From Ryuthela nishihirai (taxonomy: Eukaryota > Arthropoda > Arachnida > Araneae > Heptathelidae), in assembly GCA_038380435.1 (NCBI GenBank), contig JAWZYU010000001.1, forward strand, positions 19,200,001 through 19,264,000: a stretch of 64,000 nt of DNA, in the 5' to 3' direction. A program made the position numbers and the translations under genes. The first letter of the stretch is position 1. The number at the start of each line of letters is the position of its first letter. The notes below the pieces were generated by a model. It searched no databases, was not told the origin of the DNA, and saw only the letters and a list, made by a program, of their open reading frames with translations. Of this stretch, positions 1 to 64,000 are shown piece after piece.

Positions 1-511
1 TGGGTACGTGCGTAGTATACGAATGCGTCAATAATCCTCTGAAAACGGTCAAAGGGAAAACATTTCACAGGTAATAAGTAATGCTAAAGTTTTGCTTTGT
101 AAATTGAAAACTTTTTTGTTATTAGAACTGTTTACTATAGTAGTGTAGTTAGAGCTAGCGGAAGGGGATAGGGGAGAGTGGATTGCGAAAACTTGGGGGA
201 GGGGGTTGGGATATTTTCCGGTGCTTTATATGTAAACTCATTAAATAAAGGTTCATTATTAATTCATAGAAAGAAATAATAAATCAAGAAACGAGAGAGA
301 ACGTAATACCCACATTATTCATTTCCTATGCTTTCGATTTACCTTATGAAACCCTACATAATTTTTCTGATAATGTCAATGAGAACCTACCTAACTTGGA
401 TGCTCCATAAGTTCTAAAATATGCAGTTAATGGAAAAAAGTGACTGAAGATAAATTAAAGATCATAATCAAAGCTATTTAAATATCCATTTTCAACATTA
501 GAAACTTTTGA
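1..511. other. AT-rich stretch, no gene seen
   Basis: I see no ORF of note, no RNA gene and no recognisable repeat family in this stretch. It contains only AT-rich sequence up to the TTAA that starts the piggyBac-like element. Confidence 0.6.
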
Positions 512-1071
512 TTAACCCTTTCACGACTAAGGGAAACATTTTTCCCATTTTAAAATTGGTTATTGTCGTATTTAATTATAACCTTATCTGTATTTTTTAT
601 ACAGAATGTCAAAATAGAACGTATGCCATTATGTAAAACGTATGCCATTACGTAACGCAATTACGTAAACGGGAACGTTTAGGAAACAAAAACAGAACTG
701 TCAGGAAGCATAATATATGTACTATGTGCAATGTCCATCTTTGCCTCACTACCAAAAGAAATTGCTTCGCAGAATATCATAATTAGCACATCATTTTGTA
801 TAGTAATTTATTTCATAATTTTGTATTATTTTAATTAACATTTTGTTCTAATAAACCAATAAATAAAATACATTGCATAATAAGCCTAACTATAATTTGT
901 GTTACCTTTATAGTCCATTGGGAAAAATATTTCCCATAAAATTCTAAAAAAACTACACATTGTTATGTATTTTTCTTATGATTTTTATTTATTTTACGTC
1001 TAAACAAACTAAAATAAACAGTTACATACTAATATTTACTCTTAGAAACCTTATGGTCCTGAAAGGGTTAA
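512..1071. mobile_element. piggyBac-like MITE (TTAA-flanked, non-coding)
   Basis: The 552 bp body (516-1067) begins CCCTTTCACGACTAAGG and ends CCTTATGGTCCTGAAAGGG, which are imperfect inverted repeats. It is flanked on both sides by TTAA (512-515 and 1068-1071). CCCTTT termini with a TTAA target duplication are the signature of the piggyBac superfamily. No transposase ORF lies inside, so it is probably a non-autonomous MITE. A second inverted pair sits inside: GGGAAACATTTTTCCC near 531 and GGGAAAAATATTTCCC near 920. The terminal and TTAA evidence is direct; the superfamily call is inference from them. Confidence 0.75.
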
Positions 1072-1269
1072 ACAATGATACAACTTTGAAATATTATGCG
1101 GGGGGCATAATATTAATTAAATGATAATTCTCTATCAGGCACCATACGATTTTTCATTTGGTACATTTGCTACAAACTTTAAATTAGTTTTATATGGCTT
1201 GTCATTTGACATATTCCAAGAATATAATGGTCGTGGTAAAACATAGCCTTCTGGCGTCACCCTATGTAT

Positions 1270-1621
1270 ATTCATCCTGATGCGAGCGAGCTGAAAATTG
1301 GTTGCTAGGGGTATTTTGGAACGATCTCAGAATTTAAAATTTTGGATGGAATAGTCATTCGAGGTCAAATATCAATACACCACTGCTAGAAAAACTGAAA
1401 TTGGTGTCTGGGAGTAAATTAGGTCGCAGTTCTTAGAAATGTTGCGAAATTTGTGTGCAATGGATCCTTTGAGGTCAAAGGTGAAATTTCAATATACGGG
1501 GATAGAGAGTTGAAAATTAGTACCTTCGGGAGATTTCCGATAGTATATCTCAGAAACATCGTTAAATTTCTGAGCATTGGTTGCATTGGTCTTCAAGGTC
1601 AAGTAAGGATTAGTGGGATGT
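1270..1621 (+). repeat. degenerate tandem repeat, unit about 115-120 bp
   Basis: About three diverged units follow one another, each with a GCTGAAAATTGGT-like start, a CTCAGAAAT-GTT block and a GGTCAAAG/AATATAC end. The same family appears in reverse orientation at about 61160-61560. No coding potential is visible. It may be an old satellite or part of a larger dispersed element; I do not recognise the family. Confidence 0.5.
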
Positions 1622-1955
1622 TTTAGCTCAGAGCAGCATTCTTTTGCACAGAATGGGCTAAATGCCCCCAGGTCACAAGGACCCCGAGGGCTCGGATAAG
1701 TTGGGGGAGGGGCCTACTAGAACAGTTATTGGGAGATAGATGGTATCATCACGTAAAGCCCATCCAGCGTGTTCTTTAATAGGAGCATGTATGACTCTCC
1801 TGCACACGGGGCCACGTCTTAACATCCCATCAGACGGAGAGTGGCGATTCCAATCCCATGGGGAGATAATCTCAACGCTGACCCAATTGGAACTGGAATT
1901 GGGAACTAGAGATTATGAACCTGGTGCGCTACCGAGAGATCCATCCTAGCCCCAA
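1622..1955 (-). mobile_element. SINE1 copy, diverged
   Basis: This is an inverted, diverged copy of the tRNA-Thr-headed SINE1. On the minus strand the tRNA-like head lies at the 1955 end and the 3' body at the 1622 end. It is older than the copies at 40.4 or 62.6 kb, judging by many substitutions and small deletions. The short ORF inside is a SINE translation, not a gene. Confidence 0.85.
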
Positions 1956-2371
1956 GTAATAAGGATCGGAGTTGACGGTTTCGAAATCGAGCAGGGATGA
2001 AGCATCGAATAATTTCTAGTACATTGTGTATACACATTTTGTATTTTTATCGCACAATTGTCCGATTTGCCCTTGGACATTTCGACTACATTCAGAACCT
2101 AAAAAAATCCAGCATTTTCCGAAATTCGGTTAGAACTAAGTACCTAAAGTGTCGAATTTATGAGGTTCTGTTTGCTTTCAGATATTTTATCTAAAAAGAT
2201 GCATTCTAGATTGCACAATCGTCTAAGAATCCTAGAGTGAATCAAAAAGAGAATATGTATTACAAAGTTTTTGAACTGTATCTGAGGTGGTAGTACATAT
2301 ACTGTATATCTGAGTTATATTAGTTGATGGGTGCCATCTGCGTTTGCTTTTTGAAAGTAATTTAAAAAACG

Positions 2372-2525
2372 TCCCCGGGTAAGGCATGGATGTATGTGTA
2401 GTTTTTCTGCTGAGGTCCTGCCATCCTCTCAGATCTTTTACTTTGGATATAAACTGACAGGCTCCTGTCAGACCTCTGTGGCAAGCAGCTGCTTGAGGGG
2501 GTATTTATTTATTTTATTTTTTAAT
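2372..2525 (+). mobile_element. SINE2 copy, 5'-truncated
   Basis: The sequence starts inside the B-box side of the head (CCCCGGGTAAGGCATGGATG) and runs through CTGACAGGCTCCTGTCAGACC and GCAAGCAGCTGCTTGAGGGG to an AT-rich TATTTATTTATTTT tail. The tRNA-like A-box half is missing. It matches the complete copy at 63431-63630. Confidence 0.8.
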
Positions 2526-2742
2526 TACACGAAAACATCGAGAACGCTTTAGTGTACCTCAATTTTTGTTCTTTAAATTCTTGTTAAATTAAATTTTTTA
2601 ATTTTTAATTAAAATTTTTGTTCTTCAATTCTTGTTAAAAAATTTTCTAATCAATCCACAAAATTTGGTAGTGATATCCTTTACTGGTAGTGATTTTTTT
2701 TAGTTATATTTTGCTTTTGAATTTGGCTATTCAATTATGTAC

Positions 2743-3060
2743 AGTGGCGATGGTGGTTCAGTTGATGGTGCGCCAGGTTCGTAATCCTAAATTCCCAGGT
2801 TCAAGTCCCAGCTGGGACAAAGTTGAGATTTATCCATTTGGACCAATGGATGGGAGGTTAAACAGTGGCTCCGTGTGCGAGAGAGCCTTATCCTGTGAGC
2901 GTTAAAGAGCATGCTTGATGGCATTGACGGGAGGCTATCATACATCCCCCAACAGCTATTCTCTTCCAATCGTCTCTGAGCCTTGAGGGTCCTTGTAACC
3001 TGACCATTAATCGATTGTGTGCAAAAGAAGTGCTGCTCAAAGATAAAAGAAACCCAACAA
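2743..3060 (+). mobile_element. SINE1 copy, diverged with internal deletions
   Basis: The tRNA-Thr-like head (GGTTCAGTTGATGGTGCGCC, then AGGTTCAAGTCCCAGC) is followed by a shortened body and the AAACCCAACAAC-type tail. The ORFs on both strands here are shadows of the SINE. Confidence 0.85.
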
Positions 3061-3221
3061 CTCAATTTTGCATATATACGAGGGTGAAATATTTAATTCG
3101 TAAAAATTATGTCTTCCGTTTAAATTTTATCACCCGAATCCACAGAAGTTTTATCCTACTTAAAGTATTCCCATCGAAAGCTATGTACTTCCGCAATCGC
3201 TTAAATCAGACATCGACAGTT

Positions 3222-3594
3222 TCTACCTCTGAGCGGCACTATGTTGCACACATTGAACTTAACGCCAGGTGAAAAACACCCCAAGGACTCAGCGAAGACT
3301 GGCGAAAGGACCCACTGGACACCTCTTTGAAGACAGATGAAAGCCTCCGATCAAGTCCATATAGCGTGTTCTTCAACGTGCACAGGGTACGGAATGTGAA
3401 GCAGACGGGGATGAGTCTTAACATCCCATTCGATTGATGGAAACCTTTAGAAGACCAACGGTGACCACTTTCTCCCCTAGGGCTGAGTCGGGGGTTAGCT
3501 GAGATAAATCTCAACGCTGACCTAGTTGGGATTCGAACCTGGGTACTGCAGATTACGAGCCTGATGCGCTACCGACTGAGCAACGCTCGCCCCA
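3222..3594 (-). mobile_element. SINE1 copy, diverged
   Basis: This is a full-length but diverged inverted SINE1. It reads from CTACCTCTGAGCGGCAC (3' end) to a tRNA-like head near 3530-3594, where GATTCGAACCTGGG (B box) and the CGCTACCGACTGAGC A-box complement are visible. Confidence 0.85.
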
Positions 3595-4018
3595 ATGAAT
3601 ATTAGAAATGATGTATTTATGCTAGAAATTTCGAATTTCGAATTCAGATCGACTGAGAAGTCCTGATGCTGGAGTCTGAGGGTCGCACCAGCAATAATTA
3701 TTTTCCTTCTTTCGTAAAGTGTTAGTGTGAAACCACAGTTTTTTTTTATTTCAAGGGGTAATTGAAAAATTCTTCTTCAGTTAAGTGGGAACTAATGAAT
3801 GTTGCGTTTGACATTTTACAAACACCAGAGGGTTTTAGTTTTTATCGTTAGACAGCGCTAAATGTGCAAAATGCCTAAAACTTCAAATTTATATTTTGAA
3901 CAATCTATATTTTGATAGAAATTCGTAATTTCGGTGTTAGAGTGTGTTACAAATCTATTTGCATGGGCACTGATCTTTTGCCACTTTATTAGGAAATTAT
4001 TAACACTTGTTTTCGAAT

Positions 4019-4212
4019 TTGCCGAGTGGTTAGCGCACTTGGCTACTGATCTAAGGGACCTTGGTTCGAGCCCCGGGTAAGGCATGGATGTATGTGTCGT
4101 TTTTCTGCTCAGGTCCTGCCATCCGCTCAGACCTACTATGGCACATAAACTGACAGGCTCCTGTCAGACCACTGTGGCAAGCAGCTGTGAGGGGTATTTA
4201 TTTATTTTTTTA
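4019..4212 (+). mobile_element. SINE2 copy, near full length
   Basis: The head GCCGAGTGGTTAGCGCAC plus GGTTCGAGCCCCGGG forms tRNA-like A and B boxes of Ser/Leu type, without the long variable arm of a real class-II tRNA. The body has the conserved CTGACAGGCTCCTGTCAGACC hairpin and ends in TATTTATTTATTTT. The whole unit recurs at 63.4 kb, so it is a SINE and not a tRNA gene. Confidence 0.85.
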
Positions 4213-4787
4213 TTAAAAATTAATTAAAATTTAGTATTTTGACATTAGTAACGTTAATTAAAATCGCGTCCAATGTCTAGTATGGTCTTCCTCTAAGGAG
4301 GAAACGAATTATTTTAAATGCAATAGCTGGAAGACAGAAGTTTCAACGTTCCCATATATAAAAATCTTAATATAAGGTTTTCAAGTCAGAAATACTGTAC
4401 AAACTTCAAAACATTATCATTGAAAGTCATGAAGCGTGTTCTCAAATCAAATGGAAATTTTCAGAAATATTGTACCTCACTGGCGAATATGGGAACCAAA
4501 TCAAAGATACCAAAATTCATTCGTCTGTTTTCCATTTACTCCTCTTATTCATCTGATGTGAACGTCTAATAAAAGATCGACAGAGAAGTCCTAATTTGCA
4601 TAACGGTTAGGGAACAAGATGGATGAAAAAGTCTGTAATGTCGAAGGTTCTCACAGCAAAATTTATGTATATGCAGACGGTATGTGCGCATAAGGATAAG
4701 GCTAGGAATAATGCGATTCGGTATACACATATCAAATTTGCAAAGCAGGATTGTCATAAAACTAAAGCTTGTATTATCTGTTACCAC

Positions 4788-5172
4788 GGGGCGGGGGTGG
4801 TTCAGTCGGTAGCGCGCCAGACTCGTAATCTGTAGTTCCCAGGTTCGAGTCTCAGCTGGGTCAGCGTTGAGATTTATCTCCGCAAAATTCCCCGCCCTGC
4901 CCACGGTCAGTAGGGGACACCGATGGGCTTGGAAAGGCCTCCGTCCGTCTGATGGGACGTTAAGCCGTGGCCCCGTGTGCGGGAGAGCCATACTCTGTGC
5001 ACGTTAAAGAACACGCTGGATGGCCTTCACGGGGGGCTACCATCTGTCTCCCAGCAGCTGTTCCAGTAGGTCCCCTCCCCCAACCTTCTCTGAGCCTTCG
5101 GGGTCCATGTGACCTGGCCATTTAGCCCATGGTGTGCAAAAAAGTGCCTCTCAGAGGTAAAACAACCCAACC
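4788..5172 (+). mobile_element. SINE1, full length with target-site duplication
   Basis: This is a complete SINE1. The head carries a CTCGTAA anticodon-loop analogue (tRNA-Thr CGT-like) and the B box GGTTCGAGTC. A body of about 300 bp follows, ending GTAAAACAACCCAACC. It is flanked by 13 bp direct repeats that differ at one base: TATCTGTTACCAC at 4775-4787 and TATCTGTTACTAC at 5173-5185. This fixes both ends of the element. Confidence 0.93.
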
Positions 5173-5230
5173 TATCTGTTACTACTACTGTATTTCGAAA
5201 TAATGTCTATTTATACTTAACCAAATAATG

Positions 5231-5236
5231 TTTATT
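5231..5236 (-). promoter_or_regulatory. candidate polyadenylation signal AATAAA
   Basis: On the minus strand, AATAAA lies about 38 nt after the stop codon of the ORF ending at 5274. In AT-rich DNA this hexamer is common by chance, so it is only supporting evidence for a minus-strand 3' end. Confidence 0.3.
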
Positions 5237-5273
5237 GATTTAAACAGCGTACAATAGTAGTTGATGATCACCT

Positions 5274-5640
5274 TCAAATTCTTTTCTGATTTGTGCTGGT
5301 ATGTATGAAAAGTAAAGTTTGCAATTGTTCTATAATCTTAGCTGCATTTCGTTTGAACCCTAATGGTCTCACCAGTTTTTTGGCTGTAAATGCTTCCACA
5401 GCCAATGTAACTAGCTTCTTAGGAGTATTCAGCCAATTTTTACGTTGCCGCAAAACTATTGGTGGCATTTTGTCCCTCTTAACTTTAATCTGAAGCGAGG
5501 AAACGTTCTGTGTTTTTGAGGATATTGCTACATCGCCACTTATATTTTTCGTCTGAAGCACACTGGCTAGAGAGTAAAGAGTATTTGTATTGACTGGTGA
5601 TGCAAGATTCATCATACAGATGATATGCATCATAAAAGCA
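5274..5640 (-). CDS. candidate exon or processed-gene remnant, unrecognised
   Basis: This minus-strand ORF of about 119 codons has ordinary coding-like composition (Lys/Arg-rich, mixed polar) and no resemblance to the SINEs. It reads for example KNWLNTPKKLVTLAVEAF and ends FIHTSTNQKRI. The stop is followed by AATAAA at 5236-5231. Upstream on the same strand, across a SINE1 insertion, lies a second coding-like ORF (6114-6377). I do not recognise a domain. The region between has short local duplications that break the frame. It could be the terminal exon of a host gene, a processed pseudogene, or chance. Confidence 0.3.
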
Positions 5641-5682
5641 CCACTTGCACCACTAATGCATCATAATAATCATAAAGGCACA

Positions 5683-6119
5683 TCTTGCACTAAGGGTTGG
5701 GTTGTTTTACCTCTGAGCGGCACTTTTTTGCACATCATGGGCTAAATGGCCAGGTAACATGGAAAAAATAAAATGGCCAGGTCACATGGACCCCGAAGGC
5801 TCAGAGAAGGTTGGGGAAGGGGACCCACTGGAACAGCTGTTGGGAGACAGATGGTAGCCTCCCGTCAAGGCCATCCAGCGTGTTCTTTAACGTGCACAGG
5901 GTATGGCTCTCCCGCACAAGGGGCAACGGCTTAACGTCCCATCCGACGGACGGCGGACTTTCCAAGCCCATCGGTGTCCTCCACTGACCGTGGGCAGGGC
6001 GGAGGAATTTTGCGGAGATAAATCTCAACGCTGACCCAGCTGGGACTGAAACCTGGGAACTAGAGATTACGAGCCTGGCGCGGTACCGACTGAGCAATCC
6101 CCGCCCTCTTGCACTAAGG
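5683..6119 (-). mobile_element. SINE1 insertion with perfect 13-bp target duplication
   Basis: The inverted SINE1 body (5696-6106) is flanked by identical 13 bp repeats TCTTGCACTAAGG at 5683-5695 and 6107-6119. Inside, near 5745-5785, the phrase AAATGGCCAGGT is duplicated in tandem. The insertion separates two coding-like minus-strand ORFs. The perfect duplication suggests a relatively recent insertion. Confidence 0.93.
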
Positions 6120-6377
6120 CCTTAGGGCACTAAGGCCTAAGGTCCTTTTGCATCCCTTTTTAACAGGTTTCAAACCTTTATCTCTGTCCTCTAACTTGTT
6201 TTTGCCATGATCTTCAATAGGTGAAGATTCCATAATGTAAATGTTGGTGGCAGCAATGAGCTGCATAGTAGACTTACTGCTATTATCCTCAGAGCAGCTG
6301 TGTTCTTTAACTGCTCTTTCCAAATAAAAGCGCTGAAGAATGGCCTGATTGATTTCTTCATCTTTCTCTGTACTCAT
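6114..6377 (-). CDS. candidate N-terminal ORF, unrecognised
   Basis: This 87-codon minus-strand ORF begins MSTEKDEEINQAILQRFYLE and is acidic at the start and basic at the end (KPVKKGCKRTLG). It looks like protein sequence and not like repeat sequence, but I recognise no family. Its ATG abuts another SINE1 (6380-6761), so any promoter or upstream exon has been separated by an insertion. The C-terminal codons run into a short palindromic duplication of CCTTAGGC/GCCCTAAGG. It may belong with the ORF at 5274-5640. Confidence 0.28.
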   Translation of the reverse strand: MSTEKDEEINQAILQRFYLERAVKEHSCSEDNSSKSTMQLIAATNIYIMESSPIEDHGKNKLEDRDKGLKPVKKGCKRTLGLSALRP

Positions 6378-6379
6378 AT

Positions 6380-6761
6380 GGGGCGGGGGTGGCTCATCGG
6401 TAGCGCGCCAGGCTCGTAATCTGTAGTTCCCAGGTTCGAGTCCCAGCTGGGTCAGCGTTGAGATTTATCTCCGCAAAATTCCCCGCCCTGCCCACGGTCA
6501 GTAGGGGACACCGATGGGCTTGGAAAGGCAGCCGTCTGTCGGATGGGACGTTAAGCCGTGGCTCCGTGTGCGGGGAACCATACCCTGTGCACGTTAAAGA
6601 ACACGCTGGATGGCCTTGACGGGAGGCTACCATCTGTCTCCCATCAGCTGTTCCAGTGGGTCCCCTCCCCCAACCTTCTCTGAGCCTTCGGGGTCCATGT
6701 GACCTGGCCATTTAGCCCATGTGTGCAAAAAAGTGCCTCTCAGAGGTAAAACAACCCAACC
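6380..6761 (+). mobile_element. SINE1, full length
   Basis: This is a near-consensus SINE1 with head (GGCTCATCGGTAGCGCGCC, GGTTCGAGTCCCAGC), full body and AAAACAACCCAAC tail. One base is missing in the A box (CTCATCGG instead of CTCAGTCGG). No convincing target duplication was found. It lies directly upstream of the minus-strand ORF starting at 6377. Confidence 0.92.
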
Positions 6762-6764
6762 TGT

Positions 6765-8045
6765 AAAAAAACTTCAACGGAAGTTTAAAAAGTCTTTAAT
6801 CTGACAATTGTAAAATTGTCAGTTAGAAAAGAAATATAATTATTCTCCAAGAGAGATTAAAAGCGAACAGTAAAATATGCACAAATTGAAATTTCTAAAA
6901 TCCTAAATGTATACTAAATTTTAAATAAAATATGAAGCTATTTCTAACCTATCCTGCCGACCAAGAGCTCCACCGGGGTTGGATACCCGATCTCTCCCAA
7001 AGCTATTAGGAAAATTAAAGTAAAATTAAAAAAATTAATTAAATTTTTTTTTATTGAATATAAGATTTAGATTAAGATTAGATAGATTAAGATTTAGCTA
7101 ACTAAAGATCACTTCTTCGACCTAAGCAAAATCACGTCCGCTCTGCAGTTCATCTCATAAAAGAGTTTATAACTGAAAAAAAATTTATATTTTTCCTGCA
7201 GCGAATGTTTATAAAATTAATTGGAAGTGGACCTTATCTGCTCACAAATTATGACGTTTTATTAACGCGCAATGATTTTAAAAGTTTTCCGTTCAACTTT
7301 TGAATTCATTCAAATTCATATTTTTATGAATATTAAATAAATTTTACATTTACTGCACTCATAGTAACAATAGTTTATGACGCTTTTCAAAATTTTTAAC
7401 CACGTAGTTGTTATCAACAGAGAATTGTTGCGTTACTATTAAATATTTCTTACGTAATATAGGAAAATTAAAAAATTTAATTTTTGTTTCTTGCAGTTTC
7501 CCTTCAATCATTTCGCTTGCTGCAAAAAATATATTTCGGATCAAATAGATGTATAGGTTTGTATCCAAATTTTCAGGTAAGGTGTAAAAATTAGGTATAT
7601 TCTTGTTTAAAAATGACTATTTTGTAAACATTTTAGTGCAAGCAATATGCAGTGGAATAACTTTTTAAATTACATATATATACCTAAAGGAGATAAATCT
7701 GTAGTAGATATTTTAATTACGATAATCTTAGTGTCATGTAATTTAATTAATATTAGGCATATTTTAATGTGAATTTCCTGTTAACGATACAATACTAGAT
7801 CCCTTATTTTATATTAAAAGTGTTCCACAAATTTATTTTGCGTATCAAAATGATGATTAATTTAACTTATCCTACCATTGAATCCTTTAATTTTGCTGTT
7901 TGGAAAAAAACAACCCTTTTTCTTACTTTGATTTTACATATAAAATTTGACTAGATGTAATTATAAACGAATTTGGGAAAACAGGAAGCCCAAAGTTCAG
8001 GGAATTTTAACCTTCTCCATCACATTTTAATCCATCTATTACACA
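6765..8045. other. AT-rich stretch, no gene seen
   Basis: This stretch has only short chance ORFs. I see no transposase or reverse-transcriptase motif, tRNA-like structure or long tandem array in it. Confidence 0.5.
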
Positions 8046-8049
8046 GTAG

Positions 8050-8172
8050 TACAGTCGCTCAAAAAAGTATCCGAACGCTACGGTTGATTGCAGAATTCAG
8101 AAAAAATATATGGCAAGGAATTTTTTAGAAATTAGTGACTGGCAACCTTCGTGTCACGTGACACGAAGGTTA
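8050..8172 (+). mobile_element. left half of a Tc1-type palindromic MITE
   Basis: It starts TACAGTCGCTCAAAAAAGTA and matches the left arm plus the centre (GTCACGTGAC) of the complete palindromic MITE at 52961-53177. The right arm is missing and is replaced at about 8172 by an RTE fragment. TA at the start fits a Tc1/mariner-type terminus. Confidence 0.8.
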
Positions 8173-8665
8173 GCATTGCTTCTAATGTTCAAGAAGGGTG
8201 TATTTTGACTCCTTTTCTCTTTAATTTGGTTATTGATTATGTTATACGAATTTCACTGCACGGTACAAATTTTGGCCCCAGATGGTCCGGAGATCTGAAA
8301 ATTTCTGATTTAGATTATATTGATGATTTAGAACTTTTGGCATTAGGTTGTTTGATTTTGTAGGTTATGATGAGGTTAGGCAAAGGAGTCGACAACCTCG
8401 TTCCAGCAGCATTTGTGCAGAGAGAGACTCCATTGGTTTGGTCATGTTGCCCATATGGATAATTATAGATTAGCGAATAGGGTTATGAATAGTGTGCCTA
8501 AAGGCCATAGAAAGAGGAGGGAAACGTAGGATGAGATGTGCGGACATGTCAAACAGGTTCTTGATATATTTGTGTAAAATGACCAAGTGCAGCAGATTTG
8601 ACGAACAAAATTACGTAATCTGGTTTAAACTCCGTAACCCATAGCTCAGAAGGATTTTGTTTGTA
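8170..8665 (+). pseudogene. RTE-clade reverse transcriptase fragment, internally deleted
   Basis: The + strand reads NVQEGCILTPFLFNLVIDYV and later DLDYIDDLELLAL. These match the QGC-LSPFLF motif and the YADD-type catalytic box of the RTE LINE at 37.9-41.2 kb, here YIDD. Translation then jumps to DEVRQRS and to WFGHVAHMDNYRLANRVMNS in another frame, so roughly the middle of the RT C-terminal region has been lost. The end at about 8580-8640 (AGTGCAGCAGATTTG, then AACTCCGTAACCCATAG) matches the RTE 3' end. It is 5'-truncated and dead. Confidence 0.8.
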
Positions 8666-9420
8666 TATATGTATTGTGAACAAGACTACAGTTTTAATAT
8701 ACTGAAACGGAACATGCACGTACATCAATGGAAAACGAGACTGTGTTACGTGTCACTCGAGGTATAGCACGGTGTGAGAATTACTTCACTTAGGAGTTCC
8801 AACGATGAAGTTGAAATGAAAGAACAGAATTCTATTTCTTCTCTTATTGCCTGTGATTATATACCAGATAGTTGAATGTCTAATAGTAATTCGGAGAATC
8901 TGTGTATAGAAGAAAGAGATTAATCGAAATCTGTGAGCATTAGTAATAAGAAGTGTTGTTTTGGAGATACTTTTAATTTGTGTTATGTTTAGTAACGAAT
9001 TTTGAATGTTCTGATAGGAATGGTTTTAGTTTCAAGTAATATAACAATTTATCTGTATCGCAGAAAAATACGCTTTGTTTAGAAGAAAACCTAGCAATTG
9101 TGATCATAGGGATCATTTTATACTGATTGAGAGCATGTGGTTGTTTTGTTTCATTAGTGAAGAAATTGCTTATGATTTATACAATTTTGTTGCCTTGGTT
9201 AATAAATGAGTTCATTTGTAGTTTGTCTTTTTATTTAGAATTCATCTTCCGTTGCGAAATATCGAAATAGAATTCAAAATCTGTAAAAATACTTTTATTC
9301 ACACTTTGTTTTTCTGAATACGTGTTATATCAGTTATATATTCTATTGCATGGCATGGAAAAATAATTCGGCTAAACTATTCGCGATGAAACTTCAATAT
9401 TCGTATTAAAATATAATAAA

Positions 9421-9690
9421 AAAATAAATAAATACCCCCTCAAGCAGATGCTTGCCACAGAGGCTGACAGGAGCCTGTTTGATTTGTTCGCCAAATCTGC
9501 TGCACTGCTTCTTGAACATTAGAAGCAATGCTAAACCAACTGCTATATGCCATAGTAGAAGGTCTGAGAGGATGGCAGGACCTCAGCAGAAAAAACGAGA
9601 CAAACGTCCATGCCTTACCCGGTACTCGAACACAGGTCCCTTAGATCAGTAGCCAAGCGCGCTAACCACTCAGCCATGGGACGGCTAAAT
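9421..9690 (-). mobile_element. SINE2 copy carrying a small RTE fragment
   Basis: An inverted SINE2 runs from the AAATAAATACCCCCTCAAGCAG tail side (9421) to the tRNA-like head (GGTACTCGAACACAGG, CGCTAACCACTCAGCCATGG) at about 9686. Between about 9478 and 9545 it is interrupted by about 70 bp. The reverse complement of that insert joins a piece matching 8170-8197 directly to a piece matching 8583-8610, so it is a sharply deleted RTE-like fragment. Confidence 0.8.
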
Positions 9691-9696
9691 TGCTTG

Positions 9697-9768
9697 CGAC
9701 ACAGTAATTTGAACCCGCTACCTTGGAGTCGATAGCTGGGCGTTATCGCACTCGACATGCATAAGAAA
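9697..9768 (-). repeat. tRNA-like sequence, possible third SINE head
   Basis: On the minus strand there is an A-box-like GAGTGCGATAACGCCC, a TATCGACTCCAAGGT middle and a B-box-like GGGTTCAAATTAC. The T-stem pairing is poor (GCGGG against ATTAC), so this is not a credible tRNA gene. It lies at the edge of the duplicated block that follows. Confidence 0.4.
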
Positions 9769-10335
9769 TAAAAAAGTATAAAAATAATATTTTCGACGGT
9801 TATTTTTGTGTTATTAAGTTTGGTAGCTTCATAGTTAACTGAAACTGCCAGTTTAAAATTTAGATATAGAGATAGAATGATTATTAATTTCGTTTAATCG
9901 ATAATCGTACGGTTCATTACTTTCGGTCGAGAATGGTCTCTGCAGAAGCGTGGATTGATATAATTGTAAAGGCATAACTGTGACTGTTCAATCAAATTGC
10001 CATTCAATGAAAACTAATCTTCCGATAATCTAGGAAAATACATTTTTCTGTTACAAATTTCTACTCTTACTCAACTGATGCATCTATTCCGGCAAGAATT
10101 TCACTGCACACTTTCCTATATATAATTATTATTCCCTCTTTCTATCATTCGATGCACCTAAGTTCAAAAAGTCATCAGTCCCATGCTTTGAAATTTCGAA
10201 TGTTGTGCAAAACGATAACGTACGAACTGTTTACTGTGAAGGTGAAGTTGTCATTCAACGAAAACCAATCTTCTCATAATCGTTTAAAAATACATTTCGA
10301 TTTATAGTTTGATTTGACCATCTGGTAAACAGACT
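9766..10335 (+). repeat. direct duplication, unit A
   Basis: This block recurs in the same orientation at about 11055-11510. Shared landmarks in order are CATAGTTAACTGAAACT, GTAAAGGCATAACTGTGAC, CACACTTTCCTATATATAATTATT and CGATTTATAGTTTGATTTGAC. It is non-coding, with similarity of about 80-85% by eye. Within the unit, the phrase beginning TTGCCATTCAATGAAAAC is itself repeated in degenerate form near 10250. Confidence 0.65.
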
Positions 10336-11054
10336 GCATTAAACAGTTAGCCTATTATTATAGTAGATTAGGTAAAATTATCTAAAATAAAATTTATCAT
10401 CAATATACATGTATATGACAAGACAAAGTGACTGTGTGTCTCTCTGTGGCAGTCATAACACATCGGGAATCAACACACAGGCCTCAAAGTTTAAGAGAAG
10501 GTTTCTTGTTGTGGTCCGGATTGCTTATAAATTTCGGACCACTCAGAGAGCGCGCAGAGTCAGCAATGACCTTTGCAACACCGGGAATTCTTCGTGTTCA
10601 AACTGTGATAAAATGTTGGGGGAATGGGGGAAGATGATATTCACAAAACTAACCTTCAGTGTAGGAAACAACCTGCAGATTAAAAGTGAGACACGAGCTG
10701 TCACAATTTGTGTAGAAACGATGCCACGGGAACCTGATTTTTAAACCAATCACCGGGCCACATGGGGGACGCTGTGCAGGAAATTTGACCTTGCGAATGA
10801 ATATCATGGGAGCCATAGGGCGGCAAAATCTGTGAAAACGGAAATCAGATCTCGATAGATTAAGCAGAAACTAAGCCACGGGCTATGAGGAGTGCTCGCT
10901 GACGTGAACAATGATCTGGGCAAATTTCTTCCTGTTGAAAATCTTTGCTAAAATGTCGGGGGGGGAGGGACATCTTAGAACATTTACGATAAATGCAGTG
11001 AAAATAAGAATATACAGTTTAAAATGACACCCGGGCAGCCCCAGGTACATTCAG
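10336..11054. other. spacer between duplicated blocks, GC-richer, no gene assigned
   Basis: The stretch from 10409 to about 10930 is less AT-rich than its surroundings and holds overlapping ORFs of 111 and 69 codons. Neither shows a recognisable motif. It could be an unclassified repeat body lying between two similar flanks, which would fit a decayed LTR-like arrangement, but I see no gag, RT or integrase motif. Confidence 0.35.
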
Positions 11055-11510
11055 GTATATGAAATAAAAAAGGGAAAAAATTAATATTTCCGATTGTTAT
11101 TTTGTCTTACTTAGATTGTACCTTTTCATAGTTAACTCAAACTACCTGTATAAAACTTCGATATATTATTAAAAGTGTTATTATTTTCATTTAATCAAAA
11201 ACCGATGTGGTTGATGCAACTGATTTCGAGACAGGTCTGCGCAAGCGGAGATTAAATGAAATAAAAATTGTAAAGGCGTAACTGTGACCGTTTAATCAAG
11301 TTGCCATTCATTGAAAACTTATCTTCTGATAATCTAGTAAAATGCATTTCTTCCCGCAAGTATTTCACAGCACACTTTCCTATATATAATTATTATTCCC
11401 TCTTTCTGTCATCCGATGCACCTATTGCACTTTCAACAAAAACCAATATTCTCATAATCGGTTAAAAATAAATTTCAATTTATAGTTTGATTTGACGATC
11501 TGGCACAAAA
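11055..11510 (+). repeat. direct duplication, unit B
   Basis: This is the second copy of the block at 9766-10335, somewhat shorter through an internal deletion. Landmarks are CATAGTTAACTCAAACTACC, GTAAAGGCGTAACTGTGACC, CACACTTTCCTATATATAATTATT and TTTATAGTTTGATTTGACGA. It lies about 1.29 kb downstream of unit A. Confidence 0.65.
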
Positions 11511-11559
11511 TCGCATTATGCTTGTGCAGAAAAGTCCACATTATACACTGCACGACATT

Positions 11560-12450
11560 GAAATTGCCCCACCCAGAAGGAATGAGGAGATAGGGGTGAA
11601 ATGTAGCACACATATAGCAATACATGTTGGCCTACTGTGATTTAATTTGCAGCCTCTTACAGTAGTCAGAAGATGAGATAATGGAGCACAATATGATTGC
11701 TTCACTAGGTGGTTGCACCGCCATGAACGATAAACAGGAAGCAATAAGGCGTGGCATGGAGTCATACAGTCGATGGACATGGTCTTCAGGAATTGGACAC
11801 CAAGCAGCATTGAGTTTCTCCCATAATTCATCGAGATTCCGCGCTGGCTGGTGGGAGAATTGCACACGTCGTTCAGTGTGGTCCCACAGATTTTCTGTTG
11901 AAGATAATTCTGGAGATCCTGCTGGTCATGGCAATACTTGAACATGTTGCAAACATTGTCTGGAGACCCTATCAGTGTGTACATGAGCGTTCCTCCCAGT
12001 AACGGAAACAAAATGTGCTGCAGAACAATTTGCAGTCAATGGCAATTGACGTAACAGTTGCATAGAGCGCAGGTGTGCCTCATGCAACCTTCGGTTTATC
12101 ATTCGGGTCATTATGGGGACGTCCACGGCTGCTGACATAGCCCATCGAATATCGCCTGCAGTGCTTTGTGGTGACGAACGAGCATGTTGAACCATTCTCC
12201 TATCAAGCCATACTGACGTCTGTCGGACGACACCACTCCCTCTGCAATACATGCTAGAACCTTCATTTCGCAACTGTTGCCAACAGCGTCCAACAGTTCG
12301 TGCATTCCGATGAACATGGGCAACAACATGACGTGTAGTCCATCCATTTCATATAGGCCTATAATTCTTTCTCTCTCAAAAGAATCCAAATGGCGATGAA
12401 CCTGCTGACGGCTTGTACCAGGCATTTTTTGACCTTTGCTGAACAATTTT
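11560..12450 (-). pseudogene. Tc1-like transposase, frameshifted relic
   Basis: Read on the minus strand, the N-terminal part (12446 downward) has SFERERIIGLYEMDGL, resembling the HTH start of Tc1 transposases. The middle has RRLHEAHLRSMQLLRQLPLT, and the C-terminal part (11865 downward) has NLDELWEKLNAAWCPIPEDH followed by RLYDSMPRLIASCL. All are characteristic Tc1-family blocks in the right order, but they lie in different frames with stops between. The DDE catalytic segment cannot be read cleanly. The element would have been a cut-and-paste transposon; this copy is dead. I did not find matching terminal repeats. Confidence 0.85.
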
Positions 12451-12649
12451 CAAGTGGAACCACCAAATCTCAACCACTCGCACGACTTACACCTGCATAA
12501 ACACAATACCATCCTTGTTCCGTCTTGCACCTTTTATCTCTAGAGCCACACACGTCATTGGCGCCGGATTATCATCATTTGCATATTTCAAATGCGTACA
12601 TCCACCCTTCTATTTGCATGTTTGTATGACATGTCCTTCTGGGTTGGGC

Positions 12650-12923
12650 AGGGCAGGGGTGGCTCAGTCAGTAGCGCGCCAGGCTCGCAATCTGCAGTTC
12701 CCAGGTTCGAGTCCCATCTGGGTCAGCGTTCAGTTTTATCTCTGCAGAACTCCCTGCCCTGACCACAGTCAGTAGAAGACACCAATGGGCTTGGGAAGTC
12801 CGCCATCCGTCGGATGGGACATCAAGCCAGGGCGCCGTGTGCTAGAGAGCCATACCCTGCGCAAGTTAAAAACACACTGGATGGTCTTGACAAGAGGCAA
12901 CCATCTGTCTCCCAACAGCCGTT
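12650..12923 (+). mobile_element. SINE1 copy, 3'-truncated
   Basis: The head and first two thirds of a SINE1 are present. The copy breaks at CCCAACAGCCGTTAGAAATT, where sequence of the Tc1-type MITE begins, so the missing 3' part was replaced or separated by that element. Confidence 0.88.
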
Positions 12924-13052
12924 AGAAATTAGTGATCTGGCAACCTTCGTGTATAGTCGCTCAAAAAAATTCGAACATTATGATGGTTGATTAAAGAATT
13001 CAAAATATATAAATATGGCAACAATTTTTTTAGAAATTGACAGAGGCTACCT
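12924..13052 (+). mobile_element. fragment of the Tc1-type palindromic MITE, rearranged
   Basis: It contains TTAGAAATTAGTGATCTGGC and AACCTTCGTG and then TAGTCGCTCAAAAAAATTCG, which are the inner and outer parts of the MITE arm seen intact at 52961-53177. Here the inner piece comes before the outer one, so the copy is rearranged and diverged. Confidence 0.65.
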
Positions 13053-13179
13053 CAAAAACATCAACATTAGTCTCGATGGCCTTGCCCAATCGATAAAAGA
13101 GACCCTTCCACCATGACTCGTTCTTTCCCCTTCCTGCGATTTTTTCCTTTTTCAGAATGGTGAAGGCCTTTACACCTGA

Positions 13180-13325
13180 CTGCATGTACTGGCAACACAT
13201 TCACAGCCACGGTGATGAGCACACGGACTTCCTACCTGTCTTCACAGATGGATCGAAGTCCGGCACATCCGTAGTATCGGCCATGGTCTGCTGCGATACC
13301 ACCACCATTCTCTTCTGTTCAGTGT
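13180..13325 (+). pseudogene. non-LTR retrotransposon RNase H domain fragment
   Basis: The + strand reads FLPVFTDGSKSGTSVVSAMV. The TDGSK motif carries the first catalytic Asp of the RNase H domain found downstream of RT in I-, R1- and Jockey-group LINEs. Only about 45 codons are readable before SINE-derived sequence resumes at about 13349. It is a fragment only. Confidence 0.6.
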
Positions 13326-13348
13326 CTGATTAAGTCATCATCATCTTT

Positions 13349-13605
13349 CCACTGGGACCACTTCCCGCAACCTTCCCTCAGTACTCGGGGCCTTTGTAAC
13401 CTGGCCATTTTCCCTATTTGGGGGCAAAAAGTGCTGCTAAGACGTGAAACAACCCAAATCATATCTTGTGCACGTGCAAGAACATACTATATGACCTTGA
13501 CGTGCTGCTATCACCTGTCTCCTAACAGCTGTCTAGTGGGTCCCCTTCTTCCAACTTTCTCTTAGCTATCGGGATCCCGTTACAATGACATTTAGTCAAT
13601 TATCT
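13349..13605 (+). mobile_element. two partial SINE1 pieces in tandem
   Basis: Positions 13349-13458 carry the SINE1 3' end (CCACTGGGACC through GTGAAACAACCCAAATC). Directly after, 13467-13605 is another, earlier SINE1 segment (TGTGCACGTGCAAGAACA, then CTCCTAACAGCTGTC) that lacks head and tail. The order shows at least two insertion or rearrangement events. Confidence 0.7.
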
Positions 13606-13935
13606 AAATTGTTCTTTTCCGCTGCTTTTTAAATTTTTTATTTTTTTTTATCAACGTGTGTGAGGTGATGTGATAAAATGTGATGGGAGGTTAGAAACCC
13701 GTCAACAATGGGCTTCCTCCTATCCCAATCTGTTAACGTGTTCTTTAAATAATATGTAGAGAACAGAAATTTGAAAAATTAGCGGTTCTCTCTAAGAGAT
13801 ATTCCACTGACAACAATAATCTACTCCCTTTTCTGAGTGAGGTGTGTGAAATGCAACATTTTAGATTTAAGAATTAAAAGACTAACACTTTTATGTTGTA
13901 TAATTATTACTAAAATACTATTTGCATTTTTCCCA

Positions 13936-14140
13936 TCATCTACTAGCTGAAGTTAAAACTTTTAAGGAGTGAAACAGTAGGTAAAGAAAAAACTTCATTC
14001 TCTTTGAAAACGATATTCTCATATGCGCCAGAGGCGATATGCGTTCTTCTAGTTGTATGGTAAATTCAGTTCTCTGCTTTAAATTAGCGAACAAGCCTTT
14101 GGTAACTATGGAAGTTTCGTCGCTGTCTTCGTTTTCCTTC
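13936..14140 (-). repeat. inverted duplicate of 15288-15470
   Basis: About 180 bp here (GCTAGCTGAAGTTAAAAC through TTTAAATTAGCGAACAAGCC, then CCATAG) recurs as its reverse complement at 15288-15470 inside the mariner relic. The 72-codon ORF on the minus strand here is formed by this repeat and matches no family I know. Confidence 0.75.
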
Positions 14141-14569
14141 ATCTCACTGAACAAACTCTTCGATTCATCACAAATAATACTTTGTGCGAGAGGAATGTTT
14201 CTTTAATTTAACTCCTCAACCCGCAGTCAGAATAACTGTTCCTTTTTCCAATCTCAAGATAACGGGTATATCTGAGACTCGTAGCAGTATTCCGTCTTGC
14301 AGTTTCCATTCTTTTTAATTTTATTGTCAATTTTCGTGATTGTTGTTACAGGGGAGGGGGCGATATGCAGATCCCTACAAACAGTAGGATGTGATTACCC
14401 ACCCTCCATTCTTCGAATAATTTCAATTATTTCTTCTGACGTTATTAATTTTCGCGGTCTCTTTCGCTCGTATGACCAGATATTATTCGAGTTTTATTAT
14501 TTTAATTTTATAAAGCGAATTTATTTCAATTCTAAGGCACAATGTGCATAGCGTGATCATTTAATTCGT

Positions 14570-15960
14570 GGACAGAAGCCAAAAGTTAAATATCATCCTC
14601 TGAATCTTCCTAGCATTTGTCTTTCTCAAAATGCTCTCCCTTGAACGTCACACATTTTTGTCATCGTTGTACCGATGCAATAAAAGCGTCTTTGAAGCCA
14701 TTTTCCGAAAGTGTGTGAAGTGTTGTCGTTGTGGCTCCTCAAGCTTCGTGGTCGGATGCGAAATGTTTCCCTTTCAAAACTTTCTTCAGTTGCGGAAAGA
14801 AGAAATGGTGCTAAGTCCGGGGAATATGGAGGATGTGGCAGAATCTCAACACCTATGGCAGTAATCACAAGCTGCACAATATTAGCCGTATGGGGCCTGG
14901 TGTTGTCGTGATGGAGAAACCAAGTCACACCAGAAAGTTCCGGACGTTTTCACGAATGACACGCTGAAGTTTGGCTCTGAGAACCTTCAAGTAGGCTTCC
15001 TTATTCATGGTTGATCCAAGAGGCACAAAGTGAATAACGGGAACACCTTTGATGTCAAAAACACAGAACCATTTGTTTCCCAGCTGAACGAGAAACCCGA
15101 ATTTTCTTGGGTCTCGGTGAATCGGGATGCTTCCATTGACTCGACTGTTGTTTTGTTTCAGGATCGTAGTGAAAAAAAAATCGGATGACTTAGCACCCTG
15201 CGATTTTTTCCTCTTTCCGCAACTGATAAAAGTTTTGAAAGGGAAACTTTTCGCATCCGATCACGATGTTGTCGTGATGGAGAAACCCTTCCATAGCCAT
15301 CAAACGCTGGTTCGCTAATTTAAAGCAGAGAACTGAAATTTACCATACAACTAGAAGAACGCATATCGCCTCTGGCGCATATGAGAATATCGTTTTCAAA
15401 GAGAATCAAGTTTTGCTTTACCTACTGTTTCACTCCTTAAAAGTTTTAATTTCAGCTAGTAGTATCCAAGTTTCATCGCAAGTTACAATTGGACTCATGA
15501 AGGTTGGACCCTGGCTTTAAAAACGATTAAGCATCTCCTTGCACAGCTGTACCCTTTTTTTATTTTTGTTCTTGAGTCAAACTGTGTGGAATTTATTGGG
15601 CACATATTCGTGACATTTTCTGATAGGTTTTTTCAACTGACTTTATCCAACTGACATTTTGACAGCCACTTCATGAAGTGTTTTATTGGTCTGTCTTCAT
15701 TCAGGATTGCCAGAACGTTTTGCTCAGGAGTTATTAAGGTAGAAGGCTGGCAGGGTCTTGCATCATCGGCAACAGATTCGTGTCCTTCTTTGAATCGCTT
15801 ATGCCACTTAAAAAGGCAAACTTACGAAGACAGTCATTACCATAACTACAATCACAGTCTTAACACACAGCAGTTGTCACCAAATGACCTTGGCACGTGC
15901 AGCCTCCTTCGCAGCGGTCACATACACTGCCATCTACTGTTACTTTGGAAAAAGCGCTTC
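14570..15960 (-). pseudogene. mariner-family transposase relic
   Basis: Minus-strand blocks in order from high to low coordinate are: WHKRFKEGHESVADDARPCQ (HTH linker), SPIVTCDETWI with the first catalytic Asp in DETW, YDPETKQQ then SPRPKK, FDIKGVPVIHFVPLGSTMNK, LHHDNTRPHTA with the second Asp, and HPPYSPDLAP with the third Asp expected in mariner D,D34D. Blocks lie in several frames with stops. Between DETWI and YDPET (about 15170-15470) it is interrupted by an inverted, rearranged mariner-related segment. Once a complete mariner, now inactive. Confidence 0.9.
15169..15472 (+). mobile_element. rearranged insert inside the mariner relic
   Basis: On the + strand the insert begins with a mariner C-terminal piece in the opposite direction (SDDLAPCDFFLFPQLIKVLK, then GKLFASDHDVV). 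It switches at the shared word TTGTCGTGATGGAGAAACC (also at about 14901), and then carries the inverted duplicate of 13936-14140. The interrupted host frame resumes on both sides (DETWI and YDPETKQQ), so this is a secondary insertion or template-switch product. Confidence 0.65.
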
Positions 15961-16573
15961 GCACGAGTACATCTGGCTACTCTGCAATGATTTAAAAGCT
16001 GTGAAATATCGAAACCATTACAGCGCTATGAATCACGTGCGTTGTATGTAGGAAATTTTTGCTGATCTCATTGAGTGGCATAAATGTTTTAAACTGGTGT
16101 TGCCACGTGATCCTGGCATAAAACGGGATTTTCAAACTTTTTGATCTACGCTCTTTTGATTGCATTATGGGATAAGTAACGGTAAAGTGAAAAGATTTTC
16201 AAAGCAGTTCAAATCCACCCGTTTTATTATATCATTTGTTAAATTTCCGTTGTTATATTTGTCATCTAATAATTAATGTTTCAGCTAAGTTCGTTAATTA
16301 GTTTAGTTTCATTATCAGCAGCCAATACGGAATTTAGCGATTTTTCAGTATCTTTTTCACAAATCTTTTTCACAAATCTTTTGTTTGTCACAAATCTTTT
16401 TCATTATAATTATTTTTCAGTATATCTTTGCATTTTTGTAATGACACGGAAATATATTCCAGGCAATGTGTTGCAGAATTTCGACATCATTTAAGAATTC
16501 AAGGAGAGATGATTACTGGAAAAGACAGTTAAAAAATTTAGCGATTTTTTTAAAGTAAAATCTGATACACATT

Positions 16574-16978
16574 AGATCTTTTTCATGGGGTGTCTCAGTT
16601 GGTAGCGCGCCAGGCTCGTAATCTGTAGTTCCCAGGTTCGAGTCCCAGTTGGGTCAGCGTTGAGATTTATCTCCTCAAAATTCCCCGCCCTGCCCACGGT
16701 CAGATGGGGACACCGATGGACTTGGAAAGACCGCCGTCCGTAGGATTGGACGTTAAGCCGTGGCCCCGTGTACGGGAGAGCCATACCCTGTGCACGTTAA
16801 AGAACACGCTGGATGGCCTTGATGGGAGGCTATCATCTGTCTCCCAACAGCTGTTCCAGTGGATCCCCTCCCCCAACATTCTCTGAGCCTTCGGGGTCCA
16901 TGTGACCTGGCCATTTAGCCCATGGTGTGAAAAAAGTGCCGTTCAGAGGTAAAACAACCCAACCCAAATCTTTTCCAT
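16574..16978 (+). mobile_element. SINE1, full length with target-site duplication
   Basis: The SINE body (about 16587-16965) has the complete tRNA-like head and AAAACAACCCAACC tail. Flanks are AGATCTTTTTCAT (16574-16586) and AAATCTTTTCCAT (16966-16978), a 13 bp duplication with two differences. The target lies in a run of CACAAATCTTTTTCA-like repeats (16360-16410). Confidence 0.9.
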
Positions 16979-18048
16979 TATAATTATTTTTCAGTATATA
17001 ATTGTCACAGCACGTTTTTCATAGCATTCAGTACAAGGAATATATTTTGGTCACTAGCCTGATTTTATTATATTCACATTTCGCTATAACATGTCACATT
17101 TCTACAAATGTTTTCGGCCCGCGAAATTTGCTTAATTTAAAGACAAATGTTTGTTTAAAAGGAATAATTTCTTTTGCGCAAATGCAGAAACGGTTAAAGA
17201 TTTAAAGGAGGAAATTCTACCTACTTTGATTCAAAGTAATGATATTTAAAATATAAAGGGTACAGTGCATTTTAAGGTGGAAGAAAAACTAGGAAAAAAG
17301 AAAAAATAATTAATTACAGTAGGGAAGAGTGTTTTAATACTCTTTGGATGTAAAGGGGGCAAAAATTAAAATAAAACTGAAATGAGGTAAATCACAATTG
17401 ACTGAAGAAACAAACGTTGTCTTTTTGATTAATTACCAGTTTTAAACTTTTTCACACAAATTTAAAATTACTGTAAAAATATATTTATATACCCAGAGGA
17501 TAGATTGTGTAAACAAATAAACCACCAACAATATTATACAGAAATTTAATACAAGTGAATTGGCTTTCGTTTAATCACTGCAGCCTTCCGCCCTATTTTC
17601 TGATTGTCACGCGATGGATGAACCTTGCTGGATACATTCGAAATTTCAAACGTGAAAGCATCTCATAAAAGACGAAGCATATTTTTTTGTTTCTAAATCT
17701 CATATCATTTATATATCGTGGTTTAGTTCCAGACATATAAATCTTACTCAAGAACTGTCATTAAGCGCCCATAAAATAATATGCTCCACAGTTGTACTTG
17801 AAATACCACCTAAACTCTGCATGATGATATTCCTTTTCGTGAGAGGACCAATTATGCCCAAATGACTATGCTTATGTGGGCGATAGTTTACGAGGAGTAA
17901 AACGAGTCTAAAGACTGAGGACATGAAATCCTCTCACAAACAAACGAATCTTTCGGCGGATATATGATCGATTAGTTTACGAAATAAATAGCTCGCCTGC
18001 AATGTGTTTCGTTTTCTGAGGAAATGCGCATGGCCCATTTATGTAAAT
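16979..18048. other. AT-rich stretch, no gene seen
   Basis: Only short ORFs occur here. I see nothing recognisable in this interval between the SINE and the foldback element. Confidence 0.5.
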
Positions 18049-18620
18049 TACACTGGTTTCCATAAATTAAGGAAAATCCTTCTTCAGTCAAAAGGAAGTT
18101 AACGTCAAAGCTCAATAACTTCTAAAATAAGTTTTTTGTTCAGAAAAACGTGATTGCAGACAAAAATCACAATCAAATGAATCAATATCTCGATTTTCAA
18201 CAATATTCGTTCAGTATTTAATGAGTTATGGAAGTTTGAATATTTACCGATAACAATTCCAGCCACAAAAAGTGACTTCAGAAGTTAATTAAAACTTAGT
18301 AATAAGCATTGTATCAAAGTATTTAATAAAATAAATTTACAGTTTAGAACTTTGTGTAAAGAATTCTTTCACTATTCTTCAGTTTTGTATAAGTTTCTTA
18401 CGACTGGCATTACTGTTGTTAAATATTCAAAATCCAATAACTCATTAAAGACTGGACGAATATTATTGAAAATAGAGATATTAATTTATTTGATTGAGAT
18501 CTTTATCTGCAATCACATTTTTCAAAACAAAAAAAACTTCCTTTACAAGTTATAGAGCTTTGACATTAGCTTCCCATTAATTTAACATAGGGATTTTCCT
18601 CTTTTATAGAAACCAGTGTA
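18049..18620. mobile_element. foldback MITE, 572 bp, TA-flanked
   Basis: Left end TACACTGGTTTCCATAAA and right end TATAGAAACCAGTGTA are inverted. The two halves continue as diverged inverted arms of about 220 bp each: CAAAGCTCAATAACTTCTAAA near 18106 against CAAAGCTCTATAACTTGTAAA read from the right. There is no ORF beyond chance. TA at both ends suggests a Tc1/mariner-type origin. Related, more decayed sequence lies at about 28300-28735 and 45560-45726. Confidence 0.75.
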
Positions 18621-18689
18621 AATTCATGTTGAGGTGCATCCTCGTGGCTGGTATAAAGAGGCGTCGTCACGCGCCGGCCGAGCAACGTA

Positions 18690-19480
18690 TGATGTCAGAT
18701 TTCAACGTGTATTTCATTCGAGAGTACTGTGAGAGGTACCTGCTCTTTGCAGAGTGTCATGAGAATGTCTTGCACACTGGTGGAGAGTAAGACCGTCGTT
18801 ACCCAACACGTCCTCACACCAATGTCCACATTATGCAACAACTAGATGATCACATCAGAGATATTGGAAATGTGCTCCCTATAACGAGTCTTCGTGACAG
18901 AAGTCATATGGCCAGTCAGTGGGTCAGCACTACAGGAAGCCGTACTGAGGAAGCCAACGTGAGGCAGATAAGCATTTAATTGGACGTGTATTGTGGACGG
19001 ACGAAGTGCATTTCATAGTTGACGGCATCTTGAATTGCCTCAACAGCCATGTGTGGTCACGTTCCAATTTCCATGTCCCCCACCAACAACAGCGCCAGGT
19101 ATGTTGTTCTGTGAACGTGTAGGTGTTGTTTTGGGTAACTGCATTATTGGTCATAGCAGCTGCCAAATAGTCTGACCACCCAAAGTAACCTTTGAATAAA
19201 TCACAAAACACCAACTCATTTTATTGCTGATGTCAGAGAATGGTTGGATACTACATACCCGGGACGCTGGGTTGGACGTGGCAATCCCGTTTATCGGCCA
19301 GTCAGATGATCACATCTTTCGCCATTGGATTTCTTCTTTGGGATCACATCAAGGAGCTAGTGTACCGACTATCACCCATTATAAAAGAGAATCTAAGAGA
19401 CTGACACTGCACTATTGGAATGTGTCCAGTCATCCATTCCCGTCATGCACACACATGAGGGGTGACCCCTGTGAACACCT
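18690..19480 (+). pseudogene. DUF4817-type transposase relic, frameshifted
   Basis: The + strand reads RVLWTDEVHFIVDGILNCLN, then NSHVWSRSNFHVPHQQQRQV and CCSVNVW. These match the first catalytic-Asp region (TDE) and the following block of the arthropod IS630/Tc1-related transposases that carry an HTH DUF4817 domain. Further on LDFFLWDHIKELVYRLSP matches their C-terminal FFLWGHLK-LVY block. The frames change several times, the central catalytic stretch is deleted, and the N-terminal HTH is barely recognisable (FNVYFIREYCERY). Compare the better copy at 54.2-55.1 kb. Confidence 0.78.
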
Positions 19481-19489
19481 GCCACTGTG

Positions 19490-21200
19490 ATACAGCTAGC
19501 ACATTTCCACGACATTTGTTTTCGTGTAACACATCATGTACGTACAGTATTACTTGTCGCCCATGTATGACTTTATCGGTACCTACTAATCATAGAGATA
19601 TTCAAATTTGCCTTATTAGCCATGCTTGCAAATTATATCATTACATACCACGCCTGTTGCTTGATCTTCCGTTGTTTAAACATTCCAATAAAGTATGTTT
19701 GGTTGCAAAACGGATGTGACACCATGAGCCTACATTCTTTTTACTCAGAAAGTATTACTCACACGGACATAGTTCCATGGACATATTTGATCCTCTTACT
19801 AAGAGGAATATCACCATGCAGAGTTTATGCGTTCATTCAGGAACATCCTGTATTAAGTAGTTATATTATGCGTGCAAAACGGCGCTTTAAAATGCCAAGC
19901 GAAACGATATTATTCAAGCACAATATTTTCATAATATTTAGGACTTTTTTCCATAAGTCATTAAATAGTTAAACAAATCGTTAAATTCAACAAGTTTTAA
20001 TACAAAAATTTTCTCACGAAATGAAACATATGTAATATTGGTTTTACCTGTGCCACACCTTATACTATTGAAAAAGCTACAGCATAGCTTTTTACGCAAG
20101 TTGTCTTTTGTATTTTGAAACACTATCTAGAGTTTGATTAGTTACTTCTTAACGAGTTTGTTTGTACCAGTTTTTGAAGAATTTATGCCGTTGAGGCAAG
20201 AATTTTCATTTACAGCAGAGATCCCAAACTTTTATACACGAAGCTACTGCCACTGCTACTCGAATTTTTTAGTGTCAACATCATTCACATGTGAATTGGC
20301 ATAATATTTAATGTGAGAAAATAAATAATTGTTTTCAGTAGTACCTATTTTGTTCTTATACTTTATCTGAAGATGCCTTTTTTTCGTAAACAAAATTATG
20401 TGTATAAGTTCACATTATAACTCTGTAAAATGTTTTAGGTATTTTTTGGAAAATATTGCTTTGGAACCGCTGATTTACATGATAATTTTGTCTTTTTTGG
20501 TTTTCTAAAAAGGTTACGATAATTATTAATTTTTCTGCTGTTTAGGCTTTCAAAACCTACATCAGAATTGTCATCTACATCAGGCATAGGAAACCCATCT
20601 CTCGTGAACGACACAGTGTTCGCGGAGTGCATGTAAATGCTCACCGTTATTAATACTGCTCTCTAACACGATTATGAAACAAATTGCCGTCTACTGTTAT
20701 CGACAGCGCTGTATTTGCGGCTAAATATTCTGAAGAATTTTAACAAATGTTGGGAAAATAATACAGATTTTTTTTCCTATATTATTTATTGAAATATTTA
20801 TTAAAGCAACGCAATTTACGTTTCATATTTCTATCAAAAAGCTTAAAAATATTTAAAATAATTTATTATAATAAAAATATTGATGTGTCTCAGTTGGATG
20901 AGGATGAATGCTCTTAAAAATGAGGGTGTGATCAAAAGTGTTTTGTTTTCCCACACCACTGTTCTTAGACTCCTTAGTTCTCCTCACGTTTATTCTTAAG
21001 TGATCGCTAAGTTCGTTTTTCGAGCACTCGATTCTTTCCTGCTCAAAGGACTGCACACACGTTTTGCACGTAGTGATTTCGAAACTGCTATTGCTTTATA
21101 AAATTCGCATGCCTAAATATATTACGTAACTCGTATGTAATAGAGTACAAAAATAAAAATTTGAAAAAAATATGCTTTAATAAATTAAAAAGTCTAAAAA
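19490..21200. other. AT-rich stretch, no gene seen
   Basis: ORFs up to 116 codons occur but show no motif, and their composition follows the local AT-rich sequence. No tRNA-like or transposon signature was recognised. Confidence 0.45.
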
Positions 21201-21437
21201 ATACCTATCTTCCTCTATGGGCCCTAAAAAGTAGAATATAAACTTAAAGCATATTCATGGTGAATTCAGTTACAGAGTTTACATTCACTTCAAAGGAAGA
21301 TAGGGAGCTGGCAATTTTGTAGTTAACTCGGCTCCCTATCTTCCCTTTAAATGAATACGAACTCTGTGACTGATTACATCACAGTATGTTTGAGATTTAT
21401 TTTTTACTTTTTAGAGCCCATATAGAAAGATAGGTAT
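21201..21437. repeat. foldback repeat (MITE-like), 237 bp
   Basis: Two arms of about 110 bp are inverted around 21320: ATACCTATCTTCCTCTATGGG and AGTTACAGAGTTTACATTCA on the left, with complements CATATAGAAAGATAGGTAT and TGAATACGAACTCTGTGACTG on the right. The inner parts meet at GGAAGATAGGGAGC / GCTCCCTATCTTCC. Arms are about 80% identical by eye. It is non-coding. Confidence 0.75.
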
Positions 21438-21539
21438 CTCTTTGAAAAATTGAATTGATTTATAGTTTATTTGTCGTCACTAAAACATCTATTTTCAAAA
21501 ACGTATATTTGATATATGACACATAAACATCGACCAGAT

Positions 21540-22010
21540 TTCCCCTTCCTTTTGGAGTCGTGTTTGAGGTAACCCATGATATTGGAGACGTCACGAGCTT
21601 TACTTTGTGACATGACTAGTTAAACTCTAACCCCGCGAAAATGCCCCTTTATCAGGGACAAAATTCGAAATAATTTACGGCCATCATTATATGAACTTTC
21701 ATTTAACCCGTAACTTGGAAGATATAATAGAACGACTTCCATATTTCCCCTTTTTTCCCAGGGAAGAAAGCATGGGGAGTCATTATTTGTAGTTTATGAC
21801 ATTTCCCGCTTCAGAAACTTTTATTTGACATATAGCTGGTTACTTTCGGCATTCGCATTCCATAGATAGCAGAAGGATATTTTCCTTATTATCCCTTTTT
21901 AGGAGGGTAGCAAGGGGGGATCAAATTTTTATAGCTCCTAACACTCCCCAATTTCCTTCGTTTCGAATTCTAGGTTTAAGAAACCTTGACTCAATGTGCA
22001 GAAATCTCTC
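21540..22010. repeat. degenerate repeat with CCCC/GGGG-bearing sub-blocks
   Basis: Three blocks spaced by about 150-170 bp each contain a T/C run ending in CCC and a following GGGG stretch (near 21541, 21750 and 21890). They look like ancient tandem units, but divergence is high and I am not certain. Confidence 0.25.
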
Positions 22011-22989
22011 AGGAGGCGGATTAAGCATACTTACGAGCAGTTAGTCACCTTAGCACGAGTTGACAGATACGAGTTATTAACGAAGAGCAGAAATATTCAT
22101 TTATAGGAAATTAGTTCCCACGTTAGAAGAAACTGATCTAGAGAAATCCTACTTATGTCGGAGAGTTTATTATTTAAACACGAAATATTATATTTCATTC
22201 TTACATTAATCTTTCTGGTGGTAACTAAGTGAAAGATTAGAAATCGATAAGGACAGTAAAATAATGTTTTTTTTTATATTAAATTAAATATTTTGTAAAT
22301 ATATGTTTTTTCTGTTATTTATTAAAAGTCGAAAACAGGTTACAATGAATTAGAGACCAAATATTAAGCAGCAATATCTAGCAGAAATCCAATAATTATG
22401 TAGAATATATAGATCACATTGAATTCCAACTATATTTTTGAATCTCAAGTGATTATAAGATCTGTGTATATCGGTACCATGCCCTGATTCGGGAAAAAAA
22501 CGAAAGATCCCCCCCCCCCCAGATTCGGATCTGATCGGTACTAATAGATGTTGCATGCTTGAAAAATTTTCAAAGCTTAATCCCGATGGAAACTTCCATC
22601 TGAAAGATACACCTCTCAAAGTGGAAATCGAAACACCTCGGAGGAAGCAATGTATATCCCAGAAACTGACAGGACGGAAGCTATGGAGGTAGATGTGCAA
22701 ATGATAAAAAAAAGGAACGTAAGAACACCAGGATAGGATACAGGATAGTAGTGACTAACATCCCTACTATCCTGTATTCACAGATCGAAATGCTATTATG
22801 ATTTACTAAAACAATAACAAAACAGTTCGAAGAGTGATTAACTTTTTAATTATATTATCTTGTCAAATCTGTTATACTACGCTTTAAGCTCTAGTAACCA
22901 AATTATCATCTGTTCTAAAAGACACCATTTCACACTAATATTGTAGTTGCTTAAAACAATACTTGATACAGGATATGACTTTTTAAACA

Positions 22990-24090
22990 TTGCTTTTCAA
23001 ATATTTACATTTAATAACCATTTCAAAAGTTTAGTTTTAATTTCTTAATAAGTGCTCAGGCATGACAGACCTCTAGGTAGACATTAAAATTTTGGGTCTT
23101 TGATAAAATATCCGCGAATTATCACTCTTACTGTGAAAAATTAGCTCGACAAAATAATTTTCACACTTTCTCCTTTTATTGATCGCATGCAAAATTATAT
23201 CCTTGTATTCATTTTTAGAGCAATTTGTAATGGTAATTACATAAATAAGAAAAATGTTCTATAACAATAACTAACAAATTGTTCATATTATGAAAACTAT
23301 TTCCAAGTTATTCTTCATCAATCAATCATCATTACATATTTATTGAATTTAGAGTACTTTTTTGTATTCGTTTAATTTTGGGTCAATCAGATTTATATGT
23401 GCATCCATATATACTGATACCATAACTAATGATTGATTCGTAGAGAGCTTTATGTGTTATTATTATAACATCCATTAGAATAAGAGTTTTCAACTTTCAC
23501 ATTTTCTAAGTTTATCACAAGTATATTTTATGAACGATTTCCGTTTAAAATCATGGTCAATGAAAATTCTCAAATAACGAATTTTATTAACCTCTTCCAC
23601 ATTTGGACAGGAACATGCATTTTGGTAAATATTTAATTTATATTAACCCTTAGAGTTATGTGTTTTAATGGATAAGTAGTTAAGCTTGTTCCTACTCTGA
23701 ATGATCATATGTATCTTTTTCTCTTGATTTTCGAAAAGTTTGTTTTTCTGAAACAAACTTTTGCTGTATTTTAATCGTTTTGTTGTTTTAATCGTTTTTG
23801 TCCACATCTAACACCCACTTCTAAATTATACCTGCATTTAGCAGAATGATATCATCAGCAAACGTTAGTAGATTACCGGAAAAATTTACTTCTACTAAAT
23901 CATTTACATTAAAGAATCATTCATTTAAAAACCTTACTTCCATTATCTTGTATCCTGTATTACATGAACTTCTATTGAGACATGATTTAGCTTAGCAGTT
24001 AATTCTCTACGATTGTAAGCAAACCATGACCGTGTTTTAATTAATTCATCTTCTATCCCTTGAAACTTTTTGCTCTTTCGAATAAAGTTC
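22990..24090 (-). pseudogene. Jockey/CR1-like non-LTR reverse transcriptase relic
   Basis: On the minus strand, around 23870-23850, the sequence reads NLLTFADDIILLNAG: the RT catalytic box with FADD in place of YADD. Downstream, at lower coordinates, come EIVHKIYL and ALYESIISYGISIYGCTYKS followed by KIKRIQK, the typical block after the RT domain in Jockey and CR1 LINEs. There are many stops and shifts. The 5' part and the 3' tail are not clear. Confidence 0.72.
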
Positions 24091-24475
24091 TGATTGACAT
24101 TTCAATTGTATTATAGACATATTATTTTATTTTCCTTCTAAATATAAAATCAATTTTTTTTCATCACCCACCACTTCTTTAATTAAAATACTTTCCTAAT
24201 AAAAATTGACAAACACTGCTATTATGTCTCCTGGAACAAATCATTCCAACACTCTAAATACAGCGAGCTAATGCTCTTATGTGTTAGGTTTGTTTTTGTC
24301 CAACCCAAACACGTGTTTTCCTCCACGCCCAGGGGGCTAATCCTTAAAAAAATTATAAGAAAGAATTGAACACACTCAATTTTAACCTACAACATGTAGG
24401 AAATATATGAAAATATTTTCATTAACTTGTGACAAAACTTCCTGATAAAGGGCTATTACGGATTTATTCGCATAC

Positions 24476-24541
24476 CTTCTCCGATGCCGGCCCCTTAGAA
24501 TCTCTCTGTGTCTTCAAAATAGCTTGAACTGGATCTGACAT
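24476..24541 (-). CDS. candidate first coding exon with splice donor, weak
   Basis: Minus strand: an ATG at 24541 opens 22 codons, MSDPVQAILKTQRDSKGPAS then EK, ending exactly at GAAG|GTATGC, a good splice-donor match. A TATAAAA sequence lies about 125-130 nt upstream (24671-24665), with a TCA initiator-like trinucleotide 29 nt after it (A at 24642). The composition is coding-like and the block is GC-richer than its flanks. I recognise no family and found no acceptor exon. This rests on a chain of short motifs and may be chance. Confidence 0.22.
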
Positions 24542-24641
24542 AGATTATAACGAGTATTTGGAAATCATGTCATGTTGTGAGAAGCCATTCCTGTTACACA
24601 GTAGTATACAGTTCCTTCAAGATAGAGGATAATAGAGGTTG

Positions 24642-24671
24642 TGACCAAACGCGTCTGAGAGAGCTTTTATA
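24642..24671 (-). promoter_or_regulatory. candidate TATA/initiator core promoter
   Basis: On the minus strand TATAAAAG (24671-24664) is followed 29 nt later by TCACA, spacing typical of TATA-Inr promoters. A short open exon with splice donor lies about 100 nt downstream. TATA-like words are frequent in AT-rich DNA, so the support is weak. Confidence 0.22.
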
Positions 24672-25079
24672 TAAGGTTTATAAGGATATCAGGTGTAAGG
24701 GAGAAATCCATTGCTTCGAGACTTGTGTTTGTAGGTACTGATGTATTCCTGGAGTAATGAGAAGCAGTCTTAAATTGTGAGTTGTTTTACAATCATGCAG
24801 GTTGAAGAATAATGGATGATATTGCAGAAACTCAGCTACGGTGTCTGAGGTGAGAGGAGTTTTTGAATTTCTAATAAGGTGGCTGGTTTAGAAATTCGAA
24901 GTATAGCGTTGTGTATTCCTTCTGCTTGAGGAAATTATGAGATTGCCGTGGAAAGTAGTTTCTAGCTTTTCAATGTTTTTGTGATATACCAGTAATAGCT
25001 CGCTGGAAGGTATTGAGAAATGGGTCTAAGGGTATCTTTGAGAACTCTTGAGTTCCATTTGAATTTTAGTAACTGAAGT

Positions 25080-25424
25080 TTAGGTAGGTTCTGTTGAAAG
25101 AAGTATAACACGTGTCATCTGATATGAAACATGATGAAATTTATGTTTTAAAATATAGTTTTCTCTAATCCAGTGCGAACATGCTGTGTCATTTCCTGTG
25201 TTTCCAGGCAGGAGAATTATATACCCACACGGATGCTGAATGTTCGGTGCCTCATCGATTTCAGCACTGTTTGCTGCAACAATTTTTCTTAGTATGGTCG
25301 AAACGTCGGCAATGGGTATAGCTGCGATGTTTATCGAAAAGAGTCGTTTTAAGAAGTTTCCATCATACACGAATTCAATTGGACAAAGAAGGCCTAGAAT
25401 AATCACAAGAGTGGGTGTGGGCAT
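25080..25424 (-). CDS. candidate secreted-protein exon, unrecognised
   Basis: From the ATG at 25424 the minus-strand ORF (about 114 codons) starts MPTPTLVIILGLLCPIEFVY, a plausible signal peptide with a hydrophobic core. A polar, coding-like stretch follows (IPIADVSTILRKIVAANSAE, then NIQHPCGYIILLPG). Three Cys and a probable secretory start suggest an extracellular protein or a first exon of one. A GTATAT after PC could be a splice donor, in which case the remaining codons are intron. No family was recognised and there is no confirmed promoter. Confidence 0.3.
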   Translation of the reverse strand: MPTPTLVIILGLLCPIEFVYDGNFLKRLFSINIAAIPIADVSTILRKIVAANSAEIDEAPNIQHPCGYIILLPGNTGNDTACSHWIRENYILKHKFHHVSYQMTRVILLSTEPT

Positions 25425-25656
25425 TGTGGTAGATAGTTCACGTCGCAAAAACAGACGCAGCTCGAAAATAATAAGTTTTAATTGGAATTCATTATGTAAT
25501 TCCTCTATTCTGATAATAATATGTAAGTCACGTGGCAGAAAACGTGCACATAATGCATCAGTAAATAAATTAGCTGTTACTTTTATTCTCTATAAGAATA
25601 AAAGCAACAAACTAGACAAACAAGACATACATATTTTTCTCTCTTTTAATCCAGTT

Positions 25657-27872
25657 ATATAACTATATAGTTTCAGGTGGTAAAAATCGGGGTAAAATCC
25701 GAAAACATTCGAAAATATCACACCGTATACATATGTAGACCTGAATCTAGAAGAAAAGAGAATTAAAGTCGGGGGAAAAGCTGTCTAAATGAAAGAGGGA
25801 ACGTCGTTCCGGTGTAAACTATTTCCATACAAATTTTGAATATTGGTTTCGGTTCATTTTGGCTAAATTATATTTGTAATTCGAAAAATATCACGAGCTA
25901 AAACAGCTCTAGCAGTACATAGAGTATAACATGATTATTTCTTGCGAGGGGAATAGAAGGCGTATAGAAGTTAGGTTTTCTAGAACTTTCAGGCATTTTG
26001 ATAATGTACTCTATAAAGCTTGAGGATTTGGCTGCTGCAATGGGATGGCTTTTCTCTTTTAGCAAAACGATGAAATCTGTATTTCCTAAATCTGTAACAA
26101 GGCGGACAATTTCTTCTTCTTGAGGGAAAGTTCACCGTCCTGCAAAAAGATGCATTTGTAGAAGAAAGTATTGCATCAGTACGAAATTTTGCATGCATTG
26201 GTATGATTCATGGTACTTCGCACAGGATGCCATGTTTATAATAATTTGTCCATACGGTGTAAATTCACCTTTATTGGTCAAAATGTTTCACTTACCTCGT
26301 GTCTAGTCGAAATGTTTGTAATAATACAGTTAGTCATTTTTATTACTCTAAAATATTTTAAAGCAATCGGTTTTCCTTTTTCAGTCTTCATTACTCGATA
26401 ACCATCTATTATATATATCATTTATTAAAATGAAACTGCATTTAGCGTTTTCTATTTCTACTTTTATCTTCTTTTAATATAATTAAATACACATAAACAG
26501 TAGAAAATATAGCATTAGCCAAAGTATAGTAAAGATATTGAATATAGATATATTTTTAAAACCACTAAAACGGAGGGAAATATTATTTTGGGAGGCGGGA
26601 AATTTTAACGACGAACAGTGTAACTTTCAAACTATTTATCAATTATTCAAATATTTCATATAAGTCTACTTCTCTGTTTGAAAAACCAACTTGGATCACG
26701 CCTTAGAGAAAGCAGTGGTAGTTGTAATTGACTTCTTTTAATTCGGTAAATAAGAATCTTAGTTGCATTTATTAGTTCCAAACGTAAACCTATAGTGATA
26801 TTTGAAATATGATATTTCATATTCTTTATGCTTGATATTTCGTTCGTAAGATGCTAATTAGGAATGGTGAGAACTGTTTGTGAGAATCATGTCTCATCGC
26901 ATATATGTATGGAAGTTTTTGTGAATGTATAAGGGAATACAGGGTGCATCTAATGCGGGGAAGAGGACAAGGATCCTCGCCCTTTGAGAATGCTGGCAAA
27001 GGTAATGGAGGTAAACATTAAATTATGTTTATTTCATGTATTTTTCAAGCTTTTTTTTAAAAACCTCAATAACGAGTAGGGAAATGTTATACTGCAATGT
27101 TATTCCAATCTCTCTCCCCACACCTACTTTTTTCTGGTTAGATGGAGTCACTTTGAACCACCTTGCTCATTCCTCCTTTATATTTTACAGATCCGGGCCT
27201 GAGTGAGTGTGTTTGTTTGGTAGCCCAATTTCTTTGATGGGACCGACAATGTAATGAAATGCAAAACATAAACTAAATGCAATACGAATCATTGATATAT
27301 AAATATTTCGAAATTGAACATTTCAGTTATCATTTAATTGCGATTAGGAGCTAAATTTGACAAATTTTATATATATATTAATTTCCATTAATTCAGAAAT
27401 TTTTCTTAAAATTGTTCTATTCAATATCGATCGATAATAATCGATCCACATTCCAAATATTAAACTCTTGTTAATAAAAAATATTACCTAACAATCAGCT
27501 GCTTTCGTACATTTATGTCATATCTGTTTTATAGCTGCAGAGTCAGTTTTATGTGGTAATGATTGCAGGGCAGATCTGATTACCGAACAAGAATGTTGGA
27601 GGCAAAGCCCTCCGCATTTCATGAGAATGATAGCAACCGAAAAGGAGGAGAAAAAAAATTATATATAAACGTTACAAATATTTTTCAAATAATGTTTCAA
27701 AAAACACTGAGACAGAGGGAAATAATTTATGCCGAAACGACGTTCCCTCTTTCAATAAGTTGAATGTATATATGAAAATATTACATCGTATATTTATGTA
27801 AGGTATGATATTTTCTATTGTGTACCGGATTTCACCCCGATTTTTACCATCTGAAACTACATATTTAAATAA
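25657..27872. mobile_element. candidate TIR element, 2.2 kb, uncharacterised
   Basis: The left arm (25657-25815: AGTTTCAGGTGGTAAAAATC, ending AAAGAGGGAACGTCGTT) recurs inverted at about 27735-27872. The matched outer phrase is AGTTTCAG-TGGTAAAAATCGGGG and the matched inner phrase is GAAAGAGGGAACGTCGTT. The arms are about 135-160 bp. The interior has no recognisable transposase, although one minus-strand stretch near 26100 reads IVRLVTDLGNTDFIVLLKEK. It could be one element or two related solo pieces in opposite orientation. Confidence 0.45.
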
Positions 27873-27873
27873 C

Positions 27874-28088
27874 GGCTCGGGGTGGCTCGGGGTGGTTAGT
27901 GTGGCTCGGGGTGGGGGAAGGGTCATACTTTATGCACGTTAAAGAGCACGCTGGATGGCTTTGAAAGATGTCTTCGATCTCTCCTAACAGCTGCTTAGTG
28001 GAAACAGTTCCTTAAACAATTTTGATTTTTAGGGTATTTGTGACCGTTATGTGAAAAAAAAGGATCGCTCAGAAAAATCCAACTTAAT
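27874..28088 (+). mobile_element. partial SINE1 behind a small GGCTCGGGGT array
   Basis: The unit GGCTCGGGGTGG occurs three times between 27874 and 27915. The SINE1 middle and 3' body follow (GCACGTTAAAGAGCACGCTGG, then CTAACAGCTGCTTAGTGG), diverged and without a clean tail. The small array may derive from the GGGTGGCTC start of a SINE head. Confidence 0.65.
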
Positions 28089-28299
28089 AACAACTGATGA
28101 TTTTATTCTTCAGTCGATTCACAAACAACTCTAAAATAGTGTTTCAAATATTACTATAACAAAGTAAGTGATCCAAGATCATTAGAAATTAAATATTTAG
28201 GATGATTAGTAATAGGCAATCAATAACACTACACTACTTAGGGAAAAAAGAAACTAAAAAAAATGGAATGTTATGCCAATCGAAAACCAAATTGGATGT

Positions 28300-28735
28300 T
28301 TCATAACTTCAAAAATTAGACTTTTAGAGTTAAATGTTGCAAAAGATAAAGGTCTATATCACGTCCATTTAAGTTCTGAATTTCAAAAGTCACTGTTTAC
28401 AGAGTTATGGAAGCTGGAATATTAACAACAGTAATGCCACTTCTGACACAAAAATTAACTGATATTGAAGCAATAATTTACTGAAACTTCCAAAATATAT
28501 ATTCTAATATTTTTTCAAAAAATGATTATACACTCTTTTTATTAAATAGTTTGAAACAATACTTATTATTTAAGTTTTAATTAGCCTCTGAAGTAAATTC
28601 TTATGACTAGCAGTACTGTTTGAAGTATTTTAGATTTCACAATTCTTTAAATATTAACCTGGACATTGTTGAAAATCCAGAGTTAGATAAATTTGATTCA
28701 GATGTTAAATTTATTTTCAGCCAAATTTTTTCTTC
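28300..28735. repeat. decayed copy of the 18.0-kb foldback MITE family
   Basis: Left-arm-like phrases (CAGAGTTATGGAAGCTGGAA, TATTAACAACAGTAATGCCA) and right-arm-like phrases (TTCTTATGACTAGCAGTACTG) match the arms of the element at 18049-18620. The outer ends are not recognisable. Confidence 0.5.
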
Positions 28736-29667
28736 CCAATCAATAGATATTTAGCGAAGCACTATCCTCAAAACTTCGTTTTTTTGCCTTCAGAGATCTC
28801 ACCAGGCCCCCTCTGAATGGGTTCAGAATTCTATATCATTCTCCATGCTGAACAAGTGCAAATACATTTTACAACAGTTTGCGAGTTAGGGCGTGTCGGA
28901 AGGTTTCGGGCAAGTCTAAAGTTTGAAACAAGTCCAATCAGTGACCTAGAATATGTAAATATATTATCACTGAATTCATCTACCCCTTTAGGTGACAAAT
29001 AGAAACTTAGAATTCATTGGCAAAAAAAGTAATGAAGATACGTTGTTTAATTTTGCAAAATATAAACGTCAAATTAAGCTATTTATAACAATTTTAAAGC
29101 AAAGTTTACATTTTTGTAGCGATATGAACTTGAAAATGCAAATATCCTTGGCTTCATTCCTCTATTTACATTAATTCTTATGAAGCAAAAATCTTGATAC
29201 ACAGATACACAGATCGCAATTTTACGTCTCTGTCCCTTTGTATCCGCATCTCGGATGTATTAATTTGTTGATCCGTATTATCAGAGTTCCAAAATAGAAA
29301 ATTTATTGTTTCTGTGAAAGCAAACTGCAGAACAAATGATGATGTAATAAACTGCCATCATAACCAGAACTCAACGTTTAAAGATATATAATTAGATGAT
29401 AGTTTTAGAACGCAAAATTTTAGAAGTGAATGAAAGGTTTTCGAATTTTATTGCAGTAACACAAGATGCAGTTTTAAAATGTAGAAGTAGTTTAAAGAAC
29501 ACCAAAAAAATTAAAACCATAAGGAATAATGCTGGATTAATAAATTCAATGAATATAAGAAGACAAATAACCAAACGGTATAACGGAATGATGAAATCAA
29601 TCATTGTAAAGTATATAAAAACTTATTAGCAGCTTTAAGTAAGGCTAGGGTTATCAGATACCAATGT

Positions 29668-30150
29668 TATAAAAGAAGAACAAAAAATCTAGAAATGGCG
29701 TCAAAGGAGGACAAAAAGTTAGAAATAGAGTCACATGAAGAAAAAAAGCTAGAAATAAAGTCATATGGAAGAAAAAAAAGTTATAAATTGAGTTAAAGAA
29801 GAAAAAAAATCTAGAAATGTTGTCAAAGGAGGACAAAAAAGCTACAAAGTCAGTCATATGAGGAAAAAAGATAGAAATGGAGTTAAAGCAGGACAAAAAA
29901 AAGCCAGAAATGTCGTCGAAAGGGGAACAAAAAGCTAGATATGGAGTCATATGGGGGAAAAAAGTTATAAATGGAGTTATAGGAGGACAAAAAATCTAGA
30001 AATGGCGTCAAAGAAGGACAAGAATGAAGCTCCAGAAACGATGTCAAAGGAAAGCAAAAAAAGCTAGAAATGGAGTCACATGGGAAGAAAAGATAGAAAT
30101 GGGGTAAAGGAGGACAAAAAAGCTAGAAATAGCATCAAAGGAAAAGGTGA
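29668..30150 (+). repeat. degenerate minisatellite, unit about 28-32 bp
   Basis: About 15 variants follow one another on the pattern GGAGGACAAAAAAGCTAGAA followed by ATGGAGTCAWATG or ATGGCGTCAAA. Two unit types alternate, one with GTCATATG and one with GTCAAAGGAGGAC. It is purine-rich on the + strand. Long pyrimidine-rich ORFs on the minus strand (Phe-rich) are by-products. Confidence 0.8.
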
Positions 30151-30864
30151 ATTTAAAAAAATTATGTGAACTTTATTTCAAATACAGAATATAGTTCAGT
30201 TAGAAAATTGCTTGCAATACACTTTAAAATACGACATTTTCTTATTCTCACTTGATAAGAAAACAAGATTTTGTCTTAACTGGTATAGTGGTTAGTGAAG
30301 GAATTAATTAAAGGAAACACACTTTATGTCAACTATGACTCAACCAACAATAACTTCGGTTGTGATAGGGCATGATGCTCTTATAATGAGAAGTCCTGTA
30401 CAAAATATGAGTAGTTTTTAGGATCCTTCGCTGTCCTTTAAGTTTTAAAATATAAAAATAACTGTCCTAACTTTCATAACGACATCTATCAAAGCTGAGT
30501 AGCAAAATTTTGCGTAATTTTCAGCTCATTCTTTTGGTGCTCTGACAATGTAAATTGCTGATATTGGGTATTACACAAAATAATAACTTATAAAATATTA
30601 ACATATTGACTTTAGTATTCACGACTTGCATTTACAGCAAATTATGTCATAGCTAACAGTAAATTATATGACACTCACGAAAACAAAACCTTTAAAGAAG
30701 AGAAATGAAAACAATTCTAATTTTAGTTTCAAGTCAAGTTTCAGGGGTAGTATGTTTCACGTGCTTAATAAGAAAAAGGATATTTTCATGTTTTTCCGTC
30801 ATAAGGGATGATGTATTGTAATCCTAATTAGGGCAACAAAATAAGATTGCTATAGAAATAAATT

Positions 30865-31140
30865 AATAGGCAACTAGCAGAATTTCCCGGCGTCACTCGG
30901 GCCTCGAAATGATGCTTCATAGGCATATTGTTAAGGGGTGAGCAGGCACTTGTTCCTAATTGAAATCACGTCATCAGTAGCGGAAGTTGTCAGCTCCCCG
31001 AAATTTCGTAGGTACACAACGGTGACTCGATGTTATTATCTATCTAGGATTTAGAGGCCGGGTTCCTAGCTGCGGTAGGTAGGGATTGAACCCACCGCTA
31101 ATATCCGAAATCTCTGGAGGCCTCTGCTGTCGCCTATTTT
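30865..31140. repeat. GC-richer repeat-like block with a weak tRNA-like piece
   Basis: The block starts AACTAGCAGAATTTCCCGGC and ends near 31135 with a minus-strand sequence containing GGGTTCAATCCC, a B-box-like motif. It is richer in GC than its flanks, which suggests an inserted element. I cannot name the family, and the tRNA-like fold is not convincing. Confidence 0.3.
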
Positions 31141-31436
31141 ATGAATGGAGAGTTGAAAGTTCTAAATGGAGAAGCACGTTGTCGAACTCCAAGTTATCAA
31201 TGGACAAACGTTTCGGAGCAAAATTTTGGGAAATGACCTAATCTAAGGAACTATCTTAGAGTGCAATAAGCTACAGGGACATGAAGCTGTAGACGATGTT
31301 TGGTGATACTAGCTTTGTTCATCTAGGAGGAGGTGTGGAAGAAACAGTCCCACACTCAAAGACAGACAAATTCTCTATTTTACATATATATAAATAAGTC
31401 TCATCGAAGAAAGAATTGGAACACAATAAAAGAATT

Positions 31437-31512
31437 ATAAAAATAAATAAATAAATACCCTCTCAAGCAGCTGCTTGCCACAGAGGTCTGACAGGAGCCT
31501 GTCAGTTTATGC
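31437..31512 (-). mobile_element. SINE2 3' fragment
   Basis: This is the inverted 3' end of SINE2: AAATAAATAAATACCC, TCTCAAGCAGCTGCTTGCC and GTCTGACAGGAGCCTGTCAG. The tRNA-like head is absent. Confidence 0.8.
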
Positions 31513-31899
31513 GGATTACAAAACAAAAGTAACACTAAACCGATTGAAATAATTAATGAGGATGAAACTTTTTCCCTTACAAAGAATCCTTTTGAATTTG
31601 TAAATAGATTTAACATGTATTATACAAAGAATTTGATCGGGAAATGATATTGGAAACATACACTTTAAATAATAGGATAACGTCTATAGATAGCTTCTTT
31701 CAAAGTTATATGCGTCTATCTATATTACTGAGATTCAGTTAGAAGATGTTGCGAAAAGATTATAAAATGATAAATCTAGAGGTGTTCAGATTATCAAATA
31801 ACAGTAAAAATTATCAAGCCGATATTTTTGAAAAAAAAATCATGTTTCTTAATAATAAATCTTTTCATGAATGTACTTTTTCGAAGTGTTTTTAAAATA

Positions 31900-32600
31900 G
31901 ATCTAGTTAAAACAATTTACAAAGGGGTAGAAAGAAATGCATAGATAATAATTATCATCCTATTTCCTTACTTTCAGTTTTTCTAAAACCTAACAGAAAT
32001 CAATTTATTCTAAAATTTTGGATGCTTTAGATAAATTAAACATTTTTTTTTTTCAGAAAACCAACTCGGATTTTAGAAAATATAAATATAATATGATTTT
32101 AGAACTTGCATATCATATTTCTAAGTATAATTTTATTATTTTTTGACATCAAAAGAACTTTTGATACTATTTCACATGATATTGTATTATATAAAATTAA
32201 AAATTTAGGTTTTCCACAAAACATGAGAAATGGCTTATGACGGAAAGTAAAGGGTTAAAATTGTAAACTGAATTAGTAATAAACTAAATCCTTACTAAAT
32301 TATTATTATTATTGTAATTTTATCTGTTTCCTTCATCAGTTGTAAATAAGTTTACTTTGTAACTGAAATTGTTATGGGGTACCTCAGGGATCAGTATTAG
32401 GCCCTATGTTTTGTTTTTTTATCTATTTTACCGATTTATTTATTATTTTAAATTTAAATGTTAAAATTATTCCTTTTGCTGATAATATTGCTATTATATA
32501 TTCGGGTGATAAGGATCAATTGAAAGTAATGATTATGGAAGATTTTTAGGAATATGAAGGAATAAACGGGATTAAGGCTTTTGCTTATAATACGAGATCA
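31900..32600 (+). pseudogene. Jockey/CR1-like reverse transcriptase relic
   Basis: The + strand shows, in changing frames, FDIKRTFDTISHDIVLYKIK (RT motif A with FD-K-FD), then GVPQGSVLGPM (motif B) and PFADNIAIIY (motif C region with FADN in place of FADD, so the second catalytic Asp is Asn). The order and spacing are right for a LINE RT domain. Multiple stops and AT-rich expansions make it clearly dead. Confidence 0.82.
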
Positions 32601-32893
32601 TCAGAGAATATATTATTAGTAGAGACACCTGTAAAGTTCTACAAACATTTCTTCAAACAGTTTGAAAACTGAGAGAAGTTTAATTGCTTTAAATAACAGA
32701 TATAGGAAATAGATTATAAATGTTTTTAATTTATTTTCTTTTCTTTTCAAGGATTCCATATTATTATTATTGTATTAAATTCTTTTCTGTAGTAAGATAT
32801 TCTAATTAAATAACTTTAATTTAGTAAATGAAGCTCATAGGCATCATTAAATATTTTTATTAAAGAAATTATTTGACCTACAAACGAGTAAAA

Positions 32894-33217
32894 TAGGGTG
32901 GGCCGAAAAAAATTCAAAATTTTTTTCAAGTCGTAATACCGCGGAAAAGTTGCGAATTGGGGAGACTAAAAATGGGTTAAAAAAGAAATAAAATCGGTTT
33001 ATATCTTCCGGTCGCGCATGTGCTCTACATTTTGCCGAAATTTGGAAAAATTCACATTTTTACGATAATTTTAACTTTTTTAAATTAGCCTCTTCCGGAA
33101 TGTAATAGCTCAAATTCTTATGTATTAGAACCACAGAAAACAATGTTGAAATACTATTTAAATCCATCAACATCTTCCGGTCGCGCATTGCCTTCAAAAT
33201 TAATAAAATTTAGAAAA
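32894..33217 (+). repeat. left terminal inverted repeat with duplicated subterminal motif
   Basis: Within this arm the 17-mer ATCTTCCGGTCGCGCAT occurs twice, at 33003-33019 and 33172-33188. The mirror arm has it at about 35173-35189 and, with one change, at 35003-35019. Such subterminal repeats are plausible transposase-binding sites. Confidence 0.85.
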
Positions 33218-33237
33218 AAAATTACAAATAAAGGTGT

Positions 33238-34710
33238 TTGCACGACGTTGGATTAATTACCGATTCTGATGTCTCCCATATTATAGACAAAAACGAAATA
33301 AGAAGAGGAAAACAAAATGTTAGGGCTGAATTTTGTAGTAAATCTGACGAATTTCCACTACAAGGTCTCTGTTGGGAGGAAGGACGACACGTTAGTGGTA
33401 GATCTAGCTCTTTCGAAAAGGTTCCGTAGAGTAAAAAAGGAAGAGCATTACTCGCTAATTCAAGAACCTGGTTCAGTCTACATCGGCCATGTTACTCCAA
33501 CTTCTGGAAGTTCTGAAGATATTGTCACTACTATTATTTCTTATCTGTCCGGTCGTGGTATTTCTCTTGAAAAATTAGTTGTCATAGGATGTGATGGCAC
33601 TGCTGTTAATACAGGTTGGAAAAACGGTCTGATTCGCCGAATCGAAATACATTTGGGGAAACCGTTAGAATGGTCAGTTTGCCTTCTCCATTTCAATGAA
33701 CTGCCATTCCGGTATCTGTTTCAATACCTAGACGGTAAATCAACGGGTTCAAAATCTTTGAGAGGGCCAATCGGTGAAAAGCTAAGTGGCTGCGAAAATC
33801 ATCTAGTGATTGGCTTCAAGAGTCAAGTTCAAACGTCTAGTGATTGGCTTCAGTATTGGCTGTCAGATCCCCACAATAGACAGAAGTATACTAAGTAAGG
33901 ATCAGCAATATCTACTCGATATTTCCATGGCAATAAAGTCGGGAAACTGTAAAGAGGATTTGGCTGTACGAGATCCTGGTCCTTTGTCACACTCGAGGTG
34001 GTTGACAACAGCAAATCGAACTCTCAGATTGTACTTAAGTGAAGAAAGTCACACACCTGAACTTCAAGAAATAGTTGTATTTATTTTGAAGTCATACATG
34101 CCAATGTGGTTTAGTATTAAAACAAGTAAATACTTTACAGAGGGACCAAAACTTGTGTACCAATCAATACAATCTTCAAGGTACCTGCCTGAAGATTTAC
34201 GTAATATTGTCGACCCTGTGATCGAACGAAATGGCTTTTTCGCTCATCCAGAACATTTAATGTTAGCCATGACACAAGATAATACAAAACACATAAGAGA
34301 GCTCGGACTTCGACGAATTCTAAAGGCGAGATAGTTAGATCAAAAGAAACAACTATCAGAACGTTCATGCCGCCAAAACTCAATTTCAAGGCTCAAGACT
34401 ACTCGGAAATATTAACTGGATGGACTGTGATTTATCTTCTCCCCCATTATTAAAAGATATCAGTGACGACGAGATTAAATCACATATTCAAAGTGACTCA
34501 GTCCCTAATTGGGATATAACATTCAAGACATTCCCAGTTCACACACAGGCAGTTGAACGATGTGTGAAACTCGTGACAGAAGCCTCAGAAAAAGTTTGCG
34601 GAGCTGAGTCTAGGGATGGTTTTATCAGAACGACTCTGCTGTCAAGGTCAACCATGCCTAACTTCGTCCATAAATCACATTTCAAAGTACCTTCAGCTAA
34701 GAATGAGTGA
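33238..34710 (+). pseudogene. transposase-like protein of the long-TIR element, broken
   Basis: Frame 1 from 33238 gives HDVGLITDSDVSHIIDKNEI, with no ATG and probably missing its N-terminus. Near 33345 it shifts to frame 2, which runs through GRKDDTLVVDLALS, YIGHVTPTSGSSED, VVIGCDGTAVNTGWKNG and CLLHFNELPFRYLFQYLDGK. Near 33802 a 34 bp tandem duplication of CTAGTGATTGGCTTCA plus 18 bp shifts the frame again. The rest reads ISMAIKSGNCKED, PLSHSRWLTTANRTLRLYLS and NGFFAHPEHLMLAMTQDN. A stop at 34332 precedes a final block, FPVHTQAVERCVKLVTEASE. GCDG may carry a catalytic Asp of an RNase-H-like fold. I recall related uncharacterised proteins in arthropods and cnidarians, but the superfamily name is unknown to me. 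Confidence 0.75.
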
Positions 34711-34974
34711 AAACGGAGATGTTCAATAGTTCAACATGAGTTTCTTGGACTTAGACTCTTCATACAAAAACTTAGTTTTTTCAATAAAAACATCTGTTTA
34801 TAAATATTACTAATGGTCTAAAATAATTTGTTTTTAAACATTTAAACTTGTATTCAATAAAGAACAAATATAAAGAACATGTAAGTAGTTAGTGTTTTTT
34901 TCACCTTAAACTGTGATCTATCTTAAATTAATAAAAAAATCATATTAAAAATCATATCTTAAACTATGATTTTT

Positions 34975-35298
34975 TTTCAAAATTTCATTAATTTTGAAGG
35001 CAATGCGCGACCAGAAGATGTTGATGGATTTAAATAGTATTTAAACATTGTTTTCTGTGGTTCTAATACATAAGAATTTGAGCTATTACATTCGGGAAGA
35101 GGCTAATTTAAAAATGTTAAAAATTATCGTAAAAATGTGAATTTTTCCAAATTTCGGCAAAATTTAGAGCACATGCGCGACCGGAAGATATGAACCGATT
35201 TTATTTCTTTTTTAATCCCTTTTTAGTCTCCCCAATTTGCAACTTTTCCGCGGTATTACGACTTGAAAAAAAATTTTGAATTTTTTCGGCCCACCCTA
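34975..35298 (-). repeat. right terminal inverted repeat
   Basis: This is the reverse complement of 32894-33217 with about a dozen differences. It keeps both subterminal CGCGACC-GAAGAT motifs (one with CCAGAAG instead of CCGGAAG). Confidence 0.85.
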
Positions 35299-35306
35299 GA
35301 GTACAA

Positions 35307-37335
35307 CACAAGTGAACTAATATTAATAACAATAATGCTAAAAGTTACATGGCACGTATGAGACATATATATGTGCTTTGTTTGTTGGTAAGTTTGTATT
35401 TCTTCTACGTATTTTTATTGTCCTGTATATTTCTTGTGTATGTAACATATTGAAATCTGAATCGAATCTAATTATTCTATTTCTGCTTTCAGATAGCTAT
35501 CCGATATCGTTTCGTTTGAAATGTTGGAAAGTAGCGCCATCTATTGGGAGCTTACTTAGTTGCATATGAATTGTTAACAAATCGCTGTACACGGATTTCA
35601 TTCAGGGACTTATTAAGTTTCTTTGGGAGTTCTCCATTTGTTTTCATATGAGGAATTTAATATGATAAACTTTCAGAAACTGTATTATTTTGCTTCCAAT
35701 AGAAAAAGATACTTTTACATAATAAGAATAATATGAAAAAATTTTTGAGGATAATTATTACATATATCTCAACAGAAAGTAACATATATAAGCTATAAAT
35801 CCAGTAAACATTTACTCAAAAAAAGAGTGGAAAGAATTATTATGTAAGTTCATAACTTCTGAAAAATCATACGATCCATCGGTTAAACCAGCCAAATATA
35901 ACGACCAATATTTAATTTTTTCATAATTAGAACAAAGAATAAAGCTGTCTTTATTTTAGCAAAACGCTTCAAAAAATCTAAAAAATTGTGCACCTTGATG
36001 AATACGTGAAATAGTTGGTGTAACAGTCTTCCCGGTTGTTGAGACTTGTAAAGAAATATTTAATTTGCAAGAATTTATAATTTTACATAAGTTACCGTCA
36101 TAATACCTTCTTTAATATTCCTATCTTACATTTAACCTTCATTGCTTTTGTTTTCTCCTTTATAAAGGGTTCCCAATTGAAAGCTATGAACTTACGTTTC
36201 GTTATTAGAAGCCATTATGGAGCGAAGTCTTCGCCGTTTCATAATAATATTTTTATTACTAACCTTTTATTAATGTTATTTTTAATAAGCTACATTCAGT
36301 GCGATTTTCATCCTTTATAATTTTTTTGTCTTATATATCGATATTATTTTTCATTTTCATTATTTATTTAAAAAAAGAAATGTTTATATGAACAATAATT
36401 TTTTGGTGTACGATATCTTATATTTTTATGTTAAAAAGGAAATAATTTAATCTTCATAATATTTTAAGAATGCATCAAACATTGTTGCTTTATAAATTAG
36501 TTAATATAATTAAATAATATTTATAATAATGAATTTATTGATTACTACAATTAATCGTGACTGAAAGGCTATTTCTTGATGCCATTTTATGGCCCTTTTG
36601 AAACCATATATAGGCTTATTTTTAAAAAGACCACCTTTTTTAGCTGCACACCGGCGGGCTAATCCTTCCAGCGGCCCTGACTCCAAGCATATTAATATTT
36701 ACCTCTTATCAGTCAAATGACATGTTTTATTTCCGATTTATAAAAACAGTATAGATTGAGTGACAAAAATGTACGAAATCGATTGGGTGACAAATATATA
36801 TTCGTTATATTAGACTGTAATATGTTAAAACACAATGCTATAATAATTACAAATTACAGAAACATATTTAAAGAAATTTATGTGTGTCAGAGTTTACCTT
36901 TTAAAGAGTCGGTAGTTTTTATAACTATCATTTTAAACACGAATTTCTTCGTGAATTCTTTAATGAAATCGCAACTCTACAGCACATTTTCCGGAAAATC
37001 TTTCCCTGGCTAATGCAGATGTTATTCGATATGCATAATGTGCAAAAATTAAAATCCTATGTTATGTAAATGATAAACTAACTTCAAAGCTCAATAACAA
37101 GATGACAAATTATTTCTGTTTTTGGGCCATATAAGACGTTCAAACCTTTTACTGTTCGTGACATAAGTCAATTCATATTTGCCTTTTTTATTTTGTTATT
37201 ATTTGGTCAGAGAAAGATCCTAGAATCTCTTTGCTTCTGCAGGTATTCTCATGCATCAGTAATACTGAGGTTTCCTGCACTTCACTGAGTTTTTTCTGGA
37301 CACTCTGCCGAGCCAGCTTTCCGAAGAATGCCATA
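35307..37335. other. AT-rich stretch, no gene seen
   Basis: Very AT-rich, with only small ORFs of biased composition. I see no repeat or transposon signature that I could defend. Confidence 0.5.
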
Positions 37336-37486
37336 GGAATAGAGGGCGGTATAAGGAGGAGGGAAGGAATAGAGGGCGGTATAAGGGGGAGGGAAGGAAT
37401 AGAGGGCGGTATAAGGGGGAGGGAAGGAATAGAGGGCGGTATAAGGGGGAGGGAAGGAATAGAGGGCGGTATAAGGGGGCTCTAAG
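37336..37486 (+). repeat. 30-bp minisatellite, five units
   Basis: The unit GGAATAGAGGGCGGTATAAGG plus GGGAGGGAA repeats about five times with period 30. The first unit has AGGAGG where later ones have GGGGGAGG. Because 30 is a multiple of three, the array is open in several frames (GIEGGIRGRE repeated), which creates an artificial ORF on each strand. Confidence 0.92.
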
Positions 37487-37487
37487 C

Positions 37488-37598
37488 AGCTTCCGAACAG
37501 CTGTACAATGGTCGTGAAAGCTTTGGGTCCTTCTGATCTGTCTATTTAGCCCATTGTGTGAAAAAGAATGGTTCAAAGATAAATAAATCCAACCAAAA
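37488..37598 (+). mobile_element. SINE1 3' fragment next to the minisatellite
   Basis: A diverged SINE1 3' end follows the array directly: CCGAACAGCTGTACAATGG, CATTTAGCCCATTGTG-like text and a tail AAATAAATCCAACC. The minisatellite may have grown at the junction between this fragment and its neighbour. Confidence 0.6.
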
Positions 37599-37876
37599 GC
37601 ATTAATAAAATTTAAGAATCACATATCTACTGTGGCAAATACGGAATGCTCCTTATCAAAGAGAATGAAATTTTATTTCAACTTTTAGCACCATCTAATG
37701 GTAGAAATTTGGACTAATGGATGAGTTGGAAAATGCATATAATAATACACTACGTTGAAAAAAGTGTCCGGACACTTCTGTGTTATGTGAATGGAAAGCC
37801 ACTTTCAAAGTTCCCTAACATTGAAAATAAACATTTTACGCAAAAATTATCATCATCATCCTCAAGCAGCCATGGG

Positions 37877-40800
37877 CTACGGAGGTCCAACCAGAGAGTG
37901 CAATTTAGTTCTCCAAGCAAGTCTATCCTGAGCTACATCTACTGCATCTGGCCACTGCACCCCAATTCTAACAAGGTCCTGTTTGACATTGTCTGCCCAC
38001 CGCATCCTAGGTCTCCCTTTCTTTCTGAGGCCTTTAGGCACACTGTTCATAACCCTATTCGCCAATCTATAATTATTCATACGGGCAACATGGCCAAACC
38101 AGCGGAGTCTCTCTCTGCACAATATGATGCTTAAAGGAGGTTGCAGACTCCTTTGCCTAACCTCATCATTAGTTACAAAGTTGAACCACCTAATGCCCAA
38201 GATAATGCGTAAGCATCTAGAATCAAAAGAATCTAGTTTCCTGTTATCTTGTTTACACAGCGTCCAGGTTTCACTACCATAACTAACCCTAGAAAGAACC
38301 AAATTATTATACAGTCTAATTTTAGTCTTTAGGTGTATACGCCTATTTCTCCACACTCCCCATAGATTCTTAAAAGTCCCGGCAGCAATCCCTATTCGTC
38401 TGTTAATCTCATGCCGCACATCACCACTATCTGTTACATAGCTCCCAAGGTAATTAAACTGTGACACCTGCTCAAGACTGCAACCATTCAGATTAACTGA
38501 ATCACAGCCTGCCTGACCAATTTTCATCACTTTAGTTTTCTCTCTGTTTATAACCAAACCTACTCTACTACCAGTCTCATCAACAGCTCGAATGAAAGAG
38601 TTCATCTCATCAACATCATTTGCCAAAGGGGCTAAATCACCAGCATAATCTAAATCAGAAATTTTCGTATCTCCAGCCAATTTAAGGCCAAAATCTTTCC
38701 CTTGAAGTGAATTTGGCATAACATAATCAATAACCAAGCTAAAGAGAAAAGGAGACAAAATGCACCCTTGTCGAACACCAGAAGGAATGCTAAACCAATT
38801 GCTACAAGCCTTACCAACTCTCACACACGACTGTGTTATTATAGAGAGCTTTCATTATGCTAACTAACTTCTCAAGTATACCATATGATCTCACAATCAA
38901 CCACAAATTATGACGATCAACAGAATCGAAAGTCTTTTTGAAATCAACAAAGCTAGCAACTAAAGGTTTCTGAAACTCTAAACATTTCTCAAGAATCTGC
39001 CTAAGTGAAAATATCTGATCACACATCTCCTACCACTTCTGAATCCACATTGCTCATCACGCAATTGACTGTCAACCAGATTCTTAATTCTATTAAGCAC
39101 AATCATGGAAAGAACTTTACCTGGAACAGAGAGTAAGCTGATACCCCTATAGTTATCACAAGAACTGCGATGACCTTTTTTGAAAATAGGGATAACAATA
39201 GCTCTGGTAAAATCCTTAGGATCCATGCCTTTATCATATAAGATATTCAGAATTTCATTCATCCAAGTGGTAACTGAAACATTCCCAGCACTACGCATTT
39301 CGGTGCTAATTTCATCTACCCCTGGGGATTTATGTAGTTTAAGTTTAGAAACAGCTAAAATAACTTCAGATTGTGTTATAGGGACAACATTAAAGCCACC
39401 AATGCATCTATCATCATTGCAAACAATGGGAGTAGAACTAACTACATTGTTTAGAACATCACTGAAATGCTCAGCCCACCTAGCCATGACAGAATCCTCC
39501 CCTTCTATAACCTTACCTTGTTTATCCTTCAATCCCTGTATACCTGTCCGTTTTCTACCACACAAAACATTAACTATCTGGTACAGCTCTCTGCTGTTGT
39601 GCTGCCTAACTGCTTCCTCGGCTTTGTCAGCAAAACCATCAAGCCAAAGATTATTATCAGCAGCTAACTGATCTTTTACACGTTTATTACGTTCTCTGTA
39701 ATGCTTTCTATTAGGACTACTAGGGTATTAATTAAGGACATTCCTGCAGTTCTTTCTTTCCGAAATAAGCTCAAGTGCCTTATCACTCAGATAATTCTGT
39801 CTCTTCTGCTCCTTTTTTCCTAAAAGAGTACTGTTAGTGTCCAAAAAAGCCTGTTTAAAATGATTCCATTCTTCCTCAACTTCAGTAGTAAGCATACCAT
39901 GACTGTCATAATGACTAAGTAACCTATCATGGTAAGCTTTGGCTATAACTGGATCTTGCAGAGCTTCAGTATTAAAAGCAAATTTTTTAACCCAAGCACA
40001 ACACTTTTTAAGTTTAAGTTACAAGACACTTTTAACAAGATAATGGTCAGATCCAATTTCAGCTCCCCTATATGACCTGGTATTCCTAACAGAACTAGCC
40101 CATTTGCTGTTAATTAATATATAACCAATCATATTCTTATGCAGCCCATCGGGTGAAACCCATGTGTACTTATGCATGTCGCGGTGTTTGTAATAAATGT
40201 TAGTTATTCTGAATCCATTGAGTTTACTTACCTGTAGGAGACGTTGCCCATTGCCATTGCAGCTACCAATACCAAAAGAGCCTATTACTCCTGTCCAAAG
40301 GTCAGAGTCAGTACCAACTTTGGCATTGAAGTCACCAAGAACAAGGGTAATATCTCCTTTCTTGATTGGGGCGGGGGTGGCTCAGTCGGTAGCGCGCCAG
40401 GCTCGTAATCTGTAGTTCCCAGGTTCGAGTCCCAGCTGGGTGAGCGTTGAGATTTATCTCCGCAAAATTCCCCGCCTTGCCCACGGTCAGTAGGGGACAC
40501 CGATGGGCTTGGAAAGGCCGCCGTCAGTCTGATGGGACGTAAAGCTGTGGCCCCGTGTGCGGGAGAGCCATACCCTGTGCACGTTAAAGAACACGCTGGA
40601 TGGCCTTGACGGGAGGCTACCATCTGTCTCCCAACAGCTGTTCCAGTGGGTCCCCTCCCCCAATCTTCTCTGAGCCTTCGGGGTCCATGTGTCCTGGCCA
40701 TTTAGCCCATGGTGTGCAAAAAAGTGCCGCTCAGAGGTAAAACAACCCAACTCAAATCCTTTCTTGACAGAATTCAAAATATCCTGAACTTGTTCATAAA

Positions 40801-41245
40801 ACCTATCTTTCTCATCCTCATCGGCATCCTCAGTGGGGGCATAACAGCAGATAACATTCAGGTCTTTAACGCTTGTCTGAAATTTTGCTGTAAGAAACCT
40901 TTCATTAATGCACTCATATCGTAGAGGAGCATCACTAGCGTGTCTGCTGAGAAGCAGACCCACGCCTTTGTGATACTTATTTTCGTCCCTCCCTGAAAAG
41001 AGAAATTTAAGATTATTTTTAAGAATATGACCTTTATCTGTCCATCTGGTCTCTTGCAAGCCGAGAATATCTAAATTATAATGGTAGAATTCTTGTGTGA
41101 GGACATCAAGAGAAAAAGCTCTGTGCAGAGTCCTCACATTCCAACTACCTATGGAGAGAAAATGGTTAGTGGGATGTTTAAAGAAACTATGTTTATTGAG
41201 AGAGGGAATGCCGACAATATCAAACAGCCCACTAATCACAGGCAT
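37877..41245 (-). pseudogene. RTE endonuclease-reverse transcriptase, disrupted
   Basis: The N-terminal endonuclease (from 41245) shows IGSWNVRTL, LGLQETRW and ICCYAPTEDADE. It is split by a SINE1 at 40366-40753 and resumes with LVLGDFNAKVGTDSD and later SDHYLV, so the catalytic D, N and H of an AP-type endonuclease are all present. The RT part shows YRGISLLSVPGKVLS, EQCGFRSGRR, SFVDFKKTFDSVDR and GVRQGCILSPFLFSLVIDYV. The catalytic box reads DLDYAGDLAPLA: the second Asp of YADD is Gly. The RT frame shifts near 39000 and again near 38820. The C-terminus has WFGHVARMNNYRLANRVMNS and KKGRPRMRW, typical of RTE. This copy cannot be active. Confidence 0.9.
40355..40767 (+). mobile_element. SINE1 inserted in the RTE endonuclease, 11-bp target duplication
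   Basis: A near-consensus SINE1 (about 40366-40753) is bordered by TCCTTTCTTGA at 40355-40365 and 40757-40767. The RTE protein frame stops at the SINE and resumes beyond it, giving independent proof of insertion. The relative order is RTE first, SINE1 second. Confidence 0.95.
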
Positions 41246-42187
41246 AGGGCAAAGTCCTGTTCCCCACCATTAAAACCTGAAGCCATCTACACTGGAAGAC
41301 TACCTCCAATGTAGAATCTGACGATGCCAATAGAAGCAAAGTGTTCAGGTGCCTGAGATGACCTGAGCTAAGGATTATCCACCAGCTGATATAACATATC
41401 CTGTGAATGCATTCACTTGGGGCTGTCAATCCACTAACAAACAGAAAACACAGCGAAAGATTTTTCCTCCACAGAAGCCCACCAGTGCAGCAAAATCAGG
41501 ATCCATAATCAAGCTCAGAGCCATATATCAGTCCAGTCCAGTGGGTTTATATGGTCAGCACCAGGACCCTGTGTGGTTGACCACTCCTCAGCAGGGTAGA
41601 AAAAAAGAAAAGTAGCCATAGGATATCTAAAGCCGAGAATATCTAAATTATAATGGTAGAATTCTTGTGTGAGGACATCAAGAGAAAAAGCTCTGTGCAG
41701 AGTCCTCACATTCCAACTACCTATGGAGAGAAAATGGTTAGTGGGATGTTTAAAGAAACTATGTTTATTGAGAGAGGGAATGCCGACAATATCACAGCCC
41801 ACTAATCGAGACATGGGCAAAGACCCGTTCCCTCACTACTAAAGGCTGAAGCCACCTACACTGGAAGACTTCCTCCAATGTAAAATTTGACGATGCCAAT
41901 AGAGGCAAAGAGTTCAGGTGCCTGCGATGACCTCTGCTCAGGATTATCCACCAGCTGATAAACATATCCTGTGAATCTATTCACTTGGGGCTGTCAACCC
42001 ACAAACAAACAGAAAACACAGCGGAAGATTTTTCCTCCACAGAAGCCCACCAGTGCAGCAAAATCAGGATCCATAATCAAGCTCAGAGCCATATATCAGT
42101 CCAGTCCAGTGGGTTTATATGGTCAGCACCAGGACCCTGTGTGGTTGACCACTCCTCAGCAGGGTAGAAAAAAAGAAAAGTAGCCAT
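41063..42187 (-). repeat. tandem duplication of the RTE 5' end, unit about 560 bp
   Basis: Positions 41063-41627 and 41631-42187 are near-identical direct repeats, both containing the endonuclease N-terminus (SIGSWNVRTLHRAFSLDVLT). The 5'-most unit ends abruptly after NLDILGF, where the second begins. The non-coding leaders (CCAGTGCAGCAAAATCAGG, GTGTGGTTGACCACTCC) are also duplicated. Confidence 0.9.
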
Positions 42188-42248
42188 AGGTGTTCAGATC
42201 AGTAGGCCACACTAATCTGGCAGCCCTCCCCTTCCGTTCACTTCCACA

Positions 42249-42399
42249 AGAGAGTATCTCTTTTGAAAGGTACTAACGGTCTGCACCACGAGAAGGCGGG
42301 GTCGGACATTAGGTGCTAGGCCTGGCCGGTTCTATGCATCATGACAGGGGATTGGTGCATAGCTCAGCTTCCAGTGACTACCTAGCTACCATTTACAGA
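42249..42399 (+). repeat. dispersed repeat, empty-site paralogue of 52935-53304
   Basis: TTTTGAAAGGTACTAACGG, then CTGCACCACGAGAAGGCGGG and CCAGTGACTACCTAG, match sequence around the MITE at 52961-53177, but without the MITE. The block lies upstream (minus-strand sense) of the RTE and may be the outermost part of its leader or a separate repeat. Confidence 0.8.
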
Positions 42400-42589
42400 C
42401 CCAAAAACTATTACTGGCGATAAATTGTAGATGTCACTCAAATCTGTATAATATATTTCCCGCAATATTCGATTAATATTTAAAGAATGAATGGAAGCTG
42501 AAGCATTTATCTTCAACTTTTGACACTTGTGAAAAAATACTTGAATAGATAAAGCACAACTCTCGTAACAATTTGTTCACTATAAATAA

Positions 42590-43245
42590 AAAATAAATAA
42601 ATACCTTGAATGATTGGAAGAAGGTCGTCTGATCCGATGAATCTCATTTCCTGTTTGCACCAAGTGGACGGCCGGGTACGTGTGCGTCGTTTATTTGGGG
42701 AAGTGTTGGCACCAGGATGTAACTGTGGTATCAAAACAAGCCAGTGAAGGAAGTGTAATGTTTGGGCAATGTTCTGCTGGGAAACCCTGGGCCCAGTCAT
42801 TCATGTCCAGGAAACTATGATGTCTACCACTTACCTAAACATCATTGCAGACCAGGTACATCTTTTCATGACAACGGTATATCCTTCTAGGAGTGCCTTC
42901 TTTCAGGAGTATAATACGCCATGCCACATTGGCCGGATTATTCGAGAAAGGTTCGTGGAACATGAAAACTTCCAAGTATTGCTCTGGCCTCCAAATTCCC
43001 CAGACATCAATCCAATCGAGCATCTGTAGTTTGTGTTAGAACAGTATATCTAATCTGCAGAGGCTCAATCACATAACTTACAAGAGTTAAAGGATCTGCT
43101 GGTAACATGTTGGTACCAAATACCACAGGACACCTTCAGAAATCTTGTAGCGTCCATGCCTTCCGGGTAAGAGCTGTTTTGGCAGCACGTGGAGGACCAA
43201 CATTATATTACGCAGGTGATCATAATGTTTTGGCTCTTTGTTGTA
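42590..43245 (+). pseudogene. Tc1-like transposase C-terminal half, relic
   Basis: The + strand reads LHQVDGRVRVRRLFGEVLAP, then WAMFCWETLGPVIHVQETM, YLNIIADQVHLFMTTVYPS, FFQEYNTPCHIGRIIRERF and LLWPPNSPDINPIEHL. The second catalytic Asp, normally QDNAPCH, is altered to QEYNTPCH. The third catalytic residue block SPD-NPIEH is intact, with a stop at the W codon that should follow. WYQIPQDTFRNLVASMPSGV and ARGGPTLY close the protein. The N-terminal HTH half is missing; an AAATAAATAAATACC run precedes the break. Confidence 0.88.
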
Positions 43246-43740
43246 TAACGTTTACTGAATTGAGTCTTTCGGGCGCTCTAAGAAACTCCGAGGTGACACA
43301 ATACCAGAGATCTGTTACATCATTTGGGAGTTATTCTTCCTCAGTTATCATCCGTTCATGATTGTTTGCGGGTGTTGTATGTGAGCGATGTGCCTCGTTC
43401 TTGTGTGAACAATGCAGACTATTTTTGTTACATTTTTGGCGAAGTTATTTTTACATCTCAGAAGCGTGAAATAACGCCTGTCATAAAAAAGGCCTACTAC
43501 CTTTACTTCGGGTGTATCTTACTTGCAGAGCAGCTGGGCTCCTCATGTAGCGCTTAATAGTTGTACGTCTTTGCAGCTGGCCAAATGTCAAGAGGCAGTC
43601 GATGCCATATGCCATGCCTATGATATGGCAGGAACCATCCAACCACGTGAGTGACTGTTACTTTTGCATGACACTTCTGTTGGAAAATGGTATTACTAAA
43701 AGGAAAAGCAGATAATAAGCTACACCAAGACCTCTGCCGT
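43246..43740. other. no gene assigned; possible 5' sequence of the following relic
   Basis: Short ORFs only. The + strand near 43576-43650 reads LAKCQEAVDAICHAYDMAGT, which could belong to the N-terminal part of the relic beginning at about 43745, but I cannot confirm this. Confidence 0.3.
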
Positions 43741-43744
43741 CCAC

Positions 43745-44690
43745 TCGGTGCCAAATGGGGGAAAATCCTCCCATCCCGGAACCACCAGAACATTACGATG
43801 TGGACTCAGGAGAGGAAGAGGAAGAGAAGGAAGAAACAGGAACATAGGAAAAAGGATCTGTAAATCCCGACTTCACACCCACAACATTGGATTGACCGCA
43901 GAATATCATGCAGAACGAGTTGAATGATCTTGTTAGAGTTCTGGAGTTGTCAAAGAGCATGTCAGAATTCCTCGGATCCAAACTGCAGCAGTGGAATCTC
44001 TTTGAGAGAAATATGCAAGTAAGTGCATATCGTAGCCGCCAAAAAGATCTGATATTGTTCTTTACCATGGTAGGTAACCTGGTTGCTTGCAAAGATGTTG
44101 ACAGTTTATTCACATCCATCCACATGACACATACTCCAGAAGAATGGAGGTTATTTATAAATTTCTCAAAACTAAGTGTGAAAGCCATTCTTCTCCACAA
44201 TGAGAACGTGTTGCCTTCTGTTCCAGCAGACCATGGTATTAATATGAAGGAAACTTATGACAATATTAAACAATTACTTCATTGCATAAATTATGATAAA
44301 TACAAGTGGCATATTTGTGTGGATTTAAGAGTCATTGCTCTTTTGCTTGGATATACAAAGTTCCGTTGCTTCCTTTGTAAATGGAATAGCACAGACAAAG
44401 CATCTTAATACATGAAAAGGATTTGGCCTTCTCGACAATCACTGGAGCGAGGGAAGAAGAATATACAGCATTATTCATTGGTACAATACACAAAGATTTT
44501 GTTGACACCTTTACACATAAAATTGGGCCTAATGAAGAATTTTGTCAAGGCTATGGATCAGATGCAAACTGCCTTTCTGTACCTTCAACAGAAATTTCCA
44601 AGATTTGGTGATGTAAAGATAAAAGAAGGTGTTTTTACCAGTCCAGATATTCGCTCACTGCTACAATTATGAGGTATTTGATCTTATCAT
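43745..44690 (+). pseudogene. relic of a widespread uncharacterised arthropod repeat protein
   Basis: The + strand has an acidic lead-in (EPPEHYDVDSGEEEEEKEE), then from 43908 an ORF with LQQWNLFERNMQVSAYRSRQ, THTPEEWRLFINFSKLSVKA, HNENVLPSVP, MKETYDNIKQLL and LGYTKFRCFLCKWNS. A single TAA at 44406-44408 interrupts. In the same frame MKRIWPSRQSLERG and LTPLHIKLGLMKNFVKAMDQ follow to 44672. From memory, near-identical blocks recur in many arthropod genomes as unnamed proteins; I know no domain or function. The CFLCKW dipole of cysteines may bind zinc. After 44672 the frame shifts and a short duplication of ATGGAGAGCATGG appears. Confidence 0.7.
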
Positions 44691-45559
44691 CACTGGTCAT
44701 GAATGGAGAGCATGGCATGCATGGAGAGCATGGAATATACCAACTTAAAAGAGCAAAGCAAATGAAAAGGAAATGTTTGACTTTGCTAAGGAATACTTGA
44801 ATACTTCAGGAAATTGAATTTGGGTAATATAGTGTTCAAAGTTAAAACATTTTGTCTTAAATTTAAGATGGCTAACGATTGGACTGAGAGAATCTCAGTA
44901 AGCATTCAAGCCTTTGGTTTTGTTGCATCTCTCTTGGATGATTAAGTGACGGGACTAAAGATTCTTGAACAATTACGATCCCTTGGTTTTCAACCAGTTC
45001 AAGCGTCCAAAGATAATGGTGTTTGGCATGTTTTACTTTAAGTTGTGCTTTTTATAGCAAATTTGTTTTGACCTTGTGGTCCCTTTTTGGTTTATATGTT
45101 TTAACTTTGTTATTGCCAATCAGGCACTATTTTAGACTTCGAGGACCCTAGACTTGGAGCTCAAAAAATTAATTCAAGATATCAGGTATCAGTAAAGGTT
45201 GCTGTAGACCGATATGTATTCTTCAGCGAATGTTAAATACAGGTAAATATAAAAATAAATGTTGTAATACAGGTAAGTGACTGTATCTCGAGAACAGTAG
45301 CCAATCAACCACTTTTGTGGTCATTTTCGTGTTCAGCACCTCGATTTACATAAGAAATGGCTGTTTGCACATCTGAAACACACCAAAGGTCAAAATTGTT
45401 GTTCAGTGTAATAAGCATTTTTTCTCGGACGTTTAATAAAATAAGCTTATGTTTTAGATGTTTGTGTCGGTAAATCTTTTCATATTCGTAAATTTTTTAT
45501 GAGTTTCATAGCAGTGCATTACAGATGTTAAATATTCCAGTTCCCATAACTCTTTAAAT

Positions 45560-45726
45560 ACCAGCTGTTACTGCTGATATTAGAGATTTATATAGATTTG
45601 ATTGAGATCTTTAATTTATTTTCAGTCACATTTTACCATAAAAATATTATTTTAAATGTTAAACAATTTAGAAGTTAATTTGCTATTGATTATAAAATGG
45701 GGTTATAACATTTTCACACCAGTGTA
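45560..45726. repeat. right arm of the 18.0-kb foldback MITE family
   Basis: GATTGAGATCTTTAATTTAT and TTTTCAGTCACATTTT resemble the right arm of the element at 18049-18620. The end CACACCAGTGTA resembles its terminus GAAACCAGTGTA. The left arm is not recognisable. Confidence 0.45.
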
Positions 45727-45938
45727 TATTATTTTCCCACATATTGGTTCTCGAAACTCCCACCATTATTTTTGGACACACTGTATATGTGTACATATAT
45801 ACATGGTCAGCGACAATTAAAATGCTCTTTATTCTTTACAAATATATTATGAGTTATAGGTTCTTAAACATCAAACTCATTTGATTTGTATAACCAAAGG
45901 TAAAATATTTTGGAAGTCAGTTTTGGAATTTTTATATC

Positions 45939-46378
45939 ATGGATTCGGATCTATTACCTTCTGAAGTGATGAATTCGGGTCCATTGCCTTCTGAACTCAA
46001 TGATTTGGATCCATTACCTTCTGAAGTGATGAATTCGGGTCCATTGCCTTCTGAACTCAATGATTTGGATCCATTACCTTCTGAAGTGATGAATTCGGGT
46101 CCATTGCCTTCTGAACTCAATGATTTGGATACATTACCTTCTGAAGTGATGAATTCGGGTCCATTGCCTTCTGAACTCAATGATTTGGATCCATTACCTT
46201 CTGAAGTGATGAATTCGGGTCCATTGCCTTCTGAACTCAATGATTTGGATCCATTACCTTCTGAAGTGATGGATTTGAATCGATTGCCTTCTGAAATCAT
46301 GGATTCGGATCCATTGCGTTCTGAAGTCATGGATTCGGATCCATTACTTTCTGAAGTCATAGGTTCGGATCCATAACT
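45939..46378 (+). repeat. 60-bp minisatellite open on both strands
   Basis: Five almost identical 60 bp units (45956-46260) are each built from two related 30 bp halves: GAAGTGATGAATTCGGGTCC and GAACTCAATGATTTGGATCC, each followed by ATTRCCTTCT. Two to three more diverged 30 bp units follow. Only one substitution (ATACATT for ATCCATT near 46130) distinguishes the core units, so the expansion is recent. Both strands are stop-free, giving artificial repeat proteins (PSEVMNSGPLPSELNDLDPL and ISSEGNGPEF-like). Confidence 0.93.
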
Positions 46379-46495
46379 TTAGAAGGCAATTAATTCAAAT
46401 CCATGGTTTCAATAGGTAATGGATCCGAATCCATGGTTTCAATAGGTAATGGATCGGAACCTATAACTTCAGAAGGTAATGGATTCGAATGAATC
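46379..46495 (-). repeat. inverted continuation of the minisatellite
   Basis: Here the same motif runs in the opposite orientation (GGTAATGGATCCGAATCCATG, then CTTCAGAAGGTAATGG). It ends where the LINE fragment starts, and further inverted-orientation units reappear after it at 47602-47780. Confidence 0.75.
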
Positions 46496-47601
46496 AAAAT
46501 ATCTCAAATATACATAAATGATTTGGCTAATATTAATTTTGATAGTAAATTATATATGTATGCTGATGATACAGTGCTAATCAACTTCCACTCTGATTTA
46601 GAATACGCTATTTGCAATCTACAAAGTGATTTCAATAAAGCAGTTAAATGGTTTTCTCTTAACAAACTGAGTGTAAACGAGAAAAAAACTAAATTTATGT
46701 GTATTGGTTCTCAACAACCTACACTTAATAGAAGAATTACTAAGCATCGAATAAGTTGTACTAGGCTGGATGGTTTATCACCTGGTACATGCAATTGTCC
46801 TAAAATAGAAGAAGTAAACGAAATAATTTACCTACGCTTGAAAATTAATTCGAAAATGAAATGGAATAAACATATTGATTGGATGTGTTCAAGACTACGA
46901 TTTGTAGCATTTAAAATTAGGAAACTTAACATGTTTGTTGATACACAGAAAACTATTTTAGTATATAAAGCACTTTTTTGAATCTATAATTAGGTATGGG
47001 ATAACAGTTTATGGGACAGCCTTTAAGACAGAATTAAATAAAATTAAAAGAATTTTGTGTAATACAGAAGTTAAATATTCCCTTACAACGAAAGATGATA
47101 TATTCAGTTTGTTCAAAATTTTACCTATAGAAAGTTTATATGTGTTTGTTTCTATTATCAATAACTTCTTTGATGATACCTATAAGCAAAATATTTGCCA
47201 CAATAAGTTTACTAGAAAAAAGGCTATGGGTTTTTTGAAACAACCAAAATTTTATAATAATTACGGACGAAATTCCAAAGAATATCAAATTCCCCACCTA
47301 TTTAACTTGCTTCCTAGAGAAATAGTTAACTTAAAAAAAATTTGTGAGGTTAAAGAAAAATTATTTCAATGGTTGATGAAAAAGTGATGTTTTTATTTGG
47401 AAACTTTCATCATTTTGTCGGTTTTCTTTCTCATTTATTCCTTTTTTTCTCTCCTTTATTTTTTGTACTACTGAGGCAATCTAGATGATATCTGTAAAAA
47501 CATATATGTACATTCCCGCTGATAAGCTTCGGCTTAGTGGGATTTTTTTTATGTAATATAATTATAAATAATACTTAATGAAAATAAATTTGAATTTGAA
47601 T
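46495..47601 (+). pseudogene. CR1/Jockey-like LINE 3' fragment, truncated inside the RT domain
   Basis: The fragment starts SQIYINDLANINFDSKLYMY, then YADDTVLINFHSDLE with an intact YADD box, LQSDFNKAVKWFSLNKLSVN and KKTKFMCIG, matching the RT palm end and thumb of Jockey/CR1 LINEs. A frameshift or stop at 46979 is followed by a second frame (47055-47387) with the C-terminal domain (FNLLPREIVNLKKI). The non-coding 3' end carries TTGAATTTGAATGG, a short tandem tail. 5' truncation is typical of LINE insertion. It sits inside the minisatellite. Confidence 0.85.
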
Positions 47602-47780
47602 GGTAAAAAAAATCCATGATTTCAGAAAACAATGGATCTAAATCCATGACTTCAGAACGCAATGGATCCGAATCCACGACTTCAAAGTAATGAATACAAA
47701 TTATTCTGATTGAATACAAATCAAAAATGAGAGGAATTCAAAATTAAGATGATGAATACAAATCCATTACTTCAGGGTTG
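47602..47780 (-). repeat. minisatellite remainder, inverted orientation
   Basis: Units such as CTTCAGAACGCAATGGATCC and GAATCCACGACTTC continue the family seen at 45939-46495, beyond the LINE fragment. They are more diverged than the 60 bp core. Confidence 0.75.
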
Positions 47781-47984
47781 GTTTAGTAGGTTGTTTTCGC
47801 TGTAAATGAAACTTTTATCCCTAAATGGGCAAAATGGCCAGTTTGCAATTTCCCCAATAAGAAGGTTTGGGAAAAGAATACATTTGGTAGCTATTGAATT
47901 TTCTGTCAATGCATCCAGTGTGTTTTTAGGTTCACGTGTAACAGCTCGCTTGAATAGAGAGCCAGAGTTCAGTGTTCCAAGCAG

Positions 47985-48780
47985 ATCCCCCCCCCGAGGG
48001 GGACCACCTTGTTGTGGTGGTGGGGGACCTACGGTGCCCCTGATAAGTTGGGTTCGGATCGCTGGCTCTCTGGAGTTCAGATGTCTTGTGGCCCCCTGTG
48101 GAGGGACTGCGGACTGCTACTGGGAGGGGCCAGTCCAGTGGGCTCATTGACTTGTCCCCTGAGAAGCAAGGGGTCGCAGCCCCGGTTGAGGGGCCGTACT
48201 TGGGGGGTACCGCGGACTGAGCTGCATACTCTCTTCGTGCACTCGTCCTGTGGGCTCGTCGATGCGGTCTCAGTGATATCGTGGGTCGGAGTACTGTTTT
48301 CTGGGGGGTTTCGGCCCGCTCACAATGGAGAGGACGAAGTTGGAGGCTCGCGACTGGGGGGACAACCACCCCGGTTGACGGGCTTATCGATTTAAAAGCC
48401 AAACTAAGAGTCCCAAGTAACTCTTTTGGCTGCCAAGATTAGGTTACTTATAAGACATGGTGGAGGATCTGAAGGTGCCTCTGTGAAACTGGGTGCCAGT
48501 TCGTCGGTGTTTCTGGCGTGCCTTGCGGCCTCGATGGAGGGGCTGGCTGGGAGTCCTCCGACTGGGACGAAGTCCCGAGTCGAGTGGACTAATCGGCCGG
48601 CCCCTGTAAAGTCCTAGGTCGTCTTGGTGCCCCGATGGAGAGGCTTTTCTGAGGGCCCACCGACTGGAAGGATCCCCAGTCGAATGGGCCCCTTAATCGC
48701 CCCAGCGAAGTCTGGGGTGTCATGGAGTTGGGATGGAGTGGCCTTGTGGGGGCCTTAGACTTTCATATTCTTTCACTTAC
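47985..48780 (+). other. GC-rich block, possible retrotransposon 5' leader
   Basis: This stretch is strikingly GC-rich against an AT-rich background. It opens with a hairpin CCCCCCCGAGGGGG followed by ACCACCTTGTTGTGGTGGTGG. Short repeated phrases follow (CCGACTGG at about 48559 and 48660; CCCAGTCGAATGGG and CCCGAGTCGAGTGG). ORFs on both strands reach about 156 codons but show no motif. Strong 5' hairpins and GC-rich leaders occur in some arthropod LINEs, but no RT is attached. Host CpG-island-like DNA is the alternative. Confidence 0.35.
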
Positions 48781-48960
48781 ACTTTCATACAGGCGAGCCT
48801 GTTTAAGTGGAAATTCACAGGTAAGAGCCAAAACTGCTGTCCGTAAGAGCCAAAACTGCTGTCCGAATTTATTCTGGTTCCGGTCGTATCTAAGTTGATC
48901 TGGTTAATCACAAACCAGATAAACAGAGTGTCAAGTCTTATCATCTGAGGTTACTGGATT

Positions 48961-49090
48961 TGGGTTGTTTTAGTCTAAAGGAGACATTTTTGGTACGATG
49001 TTGTTTCACAAAGATAGATCTCGACACTGACATATTTCAGTCTCTAATCTGGGAATTGCAAATTACGAGCATGCCCCAGTACTAACTGTG
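48961..49090 (-). mobile_element. SINE1 copy with large internal deletion
   Basis: Minus orientation: GGTTGTTTTAGTCTAAAG (tail side) is joined closely to AAGATAGATCTCGACACTGAC and the head complement, so most of the body is missing. It is diverged. Confidence 0.6.
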
Positions 49091-49237
49091 TCCCACGAGC
49101 TTCAGATTCCAACTACACCACACTCTGTATTCCTCAAATGCACAAGAACTTTTTTGTTGTGAGGTGATTGGATGAGGCACCTCTACGAACTTGTAGATAT
49201 ACAACCCTACCAATTTCCAGTATTGAGAAGAAACATT

Positions 49238-49573
49238 TTGGGCAGGTAACAAGGATCCCGAAGGCTCAGAGACTTTTTGTGGGAGAGGACGCACTGGAAC
49301 AGCTGTTTAGAGACAAATGGTAGCATCCCGTCCAGGTCATCCAGAATTCTTTTACGTGCAAAGGATATGGCTCTCCAGCACACGGGACCACGACTTAACG
49401 ACACATACGACGGACGGCAGCCTTTCCAAGCCCATCGATGTCCGCTATTGGCCGTAGGCAGAGCGGAGAGTATTTCGGGGATAATATCTCAATGTTGGAC
49501 CCAGCTGCGACTCGAACCTGGGAAATGCAGATTACGAGCCTGGCGCGCTACTGACGAAGTCACCCCTGCCCGC
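49238..49573 (-). mobile_element. SINE1 copy, diverged
   Basis: An inverted SINE1 from GGCAGGTAACAAGGATCCCG to the head complement CGAACCTGGGAAATGCAG, then GGCGCGCTACTGACGAAGTC at 49573. The extreme 3' tail is absent. Confidence 0.85.
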
Positions 49574-49574
49574 A

Positions 49575-50160
49575 AAGGCCAAGGGAAGAACTCAGAGTAA
49601 ACTATTGCACAAATCCTCTAAATTCGGTTTTTGACTATTCCTCAGTGACCCTTCCACCCTCGAAAAAAATAAAAGTAAAAATGTGTTTCCTAGAATCATC
49701 ATTGATGAATTAAATTTACTCTTTCTGTTAGTGAGCTGTCTGGGCCCAGTCCTATTCTTTCATCTGTGGCGAATTAATTACAATAGGAATTAACGACGAA
49801 ATATTTATGAAATACTTTGCTCCTATTTGTTCTTTAAGAGGTTAAAATAAATTAATGAAGATTTCGAAAGATTATGTCATTTATAGAGATGAAAATAACT
49901 TAAAGAAAAACAGTCAGTAGCCAATTTGTAAACGTTTTAAAAATGTAAACGTTTCAAAGATGATAGGTTGCATTGTTGCCTTTCTTGCCGCCTTCTTTGC
50001 CGCCCTTTTAATTATGCAAAATTGCCGGATTATTCACTTTTACCGTAACATATGTAATATATGATATCAAAGGATTTTCAATAATCTAAATAATCTTTTA
50101 ATGTCTAAATCAATTAGTGACCCACAGAGAAAAATGTTTCCCTATCTATAGCATAGGATC
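49575..50160. other. AT-rich stretch, no gene seen
   Basis: No gene or repeat is recognised here until a 26 bp motif (TCTCAAACTTTTATGCTTAACG) that occurs three times in tandem at about 50167-50240. Confidence 0.5.
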
Positions 50161-50194
50161 AGTGGTTCTCAAACTTTTATGCTTAACGTAAGTC

Positions 50195-50458
50195 TCAAAC
50201 TTTTATGCTTAACGTAAGTCTCAAACTTTTATGCTTAATGTTAGGAAAGGAGGGGGACCATCTGAAATGTGTGGAGAAGGAGCTATTTGAATCGTCGATA
50301 TTATACCAACTGGTAGGAATGTGAATCTCGGATAGCGCTACCTCCCATTCACCATTCAGCTCGATTGGCTGTGCCAATCTCGTAGTATAATCGCTCTGAA
50401 TGTTAGAAGGGTAAACGTCAATGCTGGCGGAGGAAGGGAGAGTTAAGTAGAAAGCCAT
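50195..50458 (-). CDS. Polinton structural-type protein, N-terminal fragment
   Basis: This 87-codon ORF starts MAFYLTLPSSASIDVYPSNI and continues TTRLAQPIELNGEWEVALSE. It matches, from memory, the N-terminus of a conserved uncharacterised (probably capsid-associated) Polinton protein. The rest of the gene is missing or shifted after about residue 65. The start overlaps the end of the integrase ORF by 16 nt, a virus-like compact arrangement. Confidence 0.6.
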   Translation of the reverse strand: MAFYLTLPSSASIDVYPSNIQSDYTTRLAQPIELNGEWEVALSEIHIPTSWYNIDDSNSSFSTHFRWSPSFPNIKHKSLRLTLSIKV

Positions 50459-51560
50459 TTTTTAGGTATCCAGCTGGGAGTACGATAATCTCTCCACTTC
50501 ACTAAGATGTCTTTTTTGCGGTCCCGGTCCAAGATTTTTTCCACTGCGTAGAGTTCAGGAAGATTTATTTTCTGCAGTTCTCGGCTATAGAAAGTTCCAC
50601 GTATCATGTTACCATCACTATCTACCACTTCGTAAACGAGAGGTGTTCTAGGTACGATTCTTTTCACCCCAAATATCTCTCGAGTCCACTGTTGCGACGC
50701 ACCTTTCTTGAATGGTAGCTTCAAACTGCTGGGTCTCACGCGAGATCTCCCTCTTTAAAACGGACAGGTCTGCCTGCTTTGGCGCTCCGTATAATCTCTC
50801 CCAGACGACACTCTCATTAAAGAGATCCACGTCCTTGGGAGCAAGGTCATGAGCTCGATCTTTGGAAGCATTATAACCCTTCACTATGGAATCCAGAACG
50901 TGTAAGAATCTAAAATTTTTATGTTTAATGAAATAAAACCATAATTTTTCTCTCAGGGTTCGATTAAGTCTTTCTACCAATGCAGCTTTCTTATCACTAT
51001 AAGACACGAAGAAGTGAATGTTTTTTTCTTTTAGGAATTTTTGAAAAACACGGTTTGTGAATTCTGTCCCCTGATCGGTGTTTAGAGTCGTGGTATCATG
51101 ACCCTGTGCTAGAATCTGTTCAAATGCTTCTTTCACAGCAATTCCTGTTTTTCTTTTTCACAGGAACCGCCCACGCATAGCGAGATAAAATATCGATGAC
51201 GACTAATATGTATCCATAACCATCATTAAATCGTGCAATATTTTTCACGAACATTAAATCCGCCTACCATTGTTGATCCAGACCTGTCACGTACGTTTGG
51301 TTCCTTCTGAATTTTCTCGTTGCCGGTCTGTGGAGAGCGTACGTCTCTTGACCTGCTAACCATTCTCTGACTGTCGTTCCTTCGGAATTTGCTCGTTGTC
51401 GGTCTGTGGAGAGTGTACGTCTCTTGACCTGCTAACCATTCTCTGACTGTCTTTGGATCCTGTCCAGTACTCTGGGATAATCGAGTCACCCCTCCATAGC
51501 TGCCAGGGTTCTTGGGATAGTAATAAGGTTTTTCCAATGCGTCGTTCATCGACCAGCAGT
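50443..51560 (-). pseudogene. Polinton retroviral-type integrase with chromodomain, frameshifted
   Basis: The N-terminal part lies at 51549-51380 (LEKPYYYPKNPGSYGGVTRL, then KTVREWLAGQETYTLHRP). The frame is broken at 51300-51455 by an imperfect tandem duplication of about 76 bp. The core (51136-50650) has NTDQGTEFTNRVFQKFL, with a catalytic Asp, and LVERLNRTLREKLWFYF, with the catalytic Glu about 34 residues later. Near 50700 the frame shifts to the C-terminal region (REIFGVKRIVPRTPLVYEVV), ending in a chromodomain-like AVEKILDRDRKKDILVKWRD then SWIPKKW. The family integrates DNA copies of the element; this copy is inactive. Confidence 0.8.
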
Positions 51561-51988
51561 AACTTTCCCTCTTTAATCCAGACCTCGATAGGAAGGGAGT
51601 CAGGTATGTTTATAGATGTACGGTCTGCAGACTCTTCACACAACTCTCTCGATGTGTAAATGAGCAGGTGGTCATAGTACATCGCTTTTGTTCCCACCTC
51701 CACCAGACAGAATCGGTAACTCGGAGCCCACAACATTTTTCTCGACCCACTCGTCCAGAGTGACGAGTTTCTTCCACTGAGAAAAAGATAAGTTATTCCT
51801 TTCACCGTCGGTTGTTTACGTAAAAATATTCTGATAACCACTGTTTCATTACACACGCTCAACCAAACGTTTTTTCCCAAATGCCTAGAATCTCCGCAAC
51901 GTGTGGCTAAATAATCTGGAGATAACGTGACCCCACAAATGACGGCTGTTGTTTCACACGATTCATAACGTAAATGAGTACACAACAC
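51540..51988 (-). CDS. Polinton-associated ORF, unrecognised
   Basis: The minus-strand ORF from 51988 (MLCTHLRYESCETTAVICGV) reads coding-like to about 51545 (KEGKLLLVDERR), where the same frame runs over the integrase start and becomes a shadow. Contains several Cys residues. I recognise no domain. It sits between the integrase and the acidic ORF upstream. Confidence 0.45.
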
Positions 51989-52014
51989 AGTAATTGTTAG
52001 GTAATATCGGACTT

Positions 52015-52676
52015 TTATTTACAAAACCAATTGTCGTTAGTATACAGGTTGTCTTTCGCTCTCTTTAACACGCCACCAAAGGACAGAGAGTAAAGAGAAA
52101 CGTCATCTACATCACAGAGGAGGCCTCGAGACCACGCCGTGTCAACACATGCATTATCAATACTGTCAATGTCCAATGAGCGCACTGCATCGTTCAAATA
52201 AGTATTCAAACAATGTTCTTTATCCTCGGTCTCTATAAGCCTAGTCCCGGGTAGCAAGGTTTGAATTAGATCGTGCACTACAATGTCCGTCAATAGCTGC
52301 ATCAATTTCCGTCTAGGATTCGGCTTAAGGGGTGGGGGTGCATTGGAACCGGGGACGGTGGCGGAGTCACGGTTGAGACGGATGGTTCCCTCCGACATTT
52401 AACACATGGAGGTTTTTTCTGATCACTAGTAGGAGGGTTGCCTTCATTCACAGTTGGGGTGTCGTCTTCATTCACAGGAAGGCTACCTTCTTCATTCACA
52501 GAAGGGTTGTCTTCAACAGGACTCGGATTTTCAATCATAGGTGGAGCGTTCTCGCCAAAATAGTCAGGTTCGTCGAACAAGTCCCACAAAGGAAAAGCCT
52601 CTAATTGTTCGTGCGGTTGACCAATTAACGACCGGTCCATTGCGTAGAGTGCTTCTCGATATACTCGTTCATCCAT
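52015..52676 (-). pseudogene. Polinton-associated acidic/proline-rich protein, probably one frameshifted gene
   Basis: From 52676 the first frame (MDERVYREALYAMDRSLIGQ) leads to an acidic repeat-like stretch (PSVNEEGSLPVNEDDTPTVN) and a Pro-rich linker (VTPPPSPVPMHPHP). A shift near 52330 continues with a helical domain (RRKLMQLLTDIVVHDLIQTL, then NTYLNDAVRSLDIDSIDNAC) to 52015. Two overlapping genes are the alternative. Function unknown. Confidence 0.45.
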
Positions 52677-52932
52677 GTGCTAAATGCTGCTGTCTCGGCT
52701 TGTGAACAATGCACTCCACAACCTTCGTGATAACCGCACTCAGTTCCAGGTATTTTAGGAAGGTCTTTGAAACGTGGAAAACCAATTTTTCCAGCAAGGT
52801 TATACCAAGTCTGGTCAATAGTCGCTTCTCGTAGAATCCTCCCTTGTAAGCGATGACAGAAGCAAAAAGCTTGCGACACTTTTCGTGGATGTGACGTACA
52901 ACATCGTCCAGGCACCCGTATTCCCACACCAC
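52625..52932 (-). pseudogene. Polinton-associated Cys/His-containing ORF, frameshifted
   Basis: The start MVWEYGCLDDVVRHIHEKCR (frame from 52932) appears to continue, after a shift near 52830, in the frame reading ATIDQTWYNLAGKIGFPRFK, then CGYHEGCGVHCSQAETAAFS and TWMNEYIEKH to 52625. The CGYHEGCGVHC cluster could bind zinc. It overlaps the next ORF start (52676) by about 50 nt. Family not recognised. Confidence 0.45.
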
Positions 52933-52960
52933 TTCACCGAAACGTGGTTTTTTTGAAAGG

Positions 52961-53177
52961 TACAGTCGCCAAAAAAGTATCCGAACGCTACGGTTGATTG
53001 CAGAATTCAGAAAAAATATATGGCAAGGAATTTTTTAGAAATTAGTGACTGGCAACCTTCGTGTCACGTGACAAGAAGGTTTCCAGTCACTAATTTCTAA
53101 ATAATTCCTTGCCATATATTTTTTCTGAATTCTGCAATCAACCGTAGCGTTCGGATACTTTTTTGAGCGACTGTACT
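52961..53177. mobile_element. palindromic Tc1-type MITE, 217 bp, complete
   Basis: Starts TACAGTCGCCAAAAAAGTAT and ends ATACTTTTTTGAGCGACTGTA. The two arms (about 105 bp) are almost perfect inverted copies meeting at GTCACGTGACAAGAAGG. TA lies at both ends. The same flanking sequence without it occurs at 42249-42399, showing a single TA at the target. Other copies or pieces lie at 8050, 12924 and 55125. Confidence 0.92.
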
Positions 53178-53304
53178 AAGGGACTGCACCACGAGAAGGC
53201 GGGATCGGACATTAGGTGCTAGGTCTGGCCGGTTCTATGCGTTATCACAGGGGATTGCTGCATAAGCTCTCCTTCCAGTGACTACCTAGATACTGTTTAC
53301 AGGC
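53178..53304 (+). repeat. dispersed repeat interrupted by the MITE
   Basis: CTAAGGGACTGCACCACGAG through CCAGTGACTACCTAGATACT matches 42272-42399 at about 90% by eye. Its short left part lies on the other side of the MITE (about 52944-52960, TTTTTTTGAAAGG). Confidence 0.8.
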
Positions 53305-54020
53305 CTACTAATATATAAACATATTAATTGACATTTATTACTTAATACATTTAATAAACTTCAGACTGTGTTATATCACATCAATATAACATAACATCCT
53401 GCTTCAGTTATTTATTAAATAAAACAGAAAATCTTCAGCCTAAAAGAATTGATTTAGAAATATATTTGACATATTTTACATATTTATCCTAAAATCTGTC
53501 CTCATGGAGTCTCTATTGCAATAAATAAATTAAAACTAAACTAAATCCTTTATACATCTAACGACACTTCAGGTACTTTTACTGAGAATTTATCGAAAAT
53601 AAAACGAATACTACTTCACAATTTTATTGGTATCAATACATAAAAACATTTTTATCGTGATAATTTTAACTACCTGTTGAAATATTAAAATAATATTTAA
53701 AAGAATTAACGATTCGATTTAATTTAACATCATTCTGGTCAGAAATGTTTCATAATCTCGTGTTCCAGTTTCTACATATGTAGAAATTGAAATAGTTTTA
53801 CCAAAAAAAAAAGAACTTAAAACGTGTTTAATATCGAATGGAAATTCGTCATTTAAATTGGAACTGTGAAACGAATGAGACATGCTTTGAGCACTATTAT
53901 AATTATCGATTGAGATAAACTGTACAAAACAATTATCAAATTATCGGATACGAGATACAATATAAGTGTAAAAGATTTAGCAAACTATTGAAACTAGCAT
54001 GAATTAATACCAGTTGATGA
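53305..54020. other. AT-rich stretch, no gene seen
   Basis: No ORF, RNA gene or repeat family is recognised here. Confidence 0.5.
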
Positions 54021-54254
54021 GTTATACATGCACGGTGTTTCAAAACTCTGTACAAATTTCAATGAGAGATAGGGAACACCAAGACAAATCTTTTTTTTCT
54101 GTGAATGTATGTCTGCTGTCCTAACCCTACGGCGCTAGAGGGCGCTGTTTGGCGGCCTGCAATTTGCTAGAGGGGCGAAGTGGGAACAGAAAACGGACTT
54201 GTGTTTGCCGTCGGCATTCGTAAATCATGCACATTATGTGTAACATGGAGTGTT

Positions 54255-55065
54255 TCACGACTGCCGAGATGGCTGACATGCATCTGGCGTATGGTGCTGC
54301 CAATGGGAACGGAAGAGCTGCTGTGAGGTTGTACCGATAGCGTTTCCCAAACAAACATGTGCCAAACCACCAAATATTAGTGCGTTTGCACCAGCAACTG
54401 CGAAAAACTGGAACATTCCATGCAAACATGCATGACACTGGTCAGGAGAAAACTATGCACACTCCTGACATGTAAGAAGATATACTATGACAGAGTGATG
54501 ATAATCCAGGCATAAGCACGTGAGCTGTTGCATGTAGCCTCGGTGTGAAACACCCCCTCGTGTGGAGAGTGTGGAACGAGCAACAGTTACATCCGTTTTA
54601 TCATCAGATTCCAGACATTGCAGCCTCAGTATTACACTCTTCGTGTAGAATTTGTGCGCTGGTCTCTGCAGCAGACTGCGGTGCAACCTGATTTCCCGGC
54701 TCATGTGCTCTTATCAGATGAGGCCTCGTTCACATACGAGGGTGTGTTTAATGTGCACAATTCTCACGTTTGGGCACACCAAAATCCCCATGCCACAAAG
54801 GCGCATGGTCATCAACAACGGTTTGCCGTCAATGTTTGGGCGGGTATCATCCATGACATTTTGATTGGGCCAACCTGCTGCCTCACTTGAAGAAATATTG
54901 CCAGGACTGCTGGAAGATATTCCTGTGGCTATTCGCAGACAAATGTGGTTTCAACACGACCGGGCGCCAGCACACTTCAGCAATAATGTGCGGGATTATC
55001 TGAACATCACTTTTGGGGACCGATGGATAGGCTGGCGTGGTCCCGTCGCCACCAAGATCGCCCAG
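54255..55065 (+). pseudogene. DUF4817-type transposase, degenerate and 3'-truncated
   Basis: An N-terminal HTH reads MADMHLAYGAANGNGRAAVR, LYR, then an in-frame stop, then RFPNKHVPNHQILVRLHQQL and RKTGTFHANMHDTG. A poorly preserved linker follows. The catalytic part (54618-54890) reads EFVRWSLQQTAVQPDFPAHV, LLSDEASFTYEGVFNVHNSH and FAVNVWAGIIHDILIGP. After a frameshift, EEILPGLLEDIPVAIRRQMW and FQHDRAPAHFSNNVRDYL give the second catalytic Asp in QHDRAP. It ends at FGDRWIGWRGPVA, just before the expected WPPRSPDL block, so the third catalytic residue is lost. Confidence 0.88.
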
Positions 55066-55124
55066 TTTAACATGTATCGTTTTCTTCCTCTGGGGACACA
55101 TGAAGAACCTCGTAAATAGTAGCT

Positions 55125-55200
55125 CAAAAATATCTGAACACTATGGTTGATTACAGAATTCAGAAAAAATATCGGCAGCGATTTGTTTAGAAATTGCTTT
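55125..55200 (+). mobile_element. Tc1-type MITE fragment
   Basis: TAGCTCAAAAATATCTGAAC, then GGTTGATTACAGAATTCAG and TTTAGAAATTGC are a diverged left arm of the MITE found whole at 52961-53177. It lies directly downstream of the truncated transposase, so its insertion or an associated deletion may have removed the transposase end. Confidence 0.7.
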
Positions 55201-55521
55201 ATTATGTTCACTGGTAAAGATTAGAATATAAGTCATTTATATGGCATCCTACCAGATGCTCATGTACGACAAATCAATGCTTCCACGCTGTCATGCATGC
55301 AATGCTGTTGCCGATTGCAACTTTGAACACCTTTAAATAAACATGCTTTTCACACTCGTTTCCATTTATTTATGTATAAGCTCCACCGATATTTCTGTCA
55401 GCGCCCTCTAGAACCGAAGGGTTACGTCAGCGGACATACATTTAGAGACAAAAAAGTTTTGTTTTGGTGTTCCCTATCTCCCATTGAAATTTATACAGAG
55501 AATTTTGAAACACCCTGTATA

Positions 55522-57246
55522 CGTAGTAATTACTCTCAAATTTGTTCTTATCTGCCGTAGTTGTTCTCTATTATTATATCGCAGTATGGTGGATTCTCAG
55601 AATAAACGCCAAAATGTATGAAATTTAAACTTATCGTCTCATTGTTTTTCTAAATATTAAGAATAGTTTATTTATTAACTTGTGAAGGGTAATTTTGAAT
55701 TTATACCTAGTAATAAAGAGAATAATGTGCAAATTTAGTGACCAAAACCAGTGAATCTAGTACAAATTTAAATATCTAAATATAAATTAATTATGTGTAA
55801 TTATGTTATGATAAATATGAATTAGACCAGTATTTCATTTTGTTTCCAATCTTTTGTGAGGTAAAACATCATGAATTTAAAAATCACACTTTTAGAAAAT
55901 CGTGAAGCATTCAACAAATGCAACAAATGCAATATAGCGACTGAACTCAATGATTTCAGACTCCAAAGCTGAAAGAATGGTGTGTGGAAGAACCAATGGA
56001 AATATGAGAATGCATATTAAATGAATGCGCAGCTATCTGAATCTATTCTTATTTTCAAATAAAAAAAGAGTTATTTTTTAAATATTCAAAGTTTCATACT
56101 AAATCATTTAAAGAAGATACATTATATATTTAAAATAAAAGATGCAGTTAAAGCCATGAACAGTTAAAACTGATCTATGGAATGATTAACAAACGAAAAT
56201 TTCCCACTTTTACGAAGAAGGAAATCAAACTTGCAAATAGAGCTTGTCTCAAATAATGTAAACGCACTTTAAGAGATTAAATTTACACGCAATTCTTTAC
56301 CAAGCAATGTACGTTTTATAGGTAAAAAGAATCAATCTATTGCATCGAGACTTAAACAGGTGAACAATGCGTATCATGGGGCAATTTTAAATTTTAATGT
56401 TATTTTGTTTCAAAGCTGTTATTTTTTTTCCTAATGAGGAATAAGGGAGGCAATTATTATTTCATTTCTGGAAGTATTTGAAGAAAAGTACTTAATAGAT
56501 TCCAAGGTGAACGAAGATACTCATTAGTACCAGTTGAAAGAAAACTGATAACGATAATTTTTTTCCTCACAGACCTCAAACAATAAATATTTAACAAACA
56601 TTCTGAAATAATTTTAAGCACCATGGCATTTTTACGCTGTCCCTTTGTAGAGTCAAGTGATTTTTTTCTCGACCGATTTATGGATCTGGGGATATGAATT
56701 TTTCTTCATCTTCAGCATGATAGATATATAGATAAAATAGCAGCATGGTTGTGCTTAAAGACAAATTCAGTGTAATTCAGTTTTAAATATTCAGTATAAT
56801 TTACGTTGAAAATTTGAAATTTTGATACTTCAGTGGGTAACTAAGAAGTAACAGAAAGAGCACCGATTTCAATTCTATGATTAGCAGGCGTATAAAAATA
56901 CAACGGTTACTTTTAGGAAGTAATAAAATATAAATATTTATTTCGAAAAGCACTAATTAAACATTGTTGCATATTCTTAATCTCTCACTTCTTCGAATTC
57001 GTACCTTCAGATACATAATAAATTTTGAAGGTAAAACCAAAGTTAAATGGAAATTGTGAACTGTTAAATATCCGAGATTGAATTGTTTACAAAACGAAAA
57101 CTTTCTACTATTCAGAACTATGAAATCAACCGTGCATAGTCTCGAAAATGTATAAACACTTGCGTATCAAAAGCGTATTTTTCTGATTAATCAAATATAG
57201 CTATCCATATAGAGCAAAACGACATGGAATTTAGAAAATGAGTCAT
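55522..57246. other. AT-rich stretch, no gene seen
   Basis: Nothing recognisable on either strand; only short chance ORFs. Confidence 0.5.
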
Positions 57247-57649
57247 ACTATTAAATTCATTTCTTGGGTTGGGTTGCTTTACCTTTGAGCTGCACTTTTT
57301 TGCACACCATGGGTTAAATGGCCAGGTCACAAGGACCCCGAAGGCTCAGAGAAGGTTGGGGGAGGGGACCCACTGGAACAGCTGTTGGGAGACAGATGGT
57401 AGCCTCCCGTCAAGGCCATCCAGTGTGTTCTTTATCGTGCACAGCGAATGGCTCTCCCGCACACGGAGCCACGACTTTACATCCCTCCGACGGACGGCGG
57501 CCTTGTCCCCTATTGACTATGGGAAGGGAGGGGAATTTGGTGGAGATAAATCTGAACGCTGACCCAGCTGGGACTCGAACCTGGGAAATGCAGATTACCA
57601 ACCTGGCGCGCTACCGACTGAGCCATCCCCGCCCCACTATTTAATTCAT
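57247..57649 (-). mobile_element. SINE1, full length with target-site duplication
   Basis: The inverted SINE1 body (about 57261-57635) is flanked by ACTATTAAATTCAT (57247-57260) and ACTATTTAATTCAT (57636-57649), 14 bp with one difference. There is a deletion in the middle of the body near 57500 (TTGTCCCCTATTG). Confidence 0.92.
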
Positions 57650-58405
57650 GTGAATGTTTTAATGCAAGGGATAAAATTTCACCTACCTCTGCTGTCTTAC
57701 CTGTGTGCTTAGATATCCCCGCAAAATGAATATTCTTCCATTTCAGCTATCTCACCGGAACCGACAGGACATTCTGCTTCACTTGCTAGGTGACATGGCA
57801 AAAATGAAAATAGTGGAAGGGAAGCTCTTGTGTTCCGTCAAAGAGGATTCAATTGTTGACACAATAATATTCCATTCGCAATATTGTGTAGCGAAATAAT
57901 GAATGCTCGACCTCGTTAACCAGAGTGTTTAGATTCATTTACAAATGCCATCGCTAAAAGAATAAATTTTTAATAATATATTATTAAAAATTAAATAATT
58001 TTTTGAACCTCTTACGAAATTCAAAAGGAAATTTTTTCTTACTATAAGAAATACTATTAAAAATAAGAAATATTCGGAACAAATTCTGGACTAAAGCAAC
58101 GAAAACAAAGGCTTGTAAACTGCAGTTCTTTCAAGATTATATTCCATCCATTGTAAATTTAACATGCAAATATTGAGGAATGGTAATATAATATGTGATA
58201 ATTTACCCAGAATAAACGTCAATGATTTGAAAATAAAAACCTCACAAATAGCTTCGCATCTTGCATTACACATTAATACTACAACTACACATTAGATGAA
58301 ATATAGATAAATAATTACATATAAGTCAATAAATTGGTGGTCAGATGCCTATTCCGGTAATATGCAATCTCGTTTAATTCTCTTCATTCTCAATATCGGT
58401 CTGGT
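57650..58405. other. AT-rich stretch, no gene seen
   Basis: A 64-codon + strand ORF (57705-57899, RKMNILPFQLSHRNRQDILL) has coding-like composition but no motif I recognise. Otherwise nothing. Confidence 0.4.
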
Positions 58406-58407
58406 TG

Positions 58408-58452
58408 GACCTCCGTAGCCCATGGCTGCTTGTGGATGATGATGATGATGAC
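58408..58452 (+). mobile_element. RTE 3'-end stub, about 45 bp
   Basis: TGGTTGGACCTCCGTAGCCC, ATGGCTGCTTGTGG and GATGATGATGATGATG match the last bases of the RTE at 37848-37893 in the opposite orientation. It is a severely 5'-truncated insertion and confirms where RTE copies end and that they carry a GAT-repeat tail. Confidence 0.88.
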
Positions 58453-58913
58453 TCTGCTATAACATTTTAAATATAAAGTAAGCCAAATTAAAAAACTATA
58501 TTTACTGATCATAATGTCAGATTAATAGTATATATCTTTTAATATTTAATTTCCCCCCTTCTCCCCCCTCTTGAATTTGACTGCCGTTATAAAAATTAAT
58601 TGAATAATGATAATAATAATAATTTATTTTATAGTCGCCATATTTAAATATTGAAATGAATATTGTCGAGATGAGTTTCTAATTATTCGGAAACTCAAAT
58701 ATAGTAATATAAGATTTTGTAAGGCAGCAGTGCTTAACATGTGACATGACGTAACTCTAAGCATGGCACATGGCTGCTTTTCAAGACAAAGTCAAATATA
58801 TAATATTCAGTAATAATTTATTACAGGAAAAGTCCTGTAGACAAAGAACACTTCAAAAAAATGAGTTGCAAAATTATTGGTTCTCCTGACCGGAATTCGA
58901 AATACTTAGAGCT

Positions 58914-58985
58914 CCTCGGTGGTCTAGCAGTTAAGACGCCCGGGATGCTTCTGGGAGACCTGGGTTCGAAACCCAGTAAGGACAA
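58914..58985 (+). repeat. tRNA-like sequence, probably not a functional tRNA
   Basis: GGTGGTCTAGCAGTTAAGAC (A-box-like) and CTGGGTTCGAAACCCAG (perfect T-arm with B box) surround a 5-pair anticodon stem CCCGG/CTGGG with loop GATGCTT. The loop lacks U33, and the acceptor stem (GCTCCTC against TAAGGAC) pairs poorly. A tRNA pseudogene or SINE head is likelier than a working gene. Confidence 0.45.
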
Positions 58986-59434
58986 ACAATTTTTTTCGAC
59001 TCATTTTGTCAATTTTCAGTTGTTTTTTTTTTGAATATGAATATTTGGCGCATAATTTTTACATTGTTTGACAGATCTATAATCATAATGTAATAATTAT
59101 AAGTTTGTTGAATATTATATTTTATTGCGGCCTGATTTGAAGAATGCATTCGAACTTAAAAACTATGAATTATGTGCTCATTGTTAGATGTGATGCCAAA
59201 TACACAAATGGAAGCGATTGAATCAAATATTTAAACGGAAAAAAGGGGAGTACATTATCCTGTAATTCGTACAACAGATGTTGCTGTCTAGTTTTGGAAG
59301 TTATTATTTTATGAAAATTCTTCGAATGTCGAAAAATTTGCATAACGGTGCACACTACTTGGCCAAAGTATCATTGCGCGAAAGTATCATGAAAATGCCA
59401 ATGTATACAAAATTTCTTACTGATATAGGTCTCT

Positions 59435-59824
59435 GGCGGGGTGGCTCAGTCGGTAGCGCACCAGGCTTGTAATCTGTAGTTCCCAGGTTCGAGTCTCATC
59501 TGGGTCATTGTTGAGATTTATCTCCGCAAAATTCCCCGCCCTGCCCACGGTCAGCAGGGGACACCGATGGGCTTGGAAAGGCCGCCGTCCTTCGGATGAG
59601 ACGTTAAGCCGTGACCTCTTGTGCGAGAGAGTCATACACTGTGCACGTTAAAGAACACGCTGGATGGCCTTGACGGGAGGCTACCATCTGTCTCCCAACA
59701 GCTGTTTCAGTGGGTCCCCTCCCCCAACCCTCTCTGAGCCTCTGGGGTCCATGTGACCTGGCCATTTAGCCCATGGTGTGCAAAAAAGAGAGAGAAGAGG
59801 TCTCAGAGGTAAAACAACCCAATC
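59435..59824 (+). mobile_element. SINE1, full length
   Basis: A near-consensus copy with head, body and GTAAAACAACCCAATCC tail. A small purine insertion (GAGAGAAGAGGTC) lies just before the CTCAGAGG near the 3' end. Confidence 0.92.
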
Positions 59825-59889
59825 CTGACGTAGGCCTTGTACGTCACTATGAAGTCCTACAAAAGAGCCATAAAGGCATGGTGGGAAAC

Positions 59890-60245
59890 AAAGTCAAGTG
59901 CGACCTGTGTAAAATGACTGATCTTACTGATCTTCGAAAGGCGATTATCGTTGGAGCGCGATGGGTATCCGTAACTGAAGTGATGGAAATAAGCGGGAAA
60001 TCACGTGACAACGGTCTCAAAAAAAAAAAAAAAAAAAAAAAGATAAACGTGCGCCATTTGTGATAAATACGGCAGGAAAAAGGCTCTGAGAGATAGGTAC
60101 AGGTGTTTGATGGCTCGAACTGTACGGCAAAACCAAAGCTGCTACAAAACATATGCTGAGAGAGAGGACCGTTCAGCAATACTTCAAAACTCATTTCAAT
60201 GAGAGCTATTCACAGAGAATTGGAAACTTTCAAATTTGGGAACTA
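59890..60245 (+). pseudogene. Tc1-like transposase N-terminal fragment
   Basis: The + strand reads CDLCKMTDLTDLRKAIIVGA, then RWVSVTEVMEISGKS, a Tc1-type helix-turn-helix. A 20+ base poly(A) run at about 60020-60041 interrupts. Frames beyond it read CDKYGRKKALRDRYRCLMAR and SCYKTYAERE, degenerate linker sequence. No catalytic part is present. The poly(A) run itself is odd within a DNA transposon. Confidence 0.6.
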
Positions 60246-60249
60246 TATC

Positions 60250-60861
60250 GTGACACAGACGACGGAACATTAAGTAAATGTTCATAGTAATTTGTCCAGA
60301 TAATGTATCTACCGTTTTGAAAGTACTTATCTCTATGAACAATCTTTTCGATGAAAGACATCAAGAAATATTGTGTGGATTTTAACCTTAAAAGCTCGGT
60401 GATTCTCGTAAGAACAAAAATTACAATTGACAGTAATAGATATCCTGGGATGAAACAAAGACAAAAAACACGATAACATTGAAATAAACTTTCTTTTAAT
60501 TCAGAATTCTTTTGGTACAGGAACCATCACAAGAAAAATAATTTGAAATTTAGTCTTTATTAATTTTATGAAAAATATTAATATCATTTTTATATTATTA
60601 TGCAATTATTATTTTCAGTGTCATGTAGACAATCACAGCATTCAATTTGTTAATCGGTACTAAATCATCTGTTTTACTTTACACAATATTAATTTTTCCA
60701 TTACACTACCGCCATAATCATAATATTATTTATTACTAAAATTCAATCGCTACCATTACTTGTTACCAAGACCTCGGTAATTCAGTTATATTGCGTTGTC
60801 TCACGGTAACTCTGCCACTGTGAAGATCGAGATTTGGCATGGGCGTTTGTTCTGTCATATA
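60250..60861. other. AT-rich stretch, no gene seen
   Basis: No gene or repeat recognised. Confidence 0.5.
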
Positions 60862-60944
60862 TACACAGTCGTATCAGAATAATATGACCACCTACCATGG
60901 TATATGTATAGTAGGTGGTCATATTATTCTGATACGACTGTGTA
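60862..60944. repeat. perfect 34-bp inverted repeat, hairpin MITE-like
   Basis: Arms TACACAGTCGTATCAGAATA through ACCACCTAC (60862-60895) and the exact complement (60911-60944) flank a 15 nt loop. TA at both ends suggests head-to-head Tc1/mariner-type termini, that is, a minimal MITE. Confidence 0.85.
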
Positions 60945-61159
60945 TGTTTTGACTGTCCCTTAACAAAACTTGTTCACTTATCGAGATGTCAAAATAATAT
61001 GTGTTCTCACATTGGGACATAAAGCAAATATTGGCTGTAAGTCCCAACAACGAAATCGAAAACAAAACAAAAAAATAATAACTGCTAAAATAATAATTTT
61101 TAGCCGTCACTATAACTTCTAATTCATTATGAACATCCATCGTATTCAACAATTCATAC

Positions 61160-61560
61160 CGTTTCTCAGATATACTACCCGGAAATACCGACTGATGCCA
61201 ATTTTCAGCTCTCTAACGCCGGTATATGGAAATTCGATCTTTGACTTTGTAGAACCAATCGCATCCAAAATTTGACAACATTTCTGAGATCTACGACCCA
61301 AACACCTTCAGCCACCAATTTTTGACTCTCTAGTACCCTTTGACTTCAAAGGACAACCCCCTCCTCCTCGCCTCCCACCACATCCGAACTTTCGTACATT
61401 TCTGGGATCTACATTCCGAAACACCTCCAGACACCAGTTTTCACGTTTCAAGTACTCGTAGATCAAGTCTTGACCTCTACGTGACTTCCATTTGACCTAA
61501 AAGGACAGAGACATCGGAGGAAAAAAATTCTAGGTGCAAATTTTAAGAGTTCTACCATTT
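61160..61560 (-). repeat. degenerate tandem repeat, same family as 1270-1621
   Basis: Read on the minus strand, units contain GCTGAAAATTGGCATC, ATCTCAGAAATGTTG and GGATGCGATTGGTTCTAC, as in the array near the left edge of the window, here inverted. Confidence 0.5.
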
Positions 61561-61660
61561 CTGCATCATAGTTAGATTTATCTTTTTCCACTGGCAATCA
61601 CCCATCAGTAAATCACTAATTCACAATCGTCTATATATATATATACTGGATGACAATTGC

Positions 61661-62043
61661 AAAAATGCGCTGGGGAGGAGGTGGTTCAGTAGGTAGCACT
61701 CCAGGCTCATAATCTTCAGTTTCCAAGTTCGAGTCCCAGCTGTGTCAGCGTCGAGATTTATCTTCGCAAAACTCCCCGCCCTGCCCACGATCAGTAGGGG
61801 ACACCGTGGGCTTGCACGTTAAGCCATGGTTCCGTGTGCGGGATAGCCATACCCTGTGCACGTTAAAGAACTCGCTAAATGACCTCGACGGGAGGCTAAT
61901 ATCTGTCTCCTAACAGCTGTTCCAGGTGGGTTCCCTCCCCCAACCTTCTTTAAGCCTTCAGGGTCCTTGTGACCTGGCCATTTAACCCATTGTGTGCTAA
62001 AAAGAGCCTTTCAGAGGTAAAACAACCCAAACGAAAAATGCGC
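61661..62043 (+). mobile_element. SINE1, with 10-bp target duplication
   Basis: SINE body about 61671-62031, with a deletion of about 25 bp after ACACCGTGGGCTTG. Flanked by AAAAATGCGC at 61661-61670 and 62034-62043. Confidence 0.9.
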
Positions 62044-62086
62044 ATGCGCTGAAATATAGCAGCAATGAATGGAAGCCATAGGCCAC

Positions 62087-62140
62087 CATTGGCTGAATTA
62101 TTCAATCAAGTGTAAACTTGATTGAATGATTCAGCCAATG
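62087..62140. repeat. 25-bp inverted repeat (hairpin)
   Basis: CATTGGCTGAATTATTCAAT and CAAG are followed after 4 nt by the complement CTTGATTGAATGATTCAGCC and AATG, with one mismatch. It may be a cruciform or a minimal foldback element. Confidence 0.75.
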
Positions 62141-62617
62141 CAGCGAAGAGTCAAAGACTTTGTTATTTAGCGTAAAATATTAAATTGAGTCAGCAAATTA
62201 GCATTCATTTTTTGAAACAGTGTACTTATGGATCAGCTGTATTAGCTTATCGTAGATCGTATAATCATATTCGATGTACCGGGTAATAATTTTACCCCTA
62301 TATAGAAGAAATCAATCTCTATTTTGGCCTCTCTTGGTTTCACGATTGCCATCCCAAGCCCTATTTGATCTTGTACGACATAGGTTGTAAACCTTTTTAA
62401 AGTTTCTGAGATCTGCTTCTTGACTCCCAGGATATCTATCGACCCCCCCCCCCCCCCGGTGAAGGTCAGCCCTTGTGGCTCGACCCTTTCTCCCCCATAG
62501 TGGGGAACTACTACTGTTCAACTGAGTTACAGATATCATGCGACTTTCTCCAAAGGAAGTTTTCCCTGAAATGTTCAATGAAGAACAGGTAGAAATTTTA
62601 TCTCTGACCACGAAGGA

Positions 62618-63001
62618 GGGGCGGGGATGGCTCAGTCGGTAGCGCGCCAGGCTCGTAATCTGTAGTTCCCAGGTTCGAGTCCCAGCTGGATCAGCGTTGA
62701 GATTTATATCAGCAAAATTCCTCGCCCTGCCCACGGTCAGTAGGGGACACCGATGGGCTTGGAAAGGCCGCCGTCCGTCGGATGGGACGTTAAGCCGTGG
62801 CCCCGTGTACGGGAGAGCCATACCCTGTGCACGTTAAAGAACACGCTGGATGGCCTTGACGGGAGGCTACCATCTGTCTCCCAACAGCTGTTTCAGTGGG
62901 TCCCCTCCCCCAACTTTTTCTGAGTCTTCGGGGTCCATGTGACCTGGCCATTTAGCCCATGGTGTGCAAAAAAGTGCCGCTCAGAGGTAAAACAACCCAA
63001 C
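62618..63001 (+). mobile_element. SINE1, full length, near consensus
   Basis: Complete head, body and TAAAACAACCCAAC tail. It is preceded at 62444-62458 by a poly(C) run in unrelated sequence. No clear target duplication. Confidence 0.92.
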
Positions 63002-63418
63002 AAAAAATCTGGTACGGGAACTTGTGCACTAAAGAATATCTCCGATATGCCACAACTTGCGGAGCGCTGACGGGGTCCGTCCCTCATCTCAGTTTCGCGT
63101 GGTTCGATGCTCGTGGCAGCACCAATCAACGTCGAGACGGATTTTGTGAACGCTTTCGCCGCCCACTTACACTTTAGTATACTTCGTATCCTTCCAAAAT
63201 TAAAACTAATTATATTAATAATAATAATAAATAGTTCTTAAAATTTAGAAGTATTCTCCTGATTGACATTTCTAACCATAAACACATAACAAATTCAAAC
63301 ACTGTCTGGATTTCAAGATTTTATATCTATTTTTTCTATTCGCCATTTCTTATTTTATTTCTCATTATTTCCAACCCCCTTTTTTCCTCTCCCTTTAATT
63401 CTTATTTCTTTATCACTC

Positions 63419-63642
63419 TTATCTTATCGTGCCGTCCCATGGCCGAGTGGTTAGCGCGCTTGGCTACTGACCTAAGGGACCTGGGTTCGAGCCCCTGGTA
63501 AAGCATGGATGTATGTGTCGTTTTTCTGCTGAGGTCCTGCCATCTTCTAAGATCTTCTACTGTGGCATATAAACTGACAGGCTCCTGTCAGACCTCTGTG
63601 GCAAGCAGCTGCTTGAGGGATTATTTATTATTATCTTATCGT
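63419..63642 (+). mobile_element. SINE2, complete with perfect 12-bp target duplication
   Basis: The SINE2 body (63431-63630) starts GCCGTCCCATGGCCGAGTGG and ends GCTTGAGGGATTATTTATTA. It is flanked by TTATCTTATCGT at 63419-63430 and 63631-63642. This is the best reference copy of the family in the window. Confidence 0.93.
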
Positions 63643-63740
63643 TTTATTCTGCCTCTTTACTATTTATTCATCTATTTTTTGTCACCATTTCTCTTTTCCC
63701 TGCTTCTTTCTATTTTTATTATTCTCATTTTTTTTATTAC

Positions 63741-64000
63741 GGTGACAGAGGAGGCTCAGTTGGTAGCGTGCCAGGCTCGTAACCTGCAATTATCAAGTTC
63801 GGATTCCAGCTGGGCAAGTGTAGAGATTATTCTCTACCAAACACCCCCGCCCTGCCTACAGTGAATAGGGGTCACTGTTGGGCTTGAAAAGGCCGCCGTC
63901 CGTCGGATGGGAGGTTAAGCCGCGATCCCATGCGTGGGAGAGACACACCCACGTACGTTAAAGAACAAGCTGGATGGCCTTGACGGGAGGCTGACACCCT
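63741..64000 (+). mobile_element. SINE1 copy, cut by the window edge
   Basis: Head (GGCTCAGTTGGTAGCGTGCC) and two thirds of the body are present up to the last base. It is moderately diverged and continues outside the window. Confidence 0.88.

Follow-up and report, generated by a model that had tools for sequence, protein, structure and literature searches.

The window, i.e. the whole 64,000-nucleotide stretch of DNA analysed here, harbours a decayed, internally deleted and non-autonomous deletion derivative with two 3' ends, which is very probably a copy of a hAT-like cut-and-paste DNA transposon. We consider its family, which is abundant in the host genome, to be either a divergent hAT branch or a sister of hAT, working like a hAT element. 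Across the host genome, the copies display conserved tips, 8-bp duplications with a target preference and two types of ends, and they fall into distinct classes of derivatives, some of which have themselves moved.

Boundaries and arms of the window copy

The element is enclosed by the two copies of an 8-bp target site duplication (no strand), GAGTAAAA on the left (32886..32893) and GAGTACAA on the right (35299..35306), which agree at 7 of 8 positions, in line with the 8-bp flanks with one difference described in an earlier note on this DNA. When the flanks were compared at lengths of 2 to 12, a good match was obtained at 8 only, other lengths reaching at most half of the bases, and 8-mers at the same spacing matched at 7 or more of 8 bases at 38 of 61579 window positions. 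The left arm (32894..33222, - strand; tip TAGGGTGGGCC) is an inverted 3' end of the type hereafter called T3, and the right arm (34969..35298, + strand; tip GGCCCACCCTA) is the element's own T3-type 3' end. The inverted repeats, initially described as about 324 bp long with about a dozen differences, proved to be arms of 329 bp with 317 of 328 aligned columns identical, 11 mismatches and 3 gap positions. The proposed termini were likewise recovered, as the tips TAGGGTGGGCC: with up to 3 mismatches, TAGGGTGGGCCGAAAAAA occurs in the window at the two tips only, for 0.07 occurrences expected from shuffling. Each arm also carries two copies of a subterminal motif, CTTCCGGTCGCGCAT, at 33005..33019 and 33174..33188 on the left (+ strand) and at 35003..35017 (one mismatch) and 35173..35187 on the right (- strand); these are the four matches found in the window, versus 0.02 expected.

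Coding remnant

Transposase-like coding does lie between the arms, where the earlier note had seen one central protein-coding region, but it is not intact. By tblastn, it consists of five stretches in three frames (all + strand) covering residues 292-773 of P0094, a relative of 773 aa: 33238..33387 (residues 292-340, 84% identity), 33374..33823 (residues 339-488, 94%, with the second catalytic Asp D412 and C441xxH444), 33831..34349 (residues 480-653, 97%, with R536-W537), 34322..34423 (residues 645-677 in another frame, 71%) and 34342..34710 (residues 652-773 and the stop, 82%, with the catalytic Glu E723). A 3' untranslated part (34711..34968, + strand) extends from the stop codon to the right arm. 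In the first stretch, the frame breaks and a Glu is aligned with D338, the first catalytic Asp; the third has one in-frame stop near its end. For residues 1-291, no significant tblastn match was detected in the whole window, two chance-level matches (E 6.9 and 8.2) lying elsewhere in it. The window copy cannot make a working enzyme, and the earlier description of the element as structurally complete does not hold: its N-terminal coding is missing, its frames are broken, its native 5' end is absent and both its arms are 3' ends.

Genome copies and target sites

A search of the 3.11 Gb host assembly with the left arm returned 924 first-look candidates, of which the 40 scored were all 94-100% identical. 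The measured set comprised 34 different two-ended copies among the loci fetched. End matches were retained if they were at least 120 bp long and began no later than the third base of the tip; copies of which either end came within 30 bases of a fetched stretch's edge were discarded, as were sequence-identical copies. The 34 stretches L009-L042 yielded 27 of these copies and seven one-ended ones (L021-L024, L032, L037, L039); the remaining seven two-ended copies were the window copy and six from L047-L074. Tips fitting [T/C]AGNGNNG were found at 64 of the 68 ends of this single family. The flanking 8-mers matched at 8/8 in 18 copies, at 7 in 11, at 6 in one, at 5 in one and at 4 in three.

Since the window copy, L009, L010 and L011 have about 200 bp of flank in common on each side, with L009 and L011 matching the window flank for 0.9-1 kb on the right (95-99.5%), these four represent one insertion that was duplicated later along with the DNA around it. 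Both sides of the window insertion (upstream of 32886 and from 35307 on) recur in L009, L010 and L011 at 95-99.5% identity, so that the element lies within a larger repeated unit. L061 and L068 likewise have flanks in common. After merging copies with shared flanks, a duplication at 7 or more of 8 bases was present in 26 of 30 insertions. Among these 26, T stood at position 2 in 22 and A at position 7 in 22, both together (nTnnnnAn) in 18 (p 2e-13); the pattern nnnTAnnn (8/26) was above background (p 0.002) but clearly weaker, and the commonest bases read ATGTACAT. L019 and L026 are different derivatives with the same 8-mer (CTGTTCAT) and flanks 81-85% similar, and represent either two insertions at the same spot in copies of one repeat or a single insertion; insertion may perhaps have recurred at one spot of a host repeat. 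When both were counted as one, nTnnnnAn was found in 17 of 25, and the genome search and duplication tally that the earlier note had proposed resulted in an 8-bp duplication at 7 or more bases in 25 of 29 insertions, the other four (L028, L035, L036, L042) matching at 4-5 of 8 bases only.

Two end types and the history of the window copy

Copies in native order carry a distinct 5' end, T5, whose tip lies about 530-550 bp upstream of the start codon in L059-L074 (695 bp in L064; tip absent in L074). T5 and T3 hardly differ over their first ~180 bp but diverge beyond, with 252 identities in 316 aligned positions overall. The subterminal motif nevertheless occurs twice in each of them, at positions 112/113 and 282/284 (0-2 mismatches). 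The left arm of the window copy is 95% identical to T3 versus 76% to T5. The two-ended copies comprised 22 T3-T3 and 12 T5/T3 copies, the share of the former being biased by the T3-type query. All 12 T5/T3 copies have an inverted arm of 179-219 bp (84-95% identical); the arms of the window copy reach 329 bp because both are 3' ends, and those of the T3-T3 copies range from this length up to a whole-element palindrome, with the exception of L016, in which the first arm ends at 190 bp and then resumes. The palindrome, L041, is nearly perfect over its whole 2387 bp (97%) and has an 8/8 duplication. Twelve of the 22 T3-T3 copies contain the 3' half of the gene in both orientations, and none of the 22 shows coding for residues 1-291. 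Duplications at 7 or 8 of 8 bases accompany 20/22 T3-T3 and 9/12 T5/T3 copies.

The near-perfect arms bounded by a duplication and the frequency of T3-T3 copies in the sample could also be read as those of a complete long-TIR element, the differing 5' ends elsewhere being another family. This is extremely improbable, given that a T5 match lies upstream of residue 1 of the same protein in 16/16 loci L059-L074 (partial in L065 and L074), that 12 two-ended copies combine T5 with T3 and that none of the 22 T3-T3 copies shows N-terminal coding.

We therefore retain the reading of the window copy as a two-3'-end derivative: a second, inverted 3' end would have taken the place of its 5' end, with loss of residues 1-291. 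All 16 loci with residue 1 are internally deleted and none has an uninterrupted gene, so that the parent can only be inferred. This parent of about 3.4 kb would have a gene encoding a transposase of about 773 aa between a T5 and a T3 end, its ends having an inverted repeat of about 180-220 bp in common and two CTTCCGGTCGCGCAT-like motif copies each. The junction between arm and residue 292 (33223..33237, + strand, in the window copy) recurs in L009, L010, L011 and L019, but the window copy has lost about 40 further bp there that those four retain. With 96.7% identity to the window copy, L019 occupies an independent site, where its flanks differ and a separate duplication (CTGTTCAT/CTGTTCGT) surrounds it; a derivative with two 3' ends has therefore itself transposed. 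As copies of this type do not encode the N-terminal part, the enzyme must presumably have come from elsewhere, and these derivatives would have moved with transposase supplied in trans by other copies. Their spread suggests that the family relies less on end asymmetry. In Hermes, the left end is reported to be bound much more strongly than the right (PMC10368747), and the left-end/right-end model of Hermes suggests that two different ends are required; the spread of such derivatives is a natural test of this requirement in a hAT-like transposase.

The transposase family

A database search with a read-through query from the window remnant detected 855 relatives at E up to 0.001, of which the best 120 were listed; P0094 is 94% identical to this query. 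The sources named among the matches listed include the spider Araneus ventricosus, a stick insect, beetles, flies, a leafhopper, an ant, moths and a leech, and the closest named ones are spider proteins (79-95% identity), which makes a spider the probable host. As the earlier note had anticipated of a protein known only under unnamed hypothetical entries, the matches listed are called hypothetical, unnamed or uncharacterised, some DUF4371 domain-containing and one DUF4817. None of the records listed (93 in one search, the best 120 of 855 in the other) has a precomputed Pfam domain, and the copies therefore pass as hypothetical genes in arthropod annotations.

In a Pfam scan at E up to 10, in which HMMER filters remove most matches above 0.1, no hAT, BED, THAP or other transposase family was detected in 10/10 full-length relatives, and the weak matches listed were to unrelated families, all below cut-offs. 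This agrees with the hAT C-terminal dimerisation motif not having been seen at first reading, and a clear profile match to an already named superfamily, which was then thought decisive against a new lineage, did not appear in these ten proteins. DUF4371 was matched in 1 of 44 members of a wider set (25 of 27 families listed) at a non-significant E of 0.097, and the family profile had no match below E 1 among PDB sequences.

In an alignment of 68 members chosen from the best 120 of 855 (717-789 aa, median 759), D338, D412, C441, H444, R536, W537 and E723 are kept in 68/68, as are the N-terminal C132, C134, C157 and C159. The N-terminal domain had no convincing PDB fold match. The CxC cluster (P0094 residues 132-159 and relatives) varies in size: some members have a short form (CxC, few residues, CxC), whereas others, among them P0094, to which the window copy is most closely related, have four CxC pairs. 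In P0213 (Amyelois transitella, 652 aa), the N-terminal part of the family is followed, directly past the motif of the second catalytic Asp, by sequence matching the piggyBac-type Pfam domain PF13843; this probably reflects either a nested piggyBac element within the gene or a fused gene model.

Predicted fold and placement

Foldseek on the predicted structure retrieved Hermes as top match (E 1.1e-4, extending to model residue 757), followed by the P element transposase 6p5a (E 1.6e-4). The transposase is thus predicted to have a hAT/Hermes-type catalytic fold with D, D, E and R-W, which answers to the RNase-H fold with D/D/E geometry sought from the outset. The active-site residues D338, D412, E723, C441xxH444 and R536-W537 were matched to Hermes by their order, and some of their spacings differ: 125 versus 71 in Hermes from D412 to W537, 32 versus 20 from D412 to H444, and a median of 184 versus 253 from W537 to E723.

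The 8-bp duplications and the [T/C]AGNGNNG tips, a pattern derived from plant hATs (PMC6027215), are hAT features. We file the family as hAT-like, and not as a canonical hAT, because a recognisable hATC domain, sought at sequence level by Pfam in the ten full-length relatives, and short TIRs, usual although not strictly defining in hATs, were not found. An N-terminal BED zinc finger is common, but not universal, in hATs. TIRs of hATs are given as 5-27 bp (PMC3517528) or 10-25 bp (PMC3942097), versus the 179-219 bp of native-order arms. In Hermes (Musca domestica; hAT, Ac family), the TIR measures 17 bp against about 180-220 bp here, and the transposase 612 aa against about 773 aa; unlike Hermes, the family has an N-terminal domain without BED match, invariant C132xC134 and C157xC159, and no hAT Pfam match. 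The Buster hATs (TcBuster, Mar) are alike in their 8-bp duplication and hAT-type tips, but their duplications follow nnnTAnnn (PMC3517528, PMC3499496), which the family shows in 8/26 versus 18/26 for nTnnnnAn. Deleted copies bounded by transposable ends are also described for Ds and other internally deleted non-autonomous hATs (PMC3260210); unlike Ds, many derivatives of this family have two inverted 3' ends, up to the 2387 bp palindrome. The family departs from textbook hATs in its long TIRs, in the two subterminal motifs of each end and in an N-terminal domain with CxC pairs that has no PDB match.

A divergent P-superfamily element like Galileo is very unlikely. Galileo (PMC3688188) likewise combines long TIRs containing multiple putative binding sites with derivatives of variable structure, and the Foldseek match to 6p5a and the 8-bp duplications would fit. 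The Ac-family pattern nTnnnnAn, reported for Hermes (PMC10368747) and earlier for hobo (PMC3276498), also fits the P-element target motif GTCCGGAC (PMC3276498) and so does not distinguish the P element from Ac-family hATs. However, the commonest duplication bases are ATGTACAT and not GTCCGGAC, the tips fit the hAT pattern, and the P-type transposase of Galileo has a THAP domain, which Pfam did not find in the ten full-length relatives, whose family has hAT as top structural match.

A separate, unrecognised superfamily, having the RNase-H core with helical insertion common to hAT and P and branching before hAT, is somewhat less improbable, although still doubtful. The long TIRs, the lack of a Pfam transposase family (DUF4371 being non-significant), the lack of PDB sequence matches to the family profile below E 1 and an N-terminal domain without convincing PDB fold match would all be consistent with it. 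Similarly, we regard as unlikely an undescribed arthropod-wide superfamily, sister to hAT, with its own CxC DNA-binding domain and paired-site long ends, in which two identical 3' ends suffice and palindromic derivatives spread. A literature search found no description of the family, names in Repbase and Dfam being outside the comparison. The cut-and-paste lineage first proposed as a possible new superfamily or divergent hAT/P relative therefore stands as cut-and-paste and very probably hAT-like, its other two placements being improbable to the degrees given above.

Under this hAT-like placement, the N-terminal CxC domain (or the core) would bind the paired motifs, and the RNase-H core (D338, D412, E723, C441xxH444, R536-W537) would cut at the tips as in hATs, possibly by flanking-hairpin chemistry, by analogy with Hermes; the ends would then be joined across an 8-bp stagger with preference for nTnnnnAn. 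As a long-TIR relative of a well-studied transposase, the family raises the question of whether end length reflects extra sites read by a new DNA-binding domain.

Other features in the window

A 166-aa open frame without Pfam match (43908-44408, + strand) may resemble other unclassified arthropod element proteins. An integrase-core (rve) relic, below the Pfam cut-off, lies at 50648-51136 (- strand), and relics of non-LTR retroelements at 37877-41245 (- strand) and 46523-46981 (+ strand), with RVT_1 (the second below cut-off) and Exo_endo_phos matches.
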